A stretch of DNA of 41,138 nt from a virus, in the IMG/VR virus record IMGVR_UViG_3300017989_000206, positions 1-41,138 of that record; one strand, given 5' to 3'. Within the stretch, counting starts at the first letter, position 1; each line of letters begins with the position of its first letter. Both the position numbers and the translations under genes were made by a program. The notes below the pieces were generated by a model. It was not told the origin of the DNA. It worked only from the letters and a program-made list of their open reading frames with translations, and searched no databases. Of the stretch, positions 1-41,138 are shown piece after piece.

Positions 1-58
1 GAAATACAGAAAACCAAGCACAACAGTAGGTAAGCTTCAAAAAGAAAGCTGGCAAACA

Positions 59-610
59 ATGAGGCTTTATAAATACATAGTAGGACTAATAGTTATAACT
101 TTCGCTATTGCTTTATGGATGACAAAGTGCGAAGCTCATCCGATTGATATGGAAGCTCTAGCTACAGTTGAGTCTAGCAATAATCCCAAAGCTTGTTCTT
201 ATAAGGGATGTAAGTATGGGCGAGGGCTATATCAGATAAGTGAGATTGTGTTAAAACATTATAACCAAACTCAGACCAAAGATTATTCTTGGCTACCTAA
301 AAGATTACAAAAAGATTATTCATCAGGAAGAGTAATTTTCTTAGCTGAGAATTTATTTGACCCTATGGTAAATAGAGCGATAGCAAACTGGTATCTTAAT
401 TGGCTTTACGACATTTGTTGGACGGTTGAAGATACTCTAATAGCTTTTAACTGGGGCATAGGGAATTGGAGAAATTGGAGAAAAAAAAGTGACGATGAAC
501 AAACGTTTTGGGTGAATGGAGTGGTACATAATTATAATGATATACCAGCCCTACCGAAAGAAACACAAGAGTTTTTAAAAAAATATAAGGAAGCTTTGAA
601 AGAGGGGTGA
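59..610 (+). CDS. Secreted lytic transglycosylase-like protein (copy 1)
   Basis: This 183-residue protein looks like a small soluble-lytic-transglycosylase (SLT) fold muramidase that cleaves peptidoglycan. An N-terminal hydrophobic stretch (about residues 6-20, possible cleavage after CEA at 26) suggests Sec export. The expected SLT landmarks are visible: catalytic-type Glu38 in TVESSNNP, the GRGLYQIS block at 54-61 and AFNWGIGN at 129-136. It is a clear paralogue of the protein at 35647-36120 but has an extra insertion around residues 72-95. It lies in the rightward early block, far from the holin-like genes, which is odd for an endolysin. If the window is circular, the gene ending at base 29 is its upstream neighbour. 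Fold confidence is high; whether it acts in lysis, entry or exclusion is inference. Confidence 0.85.
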   Translation: MRLYKYIVGLIVITFAIALWMTKCEAHPIDMEALATVESSNNPKACSYKGCKYGRGLYQISEIVLKHYNQTQTKDYSWLPKRLQKDYSSGRVIFLAENLFDPMVNRAIANWYLNWLYDICWTVEDTLIAFNWGIGNWRNWRKKSDDEQTFWVNGVVHNYNDIPALPKETQEFLKKYKEALKEG

Positions 611-615
611 TTGAA

Positions 616-729
616 ATGAAAGTATTAGTATTGATACTAATGGCTATAGTTGTCTCTGAGGTGTCTGAAATATCGTCTCTTAGCGATATAAACTCTTGTA
701 AGAAAGAAAGGAGGTATGCAATCAAGTAA
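616..729 (+). CDS. Small hydrophobic-N-terminus protein, 37 aa
   Basis: A short reading frame starts six bases after the transglycosylase stop. Residues 1-13 are strongly hydrophobic (MKVLVLILMAIVV), followed by a polar tail ending in KKERRYAIK, so it could be a small membrane or exported peptide. Its 3' end overlaps the start of the methyltransferase fragment, and its last codons contain that gene's AGGAGG ribosome site. No family is recognised. The compact spacing argues for a real gene, but its size keeps the call tentative. Confidence 0.45.
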   Translation: MKVLVLILMAIVVSEVSEISSLSDINSCKKERRYAIK

Positions 730-943
730 AATGACTAACCATCACCCAACAGTAAAACCTACCGAGCTAATGAGATACTTAGTTAGACTAGTAACACCTA
801 AAGGCGGTACGGTATTAGACCCTTTTATGGGGAGTGGAAGCACAGGCAAGGCGTGTAAGCTAGAGGGATTCGGGTTTATAGGAATTGAGAGAGACAAAGA
901 TTATTGTGAGATAGCAAAGAAAAGGATAAGGAGGAGTAGATGA
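716..943 (+). CDS. C-terminal half of a DNA N4/N6 methyltransferase
   Basis: This 75-residue protein matches the C-terminal half of beta-class N4-cytosine/N6-adenine DNA methylases. It has HPTVKP at 10-15, the SAM-binding motif DPFMGSG at 35-41, then FIGIE at 54-58. The catalytic (D/N)PP(Y/W) motif and the target-recognition region, which precede this part in the family, are absent. Full-length members are usually over 200 residues. The start is uncertain: ATG 716 is one base from AGGAGG and ATG 731 is 16 bases away. It overlaps the next gene by ATGA. It may be a decayed remnant, a SAM-binding half-protein needing a partner, or a gene whose N-terminal half was lost by recombination. On its own it should not methylate DNA. 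Confidence 0.8.
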   Translation: MQSSKMTNHHPTVKPTELMRYLVRLVTPKGGTVLDPFMGSGSTGKACKLEGFGFIGIERDKDYCEIAKKRIRRSR

Positions 944-1200
944 AGAAGCCTGATAAGAAAGATTATTCAATGGATAAAGATTTATCTTCATTAGAAAACG
1001 ATATTAAAGTTTTGAAAGATATTTATTTTAATAAAGGCTATGAAGCTATGGAATCCTACCACAACCACATAATGAGTAAGTTGCCGAGAGAGGATGAGAT
1101 AAGAGAAATAATTAAAAGCTTGGATGTTAAGTTCCTTCAAGGCTCTGCTGACTCAATCGCTAAAGCAATCCATAAACGTATAAGTGGAGTAGATGAGTAA
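940..1200 (+). CDS. Hypothetical phage protein, 86 aa
   Basis: A small, highly charged, probably helical protein (rich in Lys, Asp and Glu, no Cys, no membrane segment). It begins in an ATGA overlap with the methyltransferase fragment, so the two are likely translationally coupled, and its own stop overlaps the start of the next small zinc-ribbon gene. No family is recognised. The polar composition suggests a cytoplasmic helper or regulatory protein, but nothing in the sequence gives a function. Confidence 0.65.
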   Translation: MKKPDKKDYSMDKDLSSLENDIKVLKDIYFNKGYEAMESYHNHIMSKLPREDEIREIIKSLDVKFLQGSADSIAKAIHKRISGVDE

Positions 1201-1351
1201 AGAACAAAAGAAAAACAAAAGACCAAGATGTGACTATTGCGGAGCTTTTCTTGTTGAGGAGTTTGAAGATTGTTCTTTTTGCGGTGGTGGTTTCTTTTTT
1301 GTTTGTAATAAATGTGGTGCTGAATTTGATAAGGACGGTAATTCGTTATGA
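1193..1351 (+). CDS. Small zinc-ribbon-like protein, 52 aa
   Basis: Starts inside the end of the preceding gene and encodes 52 residues with three CxxC pairs: C13-C16, C27-C30 and C38-C41. The middle is glycine- and phenylalanine-rich (CGGGFFFVC) and the N-terminus is basic (KEQKKNKRPR). This pattern fits a zinc-ribbon or rubredoxin-like knuckle that could bind nucleic acid or a protein partner. Too small for a confident family call. The regular cysteine spacing makes chance coding unlikely. Confidence 0.6.
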   Translation: MSKEQKKNKRPRCDYCGAFLVEEFEDCSFCGGGFFFVCNKCGAEFDKDGNSL

Positions 1352-1415
1352 ATAAAGAACGGTGAAGAAATAAAGGAATAGTAGATGAAAACCTTACTAT
1401 TAAAGGAGAAATAAA

Positions 1416-1757
1416 ATGGGAAGAACAATAGAAGTAAGCGAAGAAATATACGAAAAAATAAGAGAACAGTTAGGAGAGGATTCATACAAAGAAATCCAAT
1501 CCTTACAAGATATGGTTGGAGAAAAGTTCTTTTTTAGAACTGTTACGTATCATCTAACAGGAAGAGTTAAAAAAATAATTGGGTCTATTATTGAGCTTGA
1601 GTGTGCCGCTTGGATTGCAGACTCTGGAAGATTTAATGAGGCAATAAAGGAAGGTAAATTAAACGAAGTAGAGCCAGTTGGTAGAGCTTTTATAAACACA
1701 GCGTCACTGGTTGATTTTTTCCCCTGGAAGCACAAATTGCCCAGCGAGGTTAAATGA
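1416..1757 (+). CDS. Conserved hypothetical phage protein, 113 aa
   Basis: Good ribosome site (AAAGGAG, spacing 8) and a compact soluble protein. The N-terminal third (residues 1-35, EVSEEIYEKIREQLGED) looks like a ribbon-helix-helix or small helical module. The rest has a conserved-looking LECAAWIADSGRF segment and a PVGRAFINTASLVDFFPW segment around 85-104. Comparable small proteins occur in early regions of other phages, but I cannot name the family. Its TGA overlaps the ATG of the repeat gene, so the two are probably coupled. Confidence 0.65.
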   Translation: MGRTIEVSEEIYEKIREQLGEDSYKEIQSLQDMVGEKFFFRTVTYHLTGRVKKIIGSIIELECAAWIADSGRFNEAIKEGKLNEVEPVGRAFINTASLVDFFPWKHKLPSEVK

Positions 1758-2008
1758 TGTTACTCCAGGAATATTGGTCTAGGTCTATATCTAGGTCTAG
1801 GTCTGGGTCTAATTCTTGGTCTGCGTATTTGTCTAGGTCTATGTCTGGGTCTTGGTCTTGGTCTGCGTCTTGGTCCATGTCTGGGTCTTGGTCTGGGTCT
1901 AGGTCTAGGTCTATGTCTGGGTCTGGGTCTAGGTCTAGGTCTAGGTCTATGTCTGGGTCTGGGTCTGGGTCTAGGTCTATGTCTAGGTCTGGGTCTAGGT
2001 CTTGGTAG
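1754..2008 (+). CDS. Ser-X dipeptide-repeat protein built on a hexamer tract
   Basis: An 84-residue frame starts in an ATGA overlap with the upstream gene, with GAGGT six bases before the second ATG. From residue 8 onward every second residue is Ser, nearly always TCT, alternating with Arg, Gly, Trp, Met, Ala or Ile. The variation comes mostly from the first base of an (A/G/T)GG or ATG codon. It resembles an SR/GS low-complexity, probably disordered, basic protein. Because the unit is six bases, all reading frames through it stay open, so coding is not proven. The ATGA coupling favours translation on this strand. No homologue is recognised. Confidence 0.45.
   Translation: MMLLQEYWSRSISRSRSGSNSWSAYLSRSMSGSWSWSASWSMSGSWSGSRSRSMSGSGSRSRSRSMSGSGSGSRSMSRSGSRSW
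1775..2005 (+). repeat. Imperfect NNGTCT hexanucleotide tandem repeat
   Basis: About 38 tandem six-base units, mostly AGGTCT, GGGTCT, TGGTCT and ATGTCT, with a few GCGTCT, ATATCT and AATTCT variants. Several blocks begin ATGTCT-GGGTCT, hinting at higher-order duplication. The last four bases of each unit are nearly constant while the first base varies. It sits exactly inside the Ser-X repeat frame. Confidence 0.95.
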
Positions 2009-2035
2009 AGAAAACCGGAATGAAGGGGGAAACAA

Positions 2036-2218
2036 ATGAGACAAGAGTATTGGATTATTACTAGCAAGCGAAAACCTAGACTTTGGAAACCAACAAGCAA
2101 GCACGATTTTTATGACACGATATTTTTTACCAAAGATGACGCAGAATCTACCCTTACAAAGGGTTGTTTAAAATATTATAAAGCAGTTAAAGTAGCAATG
2201 GTAATGAAACCGGAATGA
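2036..2218 (+). CDS. Hypothetical protein, 60 aa
   Basis: A small basic soluble protein with a strong ribosome site (GAAGGGGGAAACAA before ATG). It is aromatic-rich at the start (EYWIITSKRKPRLW) and ends VAMVMKPE. The DNA encoding its C-terminal KPE plus stop and the following AAGG is repeated just upstream of its own start, after the repeat gene. That points to a duplication or recombination scar. No family recognised. Confidence 0.6.
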   Translation: MRQEYWIITSKRKPRLWKPTSKHDFYDTIFFTKDDAESTLTKGCLKYYKAVKVAMVMKPE

Positions 2219-2230
2219 AGGAGAAAGAAA

Positions 2231-2560
2231 ATGAAACACGAAATTGAAATACCAGAAGGGTTTGATGTAAAAGGCTGTATGTTTTGGGACAAGGAAAAAT
2301 ATCCTCAAATTATAGTTGAGCTTAAACCAAAAAAGAAAGAGTTGTGGAAAGCAATAGCTGAACCATATACACAAGGGTTTAAAGATAGAAATGAAAGTAA
2401 TTTTAAATACGACGCTGAAAAAGCTAAACAATGGTTTATAGAAAGATGTGAGGAATACTTTAAACTTAAAAGAAAAGAGCTAAATTTTGATTGGATTATG
2501 AATGACATTAAAAAAGCTATTGAAGCAGAACAAACCATCAAACAACTGTTGGATGAATAA
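2231..2560 (+). CDS. Hypothetical protein, 109 aa
   Basis: Cytoplasmic-looking protein with a good ribosome site (AAGGAGAAAGAAA). Residues 1-35 have beta-rich character (EIEIPEGFDVKGCMFW, PQIIVELKPKKK). Residues 40-109 are predicted helical and charged, with a Lys/Glu-rich coiled-coil-like end (DIKKAIEAEQTIKQLLDE). The early-operon position suggests a host-takeover or accessory role, but no family is recognised. Confidence 0.65.
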   Translation: MKHEIEIPEGFDVKGCMFWDKEKYPQIIVELKPKKKELWKAIAEPYTQGFKDRNESNFKYDAEKAKQWFIERCEEYFKLKRKELNFDWIMNDIKKAIEAEQTIKQLLDE

Positions 2561-2641
2561 ATTGCAGATTGAAAGGTGCAAAGGAGACATGTGATTAAAA
2601 CGGCTAGCTTGTGAGTCAGATTATTTATTTGGAGGATTAAT

Positions 2642-2746
2642 ATGAATGACAAACAAATAATAAAAGAACTAGATGAGATGTTGAAGTATTTTTTAAAACA
2701 AGAAGAGTTACTTAGATTTTTCAATAATATTGATTATAGGTTTTAA
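2642..2746 (+). CDS. Very small helical protein, 34 aa
   Basis: A 34-residue frame behind a near-perfect ribosome site (TTGGAGGATTAAT, spacing 6). It encodes one amphipathic helix (KELDEMLKYFLKQEELLRFF). It fills an otherwise empty gap between two genes on the same strand. The ribosome site is the main support; function unknown. Confidence 0.5.
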   Translation: MNDKQIIKELDEMLKYFLKQEELLRFFNNIDYRF

Positions 2747-2778
2747 CCAACAAAGCTACAAGCTTAAAGGAAGAAAAA

Positions 2779-2874
2779 ATGACTAGAAGAGACAAAGAAT
2801 TTATTATCTGGTGCTGTATATGGTTTGTTATAATAATCATAGCCTTTGTTTGGCTAGTAATGATAGGAGGATAG
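2779..2874 (+). CDS. Small single-pass membrane protein, 31 aa
   Basis: Follows AAAGGAAGAAAAA and encodes a basic N-terminus (MTRRDKE) then about 22 hydrophobic residues (FIIWCCIWFVIIIIAFVWLV), a textbook single transmembrane helix. Its last codons carry the AGGAGG site of the next gene, so expression is probably coupled. Small phage membrane proteins of this type can inhibit host envelope processes or act as accessory holins; here that is inference. Confidence 0.55.
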   Translation: MTRRDKEFIIWCCIWFVIIIIAFVWLVMIGG

Positions 2875-2875
2875 G

Positions 2876-3124
2876 ATGAATTGCCGAAAGGAAAATATAA
2901 CTGTTTTTAAGAGGGAGTACCCTGTATTGTCTGGTCCTTACTTCTTGTTTGAGCAAAATTTTTGGATAGACGAAAAAAGATATACCTATTCAATGCGTTA
3001 CAAAATAGACGTTTCGTTAGAGACAGCATACGATGATTTTTATAAATTAGCTGACTCATCTTATAGGAGACTAAAAGAAGAAAGGAATATGGGATGCCTT
3101 ACGCAAGGGGAGAAAAAGAGGTGA
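2876..3124 (+). CDS. Hypothetical protein, 82 aa
   Basis: Starts five bases after an AGGAGG and one base after the upstream stop. The protein is aromatic-rich and mixed alpha/beta (REYPVLSGPYFLFEQNFWIDEKRYTYSMRY), then a helical C-terminus (SLETAYDDFYKLADSSYRRLKEE). Its stop overlaps the GTG start of the acyl carrier protein as GTGA, so the two are likely coupled. No family recognised. Confidence 0.65.
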   Translation: MNCRKENITVFKREYPVLSGPYFLFEQNFWIDEKRYTYSMRYKIDVSLETAYDDFYKLADSSYRRLKEERNMGCLTQGEKKR

Positions 3125-3363
3125 ACCCAGAGAAAATTAAAGAAGATGTAATTGATATTATATGTGAAATAGGAACTCTTAACCCTCGTGAGATTCACGA
3201 CCATACTACTTTAGATCAGTTAGGGCTTGACTCTTTAGACATTACTGAAATCTCAATGGAAATAGAAAATCTTTACGAAATAAATCTTGATGAAATATCT
3301 ATCGCGGAATTAAAAGACCATACTCTGCAAAGCATCATTAACATAATAGAGGAGAAAATATGA
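3121..3363 (+). CDS. acpP-like: Acyl carrier protein
   Basis: An 80-residue acidic protein with the acyl-carrier-protein fold and the phosphopantetheine attachment motif LGLDSLDITEISMEIE (Ser38 from the GTG start). A helix-rich layout and an acidic recognition helix follow. Once the Ser receives 4'-phosphopantetheine it carries acyl groups in fatty acid, lipid A or related synthesis. I chose GTG 3121 because it gives the canonical ACP length, overlaps the upstream TGA as GTGA and follows GGGGAG at spacing 8. ATG 3094 would add nine residues. No other acyl-synthesis gene is in the window, so it must work with host enzymes, either feeding or titrating them. The family call is strong; the purpose is open. 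Confidence 0.88.
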   Translation: MNPEKIKEDVIDIICEIGTLNPREIHDHTTLDQLGLDSLDITEISMEIENLYEINLDEISIAELKDHTLQSIINIIEEKI

Positions 3364-3530
3364 GTTTCTATTTTAAAGACGAAAAGAATCTAACTTATGG
3401 ACCATTTGAAACCTACACTAAAGCCCTATTAGCTTTTATAAACGGTGGACACCACAAAGGAGATCTTTACGAGGAGATAGACGGAGTGCTTAAGAAGATT
3501 GATTCCGCTGAGACATCGCACTCAGAGTAG
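3360..3530 (+). CDS. Small soluble protein, 56 aa
   Basis: Begins in an ATGA overlap with the acyl carrier protein stop, after GGAGAAAAT. It encodes a small hydrophilic protein (SFYFKDEKNLTYGPFETYTKALLAFINGG) ending in an acidic, serine-rich tail. It is the last gene of the rightward block and overlaps the 3' end of the convergent minus-strand gene by 41 bases. Coupling to the ACP suggests a related role, but no family is recognised. Confidence 0.55.
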   Translation: MSFYFKDEKNLTYGPFETYTKALLAFINGGHHKGDLYEEIDGVLKKIDSAETSHSE

Positions 3531-3663
3531 CTTGTTGGTCTTTTAAAGCGTTTACCTCTCTTATTAAAGACTCTAGTAGATGAACCTCAAAAGGGGTCTT
3601 CCCGAAAGTATAAGCGTTAGGTAAGGGAAGTATTATCTTACCATCAGCGTCATAGACTGGCAT
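3490..3663 (-). CDS. Last late-block gene, hypothetical 57 aa
   Basis: ATG 3663 sits five bases after AGGAGG and is preferred over the upstream in-frame ATG at 3678, which lacks a site. The protein starts MPVYDADGKIILPLPN and has a helical second half (FEVHLLESLIREVNALKDQQ). It closes the leftward late block and its 3' end overlaps the convergent early block. Being next to holin-like genes, it may be a lysis accessory or minor virion protein; neither is shown by sequence. Confidence 0.6.
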   Translation of the reverse strand: MPVYDADGKIILPLPNAYTFGKTPFEVHLLESLIREVNALKDQQATLSAMSQRNQSS

Positions 3664-3671
3664 AAAGCCTC

Positions 3672-3812
3672 CTACCATTTAAAGGTTATCCTAAAACCGC
3701 CTTGATATTCCTTCTGCTTTTTAACTTTAGTAATCTTAAAGTATGGGAGAATTTTTATCTTCTCCCACCACTTCTTTTTATTTACTTGCTTGTTCGTTGG
3801 CTGTTTGACCAT
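3672..3812 (-). CDS. Small basic protein overlapping the holin-like gene, 46 aa
   Basis: Starts inside the 3' end of the holin-like gene (ATG 3812, AGGA just upstream) in another frame, and ends in the ribosome site of the next gene. The product is very basic (about 13 Lys/Arg in 46 residues), with a WWEKIKILPYFKIT core and a GGFRITFKW end. It exactly fills the apparent gap between its neighbours, which supports it. Function unknown; a lysis accessory role is possible. Confidence 0.5.
   Translation of the reverse strand: MVKQPTNKQVNKKKWWEKIKILPYFKITKVKKQKEYQGGFRITFKW
3744..3767 (+). terminator. Candidate terminator hairpin for the rightward block
   Basis: An 8-bp perfect inverted repeat (TGGGAGAA / TTCTCCCA, 8-base loop), followed on the plus strand by a T-rich stretch after four bases (CCACTTCTTTTTATTT). 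It lies about 215 bases past the last rightward gene, so it could stop early-block transcription before it runs against the late genes. It is inside the small basic minus-strand gene, so it could also be coding coincidence. Confidence 0.4.
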
Positions 3813-4033
3813 AATCCTAAAGCACCAAGAATTGTGAACGCAAGCTCAGGGATTTGAATATCGGTAGCCCCTGCTTGGTTTAAAGCACCGATAGCACCCA
3901 GAACGGCAGTTACGCCTAGAGTGATATAGGTCTTCTTGCCTTTTAACCATTTAAACATAGGGTTATTCTCCTTTTCTAACTTCTTAACGAAGTTTGTTAT
4001 AGCTCGTTTAATGAACCAACTTTTGAGTCCCAC
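3782..4033 (-). CDS. Holin-like membrane protein with a possible dual start
   Basis: An 83-residue frame from GTG 4033, or 58 residues from an internal ATG at 3958. The core has two hydrophobic segments (TYITLGVTAVLGAIGALNQA and ELAFTILGALGLW) separated by a short polar turn, the usual look of a small class II holin or holin-like protein. ATG 3958 has a strong ribosome site (AAAGGAGAATAACCC). GTG 4033 also has AGGA at spacing 8. The longer form would add a strongly basic 25-residue N-terminus. It sits near the end of the late block next to another membrane protein. Holin role is inferred from topology and position. Confidence 0.6.
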   Translation of the reverse strand: MGLKSWFIKRAITNFVKKLEKENNPMFKWLKGKKTYITLGVTAVLGAIGALNQAGATDIQIPELAFTILGALGLWSNSQRTSK

Positions 4034-4308
4034 TATTTTAATCCTATTTCAGCTGCGATATACCCAAGAAAGATAATAATAAACACTCTAAAAATCCAAT
4101 CAATAATGCCATTCTTAGAAGCTTTTGCCATTTTGATGTATTCAAAAGAACGTCTAGCCATCTCAGCAACACCTAACTTTCCATTTCCGTGAAGAAGCTT
4201 TTTTATTTCTTCTAGTGTTTTCTTTATCTCTGAAATGTCTTCTGATTCTCTACTCACGCCGTCTCTCCTATCTTCAATTATATCACCATTTGGTAAAAGT
4301 ATTTTCAT
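4033..4308 (-). CDS. Coiled-coil plus C-terminal membrane anchor protein (XhlA/holin-like)
   Basis: 91 residues. There is a short beta-like start (MKILLPNGDII), then a coiled-coil-prone helix at about 20-42 (ESEDISEIKKTLEEIKKLL), an amphipathic linker, and one C-terminal transmembrane helix (about 69-86, IDWIFRVFIIIFLGYIAA). This arrangement resembles XhlA/haemolysin-type accessory lysis proteins and other late small membrane proteins. It directly precedes the holin-like gene in the transcript with no gap. Membrane topology is clear; a lysis function is inference. Confidence 0.55.
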   Translation of the reverse strand: MKILLPNGDIIEDRRDGVSRESEDISEIKKTLEEIKKLLHGNGKLGVAEMARRSFEYIKMAKASKNGIIDWIFRVFIIIFLGYIAAEIGLK

Positions 4309-4898
4309 TATGTATGGTTAATCCTAGCTAAAACTTGTACCTGAGTGTCATTAACCAGAAGAATCTCCCATTCAAAGGCATCATCTGTAGCACTTACTCC
4401 TGTCCATCCACTAGCATTGTTTATCATACTTGTGCGAATAGCATCAACATCCTCTGTTCCATTTTTATCAGTACAGGTTATTATTATGTCAGTTCTTATT
4501 GTTTGGCTTACTCCATCCTCTGTCTTTTCATCTTCTAATTCTAGTGATGCCGTTATCCCATCTGCCGTAAGGTCTGCAAGGATTTCTGCCATTAGGAGTG
4601 TGGTCTTGTTTGTTGATGCAGTTACAGTTTGTGATAGAGAGATATCTGTGTCTGTTCCATCAGCGTTTATTGCAGTGAAAAGGATTGTACCAGCAGCTAC
4701 AGTGCCTATCTTAGAGCCTAAAATAGAACCAGATGTGTAGGTGGTTCCAGCAGATAAAGTCATAGCAAAATCAACCCCATTTACTCTTACACTAACATAA
4801 GTTGGAGCATTGGCTATATCTACTGTGAATATTGTGCTTTCAGACGTTGTTATGTTGTTGTCTGACGTTGCTGGTGCTGATATTACTGGTACTGCCAT
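4308..4898 (-). CDS. Beta-rich virion-type protein, 196 aa
   Basis: A Thr/Ser/Asp-rich protein with no Cys-rich or membrane region. Residues 1-95 look like an immunoglobulin-like or similar beta sandwich (VRVNGVDFAMTLSAGTTYTSG, TILFTAINADGTDTDISLSQ). The rest has a helix (KTTLLMAEILADLTADGI) and more strands. It is the most downstream of the fibre/decoration-like genes. Composition and position suggest a virion or secreted surface protein; no family is recognised. Confidence 0.55.
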   Translation of the reverse strand: MAVPVISAPATSDNNITTSESTIFTVDIANAPTYVSVRVNGVDFAMTLSAGTTYTSGSILGSKIGTVAAGTILFTAINADGTDTDISLSQTVTASTNKTTLLMAEILADLTADGITASLELEDEKTEDGVSQTIRTDIIITCTDKNGTEDVDAIRTSMINNASGWTGVSATDDAFEWEILLVNDTQVQVLARINHT

Positions 4899-4930
4899 AT
4901 CTATCTCCTATTAATTCTCGATCCATCCAT

Positions 4931-5632
4931 TTACTTTGCCACCTCTAGCCTTGAACCCATAGTGTTTGATTTGTAGTGAAAATCAACTTCTAATAAATAA
5001 ACGACATCATCATAGTTGTCTGCTACAGATGTGTCTCTTTCGAGCGAACAGATTAGCATACTTGATACGCCATCTATTCCGGAACCGTCCATAGAATCTT
5101 CAATTTCTCCTAAGTAATGCGTGTCTGCTGAAAGGTTTTGAACATCTATTGTGGCTGTTGCAGGAGTTGATGCTGGGAACGCATCTCCAATATTAGCCCA
5201 ACTGTATGTAAAATCCCACTTAACATTCTCAGCCCCAGCACCAGACCCTCCTGTCGGGAGTACATAGTGAATATGAAACTCTATATCACTTCCAAGCTCG
5301 TATCTGTGAGGCACTTGAACATTGAAATAAATCTTTTGATTTTGTATTTTTGAGAACGACAACACGCTACCGTCTCGATAAGAAGCAGACGATGGTGGAT
5401 TCGTAGAATCTAACTTAACTGCATTAGCAGGCGTTCTTAAATCGTCCCATACTGCTTGTGTAAGCTCTAATGTTTTTGCAGTTCCGCAGTCTAATACAAG
5501 GTCAGATGGGTTTACTAACCCTGTTTTAAGATTCATATCCGTTCCATCATAATAGGCTTCAACATCATTTCCTGTACCGAATATCAATTTAAGAAGGTCG
5601 TTAAACTTTCGCCTTAGATTACTAGACCTCAT
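4931..5632 (-). CDS. Fibre/decoration-type structural protein, 233 aa
   Basis: The N-terminus holds an anchor-like motif, FGTGNDVEAYYDGTDMNL (residues 18-35). A closely related GTGND...YDGT motif occurs in the beta-helix protein at 8618-10228. The remainder is beta-rich (QNQKIYFNVQVPHRYELGSDIEFHIHYV, then DDVVYLLEVDFHYKSNTMGSRLEVAK) and could form a jelly-roll-like domain. Its start overlaps the end of the upstream gene by 11 bases. I infer a virion surface or fibre-associated protein; no enzymatic motif is visible. Confidence 0.6.
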   Translation of the reverse strand: MRSSNLRRKFNDLLKLIFGTGNDVEAYYDGTDMNLKTGLVNPSDLVLDCGTAKTLELTQAVWDDLRTPANAVKLDSTNPPSSASYRDGSVLSFSKIQNQKIYFNVQVPHRYELGSDIEFHIHYVLPTGGSGAGAENVKWDFTYSWANIGDAFPASTPATATIDVQNLSADTHYLGEIEDSMDGSGIDGVSSMLICSLERDTSVADNYDDVVYLLEVDFHYKSNTMGSRLEVAK

Positions 5633-6635
5633 AAGCGTAACTCACTCCCTCTCCGTTTACTGATACATCGAAATATACTTTGTTCGTGTTATCAATATCT
5701 ATATCTAATGATTCTCCTGCTTGAAGCTCGTACCCATTAGCACTCGAAACTCCTGAGTTTCCAACATAGACAAGCCCTGTGTTTGAATTGAGAGCTTTAA
5801 CAGTTACAGATCTGATTGTGGTGTCGGATTTAATTACTACAGCACTTCCGGAGTTAGTCGTAGTTTTTCCATTTGCAAATGTAGAAGGCACTTCTAAGTT
5901 TAGATTGTCATAATCAATCTCGTTTCCGCTTGAATCGAAATTAGTAACTTTTAATTGGGTGTTTGAGTTGACACTAACTCCACTTTCAAGCTCTTCAAGG
6001 CTCATCTTTGCATTACCACTAGATGTACCTTGCATACTTGTATAGGTGTTTGCCGAAGTTCTAAGTTTAGGAATCGAGATATTCAACTCAGCATCATCTT
6101 GGTCGTTCAGGCTGTCTTGAAGGTTATGACTACTCCATTTTATGGGTTGCTTTTTGAGTATCGAATGAAGATGGAATGTTGTTTGGTCTGAGCCTCCGTT
6201 TGTATATACAATCCTATAATACTGTGCTTGAACAGGCGGTGTGAAGAATTTAGCCGTACTTGCTGGGATATCATATTCCTCACCATCGTGCCAATCGGTG
6301 TTATTAGATGAAAATTGAATAGCTAGCGTACCTGCAACGTCCGCTTCTACCAAAACCGTAATAGCCGAGTAAGCAAGTATATCCGTTCCTGTGCCTGTGA
6401 ATACTTCTGCCGCACTCAGTGGAGTGGTCGTGGAGTTATTCGTATCCGCCAGCCCTTGCATTACTGTATGGAGTTGACCTAGAGAATCAACTTCTGCTAC
6501 GTTTCCACTACTTCCCTCTAATTGGATTTTTCCAATAGTGTTTGGTCCCGATGGAATTGGTGCATCGATCTCTACTCTAGCTATCTTTTTAACGATAACA
6601 TCGATTGCTTTAGGGAATCTAAATACTGGAGGCAC
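5622..6635 (-). CDS. Virion-type beta protein with a shared C-terminal domain, 337 aa
   Basis: Starts at GTG 6635, six bases after AAGGG. The N-terminal part has DVIVKKIARVEIDAPIPSG and a discoidin/carbohydrate-module-like beta segment (TLAIQFSSNNTDWHDGEEYDIPA, about 105-128). The last 50 residues (VYVGNSGVSSANGYELQAGE to VNGEGVSYAYEV) match the second half of the exported protein at 10209-10553. That common module suggests the two proteins bind the same partner. It overlaps the O-antigen-ligase-like gene upstream by 17 bases. Probably a surface or fibre component. Confidence 0.6.
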   Translation of the reverse strand: MPPVFRFPKAIDVIVKKIARVEIDAPIPSGPNTIGKIQLEGSSGNVAEVDSLGQLHTVMQGLADTNNSTTTPLSAAEVFTGTGTDILAYSAITVLVEADVAGTLAIQFSSNNTDWHDGEEYDIPASTAKFFTPPVQAQYYRIVYTNGGSDQTTFHLHSILKKQPIKWSSHNLQDSLNDQDDAELNISIPKLRTSANTYTSMQGTSSGNAKMSLEELESGVSVNSNTQLKVTNFDSSGNEIDYDNLNLEVPSTFANGKTTTNSGSAVVIKSDTTIRSVTVKALNSNTGLVYVGNSGVSSANGYELQAGESLDIDIDNTNKVYFDVSVNGEGVSYAYEV

Positions 6636-7740
6636 TTGTGACCCTTTCTGATAAAGCTAAATAACACACCAATAATAAAGCCGTTTGTGTCATCCGTGTT
6701 GGAAAAGCAAAAAACATATTAGTAGCAAGACACGCCATCCCGGCTAATACTAAATACTGCCTTCTAACATAAAGCCTAATAGCTACTCTTGTGCAGTAAT
6801 AGGATATCAGTCCAAATCCAACCAATCCAATCTCCCAAAGAAATTGAAGCCAACAATTGTGAGCTTGAGGAAAAGGGTTGTAGTCGTGCTTATAAACAGG
6901 AAACAAAGGAAGATATGTGTCCATTCCGTGACCAAAGAAAAACCACTTCCAGTTAAAAGTCCCATATAGAAATGGTGCTACAGTAGACTTAGACGTATCG
7001 GTAAACCAAGTTATAAACGTAGCGTACCAAGAAGACATCCGACCTCCGCAACGAGGATCAATTGCACCTTGAAACGACCCAAAGTCATACATCGCATATC
7101 CTATAAAAGCTATCAAGCAAAGCGAAGCAATTAGAGGAAAGTATCTTCTATGAGTTAAAACTAAATAAAGAAACGTACCTACTAATAAAGAAACTGCAAA
7201 GCCAGAGCTTTTAGAAAGAATGCACAATATCCCAATTGGAATTATGTACCACTTGCTTCTTAGAATAAGAAACGGACTCAAGACTGCGAGCAACGAAGAT
7301 AGCCTCATATATTGCATTACTGTGCCTAAGAAGACCTTTTCGGGTCTATCAAAGTTTAAAAGAGTGTCTTTACCAAGCAATTGCATTGAAACAATAACAA
7401 GTTGAAGCAAAAAGGCGGCTTCTAATATGTTGTAAATAATCTTCTTTTCGACCTTCTGGAATAAAAGATAAGCGTACACACTAGCAACAACTAAAGCGTA
7501 CGCGTTAAAAGACAAGTAAGGGGCTTGGCTAAAGAAGCAAGCCCCAAACAAGTAGACTACTAACGCCTTAATAGACCAATGTAGAGATTGGCTCATAAGG
7601 AACATTCCGAACATTCCAGCAGCCACCATTAGATAACACCAATGGAAGCTGTTGACAAACATTGGAATGTTGTACCCAATAGGAGGGGCTACAATCAAAA
7701 GACCGAGGCATACTCCTATAAGGTACGAAAGTAATTTCAT
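6619..7740 (-). CDS. O-antigen ligase/polymerase-like membrane protein (Wzy_C type)
   Basis: 373 residues with about ten hydrophobic membrane segments. A large periplasmic-type loop lies near residues 215-300, and the characteristic late motif AHNCWLQFLWEIGLVGFGLI is found at about 300-320. This HN...E.GL.G block is the signature region of Wzy_C proteins (WaaL O-antigen ligase and Wzy polymerases), which join or polymerise undecaprenyl-linked glycans at the periplasmic face. RGxxS-like loop residues are also present (CGGRMSSW). It lies inside the fibre gene cluster with end-to-end overlaps on both sides, so it is an established operon member, not a recent insert. Likely role: altering the host surface glycan, for example for superinfection exclusion. 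The family is well supported; the substrate is unknown. Confidence 0.78.
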   Translation of the reverse strand: MKLLSYLIGVCLGLLIVAPPIGYNIPMFVNSFHWCYLMVAAGMFGMFLMSQSLHWSIKALVVYLFGACFFSQAPYLSFNAYALVVASVYAYLLFQKVEKKIIYNILEAAFLLQLVIVSMQLLGKDTLLNFDRPEKVFLGTVMQYMRLSSLLAVLSPFLILRSKWYIIPIGILCILSKSSGFAVSLLVGTFLYLVLTHRRYFPLIASLCLIAFIGYAMYDFGSFQGAIDPRCGGRMSSWYATFITWFTDTSKSTVAPFLYGTFNWKWFFFGHGMDTYLPLFPVYKHDYNPFPQAHNCWLQFLWEIGLVGFGLISYYCTRVAIRLYVRRQYLVLAGMACLATNMFFAFPTRMTQTALLLVCYLALSERVTSASSI

Positions 7741-8306
7741 TACGCTACCGTTGAATCACCACTACCAATAATAACCCAGCCTACTGTAGAATCAACGAAA
7801 AGCATCGTTACAGACTCTTGTGCAGCATCTAAAGTAACAGTTGTGAAACCTGTTGCAGTATCTGGTGTGATAATCCAAGAACCGCCAGACTCTTGTAAGA
7901 TGTTTACAAAAGTAATCATCTGACCAGAAGTACCGTTGTCCAAACGAGTACCACCATCGGTTTCATCTAAACCACCAGCACCGCCGACACGCTTTTGGAT
8001 TACAGCATAAGCAAGCTGAGTAGTTCCAATAGGTGTAGAAGATGATTGCATAATCAACGTACCATTGCCATAGCGACCATTAGCAAGAAGATTAGTTCTA
8101 AATGTTAAGTCACCAGTAGTATCAGCGTTGTTTGGTGTAACATTAGCCTGACCGTTTGCAGCAGACGCTACTGTTGAGTTAATAAAGTTTAAGCGTCTTG
8201 TCTCACCGCCAACTTTAGTGCCGTCATCATATACAGTTAAAGCAAAAGCCAAGCTAGGTGCTAACACCAAAGCAAGAACTAGAGCCAAAATTCCTAATTT
8301 TTTCAT
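7740..8306 (-). CDS. Sec-signal beta-rich exported protein, 188 aa
   Basis: Begins with a textbook signal peptide (MKKLGILALVLALVLAPSLAFA, cleavage after AFA at 22). The mature part is a Thr/Gly/Asn-rich, beta-strand-prone domain (NTTGDLTFRTN-like strands, SGQMITFVNILQES, ESVTMLFVDSTVGWVIIGSGDS). Fibre proteins are normally assembled in the cytoplasm, so the signal is remarkable. The product should reach the periplasm or outer surface. It is adjacent to a lipoprotein gene and to the O-antigen-ligase-like gene. No enzymatic motif or family is recognised. Confidence 0.65.
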   Translation of the reverse strand: MKKLGILALVLALVLAPSLAFALTVYDDGTKVGGETRRLNFINSTVASAANGQANVTPNNADTTGDLTFRTNLLANGRYGNGTLIMQSSSTPIGTTQLAYAVIQKRVGGAGGLDETDGGTRLDNGTSGQMITFVNILQESGGSWIITPDTATGFTTVTLDAAQESVTMLFVDSTVGWVIIGSGDSTVA

Positions 8307-8322
8307 TTGTTATCTCCCTTTT

Positions 8323-8628
8323 TTAAACTTGTTTCAAACTTAAATTATTCCAACCCTTGCCATTGCAATTTGTATCTTCATAATCTCCGCATAACCAAGC
8401 CACGCAATCGTGCTTGTCAACACCGTTTGTCTGAAGGATTAAGTAAACCTCACATCCTTCAGTTTTTAACTCACAAGCAAGTCTCTTTGACTTCTCTGTG
8501 CAATCGTATAAGTGATTCCCACAAAATGTCTTGTCTTGCTCTGCTTCTAATACTTTAGTATACGCCCTCTGCTCGATTGACTGACAACCGAGCAAAAGGA
8601 ATATTAGAAGAATGAGACTATATTTCAT
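8323..8628 (-). CDS. Cys-rich lipoprotein, 101 aa
   Basis: ATG 8628 follows AGGAAG closely and gives a lipoprotein signal peptide with a clear lipobox (IFLLLGC, Cys15). The mature chain has seven or more further cysteines (FCGNHLYDC, LACELKTEGCEVYLIL, HDCVAWLCGDYEDTNC). The order Cys, a helix, strand, His, then Asp/Asn loosely resembles small transglutaminase/papain-like hydrolases, but this is only a pattern impression. Disulphide bonding and outer-membrane anchoring are the safer inferences. Its start overlaps the 3' end of the beta-helix gene. Possibly a superinfection-exclusion or envelope-modifying protein. Confidence 0.6.
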   Translation of the reverse strand: MKYSLILLIFLLLGCQSIEQRAYTKVLEAEQDKTFCGNHLYDCTEKSKRLACELKTEGCEVYLILQTNGVDKHDCVAWLCGDYEDTNCNGKGWNNLSLKQV

Positions 8629-10228
8629 AGCTTCCTGATACGTACAAAGCAAACGCTTGGTCATCTACTGTGTTCGACCAATTTAAAAATTTAATCTTAT
8701 CGTCTGTATCTACATAGGCTTGCGGATTAGTCCAAGTTGCATTGACTTTTTCTAATCCAGCTACAGGAGTTATATAATTCCCAGCAGTTACGGGCATTGT
8801 AATTTCTAACCCAGTAGCCGCACCATTGGGGTCAGCGGTTGCTGTTTCAAAAGAAAAGAATAAAACATTATCTATTATTCTATATCTAGCAACAGTAGAA
8901 AGACCAGCGGGGGTGTCTCCCGCCCAAGTCAATGTAGGAGTGAATGAAGCCCAAGGCTGATTACCTGTTACCGTTCCACTGAAAGCACTTGTTTCGGTTA
9001 CATAGGTTGTTCCGTATGCGTTAAAGGTTGTGCTTGCGTCACTCTTAACGTCAGAAGTTACACCGCTATAAGTACCGTTGTAGTCGTTGACGGTGATTGT
9101 TCCTGATGTTGTCCTTCTAACATACAAGCCTATTTCATTACCGCTTGCACCTGTAGCAAAGCCAGAGCAGTCATACAAGTTGATAGTCATTCCTGTAGCA
9201 CCTCCGTTTGTGTGAAGTGAGTACGCATACCCTGCGGTTGCCGCCCCAGATGCAATAGCTTTGACGTTATAAAAATTCCAAGTCATAGCCGATGTCGATG
9301 CTGAAGATTCAACAAAACCGAAAGACGCAACATAAGAACCAGAAGATGTTCCATTTACTGTTACATTTCTAACTGTTCCGCTTACGTTAGTAAACTGCAC
9401 AACACCATTAGACGCATTGGCATTTGACCAAGTGATGTCTAAATCTTCTAAAACGATTCCAGTAATATTTCCGCTACCAAACAGAATCCCGTCAAGATTA
9501 TTGCCTGTTGATGTGTAGCTTAAATTTGCTATTCTTACGTTACTTGCTGTTATATTTGTCATCGAAGCGTTTGTAGACGAAAGGATTGTTTTTCCAACTC
9601 CTTGACCTACGATATTCAAAGCCTTGCTTACTGTGAACCCTCCTGCTGACAAATCATACGTTCCGCTTCCAAGGACTAGGGTGTCACCTGCTGAAGCGTT
9701 TGTGATATAAGTTCCGATGTTAGCTCCAACAGGAACAAAAATCAAATTAGTCTCATCGCTGTACATAGCACCATCAGAACCTAAACGCAGTCCAAACTTT
9801 GAAGTGTCGGTGTTGTAGATTCCGAGGTTTCCCCCTCCTGCAGCACCAGAGTCAGCCGCAGACGTTACAGTCCACTCATCACCGCCTGTTCCAGTAGAGT
9901 CTAGCGAGAGTTGAACCCCAGCGGCGTTACTTCCTATGATGCTCTGTGCTTCGATTTCAGCAGTAACTACTCCAAAATAACCAGAACCGACCGCCTCTGG
10001 ATACATCAAAAGATTTGTGCCATCGTATGATAAATACGAATCGTTACCTGTTCCGAGATAAATCTTTTTGCTGTCTAAAAGATGAATATCTCCACTTACA
10101 TTCAAATCCCCATTAACATTACGAGGATTACGAGACACGCTAGAGGTCGCACCTTCTGCAATAGGAGCAAAAAGCAGACCACCGATACAGAGAAAAGCTA
10201 ATATTTTTTTAGCGGTTTTGCCAGTCAT
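8618..10228 (-). CDS. Exported beta-helix tail-spike/fibre-like protein, 536 aa
   Basis: Starts with a Sec-type signal (KKILAFLCIGGLLFAPIAEG, about residues 7-26). Next come a GTGNDSYLSYDGT anchor motif near 58-70, then a parallel beta-helix region (about 165-400). That region has pectate-lyase-like coils: NIGTYITNASAGDTLVLGSG, then repeated NVRIANLS and GIVLEDLDI patterns. A C-terminal fibre-tip domain follows (WASFTPTLTW...ARYRIIDNVLFFSFETA), as found in many phage receptor-binding proteins. Beta-helix proteins of this kind bind or cleave surface polysaccharide. The signal peptide is unusual for a virion spike. It overlaps both neighbours. Confidence 0.7.
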   Translation of the reverse strand: MTGKTAKKILAFLCIGGLLFAPIAEGATSSVSRNPRNVNGDLNVSGDIHLLDSKKIYLGTGNDSYLSYDGTNLLMYPEAVGSGYFGVVTAEIEAQSIIGSNAAGVQLSLDSTGTGGDEWTVTSAADSGAAGGGNLGIYNTDTSKFGLRLGSDGAMYSDETNLIFVPVGANIGTYITNASAGDTLVLGSGTYDLSAGGFTVSKALNIVGQGVGKTILSSTNASMTNITASNVRIANLSYTSTGNNLDGILFGSGNITGIVLEDLDITWSNANASNGVVQFTNVSGTVRNVTVNGTSSGSYVASFGFVESSASTSAMTWNFYNVKAIASGAATAGYAYSLHTNGGATGMTINLYDCSGFATGASGNEIGLYVRRTTSGTITVNDYNGTYSGVTSDVKSDASTTFNAYGTTYVTETSAFSGTVTGNQPWASFTPTLTWAGDTPAGLSTVARYRIIDNVLFFSFETATADPNGAATGLEITMPVTAGNYITPVAGLEKVNATWTNPQAYVDTDDKIKFLNWSNTVDDQAFALYVSGSYEI

Positions 10229-10553
10229 AAGTCACTCCATCCCCATTGACAGTTGAGTCAATGTAAATTTTAAGAAGGTTATTGCTTTGTTTTGTAATCG
10301 TGTAGCAGTCTCCAGCATCTAATGGAATCCCCTCACGAGTAGCAAGAGAAGCAATGACTCCACTATCACCAACCACGATAGTTCCCGTATTGTTTGTCTC
10401 TGCACAGATCGTGATAATATCTACGCTTTGATTTGTTCCTAGAGCTACGGCAGTTCCAGCTGTCGTAACAACTTTTCTTCCGCACCCTTCATCTGCGAAT
10501 GCTACGCCACACACGAGCATTACAGCTATTAAAATTAATAATACTTTTTTCAT
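10209..10553 (-). CDS. Small Sec-exported protein sharing a fibre domain, 114 aa
   Basis: A strong ribosome site (AGGAGGATAAA) and a canonical signal peptide (MKKVLLILIAVMLVCGVAFA, cleaved before DEGCG). The mature 94 residues form a compact beta module (TIVVGDSGVIAS...IPLDAGDCYTITKQS...LKIYIDSTVNGDGVTYDW). The module is related to the C-terminus of the protein at 5622-6635. Shared landmarks are VG(D/N)SGV, L.AG, and VNG(D/E)GV.Y. It probably acts with the neighbouring exported beta-helix protein; catalytic function is not apparent. Confidence 0.68.
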   Translation of the reverse strand: MKKVLLILIAVMLVCGVAFADEGCGRKVVTTAGTAVALGTNQSVDIITICAETNNTGTIVVGDSGVIASLATREGIPLDAGDCYTITKQSNNLLKIYIDSTVNGDGVTYDWQNR

Positions 10554-10563
10554 TTTATCCTCC

Positions 10564-12936
10564 TTAAAATAGCATTCTTGTAAAAATGTGTGTGTTGGAT
10601 TTATCTCCTAACCCTAATTGACCAGATGCTCCATACCCACAAGTAAAAACCGAACCATCAGTATAAAGAATTAACAACTGCCCATAATTTCCGTAACCAA
10701 CTGCACAGATATCAGAAATTTCTGGATTTGCCGAACTTCCAAATAATGTTTGTAGGCTAGACACAGCTGTAAAGCTTGTAAGGTTTGTAGTGTTTCCTTG
10801 TCCTAACTGACCATTACCGTTATATCCGGAAACATAAACATCATCAGATGAATTATGGAAGGCTAATGCAGAGTTTCTATTGTTTCCACCACCAAAGAAC
10901 ACGCCTTTGGTTATTCCAGAAAGGCTAGGGTTGTATGGAGTAGCCTGTCTTGCTGTCCCAGCAGTTCCGCATTGACCTAGAGAATTATAACCCCAAGTCC
11001 TTACTGTGCCATCTGTTAGAATAGCCGCCATCGTACCACCGCTAACATAACCATCGCCAATTACGGTAGAAACAGTTGTCATACCAGATATTGTTACAGG
11101 GGTCGTTCTGTCTGTAGTTGAGTTGTCTCCAAGTTCAGATTGAGAGTTTTCACCCCAAGCGTATAACTGTCCAGAACCGATAGCAAAAGAAGAAGCTCCT
11201 AATGCATATACGTTAAGACAGGTGATTCCGACTACTTGAGCAAATGTATTTGTTGCTGTAGTAGAACCATCTCCCAACTGACCCCCTGCGTTTTGACCCG
11301 CCGCGTAGACCTTTCCCGCAAGAGTACAATACAATGCGTGACCAGAAGAAGATATGGAAGCTTCTGCTATAGCTGTTGTCGTAGAGCCAGTAGCGATTTG
11401 AACAGGACTTGTCTTGTTAGAATTATCCCCTTGTCCTAAAGCACCAGATACGTTGTATCCCCAACCATATAAGGCATTAGAAGTTGAAGACGATATGCTT
11501 ACTGCTGTTGCTAATACCGTAATATTTGAAGTAGCACCTTTTTGAAGATAAACAGAAGTCCACTTATAACCTGCTGGTTTTGGAACTTCTGTGAATGTTT
11601 TTCTAGTTGTTGTGTCCCCAACTCCAAGCTGACCGTAAGCGTTTGCACCACAAGCATATAAACTGCCATCGGTATTTAAAATAAACGTACAGTCGTATCC
11701 TGTATAAACCTTTACTCCGTTGATTGTGTTTTTCTTGTAAATAGAAATAGGAGTCTCTCTGTCTGCATTTATATTACCAACTCCAAGTTGAAAAGATGTG
11801 TTGTCTCCACATCCCATAACAGTACCATCTTCCATAACAAATGCAGAATACTCTAATGTCGTGCCACCTCTTAATGGAAGACTTTCTGCGAATCTTCTTG
11901 AATAAGAACCGTTACTGTATCTGGTTTTTACTGGCTCTTGTGGACTTATGTTATATTCGCTTAAAGACAACTGGGTAGCAACTCTTACGACAAAAGAACC
12001 CTCTGCTGTTGGGGCTGTCCGAGACAAACTTCCTGCTGAAGAATCGCTTAGCCACAAATTAGCATTCGTGTACGTTCCACTATCAGAAGACATCTTTGCG
12101 TACCCGGCTACAGTTAATTCAAACGTATCAGCATCGATAACTTTACTAACAACTCCAGCAACTCTAGCCGTAGTCAAAGAGTCTGCTTTTGCTTTTGCGT
12201 AGTCTGATGCCACAATAGAACCGGTTTTTGATTTAGCATAAAGAACGTCTCTTTCTGAGAAACTGTGACCTGTCTGAGTTACTTGAATCACACAAGATTG
12301 AGAGTTTTGAATAGTCCAAGTCCCTGCTGTTGCACAGATATAAAGCGTAGCTACATCTTGTGCGAAATAGATATCCCCTGCTGTAGGGCTTGTAGGACGG
12401 TCTGCTAACGCACCAGTTCCGATAGTTGAAGGATAGGTTGTCTCCGTGGTTGAGATCTCAGCGTTCTCTAAAGCAGTCTCTCCAGCGTTCCAACGTAGGT
12501 ATTTAAGAGCTTCTGGGGTTGGAATATCTGTTGAATACCCAGCGGTTTCTACGTCTGTGCCTAGAGGATAAGAGAAAGTTCTGTCTTGGGCTTCTGCTAT
12601 TTGCTGAATAACTGCCATATCCTTGTCAAATGAATCCTCTACTACGTCAGCTTTGAATCCAGAGCTTGTAAGATAATCAACGGCTTGTGTTCTTGGTACA
12701 GACCTTCCAATAATAACATAATAGTCGCTTGAAGGAGCCACAGTGAACTCAACAGTTCCACTAGTGTCTACAAGGGTTGTTGTAAAACCAGTAGTTTGAA
12801 GCGTTTGGACTCCAGTTGAAACATCCTCAAAATATACGATGATGCAGTCTGAGTTCAGTCCATCCCAATCGAATGTAAACGTAGTGGTTACGCCATTTCC
12901 TAGCGTTCTTGTTGGTTGATAATTGTCCGAAATCAT
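10564..12936 (-). CDS. Tail fibre with T7 gp17-like N-terminus and RCC1 beta-propeller
   Basis: 790 residues. Residues 1-125 match the T7 tail-fibre attachment domain: FTFDW, GRSVPRTQAVDY, FKADVVEDSFDKDMAVIQQIAE. A linker and beta modules occupy about 125-350. From about 355 to the end there are roughly eight RCC1/ATS1-type repeats (for example YACGANAYGQLGVGD, YGWGYNVSGALGQGD, YVSGYNGNGQLGQGN, FTCGYGASGQLGLGD). These should close into a beta-propeller. The propeller is the likely receptor-binding tip. RCC1 folds are uncommon as phage adhesins but occur in bacterial surface proteins. Good ribosome site (GAGGTGATGAG). Confidence 0.85.
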   Translation of the reverse strand: MISDNYQPTRTLGNGVTTTFTFDWDGLNSDCIIVYFEDVSTGVQTLQTTGFTTTLVDTSGTVEFTVAPSSDYYVIIGRSVPRTQAVDYLTSSGFKADVVEDSFDKDMAVIQQIAEAQDRTFSYPLGTDVETAGYSTDIPTPEALKYLRWNAGETALENAEISTTETTYPSTIGTGALADRPTSPTAGDIYFAQDVATLYICATAGTWTIQNSQSCVIQVTQTGHSFSERDVLYAKSKTGSIVASDYAKAKADSLTTARVAGVVSKVIDADTFELTVAGYAKMSSDSGTYTNANLWLSDSSAGSLSRTAPTAEGSFVVRVATQLSLSEYNISPQEPVKTRYSNGSYSRRFAESLPLRGGTTLEYSAFVMEDGTVMGCGDNTSFQLGVGNINADRETPISIYKKNTINGVKVYTGYDCTFILNTDGSLYACGANAYGQLGVGDTTTRKTFTEVPKPAGYKWTSVYLQKGATSNITVLATAVSISSSTSNALYGWGYNVSGALGQGDNSNKTSPVQIATGSTTTAIAEASISSSGHALYCTLAGKVYAAGQNAGGQLGDGSTTATNTFAQVVGITCLNVYALGASSFAIGSGQLYAWGENSQSELGDNSTTDRTTPVTISGMTTVSTVIGDGYVSGGTMAAILTDGTVRTWGYNSLGQCGTAGTARQATPYNPSLSGITKGVFFGGGNNRNSALAFHNSSDDVYVSGYNGNGQLGQGNTTNLTSFTAVSSLQTLFGSSANPEISDICAVGYGNYGQLLILYTDGSVFTCGYGASGQLGLGDKSNTHIFTRMLF

Positions 12937-12957
12937 CTCATCACCTCTTTCTGAGTA

Positions 12958-12988
12958 ATTATACTATTTTTGTAGTAAGTTTTATATG
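12958..12988 (-). promoter_or_regulatory. Possible minus-strand promoter before the fibre gene
   Basis: The gap between the ejection-protein stop and the fibre start holds a TATAAT (plus coordinates 12958-12963). It is preceded by CATATAAAACTTACTA (12973-12988). The same 16 bases occur at the helicase 3' end (30854-30869), also upstream of a TATAAT. No TTGACA-like box is at the usual distance, so any promoter would use the repeated element or an activator. Confidence 0.35.
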
Positions 12989-14995
12989 TTATTTTCTACG
13001 CTTTGGCTCTCTGTATCCGTAAGATTTTAAAACCTCTTTTTTGATTTTTCTTTTTTCTTTGTATAAAACGCTCTTCTTTTCTTCTTCTGTTAAATCAAGA
13101 TACCTTTGATTGTTATTTAATGTGTCAATAAGCCTTTGAACAGAAGCATTATATTGCCTATTAGCCTCAATAAAGTTCTTTTTGGTAACTTGTTTTCTAA
13201 AAGTTTTCATCTCTTTTGAAGTGGAAGAATCCCAGTTATCAGAATAACTATATGATTGAACGCTAGCACCAAGAACATTTGGCAACAATGTTAATAATGC
13301 TGTTCCAGTATTAGAATTTGTTGCTGATTCTATTGTGTCTTGTATAACCATAGGATATATCCTTGACAAAACAGCACTTGAAATTCCTTCAACGCCAGAA
13401 ACTTTATCGCCAACAGAGTTCTCTCCTGCCAAAACATCGACAAAAAGAGAAACCATAGGGTTAAACTTATTTCTTTCAAACCTTCTTATAGCCATCAAAG
13501 AGTTTGTCTGTCCAAAACCAGTCCCATATTCACTTATAAGGTCTGTTGTTGTGCTTTTTGTTGACTGAAGAGCAATTCTTGACAACAAGGTTACATAAGA
13601 GGCATTTCCACCAGTAAAATCTACTCTTGTGTTTCCAATTTTTGCCTTACCAAAGTCTGAGCTTCTTGGGTCTACCTCTACTTCTGCCCCTCCAAGCCTA
13701 GCAAGAGACAATAGCGTTGCAGTTATTGATAAACTTCCAAGAATCTGTCTTATTGCGTTTTTTCTAGCAGGAGCTGAATATGTGAAATACTTAGCAGGAT
13801 TAAACATATTTATAGAAGCCATTGTTTTTCTAGGAGAGAAAAAAATGTTATTTAATAATGGAACAGAACCACCATAAACATCGTGCCTTCCAATATTTCC
13901 AGCACCTGTAAAATTATTTACTACCTCTGCTATGTCGTTTAAAATTCTAGCGTCTTTAGCTTTGCTCTTACCTAAATGCCCTCCTGCGACAGCTTCTTTA
14001 TAAATAGAATCAAAAACATCTGCTCTTAGCTTGTTCAAAAATCCTAAATAAGCTCTCTCAGAGCCTCTAGCAATAGGAAATTTGTCGAGAAGAGTTGTCA
14101 TATAAGCTTCTTCTCTTTCTGTTAGATTGTGTGAAATCTTTGTTATTCTAAGCTTAGACTGCTTCATAAGAGGATACGTTTCTCTTGTTACAATATCAGC
14201 CATAAGCTTTTGGTATTCATTTTCATTAACAGCCATTTTAAGCATTGGAACAAAAGATTTATACCATTCTGGTCTCGAAATCATACCCCAGCCTTGTCTT
14301 AGTGGAGCTGACAAGTCAAATGTTGTCATAAGTGTTCTTGGCAAGTTTAAAAAGTTGATAATTTGGTCTTTTTTTGACATTTTTACACCAGATATTTCGT
14401 GTAAATAGTCTTGCATATCAAAAATCTTTAATCCATAGTCGATTCTGTTCTCTAAAACAGTCATATCTTTTTCTTTTGCATCAGAAATACTTTTGCTTAA
14501 AGCAGTAATTTTTTTGACTTGTTCAAAAGTAGGAGATATTCCAAGCTTCTTTTCTGCTAAATCCTGCATAAATAAAGATTCGCTTTTAGGGTCTAAAATG
14601 TTTTTATCCATTCTTTCAATTCTGCTTATAATGTCTCTTTTTAAAGCAGGCTTGTTTTCTATTGTCTTGCTAACAAAAGATATAAACGCTTTTTGATAAT
14701 CATCAAAAGCACCATCTTTTAATAAAGATTTATCTTCTTCTGACAGCTTAATACCAGCTTCTTCAAGTTTTATGATGCTTTTTTCAGCCTTGTCCATTGA
14801 CTTTCTTAGCTTTAAAAGAGCTTTTTCTTCATATAGAGTGTTTAGATGTTTAGCTACGTCAGGGTCGCCGACCTTTTTAAAAAGTTCATTTCTATTTTTT
14901 GTAGACATATCAGCTAACATTCTAGGAGTAACCTCACCGCTAGAAAAAATATTTTTAAATTTATCAACGTATTCTGTTCTTAAGCACCAAGTCAT
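12989..14995 (-). CDS. Ejection / internal virion protein, distal (T7 gp16-position), 668 aa
   Basis: A large, mostly helical, basic protein in the gp16 position of the T7-type ejection set. The first 170 residues are coiled-coil rich. The centre carries the FDLSAPLRQGWGMI segment (about 228-241) and helical repeats seen in large phage internal or polyvalent proteins. Several hydrophobic stretches (IRQILGSLSITATLLSLARL, about 424-443) could contact membrane. No muramidase domain, present in T7 gp16, is visible. It begins one base after the preceding ejection-protein gene, suggesting co-assembly. The precise family name is uncertain; the role rests on synteny. Confidence 0.65.
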   Translation of the reverse strand: MTWCLRTEYVDKFKNIFSSGEVTPRMLADMSTKNRNELFKKVGDPDVAKHLNTLYEEKALLKLRKSMDKAEKSIIKLEEAGIKLSEEDKSLLKDGAFDDYQKAFISFVSKTIENKPALKRDIISRIERMDKNILDPKSESLFMQDLAEKKLGISPTFEQVKKITALSKSISDAKEKDMTVLENRIDYGLKIFDMQDYLHEISGVKMSKKDQIINFLNLPRTLMTTFDLSAPLRQGWGMISRPEWYKSFVPMLKMAVNENEYQKLMADIVTRETYPLMKQSKLRITKISHNLTEREEAYMTTLLDKFPIARGSERAYLGFLNKLRADVFDSIYKEAVAGGHLGKSKAKDARILNDIAEVVNNFTGAGNIGRHDVYGGSVPLLNNIFFSPRKTMASINMFNPAKYFTYSAPARKNAIRQILGSLSITATLLSLARLGGAEVEVDPRSSDFGKAKIGNTRVDFTGGNASYVTLLSRIALQSTKSTTTDLISEYGTGFGQTNSLMAIRRFERNKFNPMVSLFVDVLAGENSVGDKVSGVEGISSAVLSRIYPMVIQDTIESATNSNTGTALLTLLPNVLGASVQSYSYSDNWDSSTSKEMKTFRKQVTKKNFIEANRQYNASVQRLIDTLNNNQRYLDLTEEEKKSVLYKEKRKIKKEVLKSYGYREPKRRK

Positions 14996-14996
14996 A

Positions 14997-17144
14997 TTAA
15001 CACTTTACCTTTTCTATAAAACTTTTCCATTCTTCAACAGCTTTGCCTTTAGCTTTTCTTTTTGCAGTAGACTTAATCTTATTTTTAACCTTCTTAAATT
15101 CTTTGACAAGATTTTGAGCTTCTTCTTTTGCTATCGGCTTAGCATCCATCTCAGTTTTCTGTTCAAAAATTTTAACTAAATCATCTTTGACTTTTTTAAC
15201 TACCCTTACTGGAGAATATTCATTTCTATCTCTCAAAGCTCTTATTCTTTGTCCCATAATTGTAGCCTCGTCGACTAAAGCTGAGTTTGCAAGACCTTCT
15301 AAACCTAACGCATCTTTATTCTTAAGAAAAGATTTCTCGACTGCAACAAAGACCATTTCTGGAATGATTCCTTCTGGTGGTTTCTCAAGACCGAGAGCTA
15401 TTGCATATGCTTTTTCTGGGGACTCTTTTAAAAGGTTAGCCACAGCCTCTGCCTGTTTCTTCATATTAACTTTTTCATATTCTGGAAGACCTTTAAACTC
15501 ATCAACCAAACCTTTTTCAACAGCCTTCTTTTCGACTCCGACTCCAAGCTTATTCTTTTTTATGGGGCTGACTGGCTTCTTAACAGTCTTCTTTTCAACT
15601 TTAGTCTTAACTGTTTCTTGGACTTTAACTTCTTTAGTAAGTTTCTTTTCAACAGGCTTCTCCTTAGGAGCTTCAATTTTATTTTCAAATTTAAGTTCTT
15701 GGTTTATTTTAGTTTTAGTGTCTGTTAAATTTTCTTCAAGCGACTTTTGCTCTTCCTTTGCTAGCTTTTCAGCTTTCTTAGCCCTCTCTATACCTGCTTT
15801 TGCTGTCTTTTTGGCAACATCTTTTGAAGCCTTGTCGGCTCCGATGGCTTCCATAATCTTATCAAAACCCTCTCTTTTTCTAGCTCTTCTTATCTGGTTT
15901 GGGGTTATTGTTATTTTTTTACCATCAATACCAGCCTGTGTAACACTTTGATAATCAAGACCTAAAATTTTTAAGGCTCCTTTTTCTTCATTTAAGTTTA
16001 TTTTGCCATCAAGATTACGAAGAATAGAAAATCCTCTGTCTACAGATATAGATATTTTTTCTGGAAGTTTTAAAGACTTAAGTTTCATAGCAGAAAATTT
16101 ATCTATAGCAGCACCTCCAAGCTTTGCAGCTCCTTTACCGCCAGCACCTAAAGCGACTCCCTTTAAAATAAAATCAGCTACAGCAAAAAATGTCTTAACC
16201 TCATCTTTTGTGTCTGGAGGAAGCAAATCTTGTAGTTTAAAAAAATGGTCTAAAATAACAAAAGCACCCAACCCTATAACAGTAGGAACAAAGCTTGTTA
16301 CTAGTGCAACCGCAATAACTGGAATTAAAGCTATCATAAAAGCAGTCTCAGCTACCTTCCCAACTTCTGCCGCACTAGGAGCAGTTTTTATTCCAGAGTA
16401 TTCTTCTTTTGAAATCAACAGCTTCCAATCTTTTTCAATATCTTCGTTTGGAATGTCTGTGTTATCAATAAGGAACAGCTTAGCAAAAGCCTCTTCTCTT
16501 TGAGTTTCCCAATCTTTTGTTGACATCTTCCCAATAGCATCAAAAAGTTTTAGAGCCAGAGGATTGAATAATGACTCCATAACAGGATTCCTTCTTTCTT
16601 CTGGAGCAGCAGAAATCCAAACAGTGTCATCATCTGTTTCCCCTCCGTAAAAATGACTTTTCCCTTCATTTATTCTATCTCTTGCGTGTTGAACAGCTTT
16701 GTTGATTATTGTTTTTGTTGGCTTCTTTCCAGATAAAAGATGAGAAATTTCAGTTTCGTTTAAGGTAGGAACCAAAGAAGGCACTTGAACTTCTTGACCA
16801 TCTAATTCAACGCCAATAGATAGCTCTGTTGAAATTTTACCATCTGGTCTTTTAAGCTCTCCAAGAAATCCTGTTCCTTTTGGTGAACCATCTAATCTAA
16901 ATCCATATTTATTTGGAGCCTTCGACTCTTCAAATCCTTCTGGAGTCTCCATAATAAAATTCATCCTATTTTCTGGCTTCTCTTGGAATCTATATTCTTC
17001 TACTGTTGGAACAGTTAATATTTCTGTGAACCCTTCTGGAGTTGGAAGGACGTATTCTCTATCTTCCCCAGCAGGCTTATTTGAGACAAGCCACTTATCA
17101 ACCGCAGCTTGTTCTTGTTCTGTTATAGTGGGGCTATCTTTCAT
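14997..17144 (-). CDS. Internal virion protein with a conserved virion domain and coiled coil, 715 aa
   Basis: Residues about 85-160 contain a motif common to phage virion proteins (SPKGTGFLGELKRPDG, then VQVPSLVPTL and KAVQHARDRINEGKSHF). One or two hydrophobic segments lie at about 265-300 (AFMIALIPVIAVALVTSFVPTVIGLGAFV-like). A long Lys/Glu coiled coil spans about 440-540, and there is a basic helical C-terminus. This layout suits an ejection protein that is injected with DNA and helps form a trans-envelope channel. It overlaps the upstream ejection gene by 11 bases and abuts the downstream one. The role is inferred from position and composition. Confidence 0.65.
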   Translation of the reverse strand: MKDSPTITEQEQAAVDKWLVSNKPAGEDREYVLPTPEGFTEILTVPTVEEYRFQEKPENRMNFIMETPEGFEESKAPNKYGFRLDGSPKGTGFLGELKRPDGKISTELSIGVELDGQEVQVPSLVPTLNETEISHLLSGKKPTKTIINKAVQHARDRINEGKSHFYGGETDDDTVWISAAPEERRNPVMESLFNPLALKLFDAIGKMSTKDWETQREEAFAKLFLIDNTDIPNEDIEKDWKLLISKEEYSGIKTAPSAAEVGKVAETAFMIALIPVIAVALVTSFVPTVIGLGAFVILDHFFKLQDLLPPDTKDEVKTFFAVADFILKGVALGAGGKGAAKLGGAAIDKFSAMKLKSLKLPEKISISVDRGFSILRNLDGKINLNEEKGALKILGLDYQSVTQAGIDGKKITITPNQIRRARKREGFDKIMEAIGADKASKDVAKKTAKAGIERAKKAEKLAKEEQKSLEENLTDTKTKINQELKFENKIEAPKEKPVEKKLTKEVKVQETVKTKVEKKTVKKPVSPIKKNKLGVGVEKKAVEKGLVDEFKGLPEYEKVNMKKQAEAVANLLKESPEKAYAIALGLEKPPEGIIPEMVFVAVEKSFLKNKDALGLEGLANSALVDEATIMGQRIRALRDRNEYSPVRVVKKVKDDLVKIFEQKTEMDAKPIAKEEAQNLVKEFKKVKNKIKSTAKRKAKGKAVEEWKSFIEKVKC

Positions 17145-18714
17145 TTCCCTTTAAGTCAACCCATCTTCCATCTTTTACAACTTTAGCCTTTCCAGTAGAG
17201 AAATCATACAAAACCTCTCCAGTTTTTCTTCTTTTAAAAGCTGTTAATGGTAAATTTTTAGGATTTGAAAAGGTTGGGTCTATCTCTTTTAGCATTTCTT
17301 CGCCAACTCGCTGAAATATCATTTGCTGCTTTTCTGGAGTAATATTTCCGCCAGCTTGTTGAGACATATTCATAACTCTTCTGATAAAATCAAGCTCATC
17401 TCCAAGATTTAAAGGAATCCTTTTTGAATAGTTTGTTGCTTCTCTATAGTTTATTACACCTTCTTTTGGCTGTGTATATTCTCCGCCTATCATAGAAGCG
17501 GTAGCTTCTGATATTGTCCCTCTCGAATTTGTGTCTATTTCGTTAATAACCTTTGTTGCAGACGGCTTAGAAAGGTCTTTGCTTGCCATAGCGTCATAAG
17601 TTATTGCTTCTATAGTATCAATATATCTATCATTATCTCCATCTAACTCCCACAACGCTTTAGCGTCTGATGTTCTTTGTAATAGTTTAGCTCTAACAGC
17701 ATTAGCATTTGGAGAGTCTACCTTTATATAGCTATTAGCAAAGTTTTTAGCTATCGTAACATATCTGCTTGGAGTATTAGGGTTTGCCAAAGCATAACTT
17801 TCTATAGAGGCTATCTGTTGAGTTATTGGAATATTAGATTTTGCAAGACCTCTTGTTAGATTTTGAAGCCCCTCAATAGACTTAATTTTATTTTCAGTGT
17901 CTATTTGTCTCTGTCTAGTATCAGCATATGCAAGAATCTGTTTAAAAGCGTCTACACTACCTATATCCTCCCTAAAACCAGCAGCTCTATTTTTAGCCTC
18001 TTCTGACCTTTTAGCATACTCTTCATCGCTTTCCCCTTCCTTTTGTGTTGTCTTTCCTGTTATAAGCGATTTCCCAAGCTCTGGATTAAAAAACATAGCT
18101 CCTGTTGCTATTGATTTTGCACCGTCTGATAAAAAGTTCTTGTTATATTCAGACTTCTTATCATAAGGAACTACAGGGTTGTTGTTTAAAAAACCAGATG
18201 TCTTTTTAAAAGATTCTTGAAAATATTTAACAGCTCCTTCAATATCGCCAGAAGCAGCCATCTCATAAGTCATCAAATTTGTTCTTTCAGCAACATCTTT
18301 ATAATCAGCTTCAGCATTTTTCATTGACTGCTGTACAGCCCAAGCAACATTACTAACTTTGCTTTGAGCCATATTTTTTACTTTAGCACCTCCCCAAGCC
18401 CTCCTTTGAGTGATTGGAAGTTGGCTCTCATACTTTCCGTAAATCTCATTATAACCTTGTTGAAGTTTATCTTGAGCTTCTGGATTAAAAGGGTCTGCTG
18501 AGTTCTCTGCTCTCCATTGAGCGTTAAACTGAGAAAGCTCAACATCAGCTTGTGACAAAAGGTTGTTAGCCTTCATCTCATCATTCTTTAGGCTGATTTG
18601 TAATATGTCGTGACCAATCTTATTAGCGTGTGGAAGCAAAGCAGCCGCAGGGTCACCATAATCAGGTATGTAAGTAGAAAAATGTCTCCGTTCAGCTAGT
18701 TGTCTTTTAACCAT
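17134..18714 (-). CDS. Ejection / internal virion protein (T7 gp15-position), 526 aa
   Basis: An almost entirely helical, Gln/Asn/Ala/Lys-rich soluble protein without membrane segments. Residues 1-190 hold repeated helices (QISLKNDEMKANNLLSQADV, FNPEAQDKLQQGYNEIYGKY). It lies directly after the gp14-like gene and before two larger internal proteins, the T7 order gp14-gp15-gp16. Ejection proteins at this place are packaged in the capsid and travel into the periplasm during infection. Family assignment is by synteny and composition, not by a catalytic motif. Confidence 0.65.
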   Translation of the reverse strand: MVKRQLAERRHFSTYIPDYGDPAAALLPHANKIGHDILQISLKNDEMKANNLLSQADVELSQFNAQWRAENSADPFNPEAQDKLQQGYNEIYGKYESQLPITQRRAWGGAKVKNMAQSKVSNVAWAVQQSMKNAEADYKDVAERTNLMTYEMAASGDIEGAVKYFQESFKKTSGFLNNNPVVPYDKKSEYNKNFLSDGAKSIATGAMFFNPELGKSLITGKTTQKEGESDEEYAKRSEEAKNRAAGFREDIGSVDAFKQILAYADTRQRQIDTENKIKSIEGLQNLTRGLAKSNIPITQQIASIESYALANPNTPSRYVTIAKNFANSYIKVDSPNANAVRAKLLQRTSDAKALWELDGDNDRYIDTIEAITYDAMASKDLSKPSATKVINEIDTNSRGTISEATASMIGGEYTQPKEGVINYREATNYSKRIPLNLGDELDFIRRVMNMSQQAGGNITPEKQQMIFQRVGEEMLKEIDPTFSNPKNLPLTAFKRRKTGEVLYDFSTGKAKVVKDGRWVDLKGNER

Positions 18715-18723
18715 TACCTACTC

Positions 18724-19356
18724 CTAAAGTTTAAATCCACCATACATTGGATTAAGTTTTTTTCTTGACTTAGTCAAGTCCCCCATTTGGTAACTGCCAC
18801 CTCCAAAAGAACTAAAATCTCCTTCTGGCAATCCTTCCATCATAAGATTTTCAGCTCCAGCACTCAAATCAGTGACCCCACCATAAGTAGAATTTGTTGT
18901 TTTACCCATAGAACTCAAAGAACCCATAGCTCCACTTATATCAGACATATAACCCATCGTATCTGAAGCCATAGTCCCATAAGTACTCATAAGATTAGCT
19001 CTTAACTTAGATTGTAAAGCTTCTCCTTGTAATCCACCTTGTTTAGCAATAGCCTTTATGTCTGCTATTCCTGTGCTGTAAGTGTCTGATTGAACTGCCT
19101 CAGTTGTTCCATCGCCAGTAAGAGAAATTCCAGATGTTAGGAAAGAAGAACGCTGTTGTGCAGCTATCTTCTTGATTTGCTTTTTTCGATTATTAGCAAT
19201 AGCTTTATCACGCTCCTGCATAGCTTGCATCTGCCTGCCAGCAGCTTTCTTCTGGTTAGCAGCACTAATAGAACCCATAGTGATAGACGTAGCCGCCCCA
19301 GCTACAGATATAGCTATGCTTGCTAATCCTAGTGCCGTACTCGTTGCTATTGCCAT
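18724..19356 (-). CDS. Internal virion protein B-like (T7 gp14-position), 210 aa
   Basis: Begins with an Ala/Ser/Gly-rich hydrophobic segment (TALGLASIAISVAGAATSITMG, residues 7-28) then a basic coiled coil (ANQKKAAGRQMQAMQERDKAIANNRKKQIKK). The C-terminal half is Gly/Ser/Met-rich and low in charge. This signature (membrane-active N-terminus plus small helical body) is typical of T7 gp14-type ejection proteins of podoviruses. The position just downstream of tail tubular B agrees. A good ribosome site (AAGGAG) precedes it. Confidence 0.75.
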   Translation of the reverse strand: MAIATSTALGLASIAISVAGAATSITMGSISAANQKKAAGRQMQAMQERDKAIANNRKKQIKKIAAQQRSSFLTSGISLTGDGTTEAVQSDTYSTGIADIKAIAKQGGLQGEALQSKLRANLMSTYGTMASDTMGYMSDISGAMGSLSSMGKTTNSTYGGVTDLSAGAENLMMEGLPEGDFSSFGGGSYQMGDLTKSRKKLNPMYGGFKL

Positions 19357-19367
19357 TTTATATCTCC

Positions 19368-19823
19368 TTATTTTTCTTCTAAATCAAGAATGTACTGCGT
19401 TTCCATTGGAGCATAACCAAGCTTTTTGTAAAACGCTTCCAACTTTTCTTTTTTGCTGTTATGCATCAAAACCATAATCATTTTTAAAACACCCATAGCT
19501 TTCAGCTTTTTCTCCATAGCCTTATAAAGTCTTACCCCACCACTTCTATTCTCTTTATAAACATACCAAATTATCTCCTGCCATACATACTCTCCAGAAT
19601 ATGCTGGTTGAGCTAAAAAACCTGATATGACACCTTTAACTTTTCCTTCTTCTAACAATACAAGTGTTGTTTTCTTGCATTTAAAAAACATTTCTTCCAT
19701 TTTGCTTACATCAGTATCTACTCCATAATCTGAGAGTGTTTCTTTGTGAAAAACTTTAACAAGCTCCATAAGTTCTGGTAGATGCTCGTTCTTAACTTCT
19801 TCAATCTTATATTTCTTGTCCAT
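19368..19823 (-). CDS. GNAT-family acetyltransferase
   Basis: 151 residues with the GNAT fold order: an N-terminal helix pair, strands around LVLLEEGKVKGVISGFL, a strand EIIWYVYKENR, then RSGGVRLYKAMEKKLKAMG (the acetyl-CoA pyrophosphate loop and helix, about 92-111). The C-terminal EAFYKKLGYAPMETQYI follows, a typical GNAT ending. It would transfer an acetyl group to an amine; the acceptor is unknown. It is lodged between tail tubular B (17-base overlap) and the gp14-like gene. Other podoviruses carry acetyltransferases among structural genes, possibly to modify virion or host proteins. Confidence 0.82.
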   Translation of the reverse strand: MDKKYKIEEVKNEHLPELMELVKVFHKETLSDYGVDTDVSKMEEMFFKCKKTTLVLLEEGKVKGVISGFLAQPAYSGEYVWQEIIWYVYKENRSGGVRLYKAMEKKLKAMGVLKMIMVLMHNSKKEKLEAFYKKLGYAPMETQYILDLEEK

Positions 19824-21840
19824 AACTCACCTGTGCGATAAGACCTGTAACATTAAGAGGCAACGGCTTATCCTGTTTTATGTAGATAGATTTCTCTCTA
19901 TCAAAGTTATCATTGTAATTTACATATTCATTTCCATCCATAGGTATAGGAGGTAAATCATATTCGCCTGTAACACTCCATTCTTGAATCTCGTTCATAT
20001 CATAAAGTGTAGTACCTAATAAACCACCAGCAGAATAAACAAATCTAATCCCAGCTTTGTAAAGATTCTTTGGAGTCGTTTGTGTGTTGACTCCTTGAAT
20101 AGAAAAGCCTAAATTAAAAGTCTTTATTAATCCTTCATACTTAAATCCAACCCAAGCTACAGTAACCTTTCTATCTAGTGTAATCTGACCAGAAGCATCA
20201 ACAGCGTAATCACCAAGATAACCACCATCAGCCACAACGCTCATTGTCTCTCCTGCAAAATCAGTAAGTCCAGTAATTGTTGTAAATGTTCGATACCACT
20301 TAGAATAGGATAAAGCTGTTGGAGTTGCTACAACAGTAACCTCAACTCTTGTCGCACTTGTGTATGTGTCGATTGTGAATATTCCCCATTCTCTACCAGT
20401 ATCTGTTTTATACCAAATATCAGAACCAACATCTGAAGCACTAAAATCAGAAGCAGAAGATGTCAACACTCCAGTTCCCCCGACTTCTGTATCGCCAAGA
20501 TAAGTAATAGTAGATGTGTAGTAATTATAAACTGATTGACTTAAATCAAGGTAGTTACACTCTTTTAAAATCTCTGATGTATACCTATTGTAAGCAATAG
20601 TGTCTTCTTCTTCACTGTCATCATCTGTGTAGAATTCATCTCTTAGTTCAAACTCAGGCTGTTCTGACATTCTACAAACAAAATATTCTGAATCATATTT
20701 CAATAAACAGAACAGTTGCTTAATTCCATCATTGTTGCTAATCATACAAATATCTTCAAAAGTAGCTACACTCTCGTGTTTCGCCCATCCAACAATTTTT
20801 TCTGCTTGGTTAAAATTAAGAGAAAATAAATCACCAGCCTCATCTATAATCCATACAAGATTATTCTTGTCTTCCTTAAATACCATTCTTTTAAATTTAC
20901 CAGCTGATATATCGTAACTAATTACATTAGCATCATTGGTCTTAAAATCTTCTGTTATGATGTCATAACTGATATATTTAACATTTCTCTGTGCTTGGTT
21001 AATAAAGAAAATCAAGTCTTCTTTTCTTAAAGGGGTTGCTGAGCTGGCACCATCTGAGTTGGTTAGGTTAGCTGATACTGTTGTTGGTGTGATTGGCTCA
21101 TCTGGTGAACCTCCATTAATTGTAACAAGTCCCTGAGAAGAGCCTCCTATGAGAGACTTATTCCCACCAAATAACCATTGAAACTTTTCAGTGAGTTCTG
21201 CTACTGCAAACTTCAATCCATCATCGTCTTCTGTGCCTGTGGATAGATTGTCATAATCACCACCCTTAGACCGCCATATAGTTGTTGGTTCGTTGTTTGT
21301 TGCTCCGTAATACAAGTAACCTGTGTAAAAAGAAACACAAGAAGGATAATCGTCAGCTCCTGTAAATGGGTCAGATGTTCTTGAAAATGTGGAAATGTTA
21401 AAAGCATCAGCTGCTGTTCTTGTCAACTTTCTAGGTGCATAATCAGGATGGACTATATACATCACATCCGCATTTTGGTCATAATCAATCTCTCTGGCTT
21501 CTTCTAGTGAATAAGGTGATGCAATCTCTAAGTCAGCACCGCCAGATTGAACAAATCCAAAATTACCAGTAGAATCATAAGTTAGAAACTTAACCTTATT
21601 GTCTGTGAATAAACAGATATATGATTGTTCTTCATTAAACTCAAACTCAATCATCACACAATCTTCAAATTTTAATAGGTCTTGAAATCCGTTTCTAAAA
21701 AGAGCGTTTCCTTTAAAGTTGCCATAGAAGTTCTTAAATATCTCACAGGCAGTCGTGTAGATAGGAAGGTCGTTACGAGCGTTTAGGTCGTGGTCGGCTT
21801 TGCCTCTTGAGAAATTAAGATAGCTGGTTGAAACACGCAT
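19807..21840 (-). CDS. Tail tubular protein B-like (nozzle), 677 aa
   Basis: The N-terminus MRVSTSYLNFSRGKADHDLNARNDLPIYTTACEIFKNFYGNFKGNALFRNGF is the hallmark of T7 gp12-type nozzle proteins in phages that lack T7 itself as a close relative. The body is beta-rich with propeller-like strands, for example FNEEQSYICLFTDNKVKFL and YDQNADVMYIVHPDYAPRKL. It forms the distal tube of the short tail with the adaptor encoded just upstream, and its start abuts that gene. Acidic loops (TDDDSEEEDTIAY) are conspicuous. Confidence in the class is high. Confidence 0.85.
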   Translation of the reverse strand: MRVSTSYLNFSRGKADHDLNARNDLPIYTTACEIFKNFYGNFKGNALFRNGFQDLLKFEDCVMIEFEFNEEQSYICLFTDNKVKFLTYDSTGNFGFVQSGGADLEIASPYSLEEAREIDYDQNADVMYIVHPDYAPRKLTRTAADAFNISTFSRTSDPFTGADDYPSCVSFYTGYLYYGATNNEPTTIWRSKGGDYDNLSTGTEDDDGLKFAVAELTEKFQWLFGGNKSLIGGSSQGLVTINGGSPDEPITPTTVSANLTNSDGASSATPLRKEDLIFFINQAQRNVKYISYDIITEDFKTNDANVISYDISAGKFKRMVFKEDKNNLVWIIDEAGDLFSLNFNQAEKIVGWAKHESVATFEDICMISNNDGIKQLFCLLKYDSEYFVCRMSEQPEFELRDEFYTDDDSEEEDTIAYNRYTSEILKECNYLDLSQSVYNYYTSTITYLGDTEVGGTGVLTSSASDFSASDVGSDIWYKTDTGREWGIFTIDTYTSATRVEVTVVATPTALSYSKWYRTFTTITGLTDFAGETMSVVADGGYLGDYAVDASGQITLDRKVTVAWVGFKYEGLIKTFNLGFSIQGVNTQTTPKNLYKAGIRFVYSAGGLLGTTLYDMNEIQEWSVTGEYDLPPIPMDGNEYVNYNDNFDREKSIYIKQDKPLPLNVTGLIAQVSYGQEI

Positions 21841-22469
21841 TATAATTTCTCAGTGATTGTAGGGTCTGTCGAATATCTAGCTAGTTTAAATTTGCTTTGG
21901 TTTATTCTTATCGGCATACTCTCCTGAGAGTCTATTCCAGCAGATTGAGCCTTCTTGCTGTTAATAACTTTTTCAATCAATGTCTGCTTCTGTAAGTCTT
22001 GTGTAATCTCCATATTAGCAACATAAGCTAAGTACCAAGAAAGACCCTCAACAAACTCTGGTGTATACTTTGTTGTGTCGGTTATATCTTTAACAAATCT
22101 TAATGGTAAATATATATTATCATCATCGTCTGTAGAATAATCGTCTGTAAGAATCCAACCACCTTCGATTGAGTATGTATTTTGCTTATACTTTATTTCC
22201 CCAAAACCAAGAACTCTTATACAGTCTGACGGATATGCAAATCTGGCTGAATAACCAAACTCAGGAGTTTCTGCATCTTTAGCTATTTTTCTACGAGTTT
22301 TGGCAAATGAAGGCATAAGCTCTTTAAGAGCTAATCGTCTTGAAGCATCCCACCACTTAGCGAATACAAATTCAGCTGGCTTTTTAGGAGAGTCAATGTC
22401 CTCTATTGAGCTTTTGTTCCCTAACCTAGAAAGAGCTAAATTACAAATAGAGTTTTTAGAAATACTCAT
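21840..22469 (-). CDS. Tail tubular protein A-like (adaptor), 209 aa
   Basis: Starts MSISKNSICNLALSRLGNKSSIEDID and contains KWWDASRRLALKELMPSFAKTRR at about 39-61. This is the conserved front half of T7 gp11-type adaptor proteins that bind the portal from below. A strand block follows (FAYPSDCIRVLGFGE), then helices (SWYLAYVANMEIT). It overlaps the nozzle gene by one base, the usual pair order. A strong class assignment. Confidence 0.87.
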   Translation of the reverse strand: MSISKNSICNLALSRLGNKSSIEDIDSPKKPAEFVFAKWWDASRRLALKELMPSFAKTRRKIAKDAETPEFGYSARFAYPSDCIRVLGFGEIKYKQNTYSIEGGWILTDDYSTDDDDNIYLPLRFVKDITDTTKYTPEFVEGLSWYLAYVANMEITQDLQKQTLIEKVINSKKAQSAGIDSQESMPIRINQSKFKLARYSTDPTITEKL

Positions 22470-22478
22470 AACTACTCC

Positions 22479-22714
22479 TTAGTTTTTAAAATATTCCCAA
22501 GCAAATCCTGCGTGAGAATTTCTTTTTCTTAAACAGCATTTAGAAATGTTTCCTTGTTTGAACCCTCCTCTTTGAGCATCCATCATACTATCCCAAATCC
22601 TAATTGTTTGTTCCGCTTCTCTTTGTTTTTAATATGGTACTCATTATAATAAATAGAAAGCTTTTCCTTATTTTTTTCTCTATACTCTTTGGAATATAAA
22701 GCTCTACTTTTCAT
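22479..22714 (-). pseudogene. Frameshifted homing-endonuclease-type remnant (NUMOD-like)
   Basis: The minus strand holds a 43-residue frame (22583-22714) starting MKSRALYSKEYREKNKEKLSIYYNEYHIKNKEKRN. It is a Lys/Glu helix of the kind seen in phage HNH proteins. One base shift near 22607 opens a second frame ending at 22479 that reads IRIWDSMMDAQRGGFKQGNISKCC then HAGFAWEYFKN. That second part matches NUMOD/IENR1 DNA-binding repeats of homing endonucleases (IxxWDSxxxA...ISxxC...GFxWxY). The nuclease core is missing. I read it as a decayed homing endonuclease or its DNA-binding tail between DUF5659 and the tail adaptor. Confidence 0.55.
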
Positions 22715-22725
22715 ACATATCTTTC

Positions 22726-22950
22726 TCACACATTATGCACAATGACTTTTAAATCCATAACAGCATTTTTGTAATCGGTTATGCCAATTTTCCCATTATT
22801 AAAATAACTAATAATATCTTCTCTAAGCTCCGCATCATCAACAAAAGAAAAAATACACTTGCCACTAAAACTCTTAAACCTTATAAACCACCCTTTAGCT
22901 TTTAAAAAAGCTGCTAGGCTTAAATCTGTTGTCTCATATACTTCTTGCAT
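22726..22950 (-). CDS. DUF5659-like small protein, 74 aa
   Basis: The sequence (YETTDLSLAAFLKAKGWFIRF at 5-25, KCIFSFVDDAELREDIISYFNNG, then YKNAVMDLKVIVHN) has the features of the DUF5659 family. Those are a leading TxDLxLAAFL helix, a FxF strand and a C-terminal DLK helix. These proteins recur in phage structural and replication clusters without known function. It lies immediately downstream of the intrinsic terminator at 22962-22998, so it needs read-through or a separate promoter. Confidence 0.6.
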   Translation of the reverse strand: MQEVYETTDLSLAAFLKAKGWFIRFKSFSGKCIFSFVDDAELREDIISYFNNGKIGITDYKNAVMDLKVIVHNV

Positions 22951-22961
22951 TTCAATTCCTC

Positions 22962-22998
22962 AAAAAAAATGGGGGATGAACCATACAGCCCACCCCCC
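22962..22998 (-). terminator. Rho-independent terminator after the capsid genes
   Basis: On the minus strand, an 8-bp G-rich stem (GGGGGGTG / CATCCCCC with one G-U pair, 12-base loop) is followed by A and eight T's. It lies 16 bases after the stop of the 169-residue virion protein. This is the clearest intrinsic terminator in the window and would cap a very abundant capsid transcript. Confidence 0.85.
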
Positions 22999-23014
22999 AA
23001 AGTTTAGATTCTGA

Positions 23015-23524
23015 TTAGTGAGCCATATCAAGTTCAATATCGAAATCTAATGTTCCATCAGCAGTACCAGCTGTGTTAAGTGTCATACAAAGATGAACAC
23101 CACCAGCAGGAGCTGTTTCGGAAGTTAGACTCAATAAATCACCGATAGTTTCACTCTTGTCTAAAGTTATGTTAGTGCCAAGAATGTCAACGCCATAAGA
23201 AGAAGACGCAGCATCAAAGTCATAACCATCGACTAGAGCATCAGCATCAAGTGCATCACCCAAACCTTGACCGTCTGCATCAGCAGACTTATAAAAGCCA
23301 ATGTCATAATCAGTTGCAGCAGTAATAGCTGTCCAACCAGCAGGCAAACTAATCCTTTTGACAATAGTGTCAATAGGAAGGTTTCGAGCTAGGATAACAA
23401 CATCTCCATCGTTCCAAGTGCTAAGCACAGAAACAACAGCGTTTACTACTTGACGTTTTTCACCCTGATTATAAGAAGGGCGGCTCGGTGCTGAAGTATA
23501 ACCAGCAGTTTGTCTAGTTGCCAT
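23015..23524 (-). CDS. Capsid-associated virion protein, 169 aa
   Basis: A Thr/Asp/Ala-rich beta protein (DGDVVILARNLPIDTIVKRISL at about 39-60, then several DADAL/DFDAAS loops and a strand-rich C-terminus TLDFDIELDMAH). It comes directly after the major capsid gene in the same transcript and just before a strong terminator. That is the usual place for an abundant head decoration or accessory protein. Similar small virion proteins exist in other podoviruses, but I cannot name the family. Confidence 0.6.
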   Translation of the reverse strand: MATRQTAGYTSAPSRPSYNQGEKRQVVNAVVSVLSTWNDGDVVILARNLPIDTIVKRISLPAGWTAITAATDYDIGFYKSADADGQGLGDALDADALVDGYDFDAASSSYGVDILGTNITLDKSETIGDLLSLTSETAPAGGVHLCMTLNTAGTADGTLDFDIELDMAH

Positions 23525-23536
23525 TTATCTACCTCC

Positions 23537-24466
23537 TTAGATAGTCGTTGTTAAAATTTGAGTTCTCACGCCTTCAGTACGCATAGCGTTAATCCAAAGG
23601 TCAATGGTAACATCCTTTGAGTTAACTCTATCGCTTGAACGCTCTACATCTAATCGAGCCAATTCCATAGAAACGGCAATAGCTTCTGGAGCTAGAACCA
23701 AACAACTACGAGTAGTTGAGCCTTCTACAAGAACAGGGTTATTCACTGTGATTCCACCAGTTACAGAACCAGCGAAAAGAGCAACATCATACATACCAAG
23801 TTTAGACTGATAACCTTCATCAACTGGTTTAGCAGCGATGTAGTCATTGTTAATAAACTCGGAAATTCCCATTAGGTCAGAATTTTCTTTACCAGAGATT
23901 GCGATAACGGAACCACGAAACTCTTCCATATCTAAATCATTGTTGATAAAGTTCTGAGTAATGGCTTTGATGTCAGAATAATCCATACCACCTGTTGCAG
24001 TAGTAGTCACAACACCATCGTTGGCAGCTGTAACTGAAGTTGGAGTTTCATCTGGAGCCCCACAAAGAACATTACCGATAGCTGCATTAGAAATGCAACG
24101 GTCGATTTCACGCTCTTTAGCCTTATTCAATGCTGAAAGCAAAGAAGAAGTTGGGTCAGCAATCAGCTCATTAATATCTTGCTTCTCGTCAATCTGAATA
24201 GTCGCTGTTACACGATATTTAGAGAAATGACGGTTATCAAGATTGTAATTAGAGTATTGCTTCTTTGGATTTCTTGAATCAACTCTTGTTAATTCAACTC
24301 TACCGATACGAGCCATATTGTTAGACTTGCCACCTGATGGCAAATACATACAAGCTCTTGAACCACCTAATCTTGACTTCGACTGTTGTGCAAGCTCCCA
24401 GAAATTATCTTTGAAAGCAAGTAAAGCAGCTTGGTCAATATCAGGACTAATAGTTGTACTAGGCAT
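23537..24466 (-). CDS. Major capsid protein
   Basis: 309 residues behind AGGAGG, lying after scaffold and one intervening gene, in the standard capsid slot. The chain begins ISPDIDQAALLAFKDNFWELAQQSKSRL. A beta-hinge/E-loop-like region follows (YNLDNRHFSKYRVTATIQIDEKQDIN), then ISNAAIGNVL and an A-domain-like end (CLVLAPEAIAVSMELARLDVERSSD...DLWINAMRTEGVRTQIL). This is consistent with an HK97-fold capsid protein of the podovirus type with a scaffold supplied separately. Confidence comes from order, length and composition. Confidence 0.8.
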   Translation of the reverse strand: MPSTTISPDIDQAALLAFKDNFWELAQQSKSRLGGSRACMYLPSGGKSNNMARIGRVELTRVDSRNPKKQYSNYNLDNRHFSKYRVTATIQIDEKQDINELIADPTSSLLSALNKAKEREIDRCISNAAIGNVLCGAPDETPTSVTAANDGVVTTTATGGMDYSDIKAITQNFINNDLDMEEFRGSVIAISGKENSDLMGISEFINNDYIAAKPVDEGYQSKLGMYDVALFAGSVTGGITVNNPVLVEGSTTRSCLVLAPEAIAVSMELARLDVERSSDRVNSKDVTIDLWINAMRTEGVRTQILTTTI

Positions 24467-24594
24467 CTTATTACCTCCTGTTTAAAATTAAACCATCAAC
24501 GAAAAGTATCCTCTATTTAGAGGGTTTTCTTGCTGTTTAGGTGACAGCCTACCTTTTTCGCTTCGGGTTTACCTAGAAGGTAAAGTGTCCTAGC
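24467..24594 (-). promoter_or_regulatory. Structured leader before the capsid gene
   Basis: A 128-base gap between two minus-strand genes carries several dyads. One is CCTCTA-TT-TAGAGG (24510-24523). Another is a TAGG/CCTA hairpin around 24538-24552. A third is TTTACC/GGTAAA near 24569-24584. There is no clear T-tract, so a processing site, attenuator or mRNA-stabilising leader for the capsid message is more likely than a full terminator. No promoter match was found. Confidence 0.4.
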
Positions 24595-25281
24595 TTACTC
24601 CACAACTGGAGTTGTAACTTTTTTTGCCTTATTTTTTGGCGTATTAGAATTATACTCTTCTTTTTTAGGAGAGTCAACTTTCTTCCCTTTGATAAAAATA
24701 GAAGGTAGTTTAGCAAAAGAATATGAGTTTTGAGGATTGTGTGGGTCTGTTAGCATACTAAACCCCTTTTCAACAGCCTCATCAACCCTTCTGTTGGTCT
24801 CTTGCTCGCTTACCATAAGAGCTTCAAGGTTTCTTCTAAGGTCATCTTTAAACCTAGAAATATCTTGTGCAGTCTTAAAGACTCTCTTATCAAGCACTTT
24901 TGCTTGATACATTTCATACGCTTTTTCTTGAGCTGAGCGTAAAGCTCCGCTTCGATACAAAGGAATCTCACGAATCATCAAGTAACAAGCCATTGACTGA
25001 AGCTCTTCCCAAGTCATCTCTTTGATGTCTTTGCCAACACATAAAGGCTCACCATCTACCTCTTCTACATTGTCGATATAAAGTTTGATAATTCCATCAA
25101 AATTGATACCGTCAAGAGCTTTTGTTTCGTTCTTCCATACTGGAAACATTCTCATAGCGTGTGATAAGATGTATTCCTCTGGACAGTCTGGCATAACTCC
25201 AGTTATTTTTGTGAAATTATATCTCTTTTTGTCTGTTCCTGCTTCTGTTCTAAATGAACCGCTAACTGTAACTTTTAACAT
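24595..25281 (-). CDS. Head-region hypothetical protein, 228 aa
   Basis: A soluble protein between scaffold and major capsid genes. The N-terminal 90 residues are mixed (KRYNFTKITGVMPDCPEEYILSHAMRMFPVWK). A central helical part follows (TWEELQSMACYLMIREIPLYRSGALRSAQEKAYEMY). The last 40 residues are basic and low complexity (KKVDSPKKEEY...KNKAKKVTTPV). The place suggests a head-assembly or internal role, but no family is recognised. Confidence 0.6.
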   Translation of the reverse strand: MLKVTVSGSFRTEAGTDKKRYNFTKITGVMPDCPEEYILSHAMRMFPVWKNETKALDGINFDGIIKLYIDNVEEVDGEPLCVGKDIKEMTWEELQSMACYLMIREIPLYRSGALRSAQEKAYEMYQAKVLDKRVFKTAQDISRFKDDLRRNLEALMVSEQETNRRVDEAVEKGFSMLTDPHNPQNSYSFAKLPSIFIKGKKVDSPKKEEYNSNTPKNKAKKVTTPVVE

Positions 25282-25290
25282 TTCAATCTC

Positions 25291-26073
25291 CTACTTTTTA
25301 TATGTTTTTGTCAATTTATTAACTAAAGCATCGTGTTCTTCTTTTGTGTGAGGACGAGCAGATAGCTTTTGAAGTTCTTGTCTTATTTCTGCTCTTGTCT
25401 TAACAACGTCAGTAACAACTCCACCTTCTCCGCCAACACCCTTATCACTCTCTTTAGCTCCGTAATTAGCTGCTAAGTTCTTAGCTAGAGCATACACAAC
25501 CTCTAAGTGTCTATTCGTGAATTCTTTCTCAAGAATATCTTTATGAGTTTGATTCAGATTATTACCGATGATATTAGCAGTCTCTCCACTAGCTTTCTTG
25601 TGGTCTTCGCCATACATATTCTTTAAAATATTATCCCAATCACCAGCATCTTGAGCTTTTTCCATCCTTTCTTTTTCCCATTTTACATAAGACTTAGTAA
25701 GAGTGTCTGCTTGATGTTTGTCAAGATTAGCTTCATGTAAAAGCTCTTGTACTTTACCAGCATTTTCTTCACTAACAACACCTTCCAAATCATAATCTGT
25801 TGGAGATTCTGGTTTGTTTATAGAGTAATGTGCCTTGATTTCTTCTGGTGTAGCGTTCTCAAAATCAAAAGGAACATTCTTCTTTCCAACGGTCTTATCA
25901 AGGTTATCTATCTGCTTGTAAAGGTCTTCTTCACTTTTAACTTTCTTAGCCCAACTCCTGTCCTTATATTTTTCTGGAATGGAAAATTCTTTTTTTGGAG
26001 ACTCTTTTTGTGTTTCTACTTCAGAAACTGTTTCTGCTTCTATAACAGTCTCTTCAATGGGTTCTTCTGGCAT
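25291..26073 (-). CDS. Scaffolding (capsid assembly) protein
   Basis: An acidic, helix-rich, Glu/Lys-heavy protein of 260 residues without Cys, matching phage scaffolds in composition and in position between portal and capsid. Characteristic segments are FSIPEKYKDRSWAKKVKSEEDLYKQIDNLDKTVGKKN and PFDFENATPEEIKAHY...PESPTDYDLE. The C-terminus is basic and helical (TKEEHDALVNKLTKTYKK), as required for capsid binding. I chose ATG 26073 (ribosome site AAAGGAAAG) over ATG 26091, which lies in the upstream gene. Confidence 0.8.
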   Translation of the reverse strand: MPEEPIEETVIEAETVSEVETQKESPKKEFSIPEKYKDRSWAKKVKSEEDLYKQIDNLDKTVGKKNVPFDFENATPEEIKAHYSINKPESPTDYDLEGVVSEENAGKVQELLHEANLDKHQADTLTKSYVKWEKERMEKAQDAGDWDNILKNMYGEDHKKASGETANIIGNNLNQTHKDILEKEFTNRHLEVVYALAKNLAANYGAKESDKGVGGEGGVVTDVVKTRAEIRQELQKLSARPHTKEEHDALVNKLTKTYKK

Positions 26074-26074
26074 T

Positions 26075-26386
26075 TTAGTCTTTCCTTTCAATTTTCATTA
26101 ACTGTTCAGGCGAAAGCACGCCTTTAACAAAAGTTAAATACATCCACTCTTTACCTGCTTGTGCAGCCATTTCTAAAGGGTTTGATATATTTTTAGGTAA
26201 TTTATAAATTCCCGAAGCTCTCATCATAGCTCTTGCTAAGACAATTCCATTAGGAGTCGAAAAGACTCCTTCACAGGCTTTTTTAAGCTCTAGTGCTTCC
26301 TCTTTAAATTTTTGTTGTTTCTCTTCTTGCTCTTTACTTTTTTTAAGTAGAGCTTCCGCTGTTGATTGATTCTGCTTCGGCAGCAT
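26075..26386 (-). CDS. Bbp19-like small structural protein, 103 aa
   Basis: The first 40 residues form a Lys/Glu coiled coil. Then comes a segment GVFSTPNGIVLARAMMRASGIYKLP...EMAAQAGKEWMYLTFVKGVLSPEQLMKI that resembles the Bbp19/portal-neighbour proteins of short-tailed phages. It overlaps the portal gene end by 44 bases and the scaffold start closely, so the three are tightly coupled. The likely role is a minor head protein; the family call is moderate. Confidence 0.6.
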   Translation of the reverse strand: MLPKQNQSTAEALLKKSKEQEEKQQKFKEEALELKKACEGVFSTPNGIVLARAMMRASGIYKLPKNISNPLEMAAQAGKEWMYLTFVKGVLSPEQLMKIERKD

Positions 26387-28121
26387 TTTTACGTCCTTCC
26401 GAGATGTTCTTACCAGCTTCAGCTCCTGCTTGTAGTTGCTGAGTCTGTAACATCTGTTGTTGAATTTCCATTTGTTTTTGCATTTTCATTTTAAATTCTT
26501 TTTCGCTAGTAGCGTAAGTAGTCCCTAAGTATGTATTAACATCAGACCATATTTTATACCAATCAACTGCTTCTACGATAGAAGGAAAAGCAGAGCCAAT
26601 CATTAATAAAGCATTAACAGATTGCAACACTCTTTGAACAGCCTCAGTTCTTGATAATCTTTCTAGCTCATTATTAAACTTTATCTTGTACCACTGCTTA
26701 CCTTTTTCCATAGCAGCTAATACAACATCTGGAATAATAACATCACTATTACCAGCTTCCATAGCTTGCCTTGCGAGTTCAGCCATATTAGTTGGGTCTA
26801 CTCCACGAAGCCCCATATCATCTTCAAGCTGAATGCATCTATCTACTAAAGGTTCTAGCATTTCTATTTTTTGTTGTTGCAACAGACCAGAAAGAGACCG
26901 ACCTCTAATTGCGTATCGTTGCATAGACTCGGTTGCAGTCATATCTTTGGCAGAAGAGAAGTCGAGCAGCAAGTCCACTTTAAAGCCTGTTGCTATTTTT
27001 TCATTTAAGTAAGGAATAAGAAACTGAATAATGCCAGTTGGGTCGCCAACATCGTGAATAGGAAATACAGGCTGTTGAGCATTTCCCATCAATGATTGAT
27101 TAAATGTTACCAACCCATCAGCAGAAGTGTCTAAAACAGAATCACCAAACAAGGCAGAGTTCCAAATCCCTAAAGAGGGGGAAGCCATCTTTTCTAAGAT
27201 TTCAACAGTTTTGCCAAACATATAATTGACAGACTTGATTGAGCTTATCAGTAGAGAACCGGAACTCCGCCCATAAACTTCACCACGAATCTTAATAGCA
27301 CGACAAACACCAATCGGAAGCTTTCTAAAATCTTCCTCGTAAAAAATAACTGTATCAGAATCTTCTAATGTAAACCAAGAACCCCTGTATTTAGCACCAC
27401 GCTTGCCTTTTAGTTTAGGGTCGAAATCCTCTCTAGGATAGATAGCGTGAACAAGAGTGTATTCATCGTTATACTTTTTATTCTTATATGACTCTTGAAT
27501 CTTCTTTGGGAGTTTATCTTTCACCTCCCAAAACTCAGAGTAGATTCTATTAACTCTCCACTGGTAAGTAATAAAGATAACATCTACAAGCCCAGCTTTC
27601 CCTTCGTCAATAGCCATATTGTCTACACCGTAGGAACGAAAAACATAAGGATGTTCTTCTTTTCGGCTTAAAAAGTCTGAATTTTTAAAAGCACCAACTC
27701 CAGACGTCCCAAAAGATGTCTGGTCATAAAAGTATGATTTCATAGCAGTATTAAGACCAGCTCTTGAGTGATTCATATTTTTAAGGAGTTGTTTAGTCCT
27801 AAATCCGAAATATTTTACGAGGGAAGATTCTTCTGCTCTTTGCAAAACCCAGTCAGATGGCTCGATAGAAAGAGCCTCGTCGCCAGTTCCCCACATAACT
27901 CCTTGCATATATTCACCAGCTTGGGTGACAGAAAGAGCTGCTGTTGGGTCTTCTACATAAGTGTCAAGGTTATCACCTTTATCAGATAAGTTCTTAGAGT
28001 AATCTATGTTTAAGTTTATTCCAACATAAGCTGCAATATCTCTCCATACAGGTTCGTATGTAGAACGATTAGATGTTAGCTCTTCATAGAGTTCTTTAAG
28101 ATTCTGATATTTAGTATTCAT
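26343..28121 (-). CDS. Portal protein (T7-type head-tail connector)
   Basis: 592 residues with the features of the podovirus head-to-tail connector family. Landmarks are an N-terminal helix LKELYEELTSNRSTYEPVWRDIAAYV, DPTAALSVTQAGEYMQGVMWGTG at about 58-80, and PHF-like strands. Later come GRSSGSLLISSIKSVNYM and the clip/stem-like SAKDMTATESMQRYAIRGRSLSGLL, where the MTATE(xx)R motif is typical. A Gln-rich helical C-terminus (MQKQMEIQQQMLQTQQLQ) would form the barrel. It forms the dodecameric vertex ring used in packaging and tail attachment. Confidence 0.9.
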   Translation of the reverse strand: MNTKYQNLKELYEELTSNRSTYEPVWRDIAAYVGINLNIDYSKNLSDKGDNLDTYVEDPTAALSVTQAGEYMQGVMWGTGDEALSIEPSDWVLQRAEESSLVKYFGFRTKQLLKNMNHSRAGLNTAMKSYFYDQTSFGTSGVGAFKNSDFLSRKEEHPYVFRSYGVDNMAIDEGKAGLVDVIFITYQWRVNRIYSEFWEVKDKLPKKIQESYKNKKYNDEYTLVHAIYPREDFDPKLKGKRGAKYRGSWFTLEDSDTVIFYEEDFRKLPIGVCRAIKIRGEVYGRSSGSLLISSIKSVNYMFGKTVEILEKMASPSLGIWNSALFGDSVLDTSADGLVTFNQSLMGNAQQPVFPIHDVGDPTGIIQFLIPYLNEKIATGFKVDLLLDFSSAKDMTATESMQRYAIRGRSLSGLLQQQKIEMLEPLVDRCIQLEDDMGLRGVDPTNMAELARQAMEAGNSDVIIPDVVLAAMEKGKQWYKIKFNNELERLSRTEAVQRVLQSVNALLMIGSAFPSIVEAVDWYKIWSDVNTYLGTTYATSEKEFKMKMQKQMEIQQQMLQTQQLQAGAEAGKNISEGRKNAAEAESINSGSST

Positions 28122-28333
28122 TAATTACCGAATAGGTTGTTGCGTTTACCAGTAGTCGTTACTTCTTCGCCAGCCATACCGCCTTCGGTTTTAGCTAGAG
28201 CAGAACGTAACTTTTTAGCTTTTTTGTTCTCTCCGCTTAACTCGTTTGCCGCTTCGTCTGCGTAACTGCTGTCGTAGCTTGGTGTGTCGCCCATAAGTGC
28301 CTCCATAGTTGGCGTGGTGTAAAAATCCACCAC
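28121..28333 (-). CDS. Small conserved protein between terminase and portal, 70 aa
   Basis: A hydrophilic protein with a flexible Ser/Tyr/Asp start, a basic helix (NKKAKKLRSALAKTEGG) and a C-terminus GKRNNLFGN. Small proteins with the same RxxLFGN-type end occur just upstream of podovirus portals. It shares its first 97 bases with the end of the upstream gene in another frame, and its last base with the portal start. Function unknown, probably minor virion or assembly. Confidence 0.65.
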   Translation of the reverse strand: MVDFYTTPTMEALMGDTPSYDSSYADEAANELSGENKKAKKLRSALAKTEGGMAGEEVTTTGKRNNLFGN

Positions 28334-28623
28334 TTTTTAATATTCAAACATTTCTTTACAAAGCCAGTACAAGTAAACAACTCAGGCATCCTGCTGTTTG
28401 GCTCATAAATATCGACCTTTAAGCAGTCACAGCCAGCTTTACGCAATTTTACAACAAGCGTTGAAGCCTTGCAATAAAATTCGACTAGCTTTACACCCTT
28501 TGTCATTTTGTCTAAAACTAAGCATTTTCTTTGTGATGTTTCTAAAACCAAAAAACAATGACCGAATATCCTATTTCTCAAATTATTTTTTGAGTAAAAG
28601 TCAAAACAGGCATATGCTTTCAT
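28237..28623 (-). CDS. Conserved podovirus protein, possibly papain-like fold, 128 aa
   Basis: This frame contains GHCFLVLE at about 21-28 and, further on, TCTGFVKKCLNIKKWWIFTPRQLWRHL (about 84-110). It matches a conserved phage family with a Cys followed by VK.LGI and TP.QLYR.L. The Cys/His arrangement recalls NlpC/P60- or papain-like folds, but activity is speculative. The last 97 bases overlap the next gene in a different frame. It begins two bases after the terminase stop. The unusually long overlap shows that both products were kept. Confidence 0.6.
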   Translation of the reverse strand: MKAYACFDFYSKNNLRNRIFGHCFLVLETSQRKCLVLDKMTKGVKLVEFYCKASTLVVKLRKAGCDCLKVDIYEPNSRMPELFTCTGFVKKCLNIKKWWIFTPRQLWRHLWATHQATTAVTQTKRQTS

Positions 28624-28624
28624 C

Positions 28625-29968
28625 TTAATATCTCACTCTCTTATTTACTCGCTGGGTTCTCATTCCAATAGGCTCATCTCCGTATGTAACCTTCCCAAGA
28701 TAATGCTTAGCAGCAAACACAGCCATAGCAAGAGAGTCGCTTCTATCAGGACTAACACCGAGTCTTTTTTTCATTTTGTCTTTACGCTCAATATAAATCT
28801 TGCCTGTCTGGTTAAATACCTTTTTAATCTTTTCTAGCTCTTTAATTGTGTAATCTGATTCAACCTTTAGCCACGATGTGTTTATAAAGTCTCTGACTGC
28901 TAGATAAGCTTCTGCTCTATTGTTCCCAGCATTAGTGCTTGCCTTATTTGTTTTTGAACCATCAAATCCAATAACACTTGGAATTGATTTTGATATAGAA
29001 CAGAACATCGGATAACCTAAACCGCCAGCATCAACAATAAAAATATCTGGATTAATGTCACCATAGATAGCTATAGCCCTACCAACACTTGAGTCTGTGT
29101 CAGGGTCATCCCATACTATCTGGTCAGACATTCTAAACTGAGTATTTGATACTCTCTCTAATACAGTAGCTACACATAAGTCACCACCACCTGCTGCAAA
29201 GTCAATAGACAGAACCTTTTGTTTTTGAATTAAATCACCTACTATTTGAATTTTTGGAGAATCGGCGAGTTTTTCAAAGTTAAATAAATAATCTTCTGCG
29301 TTAGCTAATGGATGACCTAGCCAGATATGGTTATAGTCTTTAATGTTCTTAGCCTTGCAATCCTCTGCTTCTAAGATAAGGTTTTGAGGACAGTAAGGAT
29401 TTTCAAAATAATCAATATGAATTATTAAAGCGTCATCTCTATTTGCAAATCTTTCGATAACTGCATCGTTTCTTGTGAAACGGTTCATTGTGAAGAATAG
29501 TTTTGCTTTTTCTTTACGAATGGTAGGGATTAGAATGTCGAGTGTATTCTTTGAGATTGCCTGTGCTTCTTCCACCCAAACAATATCAACACCCTCCATA
29601 CCCTTGATGTTAATAGCTCCTTGCTCTCTAAATCCTCTAAATCTAATCTTAGAGCCACTTATCATACTGGTTAATGTGTCTCGTCTTATTTCCCAAGCTA
29701 GGTTAAACTCTCGGATTAAGTCAACAAGAACTGTGTAAACAGATTCGTCAATCGAGTTTTGGGTTTCACGACCACATACAACACGAAGCTCGTATTTCTC
29801 TGCTAGGTAAAGAATCCATCTTGCAACTGACTGAGATTTAGATGAGCCACGTCCTCCTTCTAAAACTACGTTCCTGTACTTATCCGCATCCTCAATCATC
29901 GGCATAAGCTTATCAGGAATCTTTAAAAACTCTGGAAGGTCGTACTCCTTATTCGTCTTCGTCAACAT
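28625..29968 (-). CDS. terL: Terminase large subunit
   Basis: The packaging motor ATPase and nuclease, PBSX/Terminase_3-like. From ATG 29968 (447 residues): Walker A GGRGSSKS at 38-45, Walker B VDIVWVEE at 127-134, a C-motif-like FFTMNR at 157-162, and the RNase H-fold nuclease with Asp255 in LSIDFAAGG. Later acidic blocks are FIVDAGGLGYP and SPDRSDS. I prefer 29968 over an upstream in-frame start because the homology begins there and the overlap with the small subunit is short. It cuts concatemeric DNA and pumps it into the prohead through the portal. Confidence 0.95.
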   Translation of the reverse strand: MLTKTNKEYDLPEFLKIPDKLMPMIEDADKYRNVVLEGGRGSSKSQSVARWILYLAEKYELRVVCGRETQNSIDESVYTVLVDLIREFNLAWEIRRDTLTSMISGSKIRFRGFREQGAINIKGMEGVDIVWVEEAQAISKNTLDILIPTIRKEKAKLFFTMNRFTRNDAVIERFANRDDALIIHIDYFENPYCPQNLILEAEDCKAKNIKDYNHIWLGHPLANAEDYLFNFEKLADSPKIQIVGDLIQKQKVLSIDFAAGGGDLCVATVLERVSNTQFRMSDQIVWDDPDTDSSVGRAIAIYGDINPDIFIVDAGGLGYPMFCSISKSIPSVIGFDGSKTNKASTNAGNNRAEAYLAVRDFINTSWLKVESDYTIKELEKIKKVFNQTGKIYIERKDKMKKRLGVSPDRSDSLAMAVFAAKHYLGKVTYGDEPIGMRTQRVNKRVRY

Positions 29969-30440
29969 CAGCCTCAACCATTTTTTTACCGAAATCAACA
30001 TCAATAGGTTTTCCACCAGATTGAACGGTAGGCATAGCTTGGAACTTATGCTGAGTGTCTACCTCAGTCTTGTCTTTCCATCCCATATTCTTTAAGGCAA
30101 AGATTGCACCAGAAGCGTTGCCATCTCTTAAAGACATCTCATAATCAGACTCTATAAATAATTTAGCTCTCTCAAGAAGCCTTCCTAAGTTTTTATCTTT
30201 CCCTTTTCTGATATAGTGATAAATTGATTGTCTGGAAGCAAAACCAAGATGATAGGCAAGACCTGCAATCGTATAAACAGGCACTTCGTATTCGTGACCT
30301 TCTTTTGTTACGACTTTTCTTTTATTGGGTGGGTTTTCAAAATAGCTGTTTATAGCCTCTAACAAATCTCTTTCATTGTCATAAAAAGCAGGGTTTCCTA
30401 CCTTGTCATATTTGTTCTTTAATAGAACTAACCTACCCAT
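29949..30440 (-). CDS. terS: Terminase small subunit
   Basis: 163 residues. A helix-turn-helix-like region, YTIAGLAYHLGFASRQSIYHYIRKG, lies at about 56-80. The conserved SGAIFALKNMGWKDKTEV block (about 110-127) is typical of gp3-type small terminases that recognise packaging sites. The C-terminus is acidic. It overlaps the large subunit by about 20 bases, the standard gene pair order. It is preceded by a palindrome at 30502-30519 that may limit transcription from upstream. Confidence 0.88.
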   Translation of the reverse strand: MGRLVLLKNKYDKVGNPAFYDNERDLLEAINSYFENPPNKRKVVTKEGHEYEVPVYTIAGLAYHLGFASRQSIYHYIRKGKDKNLGRLLERAKLFIESDYEMSLRDGNASGAIFALKNMGWKDKTEVDTQHKFQAMPTVQSGGKPIDVDFGKKMVEADVDEDE

Positions 30441-30501
30441 AATCTATTTCTATCTTTAGACTTCAATATTTTAAAAATATCTTTAACCTTTCTAAATTGG
30501 C

Positions 30502-30519
30502 TGGGGGAAAGCTCCCCCA
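30502..30519. terminator. Strong hairpin, possible bidirectional terminator
   Basis: A perfect 7-bp stem TGGGGGA / TCCCCCA with the 4-base loop AAGC, in the gap between a small gene and the small terminase. On the plus strand it is followed by CCTTTTCTT. On the minus strand (the gene strand) it is followed only by a weak AATTT. It could reduce replication-gene transcription before the packaging genes, or stop antisense transcripts. Confidence 0.55.
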
Positions 30520-30536
30520 ACCTTTTCTTAGATTCT

Positions 30537-30794
30537 TTACGAAGCTTCTTTGTCGCTCGTCCGTTCATCGGCAAGTTCCAATTCTGATTCTGCTACGTTG
30601 ATATAAATATTGTTTAAATGGTCTTCTGAGAATGTTCTACCCATATACAGGTTCTGTTTAGCTTTAGCATCGTGCATCCTGTTTACAATAAAAATCTTAA
30701 TGGTTGGCTTATAACGAAAACGGCAGATGTCTTCTTTGTTAAACTTATAAATTATTTCTTCTTCTGTTGGAAGAGGTTCGGTTGGAATTGTCAT
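30537..30794 (-). CDS. Hypothetical acidic protein, 85 aa
   Basis: ATG 30794 follows AAAGGAAAAAT and is preferred to the earlier in-frame start. The protein is mixed alpha/beta with an internal basic strand (DICRFRYKPTIKIFIVNR) and an acidic C-terminal tail (AESELELADERTSDKEAS). It lies between the helicase and terminase genes. No family is recognised. Confidence 0.6.
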   Translation of the reverse strand: MTIPTEPLPTEEEIIYKFNKEDICRFRYKPTIKIFIVNRMHDAKAKQNLYMGRTFSEDHLNNIYINVAESELELADERTSDKEAS

Positions 30795-30815
30795 ATTTTT
30801 CCTTTCTGTTAATTT

Positions 30816-30869
30816 CAATTATTGCAATTATATAAAATCACAACAATTATTGCTAGTAAGTTTTATATG
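30816..30869 (-). promoter_or_regulatory. Repeat-bearing regulatory gap after the helicase
   Basis: The gap holds two direct copies of CAATTATTGC (30816-30825 and 30844-30853) and a minus-strand TATAAT between them. Its far side is the 16-base element TAGTAAGTTTTATATG (30854-30869), which also precedes the fibre gene at 12973-12988. This could be an internal late promoter with its operator. Confidence 0.4.
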
Positions 30870-31731
30870 GAATTTCTAAATCATTAAGCCTGTATCTTTC
30901 AGCATCAAATGACATTGTTTTTTTGCCACAAGCCCCAAATCTGTTTTTTGCTATAACTAGGTCAAAATTATTATTTAACGATACATTGTTCCCTATTGAT
31001 TTATTGTCGTGTAAGAATACGACATAATCCGACATTTCTTCAATAGCACCTGTTCCTTTCAAATTACCCAAAGTCGGGGCTTCTTCTCCGCTTCTGTTAA
31101 TCTGACTTAAAACCACTAAAGATATTTTATACCTCATAGCAGTTTCTTTCAAATAAGCTAAATAACCAGTCAAAGATTCATACTGACTCCTTTTTTGTTC
31201 GCTTCTGATGTGTTGAAGGTGGTCTAAGACTATAACCTCTGGTCTAAACTTCAAATGGTCTATTAAGGTATAAAGTTCCTTTTCGGTGAAACAATAATCA
31301 TCAATTATCTGAAGAGGCAGTGTTTGTGCGTCTTTTAAGAAGAATCCAAACTTTTTCTTTATTTCTGGGGTTAAATACTTAGCTGAAAGCTTCCACCCTT
31401 CTATCTGGTAGTGTGAACACATCATACGTTCCAGTATGTTCTCTGCGGTCATCTCCAGAGAAATAAAAGCTGTTTTAACGCCTAGTCTAGCTACGTTATA
31501 CGCCAACTGGCAAGCTACTGATGTTTTACCTACTGCTGGTCTTGCTGCTAAGGTTAAAAGTCTACTTGGGTGGAGTCCAAGCATTGTCTTGTCGATAGGG
31601 GAGATTTCTGTTCGGATTTCTGGTTCGCCTGTTCGTTTTCCGATTTCATCGAGCATTGAGTGAGCTGTGACTTCCAGTGATTCAAATTTTGGCAATCTTG
31701 TTGATAATTCTCTTTTAGCGTCCTTGTGCAT
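30853..31731 (-). CDS. dnaB-like: DnaB-type replicative helicase (RecA-core only)
   Basis: A 292-residue protein containing the helicase motor of DnaB/gp4 type. It has Walker A ARPAVGKTS at 63-71, FISLEMTAENILERM (H1a-like) at 89-103, Walker B VIVLDHL at 166-172, LVVLSQINRSGE at about 205-216 and an arginine-finger-like KNRFG near 264-268. The N-terminal primase-binding domain of host DnaB is missing, so it is shorter than the usual 450 residues. ATG 31731 has GGGAG at spacing 7. With the initiator-like gene upstream it forms the phage replication pair that recruits host polymerase. Confidence 0.9.
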   Translation of the reverse strand: MHKDAKRELSTRLPKFESLEVTAHSMLDEIGKRTGEPEIRTEISPIDKTMLGLHPSRLLTLAARPAVGKTSVACQLAYNVARLGVKTAFISLEMTAENILERMMCSHYQIEGWKLSAKYLTPEIKKKFGFFLKDAQTLPLQIIDDYCFTEKELYTLIDHLKFRPEVIVLDHLQHIRSEQKRSQYESLTGYLAYLKETAMRYKISLVVLSQINRSGEEAPTLGNLKGTGAIEEMSDYVVFLHDNKSIGNNVSLNNNFDLVIAKNRFGACGKKTMSFDAERYRLNDLEIPYKTY

Positions 31732-31856
31732 CTGTCTGCTCCCTTTACTATTTCAATTTTTTCAAAATTTCTGATTTTTAACCCTTTAAAAAAGGCTTCG
31801 TAATGTTTTAATGCCTCTTCTGAGGCTTTTAAGTTACATTCAGCGATTTCAACCAT
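31554..31856 (-). CDS. Possible overlapping small protein, 100 aa
   Basis: From ATG 31856 a 100-residue frame runs through the short gap upstream of the helicase and then 178 bases into it. Only the first half (MVEIAECNLKASEEALKHYEAFFKGL...CQNLNHWKSQL), mostly outside the helicase, looks protein-like. The tail is Ser/Gln/Lys low complexity, as expected of a shadow frame. No ribosome site is apparent. It is kept because the gap otherwise has no gene. Confidence 0.35.
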   Translation of the reverse strand: MVEIAECNLKASEEALKHYEAFFKGLKIRNFEKIEIVKGADRCTRTLKENYQQDCQNLNHWKSQLTQCSMKSENEQANQKSEQKSPLSTRQCLDSTQVDF

Positions 31857-31860
31857 TAAT

Positions 31861-32511
31861 TTAGTCGTATTTAAGTTCAGCGTACTCAACTTTTTTAACC
31901 TCCTTCACTATATCTTCCCATCTTTTACCATTTATCCAAGTTGCAAGCAACGGAATGAATCTTTTCTCTCTTTCTTCCTTCTCCCAAGCTTTTTTATGAT
32001 TTTTATAGGCTTCTAAGATGGTTAAGTGGTCTGTTTCTTTTAAAGCACGATTATAAGCCTTAAAAGCATTAGCTTTACCTTCACCTTTAACCTCAACAGC
32101 CCAAATCTCATCAAATTCTGGACTATATATACTTCTTTTATTCTTACTTTCTTTAGATGTGGTTACTTGTTGGTTATTTGTTTGTTGTTTTGCTGGTTGT
32201 TTTTCTTGATATTTTTCGTAATTACAGATGTAAATAATGCTAAATTTGTTGGTTGTTTTGATGGTTATTTCTTTAGTGTTTTTTAAATGTTCTAAAGCGG
32301 TACGAATCTTCATTTCGCTCATCTTCAAATCAATAGAAGCTTGCTTTCTACCAAAAATCAAAGCCCCTCTTGGAACCTCATAACCACAATAGCGACAATC
32401 TTTATAGTTAGCGTTTATAAGCAGATGAAGAAACAAAGACTTTGTATTAGAATTAGAATACCACTCCCATTCGGTAAACTTTCTATGAATTTTTATGAAT
32501 CCTGTTTCCAT
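31861..32511 (-). CDS. Replication initiator / helicase-loader-like protein, 216 aa
   Basis: Starting at ATG 32511 (AGGT upstream), the first 100 residues read GFIKIHRKFTEWEWYSNSNTKSLFLHLLINANYKD...IRTALEHLKNTKEITIKTTNKFSII. This is the winged-helix start of phage replisome organisers (DnaD/O-protein type). A Gln/Asn/Lys-rich linker follows, then a helical C-terminus (FDEIWAVEVKGEGKANAFKAYNRAL, FIPLLATWINGKRWED) similar to DnaT/DnaD-like ends. It would bind the origin and load the helicase encoded next. The long 5' leader from the promoter at 32648-32675 may regulate it. Confidence 0.78.
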   Translation of the reverse strand: METGFIKIHRKFTEWEWYSNSNTKSLFLHLLINANYKDCRYCGYEVPRGALIFGRKQASIDLKMSEMKIRTALEHLKNTKEITIKTTNKFSIIYICNYEKYQEKQPAKQQTNNQQVTTSKESKNKRSIYSPEFDEIWAVEVKGEGKANAFKAYNRALKETDHLTILEAYKNHKKAWEKEEREKRFIPLLATWINGKRWEDIVKEVKKVEYAELKYD

Positions 32512-32647
32512 TTCAATACCTAAAACTCCCCACCCCTCAAAGAAAGGACGCAAACGCCCCTATGCCGTAGTCAGATTGGATAACGGTTCTTGTTTAGGGT
32601 GGGAAGCAAAAAGTGTTTGTTTCAATCCTGACATTTCCATAAAAAGA
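32512..32647 (-). promoter_or_regulatory. Leader of the replication transcript
   Basis: About 130 bases of untranslated leader lie between the putative start point near 32641 and ATG 32511 on the minus strand. They hold GC-rich stretches (around 32545-32570) in an otherwise AT-rich region and no credible reading frame. It could fold and modulate translation of the initiator, but I cannot name a riboswitch class. Confidence 0.3.
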
Positions 32648-32675
32648 ACTATACACTTTTCCTAATCTATGTCAA
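32648..32675 (-). promoter_or_regulatory. Sigma70-type promoter for the replication genes
   Basis: On the minus strand TTGACA (32670-32675) and TATAGT (32648-32653) are separated by 16 bases. The -35 box lies inside the last codons of the 58-residue gene. The -10 box is identical to that of the rightward promoter at 34527-34556. It would start a transcript near 32641 covering the initiator and helicase. Confidence 0.7.
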
Positions 32676-32838
32676 CCATAACCTCATTAACTAGCTTAAA
32701 AAACTTATAAGGGCTTAGTGGTACAAAATCGTGAACCTCAGATAGCTTCAAATACAAGCTTCCTAAGTCAAGGGCTTTACCCTCCATCTTACCAAACTCT
32801 ATTAACGCTAAGTTGATTTCTTCTTGGTCTAGTTTCAT
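32662..32838 (-). CDS. Hypothetical acidic protein, 58 aa
   Basis: A 58-residue frame (MKLDQEEINLALIEFGKMEG...SPYKFFKLVNEVMVDID) with natural composition: two or three helices and an acidic character. Its stop lies within the promoter spacer of the replication genes. No strong ribosome site is visible before ATG 32838, so it may be expressed weakly or from a leaderless message. No family known. Confidence 0.5.
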   Translation of the reverse strand: MKLDQEEINLALIEFGKMEGKALDLGSLYLKLSEVHDFVPLSPYKFFKLVNEVMVDID

Positions 32839-33067
32839 ATGAGAATGTTACTACTTTGCTAAACTTTGTAAAGTCATTTTATTTTTACCAGCAAAAAATA
32901 GGAAAGTGGTTTGTTAAATTTTGTGGTGGAGTGGAGTTATAGTTGGGATGGGTGGGTATGGGTTCCCTACCCCCACCCCCTCGAACCCAATATATAGGGG
33001 TACACCCGCCCTCGATTCTCTAATAGGCTAACACGCCACCACAGGCACACACAGACAAGCAAACCAA
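32839..33067. other. Intergenic region with G-quadruplex motif
   Basis: No convincing gene. It contains a canonical four-run motif GGG-AT-GGG-T-GGG-TAT-GGG on the plus strand (32945-32962). Directly after it, TACCCCCACCCCC (32968-32980) has its exact inverted copy at 33545-33557. The right half is C- and A-rich with CAGGCACACACAGAC. This strand-biased composition is unlike the coding flanks. Confidence 0.6.
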
Positions 33068-33250
33068 TCAACGCCACCTCTTAACCAGCCAGCCACAACA
33101 AGGGCATACGAGGGCACAACTTCTTAGACTGACCTTCTTTAGACCCTGATGGCTTAAAAAAGTTCTCATCCTGTACTGAAACCTCTCCTTTATCGTTGAC
33201 TGTTGATGATGGTTGAGAGCTACGTTAGTGTCAAAAACGTAACAAATCAT
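33068..33250 (-). CDS. Doubtful small Cys-containing protein
   Basis: A 60-residue frame from ATG 33250, or 33 residues from ATG 33169. Its end LRSCALVCPCCGWLVKRWR could bind zinc. GAGGA abuts the first ATG and no ideal site precedes the second. It contains one copy of a direct repeat (GGCATACGAGGGCA at 33103-33116), so the region may be regulatory and not coding. Confidence 0.3.
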   Translation of the reverse strand: MICYVFDTNVALNHHQQSTIKERFQYRMRTFLSHQGLKKVSLRSCALVCPCCGWLVKRWR

Positions 33251-33256
33251 TCCTCG

Positions 33257-33412
33257 TTACTCTTTTGAGGAAAAGGATAATGTGGCTTTGTTAATGGTTT
33301 TAGATAGTCGCTCCAACTTTTCAACTTCTTTTAGACTCTCTAACTTGGCTTTCCCCTCCGAGGTTAGCTTTTTCTTGCCTATATATTTTTTAGCTAGCTG
33401 ATACGCAGTCAT
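33257..33412 (-). CDS. Small basic helical protein, 51 aa
   Basis: ATG 33412 follows AAAGGAAAAAAGTAG. The protein begins MTAYQLAKKYIGKKKL, like the opening helix of small DNA-binding or control proteins. It continues as an amphipathic Lys/Glu helix (SEGKAKLESLKEVEKLERLSKTI). It is the first credible gene of the leftward block next to the non-coding control region, so a regulatory role is plausible but unproven. Confidence 0.55.
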   Translation of the reverse strand: MTAYQLAKKYIGKKKLTSEGKAKLESLKEVEKLERLSKTINKATLSFSSKE

Positions 33413-33630
33413 CTACTTTTTTCCTTTGTCCTTTTCTTTTGAAGAGTACCCCATTATAAGTATTATTTTCAAATGTTTGCACATTATTTCTCTTGTTCTG
33501 CTAAATTTCGCCAGCGATGTGAGACTCACATAACCGAATCTTATGGGGGTGGGGGTATCCCCCGAAAGACTTTTACCACTTAAATAATATTGAAACTAGA
33601 AACTTTAACGACTGTTCAAAAAAGAGGTTT

Positions 33631-33652
33631 GTTAGCACAGTGTTAGCACAGG
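33631..33652 (+). repeat. Tandem GTTAGCACAG repeat
   Basis: Two copies of GTTAGCACAG (33631-33640 and 33642-33651) lie in direct orientation with an 11-base period, about one helical turn, as expected for cooperative protein sites such as iterons or operators. They run directly into GGAGGCATACGAGGGCA. Confidence 0.75.
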
Positions 33653-34254
33653 AGGCATACGAGGGCATATAGAGGCACACAATACATCAATAGCTGTTAT
33701 ATATTGATACGCAATATGCAATATAATCATATTATACGGCTATAATTGACTATTTTGGATTACTAACCCGGCATTTTGAGGCATTTTATGAGGGATAATC
33801 ATATTTTGAGGGTGTAAATAGGGTTAAAACAACAGTTGATGTAAGAGAAAAGGGCAGAGCTTTCTTCCTTAAACAGCCTTCCTATATATAAGGGAGTAAC
33901 TAGAGCTTATAAGATAGGCGTTGTAGTAATACATCAGCTTTGTTTTACTTTGTGAAGTTGGATTATAAAGAGGTGTTTTTGTGAAGTATAGACCCAAACC
34001 ACCCACCAAACCATTCATTCAAACCCCCTTTCCCCACCTTAACTCAAAACCTTTTCTACACCTTAACTCCAATCCTATTCCAACACCTAAAAACTGTATC
34101 ATTCTGTCACTGTGTCAGAAAGTAACACAATATCCACCTAATACTATTATATAATAGGACTTAATTAAGATACTTTATAAAGTAAGTTTATAAAGGTTCT
34201 TTAATAAGTTTATAGTTATTAGATTACTACTCTTAGTAGAGCATAACCACAGCT

Positions 34255-34450
34255 CGAAGCTCTTTCCCTTTTATAAATACAACATAAGTTGTATGCCTAG
34301 ATTCGCTTCTAAGCCACTAAAACAAGTTAAGTAAGGCTATCACCTTAACAATTAACAAAGTACCTTAAAAGGCTAATTAAGGCTTATTGTGTGGATTCGG
34401 TACAATCCAAGCACGAAGCTCTTTTGTTCTTCACTTACAACATTAGATGT
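34255..34450 (+). repeat. Pair of related 38-base elements
   Basis: Element A (34255-34292) and element B (34414-34450) both begin CGAAGCTCTTT and, 23-24 bases later, have ACAACAT(A/T)AG(T/A)TGT, an inverted-repeat half pair. Element B is preceded by a perfect TGGATT-CGGTAC-AATCCA hairpin (34392-34409). They lie just upstream of the first rightward promoter and look like duplicated operator or structured RNA elements. Confidence 0.6.
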
Positions 34451-34526
34451 TAATAGTATGAATATTCAGCAATAAAAATATGATTTTAGTTAGGTAAAAA
34501 AAAATAAAAAAAAACAAAGAAAAAGG

Positions 34527-34556
34527 TTGACACAGTCTGAAATAAAGTGGTATAGT
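34527..34556 (+). promoter_or_regulatory. Rightward early promoter P1
   Basis: TTGACA (34527-34532), an 18-base spacer and TATAGT (34551-34556) with an extended -10 TGG. It is a near-consensus sigma70 promoter. The start point is expected near 34563, followed by ACAAATGAAAA, which is also found after P2. It drives the rightward block by host RNA polymerase. Confidence 0.85.
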
Positions 34557-34626
34557 TACACAAATGAAAACAAAGAAAAACAAAACTCAACAAAGCAACA
34601 ACGAAAAGCAAGAGGGGGGAAAGATA

Positions 34627-34824
34627 ATGAAACTAACTAAAAAAGCAATGATAAAAGTTATCCTTCAGGCTTTATATAACCTTGATGAATTGCCAAACGA
34701 AAATAATCCTGTATGGGATAGAAGGATTAAAAACCTATTGAAGTTAAAAAAGGCAGACTTAGAAACTGAATATAATAGAGCGTATTCAATACTAAACGAA
34801 AGACTAGAAAAGGAAGGGCGATAA
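34627..34824 (+). CDS. First early gene, small basic protein, 65 aa
   Basis: ATG 34627 is preferred over ATG 34564, because GAGGGGGG lies nine bases upstream and the promoter start point falls at 34563. The protein is helical and basic (KLTKKAMIKVILQALYNLDELPN...DRRIKNLLKLKKADLETEYNRAYSIL). As the first gene from a strong promoter it is a candidate host-takeover or regulatory protein; no family is recognised. Confidence 0.6.
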   Translation: MKLTKKAMIKVILQALYNLDELPNENNPVWDRRIKNLLKLKKADLETEYNRAYSILNERLEKEGR

Positions 34825-34825
34825 A

Positions 34826-35038
34826 ATGATACCTCAAAAATTAAAACCTACACCACAAGAACAAATTGAATTGTGGAAAGGTGTTATAAATAGAATTAAA
34901 AAAACAATGAAAACTAAAACACTTTCAGCAAAAAAACAAATCGAACTTTGGCAGAAAGTTTTGCAAGTGTCAACTAATGCCAGAGTGAGAAGGTTTGCTC
35001 TTGAAGGGATTAAAAGAGCGATAAAGGAGGGGAAGTAA
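34826..35038 (+). CDS. Small basic helical protein, 70 aa
   Basis: Starts one base after the preceding stop with GGAAGG upstream. It contains two related segments, EQIELWKGVINRIKK and KQIELWQKVLQVSTN, so it may be an internal duplication. The C-terminus is FALEGIKRAIKEGK. A decayed copy of this C-terminus remains at 35236-35271. No family is recognised. Confidence 0.6.
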   Translation: MIPQKLKPTPQEQIELWKGVINRIKKTMKTKTLSAKKQIELWQKVLQVSTNARVRRFALEGIKRAIKEGK

Positions 35039-35039
35039 A

Positions 35040-35237
35040 ATGAAACTTGATAAAAATAAATTCAACGATATGAATTATCGCGTTTATGTTGATTCTGAGG
35101 AATTGGGTTCGTATATAGATTATTTCAACACTTTAGAAGAGATAGAAAAACATATTAACCCTATTTATGGAATGATTAAAAGCTATCAAATAACAGACCA
35201 AAAAAAAGGTTGTATTGTTAAGAATTATTTAATTTGA
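35040..35237 (+). CDS. Hypothetical protein, 65 aa
   Basis: Very strong ribosome site (AAAGGAGGGGAAGTAAA). The protein is mixed alpha/beta (MNYRVYVDSEELGSYIDYFNTLEEIEKHINPIYG, then SYQITDQKKGCIVKNYLI). It lies between the basic protein and the remnant of that protein's paralogue, so it may have arrived by recombination. No family is recognised. Confidence 0.6.
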   Translation: MKLDKNKFNDMNYRVYVDSEELGSYIDYFNTLEEIEKHINPIYGMIKSYQITDQKKGCIVKNYLI

Positions 35238-35271
35238 AGGTATTCAAAGAGCATTAAAAGAAAGGAATTAA
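35236..35271 (+). pseudogene. Remnant C-terminus of a paralogue
   Basis: In one frame this stretch reads EGIQRALKERN-stop, closely matching EGIKRAIKEGK-stop at the end of the gene at 34826-35038, with similar flanking DNA. The rest of the paralogue is gone. It marks a recombination or deletion scar. Confidence 0.5.
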
Positions 35272-35313
35272 AACAAAAAACAGCTAACGATTAAACAGAT
35301 ATAGGTTAAAAAT

Positions 35314-35342
35314 TTGACAACATTAATATAATTTGGTAAAGT
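35314..35342 (+). promoter_or_regulatory. Rightward early promoter P2
   Basis: TTGACA (35314-35319), a 17-base spacer and TAAAGT (35337-35342) with TGG extended -10. The DNA after it (GTTTAACAAATGAAAA) parallels P1, so the two promoters are duplicates or share a regulator. It precedes the gene at 35369. Confidence 0.8.
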
Positions 35343-35368
35343 TTAACAAATGAAAAGAGGATATTGAA

Positions 35369-35650
35369 ATGTTAAAGAAACTATTCGACCACGAACTCAA
35401 GCTAAGAACGTACGAGATTCGCAAGCATATATGGATAGATTGGAAATCCCTAGAACTAGGACAAATTGATGCTGAGGGCTATCAAGATATATCTGTTTGG
35501 TTTGAAATAGGAAACGCTGAAATCAAGGGTGAGTTTCAAAAGTGTGGGCGAAATATTGAATGGTTTGATTTTATCTACGAAGGCGAGTCTATAAGACTGA
35601 CCGAGCCTTACATAAATGCTCTGGAACAAGCTCTGGAGGATATACGATGA
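35369..35650 (+). CDS. Hypothetical protein, 93 aa
   Basis: First gene after P2, with GAGGATATTGAA upstream. It is a soluble mixed protein rich in Trp, Glu and Ile (RKHIWIDWKSLELGQIDAEGYQDISVWFEIGN, GRNIEWFDFIYEGESIRL) ending in an acidic helix (INALEQALEDIR). It overlaps the transglycosylase start as ATGA. No family is recognised. Confidence 0.6.
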   Translation: MLKKLFDHELKLRTYEIRKHIWIDWKSLELGQIDAEGYQDISVWFEIGNAEIKGEFQKCGRNIEWFDFIYEGESIRLTEPYINALEQALEDIR

Positions 35651-36120
35651 TAAACATTAAAAATATTGGCAGTAAATCTTCTAGGAGAGCTTCTGGAGGA
35701 CGTATGAGGATATTACTAGGACTTTGCCTAATCTTTATCACATCTAACGCTTATGCTCTCGATATGACAGCTATTGCCACTATAGAGTCTAGCAACAACC
35801 CAAAAGCAATTAGCTACAAAGGGGCAAGCAGTGGTAGGGGCTTGTACCAGATTTCTGAAATCCTTTTAAAACACTATAACCAAGTACACAAAACAAACAT
35901 AAAGAGCGAAGAGCTATTTACTGCTGATGTGAACGAACGAGTAGCGATATGGTACATAGGTTGGTTAGAAAAACGACCTTATGTGGAATCTGATGAAGAT
36001 ATTTTGATTGCATATAATTGGGGATACGGTAATTTAATAAAGTTTAAAAAAGGTAAACGTAGTCTACCTAAAGAAACAAAAGACTACATAATAAAATATA
36101 GGAGATTAACAAATGTGTGA
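35647..36120 (+). CDS. Secreted lytic transglycosylase-like protein (copy 2)
   Basis: An SLT-type muramidase, 157 residues. From the internal ATG 35704 it has a clean signal peptide (MRILLGLCLIFITSNAYA) and catalytic-type Glu28 in TIESSNNP, then GRGLYQIS and AYNWGYGN. ATG 35647 has the better ribosome site (GGAGGA, spacing 6) and overlaps the previous stop; ATG 35704 has GGAGGA at spacing 3. Two starts could thus be used. It is a clear paralogue of the protein at 59-610, without that protein's insert. Early position and export suggest a role in entry, host wall remodelling or lysis timing. Confidence 0.85.
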   Translation: MINIKNIGSKSSRRASGGRMRILLGLCLIFITSNAYALDMTAIATIESSNNPKAISYKGASSGRGLYQISEILLKHYNQVHKTNIKSEELFTADVNERVAIWYIGWLEKRPYVESDEDILIAYNWGYGNLIKFKKGKRSLPKETKDYIIKYRRLTNV

Positions 36121-36352
36121 TTATGAAATTTTAGGGAAGAAGTATTATTCCCTAGTTGGTGTCAGCAAAAAGCTTTCGATAAGTTTCACGAAGGTTTTTA
36201 AGCTAGTACAACAAGGGAAGTTAAAGACTATTCGATTGGGTGGTAATGGAAAACATCTAGTTGAATACGATGTTCTTGAGGATTTTATGGCGAAATCTAT
36301 TAAGGGATTTTGGGATAAGCCAAAGGGGAAAGATGATGAAAAAGTTTCTTAA
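36113..36352 (+). CDS. Excisionase-like helix-turn-helix protein, 79 aa
   Basis: The order KKYYSLVGVSKKLSISFTKVFKLVQQGKLKTIRLGGNGKHLVEYDVLEDFM matches the winged-helix MerR/excisionase DNA-binding fold: a strand, a helix pair with SxxxV..LV..GKL, and a wing with RLGG...V. It overlaps the transglycosylase stop. No integrase is present, so it is more likely a transcriptional or origin-binding regulator than a true excisionase. Confidence 0.65.
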   Translation: MCDYEILGKKYYSLVGVSKKLSISFTKVFKLVQQGKLKTIRLGGNGKHLVEYDVLEDFMAKSIKGFWDKPKGKDDEKVS

Positions 36353-36539
36353 ATCTGCTGAAAGTGGGAAGAAAAGAAAAGGTCAAACACAGTACATTAA
36401 GTACCTTAAAGGTGGAAAAATAACTAGAAATCAAGCCATACAAGCTAAGTGCTACGATTGTGATTGTATGGGTGAAACAGGGGAGTGCGATATAGAGACT
36501 TGTGCTTTGTATCCTTACTCGCCATACAGGGGGAAATAA
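36336..36539 (+). CDS. Conserved phage Cys-cluster protein, 67 aa
   Basis: ATG 36336 lies a short distance after AAAGGGGAAAG. The protein has a basic start and a cysteine cluster KAKCYDCDCMGETGECDIETCALYPYSPYRGK. This C-x2-C...C-x4-C pattern with CALYPYxPYR is a widespread small phage family, probably zinc-binding. The function of the family is unknown. It sits before the ERF gene, where such proteins are common. Confidence 0.75.
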   Translation: MKKFLKSAESGKKRKGQTQYIKYLKGGKITRNQAIQAKCYDCDCMGETGECDIETCALYPYSPYRGK

Positions 36540-36540
36540 A

Positions 36541-37107
36541 ATGAAAGAATTAATTGAAATTCAAAACAGATTGAAAGCACCGAAGAGCCAATTTAACAAG
36601 TTTGGCAAATATAATTACAGGAGTTGTGAAGACGTTCTCGAAGCTGTTAAGCCGTTATTGAAAGAGACAGGAACATTTTTAATTATAACGGATGAGATTA
36701 AAGAATGTGGTGGAACAGTTTTTGTTGAAGCGACAGCATCTTTACACAAAGGCGAAGAAACTGTATCAGTCAAAGCACAGGCAGGCATTGATACTAACCG
36801 TAAAGGTATGGATATTAGTCAGAGCTTTGGAAGTAGCTCTAGTTATGCTAGGAAGTACGCTCTTAACGGTCTATTCTTGATTGACGATACAAAGGACGCT
36901 GACACTAGAGAGCCAGAGGGAACTTCTAAACCTAAAAAGTTTCAAACAATAACAGCACCTCACGGAAAGAAAGACTGTAAATACTGTAACAGAAACATAG
37001 CAAAGGGAGACACAATAGTTGTAAACCCAGAGACCAAAGAAGGATACCATAGTTCTTGCTTTGTAGAGTTAAATAAAGCTAACGAGGAAGCTGATGAAAA
37101 CAATTAA
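36541..37107 (+). CDS. erf: ERF-family single-strand annealing recombinase with zinc tail
   Basis: 188 residues from ATG 36541 (GGGGGAAATAAA upstream). It has the ERF signature: IEIQNRLKAPKSQFNKFGKYNYRSCEDVLEAVKPLL at 5-40 and MDISQSFGSSSSYARKYALNGLFLIDDTKDAD at 90-121. It anneals complementary single strands during recombination and circularisation of phage DNA. A C-terminal extension holds CKYC (146-149) and HSSC (170-173), a likely zinc knuckle. Paired with the exonuclease downstream, it forms a Red-like module. Confidence 0.93.
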   Translation: MKELIEIQNRLKAPKSQFNKFGKYNYRSCEDVLEAVKPLLKETGTFLIITDEIKECGGTVFVEATASLHKGEETVSVKAQAGIDTNRKGMDISQSFGSSSSYARKYALNGLFLIDDTKDADTREPEGTSKPKKFQTITAPHGKKDCKYCNRNIAKGDTIVVNPETKEGYHSSCFVELNKANEEADENN

Positions 37108-37336
37108 GCTTTCCCGTGGAGAAAAATCTCTGGTTGATGATGAGGATTATGAATACCTGAGTCGATTTAATTGGTACACAGACTCTTCTGGTTATGCTTC
37201 AAGAAACATTCATTTTCATTTAGGGTGCTTTAAAACTAAAAAAGAATCAGCTATTGCTTATGATTCTAAAGCTAAAGAACTTTTTGGAGAGTTTGCAAAT
37301 TTAAACTTTAAAGGAGGGGATGATGATAATAATTGA
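37094..37336 (+). CDS. Miniature HNH/AP2-type DNA-binding protein, 80 aa
   Basis: Residues 1-37 (KTIKLSRGEKSLVDDEDYEYLSRFNWYTDSSGYASR) match the front domain of HNH homing endonucleases. Residues 45-72 (CFKTKKESAIAYDSKAKELFGEFANLNF) match the C-terminal half of an AP2 DNA-binding domain. In full proteins an HNH nuclease core and the rest of AP2 lie between; here they are missing. It looks like an internally deleted homing endonuclease, in-frame and possibly retained as a DNA-binding protein. It overlaps both ERF and exonuclease genes. Confidence 0.7.
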   Translation: MKTIKLSRGEKSLVDDEDYEYLSRFNWYTDSSGYASRNIHFHLGCFKTKKESAIAYDSKAKELFGEFANLNFKGGDDDNN

Positions 37337-37922
37337 TAATATTGAACAAGGAAGTCTTGAATGGTTTAAGTTAAAAGCTGGCAAGCCGTCAGCTTCTAGC
37401 TTTGACAAGATTGTAACCACTAAAGGAGAGCCTTCTAAATCCAGAAAGAGCTACCTTTATAAATTAGCTGGTGAAAAGGTAACAGGTTTTAGGTCTGAAG
37501 GATTTCAAAGCGATGCTATGCTTCACGGAATCGAGACAGAGCAAGAGGCTGTTAATATGTATGAGCTTCAAACAGGAGTAGAGTGCGAGAAAGTTGGAGT
37601 GGTATACAAAGACGAAGAACGGAAGTTTTTGTGTAGCCCTGACAGGATAGTTGGCGATGGAATACTTGAGGTCAAATGTCCGCAGATAGCAACCCACGTG
37701 GAATATCTTCTTGGGAATAAACTTCCCACTAAATACTTCCAACAAGTACAAGGACAACTGTTCATTACAGGTGCAGAGTGGTGCGATTTTATGTCTTACT
37801 ATCAAGGACTAAAACCTTTGATTGTCAGGGTCACAAGAGATGAAACATTTATATCAGCTTTAAACAGCGAGTTAAATAGATTCTGTTTTGAACTAGACAA
37901 GATAGTGGAGGAAATCAAATGA
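37320..37922 (+). CDS. YqaJ/lambda-type exonuclease
   Basis: 200 residues (ATG 37320, or 37323 with better spacing to AAAGGAGG). PD-(D/E)XK recombination nuclease motifs are present: IEQGSLEWFKLKAGKPSAS at 8-26, HGIETEQEAV at 69-78, SPDRIVGDGILEVKCP at 106-121 (Asp108, Glu117, Lys119) and a QVQGQLFITG helix. It resects double-stranded ends 5' to 3' so that the ERF protein can anneal. The ERF-exonuclease pairing is typical of phage recombination operons. Confidence 0.92.
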   Translation: MMIIIDNIEQGSLEWFKLKAGKPSASSFDKIVTTKGEPSKSRKSYLYKLAGEKVTGFRSEGFQSDAMLHGIETEQEAVNMYELQTGVECEKVGVVYKDEERKFLCSPDRIVGDGILEVKCPQIATHVEYLLGNKLPTKYFQQVQGQLFITGAEWCDFMSYYQGLKPLIVRVTRDETFISALNSELNRFCFELDKIVEEIK

Positions 37923-38245
37923 ACTACAAAGAAGGATTCGATAATGCTGTAAAACAGATAGAAGATATTGGTGTTAAGTATGCTACAGCAAAAGCACTAT
38001 CTTGGAAAATGCAGGAAATGAGGAAGGTGGTTCTAGCTCAAATGATGAAAAAGCAAGAAGGGTCGGTAGCAAGCAGAGAAATGAACGCTAGAGCTTCTAA
38101 TGAGTACATCATACATTTGAACGGTACAGAAACAGCTATTGAAAATGAGAACAAGTTAAAAGCTCAGTATGAAAGATACAAGGCTGAATACGAAAAAGTT
38201 AGAAGCTTATGCAGTCTTGAAAAGGCAAAAATAAATATCATTTAA
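37919..38245 (+). CDS. Conserved coiled-coil phage protein, 108 aa
   Basis: Overlaps the exonuclease end by four bases. It has repeated helices (MQEMRKVVLAQMMKKQ, ENENKLKAQYERYKAEYEKVRSLCSLEKAKI) and a central SREMNARASNEYIIHLNGTETAIENE segment. The latter recurs in phage proteins encoded next to exonucleases or annealases. Likely a small partner of the recombination module; the exact family is not named here. Confidence 0.65.
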   Translation: MNYKEGFDNAVKQIEDIGVKYATAKALSWKMQEMRKVVLAQMMKKQEGSVASREMNARASNEYIIHLNGTETAIENENKLKAQYERYKAEYEKVRSLCSLEKAKINII

Positions 38246-38253
38246 AGGAGAAG

Positions 38254-38409
38254 ATGATGAGAAAGACCGTCAATGATTCTAAAGCAAGCATTAAAGATGT
38301 TCTAAACGCTTGGAAAAAAGAAAAAAAGAAAGGGCTAGGAGTATTTCCCGAAATTTTAGTCTGTCTAATCATTATCGGGTTTGCTTTTAGTTTATGGTTA
38401 ATGAGATGA
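38254..38409 (+). CDS. Small tail-anchored membrane protein, 51 aa
   Basis: Behind AAAGGAGAAG. The N-terminal half is highly basic (KASIKDVLNAWKKEKKKGLG). The C-terminal half is one transmembrane segment (FPEILVCLIIIGFAFSLWL). Its TGA overlaps the next ATG. A membrane accessory of unknown function. Confidence 0.5.
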   Translation: MMRKTVNDSKASIKDVLNAWKKEKKKGLGVFPEILVCLIIIGFAFSLWLMR

Positions 38410-38627
38410 GAATAATAATATTGATATTGATAATTTTAATGTGTTGTGGATACGTTGGAACTCACGATGAAGAAATATTGGAGGTGGAAATAGCTGATAG
38501 TGATATGGTTAGCTATAGAAACTCAAACATTGATGGAAGCAAAGCAGGTCAGTTTACTTTTCACACTCCTGCAGCTGGTATGCGTAAGTATGAAGAACAA
38601 GAAACCTTTAACGGATACAGGGGGTAA
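38406..38627 (+). CDS. Small exported or membrane-anchored protein, 73 aa
   Basis: Starts in an ATGA overlap with the membrane-protein gene. A hydrophobic N-terminus (IIILILIILMCCGYVG) is followed by an acidic, polar region (THDEEILEVEIADSDMVSYRNSN). The MCCG sequence is near a lipobox but lacks the usual G/A/S before Cys, so lipidation is uncertain. No family is recognised. Confidence 0.5.
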   Translation: MRIIILILIILMCCGYVGTHDEEILEVEIADSDMVSYRNSNIDGSKAGQFTFHTPAAGMRKYEEQETFNGYRG

Positions 38628-38643
38628 TATATCTCAGGAAAGT

Positions 38644-38841
38644 ATGATTAAAGAACACCTGTCTTTAGGTTATACACTAACACCTATTGAAGCATTGAAT
38701 AAGTTCGGTTGCTTCAGATTAGCGGCGGTTGTGTTTGACCTTAAAGAACAGGGTATGAATATCAAAACAAAAATAATAGAGAATAATGGAAAACGATTTG
38801 CTGAGTATAAAGCTATTCCAAAGGAGGACTTGTTTCAATGA
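38644..38841 (+). CDS. Helix-turn-helix phage protein, 65 aa
   Basis: ATG 38644 follows AGGAAAG closely. An in-frame upstream ATG at 38590 is possible but lacks a good site. The sequence TLTPIEALNKFGCFRLAAVVFDLKEQGMNIKTKI...KRFAEYKAI matches the HTH_55-type winged-helix domain common in phage recombination and replication clusters. It probably binds DNA near the RusA-like resolvase encoded next. Confidence 0.7.
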   Translation: MIKEHLSLGYTLTPIEALNKFGCFRLAAVVFDLKEQGMNIKTKIIENNGKRFAEYKAIPKEDLFQ

Positions 38842-39206
38842 AAATAATACTTAGAGGGACTATACCGCCTAAAAAAAACAGTCGAGTAATCAACTTCAAA
38901 ACAAAGAGGTCTTTTCCCTCTAAGCGTTATCAGGATTGGCATAAATCAGCTACTGTCTCCGTTTACCTACAATCAAAGGTTCAGCCGAAACATCCGATAA
39001 CAGCAGTATCGGTAGAGTTTTATATGCCAGACAACCGTAGGCGTGATATGACAAACGTAGCTGAGTCAATAATGGATTTGCTTGTTGATTGCAAAATAAT
39101 AGAAGATGATTGTTGGCAAGTGATTCCAATGGTACAATTACGGACTATTGAAATTGATAAAGAAAATCCAAGAGCAGAGATAACGCTGTATGAACAGAAA
39201 AACTAG
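38838..39206 (+). CDS. rusA-like: RusA-family Holliday-junction resolvase
   Basis: 122 residues with the RusA order: basic N-terminus PPKKNSRV, then FYMPDNRRRDMTNVAESIMDLLVDCKIIEDDCWQVI at 61-96. Asp70 and Asp91 align with catalytic residues of E. coli RusA. The second aspartate of the usual RRDxDN motif is Thr72 here, so activity may be altered. It would resolve recombination intermediates before packaging. It overlaps the upstream HTH gene and the downstream HNH-like gene. Confidence 0.85.
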   Translation: MKIILRGTIPPKKNSRVINFKTKRSFPSKRYQDWHKSATVSVYLQSKVQPKHPITAVSVEFYMPDNRRRDMTNVAESIMDLLVDCKIIEDDCWQVIPMVQLRTIEIDKENPRAEITLYEQKN

Positions 39207-39465
39207 AGAATTAGCTTTTGAGCTAAGTAACGGATTCTGTCAGTGTTCTAAAGAGTGCGTGAAATGTGCCACCGACTGCCACCATATGCTTCCTAATACA
39301 AAGCCAAACAGGAAACGATTCCCACTATTCATCGACAGTATTTTCAATATAAAAACTTTGGCAAATGATTGCCATTTAACCAAGCCCATTCCTACTATTT
39401 CTGATAGGCAAGCAGAGATTTATGAGGAATGGCTTAACGACTTTTTAAAAGGAGATTTAAAATGA
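39190..39465 (+). CDS. HNH-like zinc-binding protein, 91 aa
   Basis: The pattern CQCSKECVKCATDCHHMLPNT (about 17-37), then FNIKTLANDCHLTKP near 52-66, is an HNH nuclease-type arrangement: His-His, Asn and a late His with cysteines binding zinc. It overlaps the RusA-like gene by 17 bases. It could nick DNA or be a structural HNH relative. Confidence 0.65.
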   Translation: MNRKTRELAFELSNGFCQCSKECVKCATDCHHMLPNTKPNRKRFPLFIDSIFNIKTLANDCHLTKPIPTISDRQAEIYEEWLNDFLKGDLK

Positions 39466-39641
39466 TTAAAGATATTGTAGCAAGAGAGACTTATGAAAAA
39501 AACGGAGAAGAAAAAGTGTCTTGGAACACTATCGGGAAACTTATCGAGACACCAGAGGGGAAGCAGTATGTGAAACTAAACTTCATTCCTAATACTCTAT
39601 TCTCTGTGTTTGAACAAAAGAAAAAACAAGAAGAATTTTAA
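39462..39641 (+). CDS. Conserved small phage protein, 59 aa
   Basis: A 59-residue frame with AAAGGAG upstream, overlapping the HNH-like stop by ATGA. IVARETYEKNGEEKVSWNTIGKLIETPEGKQYVKLNFIP resembles a small beta-barrel family frequent in phage replication and recombination clusters. Its fold is suggestive of nucleic-acid binding, but that is not shown. Confidence 0.6.
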   Translation: MIKDIVARETYEKNGEEKVSWNTIGKLIETPEGKQYVKLNFIPNTLFSVFEQKKKQEEF

Positions 39642-39661
39642 ATGAAGGAGTTAATGAGGAA

Positions 39662-39883
39662 ATGAAAAAGGCTTATTTGAGGATGGGAGAGCTTCGAGGC
39701 ATTATCAGAGTGCCTGAGTTTAGACCAGACATAAGGCTTGACATTCCTAAAACGATTAGCGCAAGCCTGATGGATGCTAAAGAGGTTGAGCTTTCGCGCC
39801 CTAGTATGGTTAGGCTTGTTTTTCAGTACGACAAAAGAATAAATGAGAGTGAGGCACACTACGTGTTTCAAGGTTGGGAATAA
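39662..39883 (+). CDS. Hypothetical basic protein, 73 aa
   Basis: Starts after TGAGGAA. A beta-prone, Arg-rich protein (RMGELRGIIRVPEFRPDIRLDIPKTISAS...SRPSMVRLVFQYDKRI) ending HYVFQGWE. It lies between two small early genes. No family recognised. Confidence 0.6.
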   Translation: MKKAYLRMGELRGIIRVPEFRPDIRLDIPKTISASLMDAKEVELSRPSMVRLVFQYDKRINESEAHYVFQGWE

Positions 39884-39898
39884 CGAAGGGAGCAAAAG

Positions 39899-40099
39899 AT
39901 GATAGCTTATTCAAGAGTTAAGTTTTTAGGTAAAAACGGAACAGATGAGGATTTAAAGGAAGCGAAAAAAGTTTTAACAGTAGGAAAAGAATATAGAGTT
40001 TATCAAATAATAATTGGCGATTGGCATACGGTAGTAGATTTACCACAAGGGCGATTTAACTCTGTTATGTTTGAGGGTGTTGAAGGACATACAATTTAA
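39899..40099 (+). CDS. Small conserved SH3-like protein, 66 aa
   Basis: GAAGGGAGCAAAAG lies before ATG. The chain KVLTVGKEYRVYQIIIGDWHTVVDLPQGRFNSVMFE looks like a small beta barrel, a short domain seen in many phage proteins of unknown function. The N-terminal third is a basic helix. Confidence 0.55.
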   Translation: MIAYSRVKFLGKNGTDEDLKEAKKVLTVGKEYRVYQIIIGDWHTVVDLPQGRFNSVMFEGVEGHTI

Positions 40100-40147
40100 A
40101 GGAAGAATGTTTAGAACTCATAAACAAACATAGAAAGGAGTAGGGGG

Positions 40148-40507
40148 ATGAGTAAATGGATGTGTGATATAAAAGGAGAGCAAATATCTTCTGAGAAAGA
40201 TATGGAAAAATTAGTGGAAGATGTAAATAGTTACTCCTTAACTGAATTTATAAACAAAAAAGGGAACCTTTGTGAAAATATACAAAATTATATTAAACAG
40301 CTTGGTTATAAAATTAGTGATATTGGAGGTGGACGTGATAGTTGGCATATAGGAGTTCCTTTTGATGACTTTGTTGAAGCGACAAATTATTTATATAAAG
40401 TTTCTAATGCTTTTAAGTACGCTATTAGCAGTGGACTAATTTGGATTTCTTTAAAAACTTGGACTGAAAAATCTTGGAAAGAATTAAATGACAAAACAAA
40501 TGAGTAA
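40148..40507 (+). CDS. Hypothetical protein, 119 aa
   Basis: GAAAGGAGTAGGGGG precedes ATG. A mixed soluble protein (MCDIKGEQISSEKDMEKLVEDVNSYSLTEF...YKISDIGGGRDSWHIGVPFDDFVEATNYLYKV). It starts a set of small genes that continues to the window end. No family recognised. Confidence 0.6.
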   Translation: MSKWMCDIKGEQISSEKDMEKLVEDVNSYSLTEFINKKGNLCENIQNYIKQLGYKISDIGGGRDSWHIGVPFDDFVEATNYLYKVSNAFKYAISSGLIWISLKTWTEKSWKELNDKTNE

Positions 40508-40646
40508 AGTTTATTGTAAGAATTGTAAGTACTGGTTAGGTAAGTATAAAAACTATTGTAAACAATTCACTTATTCAAAAGATTTTGAAGTTATGAAAAT
40601 GAATTGTAGTTACTATGAAAAGAAATGGTGGAAGGTGTGGGTATGA
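40488..40646 (+). CDS. Small zinc-finger-like protein, 52 aa
   Basis: Begins inside the end of the preceding gene after GGAAAG. Cysteines CKNCKYW at 10-16, C24 and C40 could coordinate zinc. The protein is rich in Lys, Tyr and Trp (KYWLGKYKNYC, SYYEKKWWKVWV), a typical small nucleic-acid-binding composition. Confidence 0.5.
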   Translation: MTKQMSKVYCKNCKYWLGKYKNYCKQFTYSKDFEVMKMNCSYYEKKWWKVWV

Positions 40647-41138
40647 GTAAAGAAAACAAGGCGAGAGAAGAAGCTGAGAAAGTAGTAAAAGTTTTTTATA
40701 GTAAAAGATTTGTTTCGTATAAAGAAGCACAAACAGAATTAGCAAGAATAGCTGAACAAGCTCTACTCTACTTCAACAAAGAAACATCTGATGAATTAGA
40801 ACGATATAGGGCTTTACACGAAGAAGAGCTTGGAGTGTGTGAGCAACATTGTGACGTAGTCCAAGAGCAGAAGAAAGAGACTGAGAGGTTAAAAGGTCTA
40901 ATAGATGATAAGAATTGGGGAATACAAAAGAATATTGACAAAATCAAATCCCTTGAGAAAAAACTTGAGGAGTTAGAATCTAAGAATAGAAAACAAGAAA
41001 ACGAACTTCTTTTAGCAAGGAATCTAATTGGAGAGTCTTTTGAAAGATGTTTTAAAGATGAAATAGTAAAGGACCTTGAGAAAAAACTTGAGGTGGCGAG
41101 GGAGGCTCTTGAAAAAGACGATTTCTCAAAGTTAGAAC
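40643..41138 (+). CDS. Coiled-coil protein, open at the window end
   Basis: Starts in an ATGA overlap with the zinc-finger-like gene and stays open for 165 codons to the last base. The N-terminal 45 residues form a helix bundle (EAEKVVKVFYSKRFVSYKEAQTELARIAEQALLYF). The rest is a long charged coiled coil with repeated LEKKLEE and LEKKLEV heptads, encoded by a duplicated 20-base stretch (40951-40970 and 41074-41093). If the window is circular it ends with stop 27-29 after ten more residues. No family is recognised. Confidence 0.65.
   Translation, partial: MSKENKAREEAEKVVKVFYSKRFVSYKEAQTELARIAEQALLYFNKETSDELERYRALHEEELGVCEQHCDVVQEQKKETERLKGLIDDKNWGIQKNIDKIKSLEKKLEELESKNRKQENELLLARNLIGESFERCFKDEIVKDLEKKLEVAREALEKDDFSKLE

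Follow-up and report, generated by a model that had tools for sequence, protein, structure and literature searches.

What does a long, nearly uniform hexamer tract do in a phage genome? At one such tract, downstream of a small gene, the initial annotation offered three answers: a fast-evolving disordered protein, a phase-variable tract, or a DNA element. The window analysed here is a whole phage record of 41,138 nucleotides (41 kb), which carries genes for a terminase, a head-tail adaptor, a major head protein, a tail protein, a DnaB-like helicase, Erf, and an exonuclease. We examined the tract, its reading frames, and its counterparts in related phages, together with the genes that accompany it.

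Results

The tract and its reading frame

Tandem Repeats Finder resolved the window's only array into 38.5 copies of a 6-bp unit (score 231), bearing out the earlier count of about 38 units, with a weak 36-bp higher-order period also present. A pattern of seven GTCTNN units had 16 matches in the window and none in 100 dinucleotide shuffles. We use S-X for the frame in which serine alternates with a variable residue X. This frame is open from the ATG at 1754 to the TAG at 2008 (84 aa), and the peptide reads MMLLQEYWSRSISRSRSGSNSWSAYLSRSMSGSW...SRSW. As first described, an ATGA joins it to the upstream gene, hereafter gene A (Table 1): the start codon (1754-1756) overlaps the stop codon TGA (1755-1757), an arrangement through which the two genes may be translationally coupled. 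The initial annotation also held that serine codons stay TCT, which is true of nearly all of them, the exceptions being one TCC and one broken pair (TAT TTG). Its further claim that variation falls mainly on the first base of alternate codons holds for most X codons (AGG/GGG/TGG), though ATG and GCG alter the second base too.

Table 1. Features of the repeat locus in the window.
Feature	Position	Strand	Basis
Gene A, 113-aa protein with a predicted Sm/LSm-like fold, constant neighbour of the repeat gene	1416..1757	+	Relatives; AlphaFold2 model
ATGA, overlap of the gene A stop and the S-X start	1754..1757	+	Sequence; same overlap in relatives, e.g. L009 and phage MW202573
S-X gene, 84-aa peptide MMLLQEYW-(Ser-[Arg/Gly/Trp/Met])n	1754..2008	+	Open frame; S-X frame and composition kept over 183 arrays
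Hexamer array GGTCTN, coding for the repeat, main variable position the first base of the X codon	1776..2006	+	Repeat finding, pattern counts, array comparison

Codon usage and composition were counted over 183 non-redundant arrays, about half of which came from a GGTC DNA pattern, a source of bias. The DNA unit differs among relatives (GGTCTN, GGTCGN, GGTCAN, GGAGCN, or GGAGTN), and common to all five is a serine codon, from the TCN or the AGY block, followed by an NGG codon. The major serine codon was TCG in 73 arrays, TCT in 66, TCA in 24, AGC in 16, AGT in three, and TCC in one, with a median uniformity inside an array of 96%. Arginine, glycine, and tryptophan took shares of 0.32, 0.30, and 0.27 of the X residues; in the 78 arrays picked by gene A homology alone, the shares among those three residues were 0.39, 0.32, and 0.30. 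Arginine was written with AGG only in 93 arrays, with CGG only in 62, and with both in 19, a single codon thus serving in 155 of 174, and rare variant loci use AGA, AAG (Lys), or CGA/CTA. The NGG codons can be understood as the one-step neighbours of the sole tryptophan codon that yield arginine and glycine. Because the serine codon differs between phages and is uniform within a tract, and arginine is rarely encoded by both AGG and CGG in one array, the codons indicate conservation of the peptide rather than of any DNA or RNA motif.

Variation within the arrays is concentrated at one base. In 55% of units across the 183 arrays, the first base of the X codon was not the one most common in its array, compared with 2-10% for the other five positions and 5% for synonymous serine wobble. 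Since the wobble is near-fixed while the X base varies, the arrays are young and regularly re-expanded, with the three-residue mix retained. Composition between arrays was near multinomial (dispersion 1.3-1.4), and residue order was close to random. The peptides are Trp-rich, with a median net charge of +10.

The S-X frame was open in 152 of 155 arrays and ended a median of three codons past the array. In 98 of those 152 it had a start that carried a Shine-Dalgarno motif or overlapped the upstream stop; the corresponding counts for the other frames were 2 of 106 and 15 of 146. Read in its Gly-X frame (GL, GR, GV, GA), the window array is attractive in that the variable base would be synonymous; this alternative had start signals in only the 2 of 106 open cases, its residues differ from phage to phage, and we rejected it. 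Tract length, which the initial annotation had proposed comparing among related phages, differs by whole units: one pair of contigs (L017 and L018) with flanks over 99.7% identical differs by 20 units lost in frame, and another (L043 and L076) by internal units. Frame breaks inside the tract were few, and the majority of those flagged appear to be adjacent S-X genes, each with a start of its own.

On comparative evidence, then, positions 1754-2008 are a real (Ser-X)n coding frame. Start signals that single out this frame and near-identical genomes that differ by whole units favour the fast-evolving disordered protein, and the scarcity of in-tract frame breaks, with 6-bp units that keep length differences in frame, tells against a phase-variable coding repeat. 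The disordered-protein reading was nevertheless too small, as it missed a constant Sm-like neighbour and a parallel module built on glycine.

Gene A, a constant neighbour with a predicted Sm-like fold

Gene A had no match in Pfam, PHROG, or NCBIfam. IMG/VR supplied 94 relatives, metagenome-assembled genomes two, and the named phage record MW202573 a further one, at 40% identity; relatives were absent from the plasmid records searched. The AlphaFold2 model (pLDDT 77), a prediction and not a solved structure, has the N-terminal helix and small, bent five-strand barrel of Sm-type proteins. All of its listed PDB matches were Sm/LSm-type, and its matches among viral proteins include DUF6948 proteins. 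Gene A is therefore predicted to adopt an Sm/LSm-like fold. Counting against this assignment, the fold scores are middling (Z 7-8, Foldseek E about 1e-3), and sequence searches found no Pfam LSM/Hfq match at E 0.1 and no Sm match, nor anything credible, in the PDB at E 1. In one relative (L004:8010-8012), codon 5 of gene A is TAA (MKTI*ISDE) where other relatives have glutamate, which could reflect a nonsense mutation, an error in sequencing, or recoding.

An S-X open reading frame lay within 300 nt of gene A on the same strand in 65 of 80 loci selected by homology, and in the first eleven relatives the array was directly downstream or upstream of the gene, so the order can be reversed. Thirteen gene A loci had no long S-X frame; several of these are cut by the contig end, or carry short, degenerate, or variant repeats. 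The next commonest neighbouring family within about 5 kb occurred at only 17 of 77 gene A loci.

A scan in the opposite direction, for GGTCNN arrays by DNA pattern only, returned 120 loci, some of them near-duplicates, and gene A was present in 46. A second small gene, gene B, was found in 32 of the loci without gene A, typically 20-200 nt upstream of the array. It is a remote homologue of gene A (hhalign E 1e-5), with an alignment too variable to serve as a scan query of its own. Of the 42 remaining loci, 10 were homogeneous simple repeats, 17 were cut less than 330 nt upstream, and 15 had flanking sequence; one of these 15 (L133) holds a divergent gene that by eye has the same look as genes A and B. 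At L147/L174 and L172/L207, S-X genes have enough flank and no recognisable Sm-like neighbour.

A single Sm-like gene may have several S-X genes in tandem beside it (L047, L096, L106, and L110), and the N-termini of S-X peptides differ between the gene A and gene B groups. The tandem S-X genes of L096, L106, L110, and L125 each have their own near-identical N-terminus (e.g., MITKRTKWRR, MNPAIQAW). One gene A locus, L087, bridges both kinds of repeat, with an acidic Gly-X peptide on its upstream side (4705-4866) and a degenerate S-X one on its downstream side (5257-5472). Elsewhere, at L007:9660-9940, a separate frame of Ala-Tyr/Ala-Asp repeats (GCT TAT / GCT GAT units) lies 1.3 kb downstream of gene A.

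The gene pair sits among small genes, and by eye its recurrent neighbours look like nuclease, methyltransferase, and RecA types. In the window, an ORF at 716-943 matches PF01555 over positions 154-221 of 221, so that an N6/N4 DNA methyltransferase is represented by its C-terminal end alone. A gene for a phage acyl carrier protein (PF00550, E 1.8e-9) follows 1.1 kb downstream of the tract, at 3094-3363.

A parallel module beside DUF6948

Because gene A and DUF6948 are both predicted to be Sm-like, we tested DUF6948 loci for a repeat neighbour, presuming that Gly-rich repeats follow DUF6948 genes. The query, a DUF6948-like sequence confirmed by Pfam as PF22253, matched 15 records in the phage collection and 492 loci in IMG/VR. 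As predicted beforehand, a dipeptide-repeat (Gly-X, or G-X) frame was found in 78 of the 80 IMG/VR loci fetched, some of which are near-duplicates. The frame usually starts inside the DUF6948 gene, at an ATG 13 nt short of that gene's end. Its X residues are chiefly serine (0.34), tyrosine (0.24), and aspartate (0.20), its glycine codon is mostly GGC, and the peptides are acidic, with a median net charge of -9. A Gly-X frame stood beside DUF6948 in every phage region read, including those of phiPLPE, Vibrio phage IKEMa6-1, Chlorobiaceae phage CV-1-33, Pectobacterium phages Sabo and Ymer, and Dickeya phage Setonix.

The DUF6948 model (pLDDT 96.7) had Sm/LSm-type structures as its top Foldseek hits. 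Gene A resembles DUF6948 in predicted fold and context only: Pfam gave no match between gene A and PF22253, and hhalign between A1 and DUF6948 gave a non-significant E of 0.06. A common origin is possible. As the sequences are not significantly similar, the S-X and G-X modules may instead be convergent.

Several individual records deserve mention. In phiPLPE (L220; NC_011142.1, 46046-46255), the (KMGCCG)35 repeat is a Gly-[Asp/Tyr/Ser] coding frame beside the DUF6948 gene phiPLPE_84. In MW202478.1 (L308:1167-1785), the annotated CDS UOF77468.1 runs from the array, read in the wrong frame (MAMAMALA...), into DUF6948, and the true G-X gene is likely 1167-1373; phrog_18306 seems to hold both a repeat stretch and DUF6948, and may be either a genuine fusion or another such misannotation. 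We found no convincing natural fusion of an Sm-like protein to a repeat, the apparent hits being stop-to-stop reads of wrong frames. At L218:1767-2288, L222:1716-2336, and L307:1767-2528, which are two gut-phage records and a Monoglobus plasmid, a G-X tract is joined to a C-terminal domain of about 150 aa, which reads DFYEWHHKLTGSC...FGGDVI; the tract is short in the two gut records with the larger joined domain, and the two domains scanned (L218 and L307) had no Pfam match. In the 2.17-Mb record NZ_CP119142.1, a Neisseria gonorrhoeae chromosome filed as a plasmid in PLSDB, DUF6948 occurs in three places, and at L306 (531924-535181) it is followed by a G-[Asn/Ser/Tyr/Asp] peptide. When the phylum of an FCB-group metagenome-assembled genome was searched for DUF6948, only that genome itself matched.

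Discussion

How the pair might act

The pair looks like a widespread two-gene phage module. In our judgement the chance is a little short of even that the tract encodes a small, disordered, multivalent (Ser-[Arg/Gly/Trp])n peptide acting with the adjacent Sm-like protein. The reading frame, the pairing, the three-letter composition, the change of length by whole units, and the DUF6948 and (Gly-[Ser/Tyr/Asp])n module are read from sequence; the Sm-like folds of gene A and DUF6948 are predictions. Under this proposal, the Sm-like protein would assemble into a ring or oligomer and in that form bind RNA or single-stranded DNA early in infection, and the repeat peptide would be its flexible tail, encoded in trans. 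Small alternating residues, Ser or Gly, would act as spacers, and the aromatic (Trp/Tyr) and charged (Arg/Asp) residues as stickers, whose multivalent weak contacts may draw the ring into clusters with nucleic acid or adjust its release, a role comparable to that of the tails of Hfq, SmD1/D3, and the repeat-bearing Sm proteins of Borgs. Tract length would change through recombination or slippage of 6-bp units, with selection holding composition rather than order. More tentative is a broader claim, that an Sm-like protein and a separate, aperiodic, three-letter dipeptide-repeat protein, cationic or acidic, form a two-gene module in phages of many hosts that makes a ribonucleoprotein or condensate during early infection, its composition selected while its order turns over. 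The opposite charges of the S-X and G-X peptides argue against one simple nucleic-acid-binding role for both.

Alternative explanations

The peptide might act alone, as a protamine-like or membrane- or host-directed product, with the Sm-like protein as a translational regulator or chaperone, an RNA-binding repressor of the coupled gene. Its strong positive charge and many tryptophans would suit such a role, as would the presence of several tandem S-X genes per Sm-like gene and the sometimes reversed gene order. We nevertheless consider this unlikely, given that N-termini differ between the gene A and gene B groups and that a protamine-like role cannot cover both modules, the G-X peptides being acidic. 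It is distinctly improbable that the two genes are a toxin-antidote or counter-defence pair, in which the peptide would be toxic to the host or poison a defence system under the control of the Sm-like protein: no similarity to known families was seen, and conservation apparently of composition, not order, would be unusual for a specific binding toxin, even if two small coupled genes, one fast-evolving, in an accessory position among small genes, are what such a pair might look like.

The remaining explanations take the open frame to be incidental. If the array were a selfish product of slippage, a hexamer that had grown neutrally where an operon ends and stayed open by chance, the observed whole-unit expansions and contractions would be expected and the low synonymous variation would reflect youth. 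Neutral expansion would not, however, repeatedly give serine with near-equal arginine, glycine, and tryptophan from different serine codons, hold arginine to one codon per array, preserve a start codon, or place arrays beside Sm-like genes, and we regard it as very improbable. The DNA element of the initial annotation, extended here to a DNA or RNA element such as an attachment site, origin, or structured RNA, we find scarcely credible. Such an element would account for units that are almost uniform in DNA, including at the synonymous serine wobble (5% off majority), and an attachment-site role has been suggested for the phiPLPE repeat (PMC3391216). The unit, however, changes completely between relatives while Ser-[Arg/Gly/Trp] persists, and start signals mark one frame. 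RNA structure was also tried and rejected: the window transcript folds better than its shuffles (z -4.3), but in other unit types the effect is weak, missing, or of opposite sign (z -2.1, -1.8, +0.6, -1.8, and +5.1).

Relation to known systems

We take the module to be new as a gene system, and its way of working likely resembles that of known tailed Sm proteins. Hfq and the eukaryotic SmD1 and SmD3 have disordered tails (RG-rich), and they share with the phage pair an Sm fold, here a predicted one, and a flexible, repetitive, charged tail, which in the known proteins tunes RNA binding. They differ in that the phage tail would be supplied in trans, consists of S-[R/G/W] or G-[S/Y/D] and not RG, and belongs to a protein with no sequence-level Sm match. 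Sm ribonucleoproteins of Borg elements carry amino-acid tandem repeats, with the disorder within one chain (PMC9879509). Both systems thus combine an Sm/Hfq-type protein with a rapidly evolving disordered tandem repeat on an extrachromosomal element, but the Borg repeat lies N-terminally in the Sm protein itself and has units 4-17 residues long (PMC9879509), and the phage repeat is a separate, mostly coupled dipeptide gene.

The nearest parallel is DUF6948 with its G-X gene, as in phiPLPE, Ymer, and IKEMa6-1: here too a small, predicted Sm-like gene overlaps a dipeptide-repeat gene with three main X classes and a near-uniform codon for the constant residue, although the peptide is Gly-[Ser/Tyr/Asp] and acidic, and the Sm-like protein is not significantly similar to gene A in sequence. 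The (KMGCCG)35 repeat of phiPLPE has been tabulated and proposed as an attachment site (PMC3391216). It is the same kind of array, it adjoins a DUF6948 gene, and its position matches the G-X frame; what was a DNA site in that work is a coding frame in our reading. In diversity-generating retroelements, too, a single base within a repeated motif varies rapidly. The window, however, holds a single array and no second (template) copy, variation tracks amino-acid classes and not adenine mutagenesis, with arginine classes usually excluding A or C, and no reverse transcriptase was found among the nine large window ORFs scanned.

Significance

The gene pair spans hundreds of phage contigs and named culturable phages, in which it is annotated only as "hypothetical protein" or missed. 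It was described nowhere in the open-licence literature searched, and DUF6948 was mentioned in none of it. Annotation may choose the wrong frame of such arrays, as in UOF77468.1, and the published attachment-site reading of the phiPLPE repeat is corrected here. One half of the module has a predicted RNA-binding fold, and the other is a disordered protein of extreme simplicity. Length, residue order, and codon choice all vary among natural forms of this second protein, yet its three residue types are retained. If the module is as we read it, nature would have run an experiment on the "sticker and spacer" grammar of disordered proteins. If both proteins act together, the pair would offer a tractable, evolution-sampled system for the sequence requirements of disordered proteins, and would represent a new class of phage RNA or single-stranded DNA handling.

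Follow-up and report, generated by a model that had tools for sequence, protein, structure and literature searches.

A WaaL-fold membrane enzyme and a small exported protein appear to form a mobile two-gene cassette in podovirus-type phages

The window, i.e., the whole stretch of DNA that we analyzed, is a 41,138-base virus record of a podovirus-type phage. Its genes include those for the small and large terminase, portal, major head protein and tail tubular proteins A and B, as well as a DnaB helicase, ERF, YqaJ and RusA. The window proteins tested showed no integrase. Searches for tRNA and Rfam RNA were negative, and promoter and terminator scans gave results at chance level. The features that matter most for our analysis are as follows:

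5622..6635, minus strand: 337-aa neighbour on the downstream side, at most fibre-like (DUF6385 match below cut-off, E 2.1e-5)
6619..7740, minus strand: WaaL-fold / Wzy_C membrane enzyme, 373 aa (Pfam, fold match, invariant residues)
7740..8306, minus strand: exported partner, 188 aa, with a signal peptide, a serine cluster at about residues 79-97 and a GLDETDGGTRL motif (homologue upstream of the enzyme in 8 lineages)
8323..8664, minus strand: lipoprotein-type gene, probable outer spanin (lysis), outside the cassette (PHROG 6073, Rz-like spanin, E 4e-4)
22469..23015, minus strand: interval between decoration and tail tubular genes, the cassette site in close relatives (here an 80-aa gene and small ORFs)

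The first-pass annotation had described the ORF at 6619-7740 as an O-antigen ligase/polymerase homologue that carries a characteristic motif and overlaps both of its neighbours. The ORF exists in this form: it begins with ATG, its residues 293-305 are AHNCWLQFLWEIG, and it overlaps the upstream gene by 1 base (TAATG, in which the partner's stop overlaps the enzyme's start) and the downstream ORF, which has a GTG start, by 17 bases. Its product is predicted to have about 12 helices. The further statement that the gene lies between fibre-like genes holds at most for the downstream side, where the DUF6385 match is below its cut-off; the upstream gene is the exported partner. The downstream product gave zero tblastn matches in relatives, and its gene is outside the cassette there.

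The first-pass annotation had also proposed an HMM search and a structure prediction. The Pfam family Wzy_C (PF04932) matches residues 167-312 of the enzyme over model positions 4-148 of 149, with an E-value of 2.9e-4 and a score of 21.1 bits, which falls below the curated cut-off of 31.7 bits. Relatives with 36-48% identity match Wzy_C independently, and one of them (L018) scores above the cut-off, at 34.0 bits. Because relatives match independently and the predicted fold matches WaaL, the match is not due to chance. All of these relatives come from IMG/VR contigs: two scans of genome contigs revealed no bacterial relatives, a plasmid search gave zero relatives, tblastn with the enzyme against isolate phages gave zero matches, and the enzyme's sequence profile had only chance-level matches among PDB sequences. 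Between the enzyme genes of two relatives (L003 and L004), dN is 0.087 and dS is 0.96; the resulting dN/dS of roughly 0.09 means that the gene is under purifying selection.

For the structure prediction, we used an AlphaFold model built on nine relatives (pLDDT 76.3, pTM 0.78) in place of an earlier three-sequence model, which was dropped (pLDDT 51). The best PDB match is the O-antigen ligase WaaL (7TPG), with a Foldseek probability of 1.00 and an E-value of 5.9e-3; the alignment has a VIA Z of 17.1 and an rmsd of 4.6 over 295 residues. A fold search of BFVD returned only a weak match, to a protein of Arthrobacter phage Faja (E 0.096). The next fold matches after WaaL are FtsW and RodA, with Z of 9.6-11.8, and they raise the idea of a GT-C-type enzyme that acts on another lipid-linked substrate, e.g., peptidoglycan precursors, and contributes to lysis or wall damage, in keeping with the spanin-like gene that adjoins the pair in the window. 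We regard this idea as improbable, given that the WaaL match is far higher and extends over the whole chain, that the cassette lies away from lysis genes in relatives, and that the HX10G and GR..W motifs of the enzyme are of the Wzy_C type.

The conserved residues are consistent with this fold assignment. Of all Arg and His residues, only R146, R234 and H294 are invariant among ten enzyme homologues. H294 and G305, both invariant in the aligned homologues, form the motif H-N-x2-L...G305 (HX10G), so that the enzyme has the invariant His in an HX10G motif, preceded by Arg, that is typical of the Wzy_C superfamily. Essential residues have been established as R215/R288/H338 in E. coli WaaL and as R224/R298/H349 in N. 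meningitidis PglL (PMC3643930), and R146/R234/H294 fit this Arg/Arg/His set by order and motif context. The correspondence rests on motif order and fold, because hhalign of the enzyme family against E. coli WaaL alone gave nothing. Membership in the O-antigen ligase/polymerase superfamily has support from three sides: the profile match, the fold and the conservation of catalytic-type residues. The same residues bear on whether the protein could be an inert decoy or inhibitor that binds the host's lipid-linked glycan or blocks the host ligase, leading to superinfection exclusion. Some phages do encode inhibitors of the host polymerase, e.g., D3 iap, which is annotated near wzy-beta. However, R146, R234 and H294 are invariant even though overall identity falls to 33-40%, and this conservation and the dN/dS of about 0.09 make a decoy the least probable of the explanations that we considered.

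The gene upstream of the enzyme encodes a protein whose signal peptide, recognized by inspection, is MKKLGILALVLALVLAPSLAFA. This partner has zero Pfam or PHROG matches, and tblastn against isolate phages also gave zero matches. A serine-rich stretch is common to all partners, e.g., QSSSTPIG in the window and GASTVSSSSTALAP in L019. In 10 alignment columns, serine makes up 0.52 of residues, and the maximum reached in 5000 column shuffles was 0.47. The density of Ser and Thr combined is less striking, as it was reached by 113 of the 5000 shuffles. Descent of the partner from a head-associated protein of the relatives was tested and is unsupported.

Genes before the partner also carry signal-peptide or lipoprotein leaders. 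The leader of the spanin-like gene contains a lipobox-like LLGCQS, as read from the sequence. Directly upstream of it, two genes (8618-10228 and 10209-10553, minus strand) both begin with signal peptides, and the 536-aa protein of this pair has the look of a beta-helix. Together with the cassette, the signal-peptide proteins at 8618-10553 make a block of exported late proteins. Such a block is odd for virion fibres, which assemble in the cytoplasm. Beyond it lies a fibre-like protein (10564-12936, minus strand) with RCC1-type repeats in its C-terminal half (PHROG 4219, E 7.6e-50).

Elsewhere, the window encodes an acyl carrier protein (3094-3363, plus strand; PF00550, E 1.8e-9) and, near the contig's two ends, two similar SLT-type transglycosylases with leader peptides (59-610 and 35647-36120, plus strand). 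The structural block contains a GNAT acetyltransferase (19368-19823, minus strand; E 3e-5). An ORF of similar appearance adjoins the terminase in L001 (4631-5056), and in L019 and L021, ORFs of similar size come after tail tubular B. In L018, the frame of a tail tubular B-type protein (10494-12893, plus strand) starts with a signal-peptide-like leader.

Homologues of the partner lie directly upstream of the enzyme in eight lineages, namely the window, the L001 type, L016, L017, L018, L019, L020 and L028. Of 32 contigs covered by whole-contig profile searches, 13 contained the enzyme and nine the partner, which never occurred without the enzyme; the partner is absent from all 19 contigs that lack the enzyme. 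When IMG/VR was scanned separately with the partner by itself, every contig recovered also carried the enzyme. Absences are soft, because many contigs are fragments. Two contigs (L003 and L004) begin at the enzyme gene and therefore say nothing about the partner, and the near-identical contigs L067 and L068 stop short of the cassette region and so say nothing about its presence. In L021 (about 7859-7990, plus strand), the partner is cut to a 42-aa signal-peptide ORF and the enzyme is intact, which is a natural uncoupling of the two. L022 lacks the partner and retains the enzyme only as a C-terminal remnant (4533-4838, plus strand; model positions 269-369); since relatives have the full cassette at this place, a recent loss is probable.

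The enzyme-partner pair occupies three genome positions among the eight distinct lineages. In the window it follows the fibre and spanin-like genes, in L001 it sits between the terminase and portal genes, and in L016-L022 and L028 the cassette site is flanked by the decoration and tail tubular genes. In most relatives, the cassette is in the head-to-tail gene block, not in the fibre region. In relatives without the enzyme, the decoration and tail genes are neighbours, separated by no more than one or two small genes. Four of the relatives (L019, L021, L022 and L028) carry the enzyme or its remnant at a site that matches 22469-23015 of the window, where the window has no cassette. The head protein of L020 is 72-75% identical to those of L016 and L017, whereas its enzyme is closest to that of L021 (60%), with which its head protein shares 17% identity. 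The correlation of pairwise distances is 0.91 for enzyme and partner, compared with 0.45 for enzyme and head protein and 0.53 for partner and head protein. In view of these correlations and the L020 pattern, the two genes appear to move as a unit among phages whose capsids are unrelated. Judged by sequence comparison, then, enzyme and partner appear to be a conserved, mobile and coupled two-gene cassette.

Enzymes of the WaaL/Wzy_C fold take a glycan carried on undecaprenyl pyrophosphate and pass it to an acceptor on the periplasmic side of the membrane. The acceptor is the LPS core for WaaL, another glycan for Wzy, and a protein for PglL and PilO. Simple sequence searches cannot separate WaaL from PglL (PMC3643930), and gene context is informative in bacteria, where 21 of 31 PglL homologues adjoin a gene for a pilin-type acceptor and where linkage to an exported protein guided the discovery of true acceptors (PMC3643930). 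Because linkage has revealed acceptors in bacteria, the exported partner is the first acceptor candidate, and because it is so tightly linked, a protein acceptor is at least as likely as LPS. The linkage expected of a protein O-oligosaccharyltransferase in the wide sense (the PilO/PglS kind) was found, in that a candidate acceptor gene lies upstream in eight lineages and moves with the enzyme. We therefore tentatively favour, at a little short of even chances, a periplasm-facing lipid-linked-glycan transferase that has the partner as its acceptor, comparable to ComP-PglL and PilA-PilO. With slightly more reserve, we propose the fuller version, in which a WaaL-fold oligosaccharyltransferase and its dedicated exported acceptor would be a mobile phage pair for protein O-glycosylation among podovirus lineages, diverting the host's lipid-linked glycans late in infection.

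We infer what the enzyme does, its donor and acceptor, when it acts and how the phage benefits as follows. The enzyme would reside in the inner membrane with its WaaL/Wzy_C fold, catalytically competent and with its active site toward the periplasm, and would be made together with the small exported partner from the coupled cassette, probably late in infection. The donor would be a host glycan linked to undecaprenyl pyrophosphate, i.e., an O-antigen, capsule or common-antigen unit. This glycan would be joined to one of the serines in the partner's conserved serine-rich stretch, much as PglL and PilO glycosylate pilins. Once glycosylated, the partner would have a role in the envelope; alternatively, diversion of the glycan would leave the dying cell with a thinned or altered receptor. 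Against an acceptor role, the partner is not a pilin and is without known relatives, and a serine cluster can be structural. In addition, the enzyme may have another acceptor, because in L021 it is intact beside a partner reduced to its signal peptide.

It could instead be that the enzyme is a surface-glycan ligase or polymerase, which joins or re-links host O-antigen or capsule units on the LPS core or the lipid carrier, and that the resulting late change of the receptor blocks superinfection or stops progeny from sticking to debris, with the exported partner helping to regulate, anchor or bind the product. The enzyme's fold is nearest to WaaL, L021 retains the enzyme beside a mere remnant of the partner, and phage Wzy_C polymerases that alter O-antigen or capsule are proven or well supported, i.e., D3 Wzy-beta (PMC4815439) and Acinetobacter Wzy2Ph (PMC13228068). 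The PglL_A motif (PF15864) was missing in hmmscan of six members to an E-value of 0.1 and of six proteins to an E-value of 1; PilO is also without this motif (PMC3643930). Because L021 has a truncated partner and PglL_A was not found, we give this LPS or capsule reading nearly equal weight, i.e., we consider it about one chance in three or slightly better. However, ligase or polymerase activity alone leaves unexplained the linkage of the partner in nearly every case, its co-movement with the enzyme (r 0.91) and the fact that it is never found alone. Known serotype-converting genes act in lysogens, and no integrase was detected among the tested proteins of the window. Receptor remodelling, superinfection exclusion and debris avoidance, as suggested in the first-pass annotation, are possible roles of the enzyme.

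Phages alter host O-antigen as lysogens, and phage Wzy_C enzymes are already known, e.g., D3 Wzy-beta. We found no pairing of a phage enzyme with an exported acceptor in the literature, of which our coverage was partial. What had been a single odd gene is now upgraded to a conserved, mobile two-gene cassette. Its location in the head-to-tail block of phages without a sign of lysogeny would imply that the rewiring of lipid-linked glycans during infection may extend to virulent phages. Should the partner prove to be the acceptor, the cassette would be a virus-encoded protein glycosylation system that draws on glycans of the host. This would matter for receptor masking, and also for glycoengineering, a field in search of new oligosaccharyltransferases with their own acceptors.

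Among known systems, WaaL of Cupriavidus metallidurans (7TPG) shares with the enzyme its fold over 295 residues, the Arg/Arg/His set, the Wzy_C profile, about 12 helices and a large loop that precedes the helix after the His. It differs in that identity in the structural alignment is 12%, and in that the enzyme is phage-encoded outside any LPS locus and is tied to an exported partner. PglL, PglS and PilO (TfpO) share the superfamily, the catalytic residues and direct gene linkage to an exported protein (ComP-PglL, PilA-PilO; PMC3643930). In contrast to these, the enzyme has no PglL_A motif that we could find, its partner is not a type IV pilin, and its activity is only predicted.

The D3 Wzy-beta group (PMG1, phi297, PP9W and VarioGold VG_p25) resembles the enzyme in being phage-borne Wzy_C proteins near tail-fibre or lysis genes, with an essential His in an HN...G motif. 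The essential residues of D3 Wzy-beta are Arg254, Arg270, Arg272 and His300 (PMC4815439). The enzyme does not belong to this family by sequence: tblastn against phages gave no match, hhalign of D3 Wzy-beta against the enzyme family gave a probability of 0.3%, and BLASTP (E 3.9) aligned only the HN...GLxGF motif, leaving no detectable sequence relation. D3 and VarioGold also differ in being temperate; there, the gene lies outside the structural block and is of the lysogenic-conversion or moron-like kind. Acinetobacter Wzy2Ph is a phage-borne Wzy_C protein linked with a tailspike; it serves prophage capsule conversion, and the portion of the source that we consulted describes no exported partner (PMC13228068). 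The suggestion that such an enzyme is unusual in a late fibre cluster must therefore be narrowed, given that wzy-beta lies 2.5 kb behind the tail-fibre gene in D3 and that wzy lies near a tailspike depolymerase in Acinetobacter prophages (PMC13228068). It stands insofar as the Wzy_C genes of D3, VarioGold and Acinetobacter are genes of temperate phages. In VarioGold, a signal-peptide gene lies directly upstream of VG_p25 (PMC9658991), as the partner does here, which hints that the partner is perhaps part of a wider pattern.
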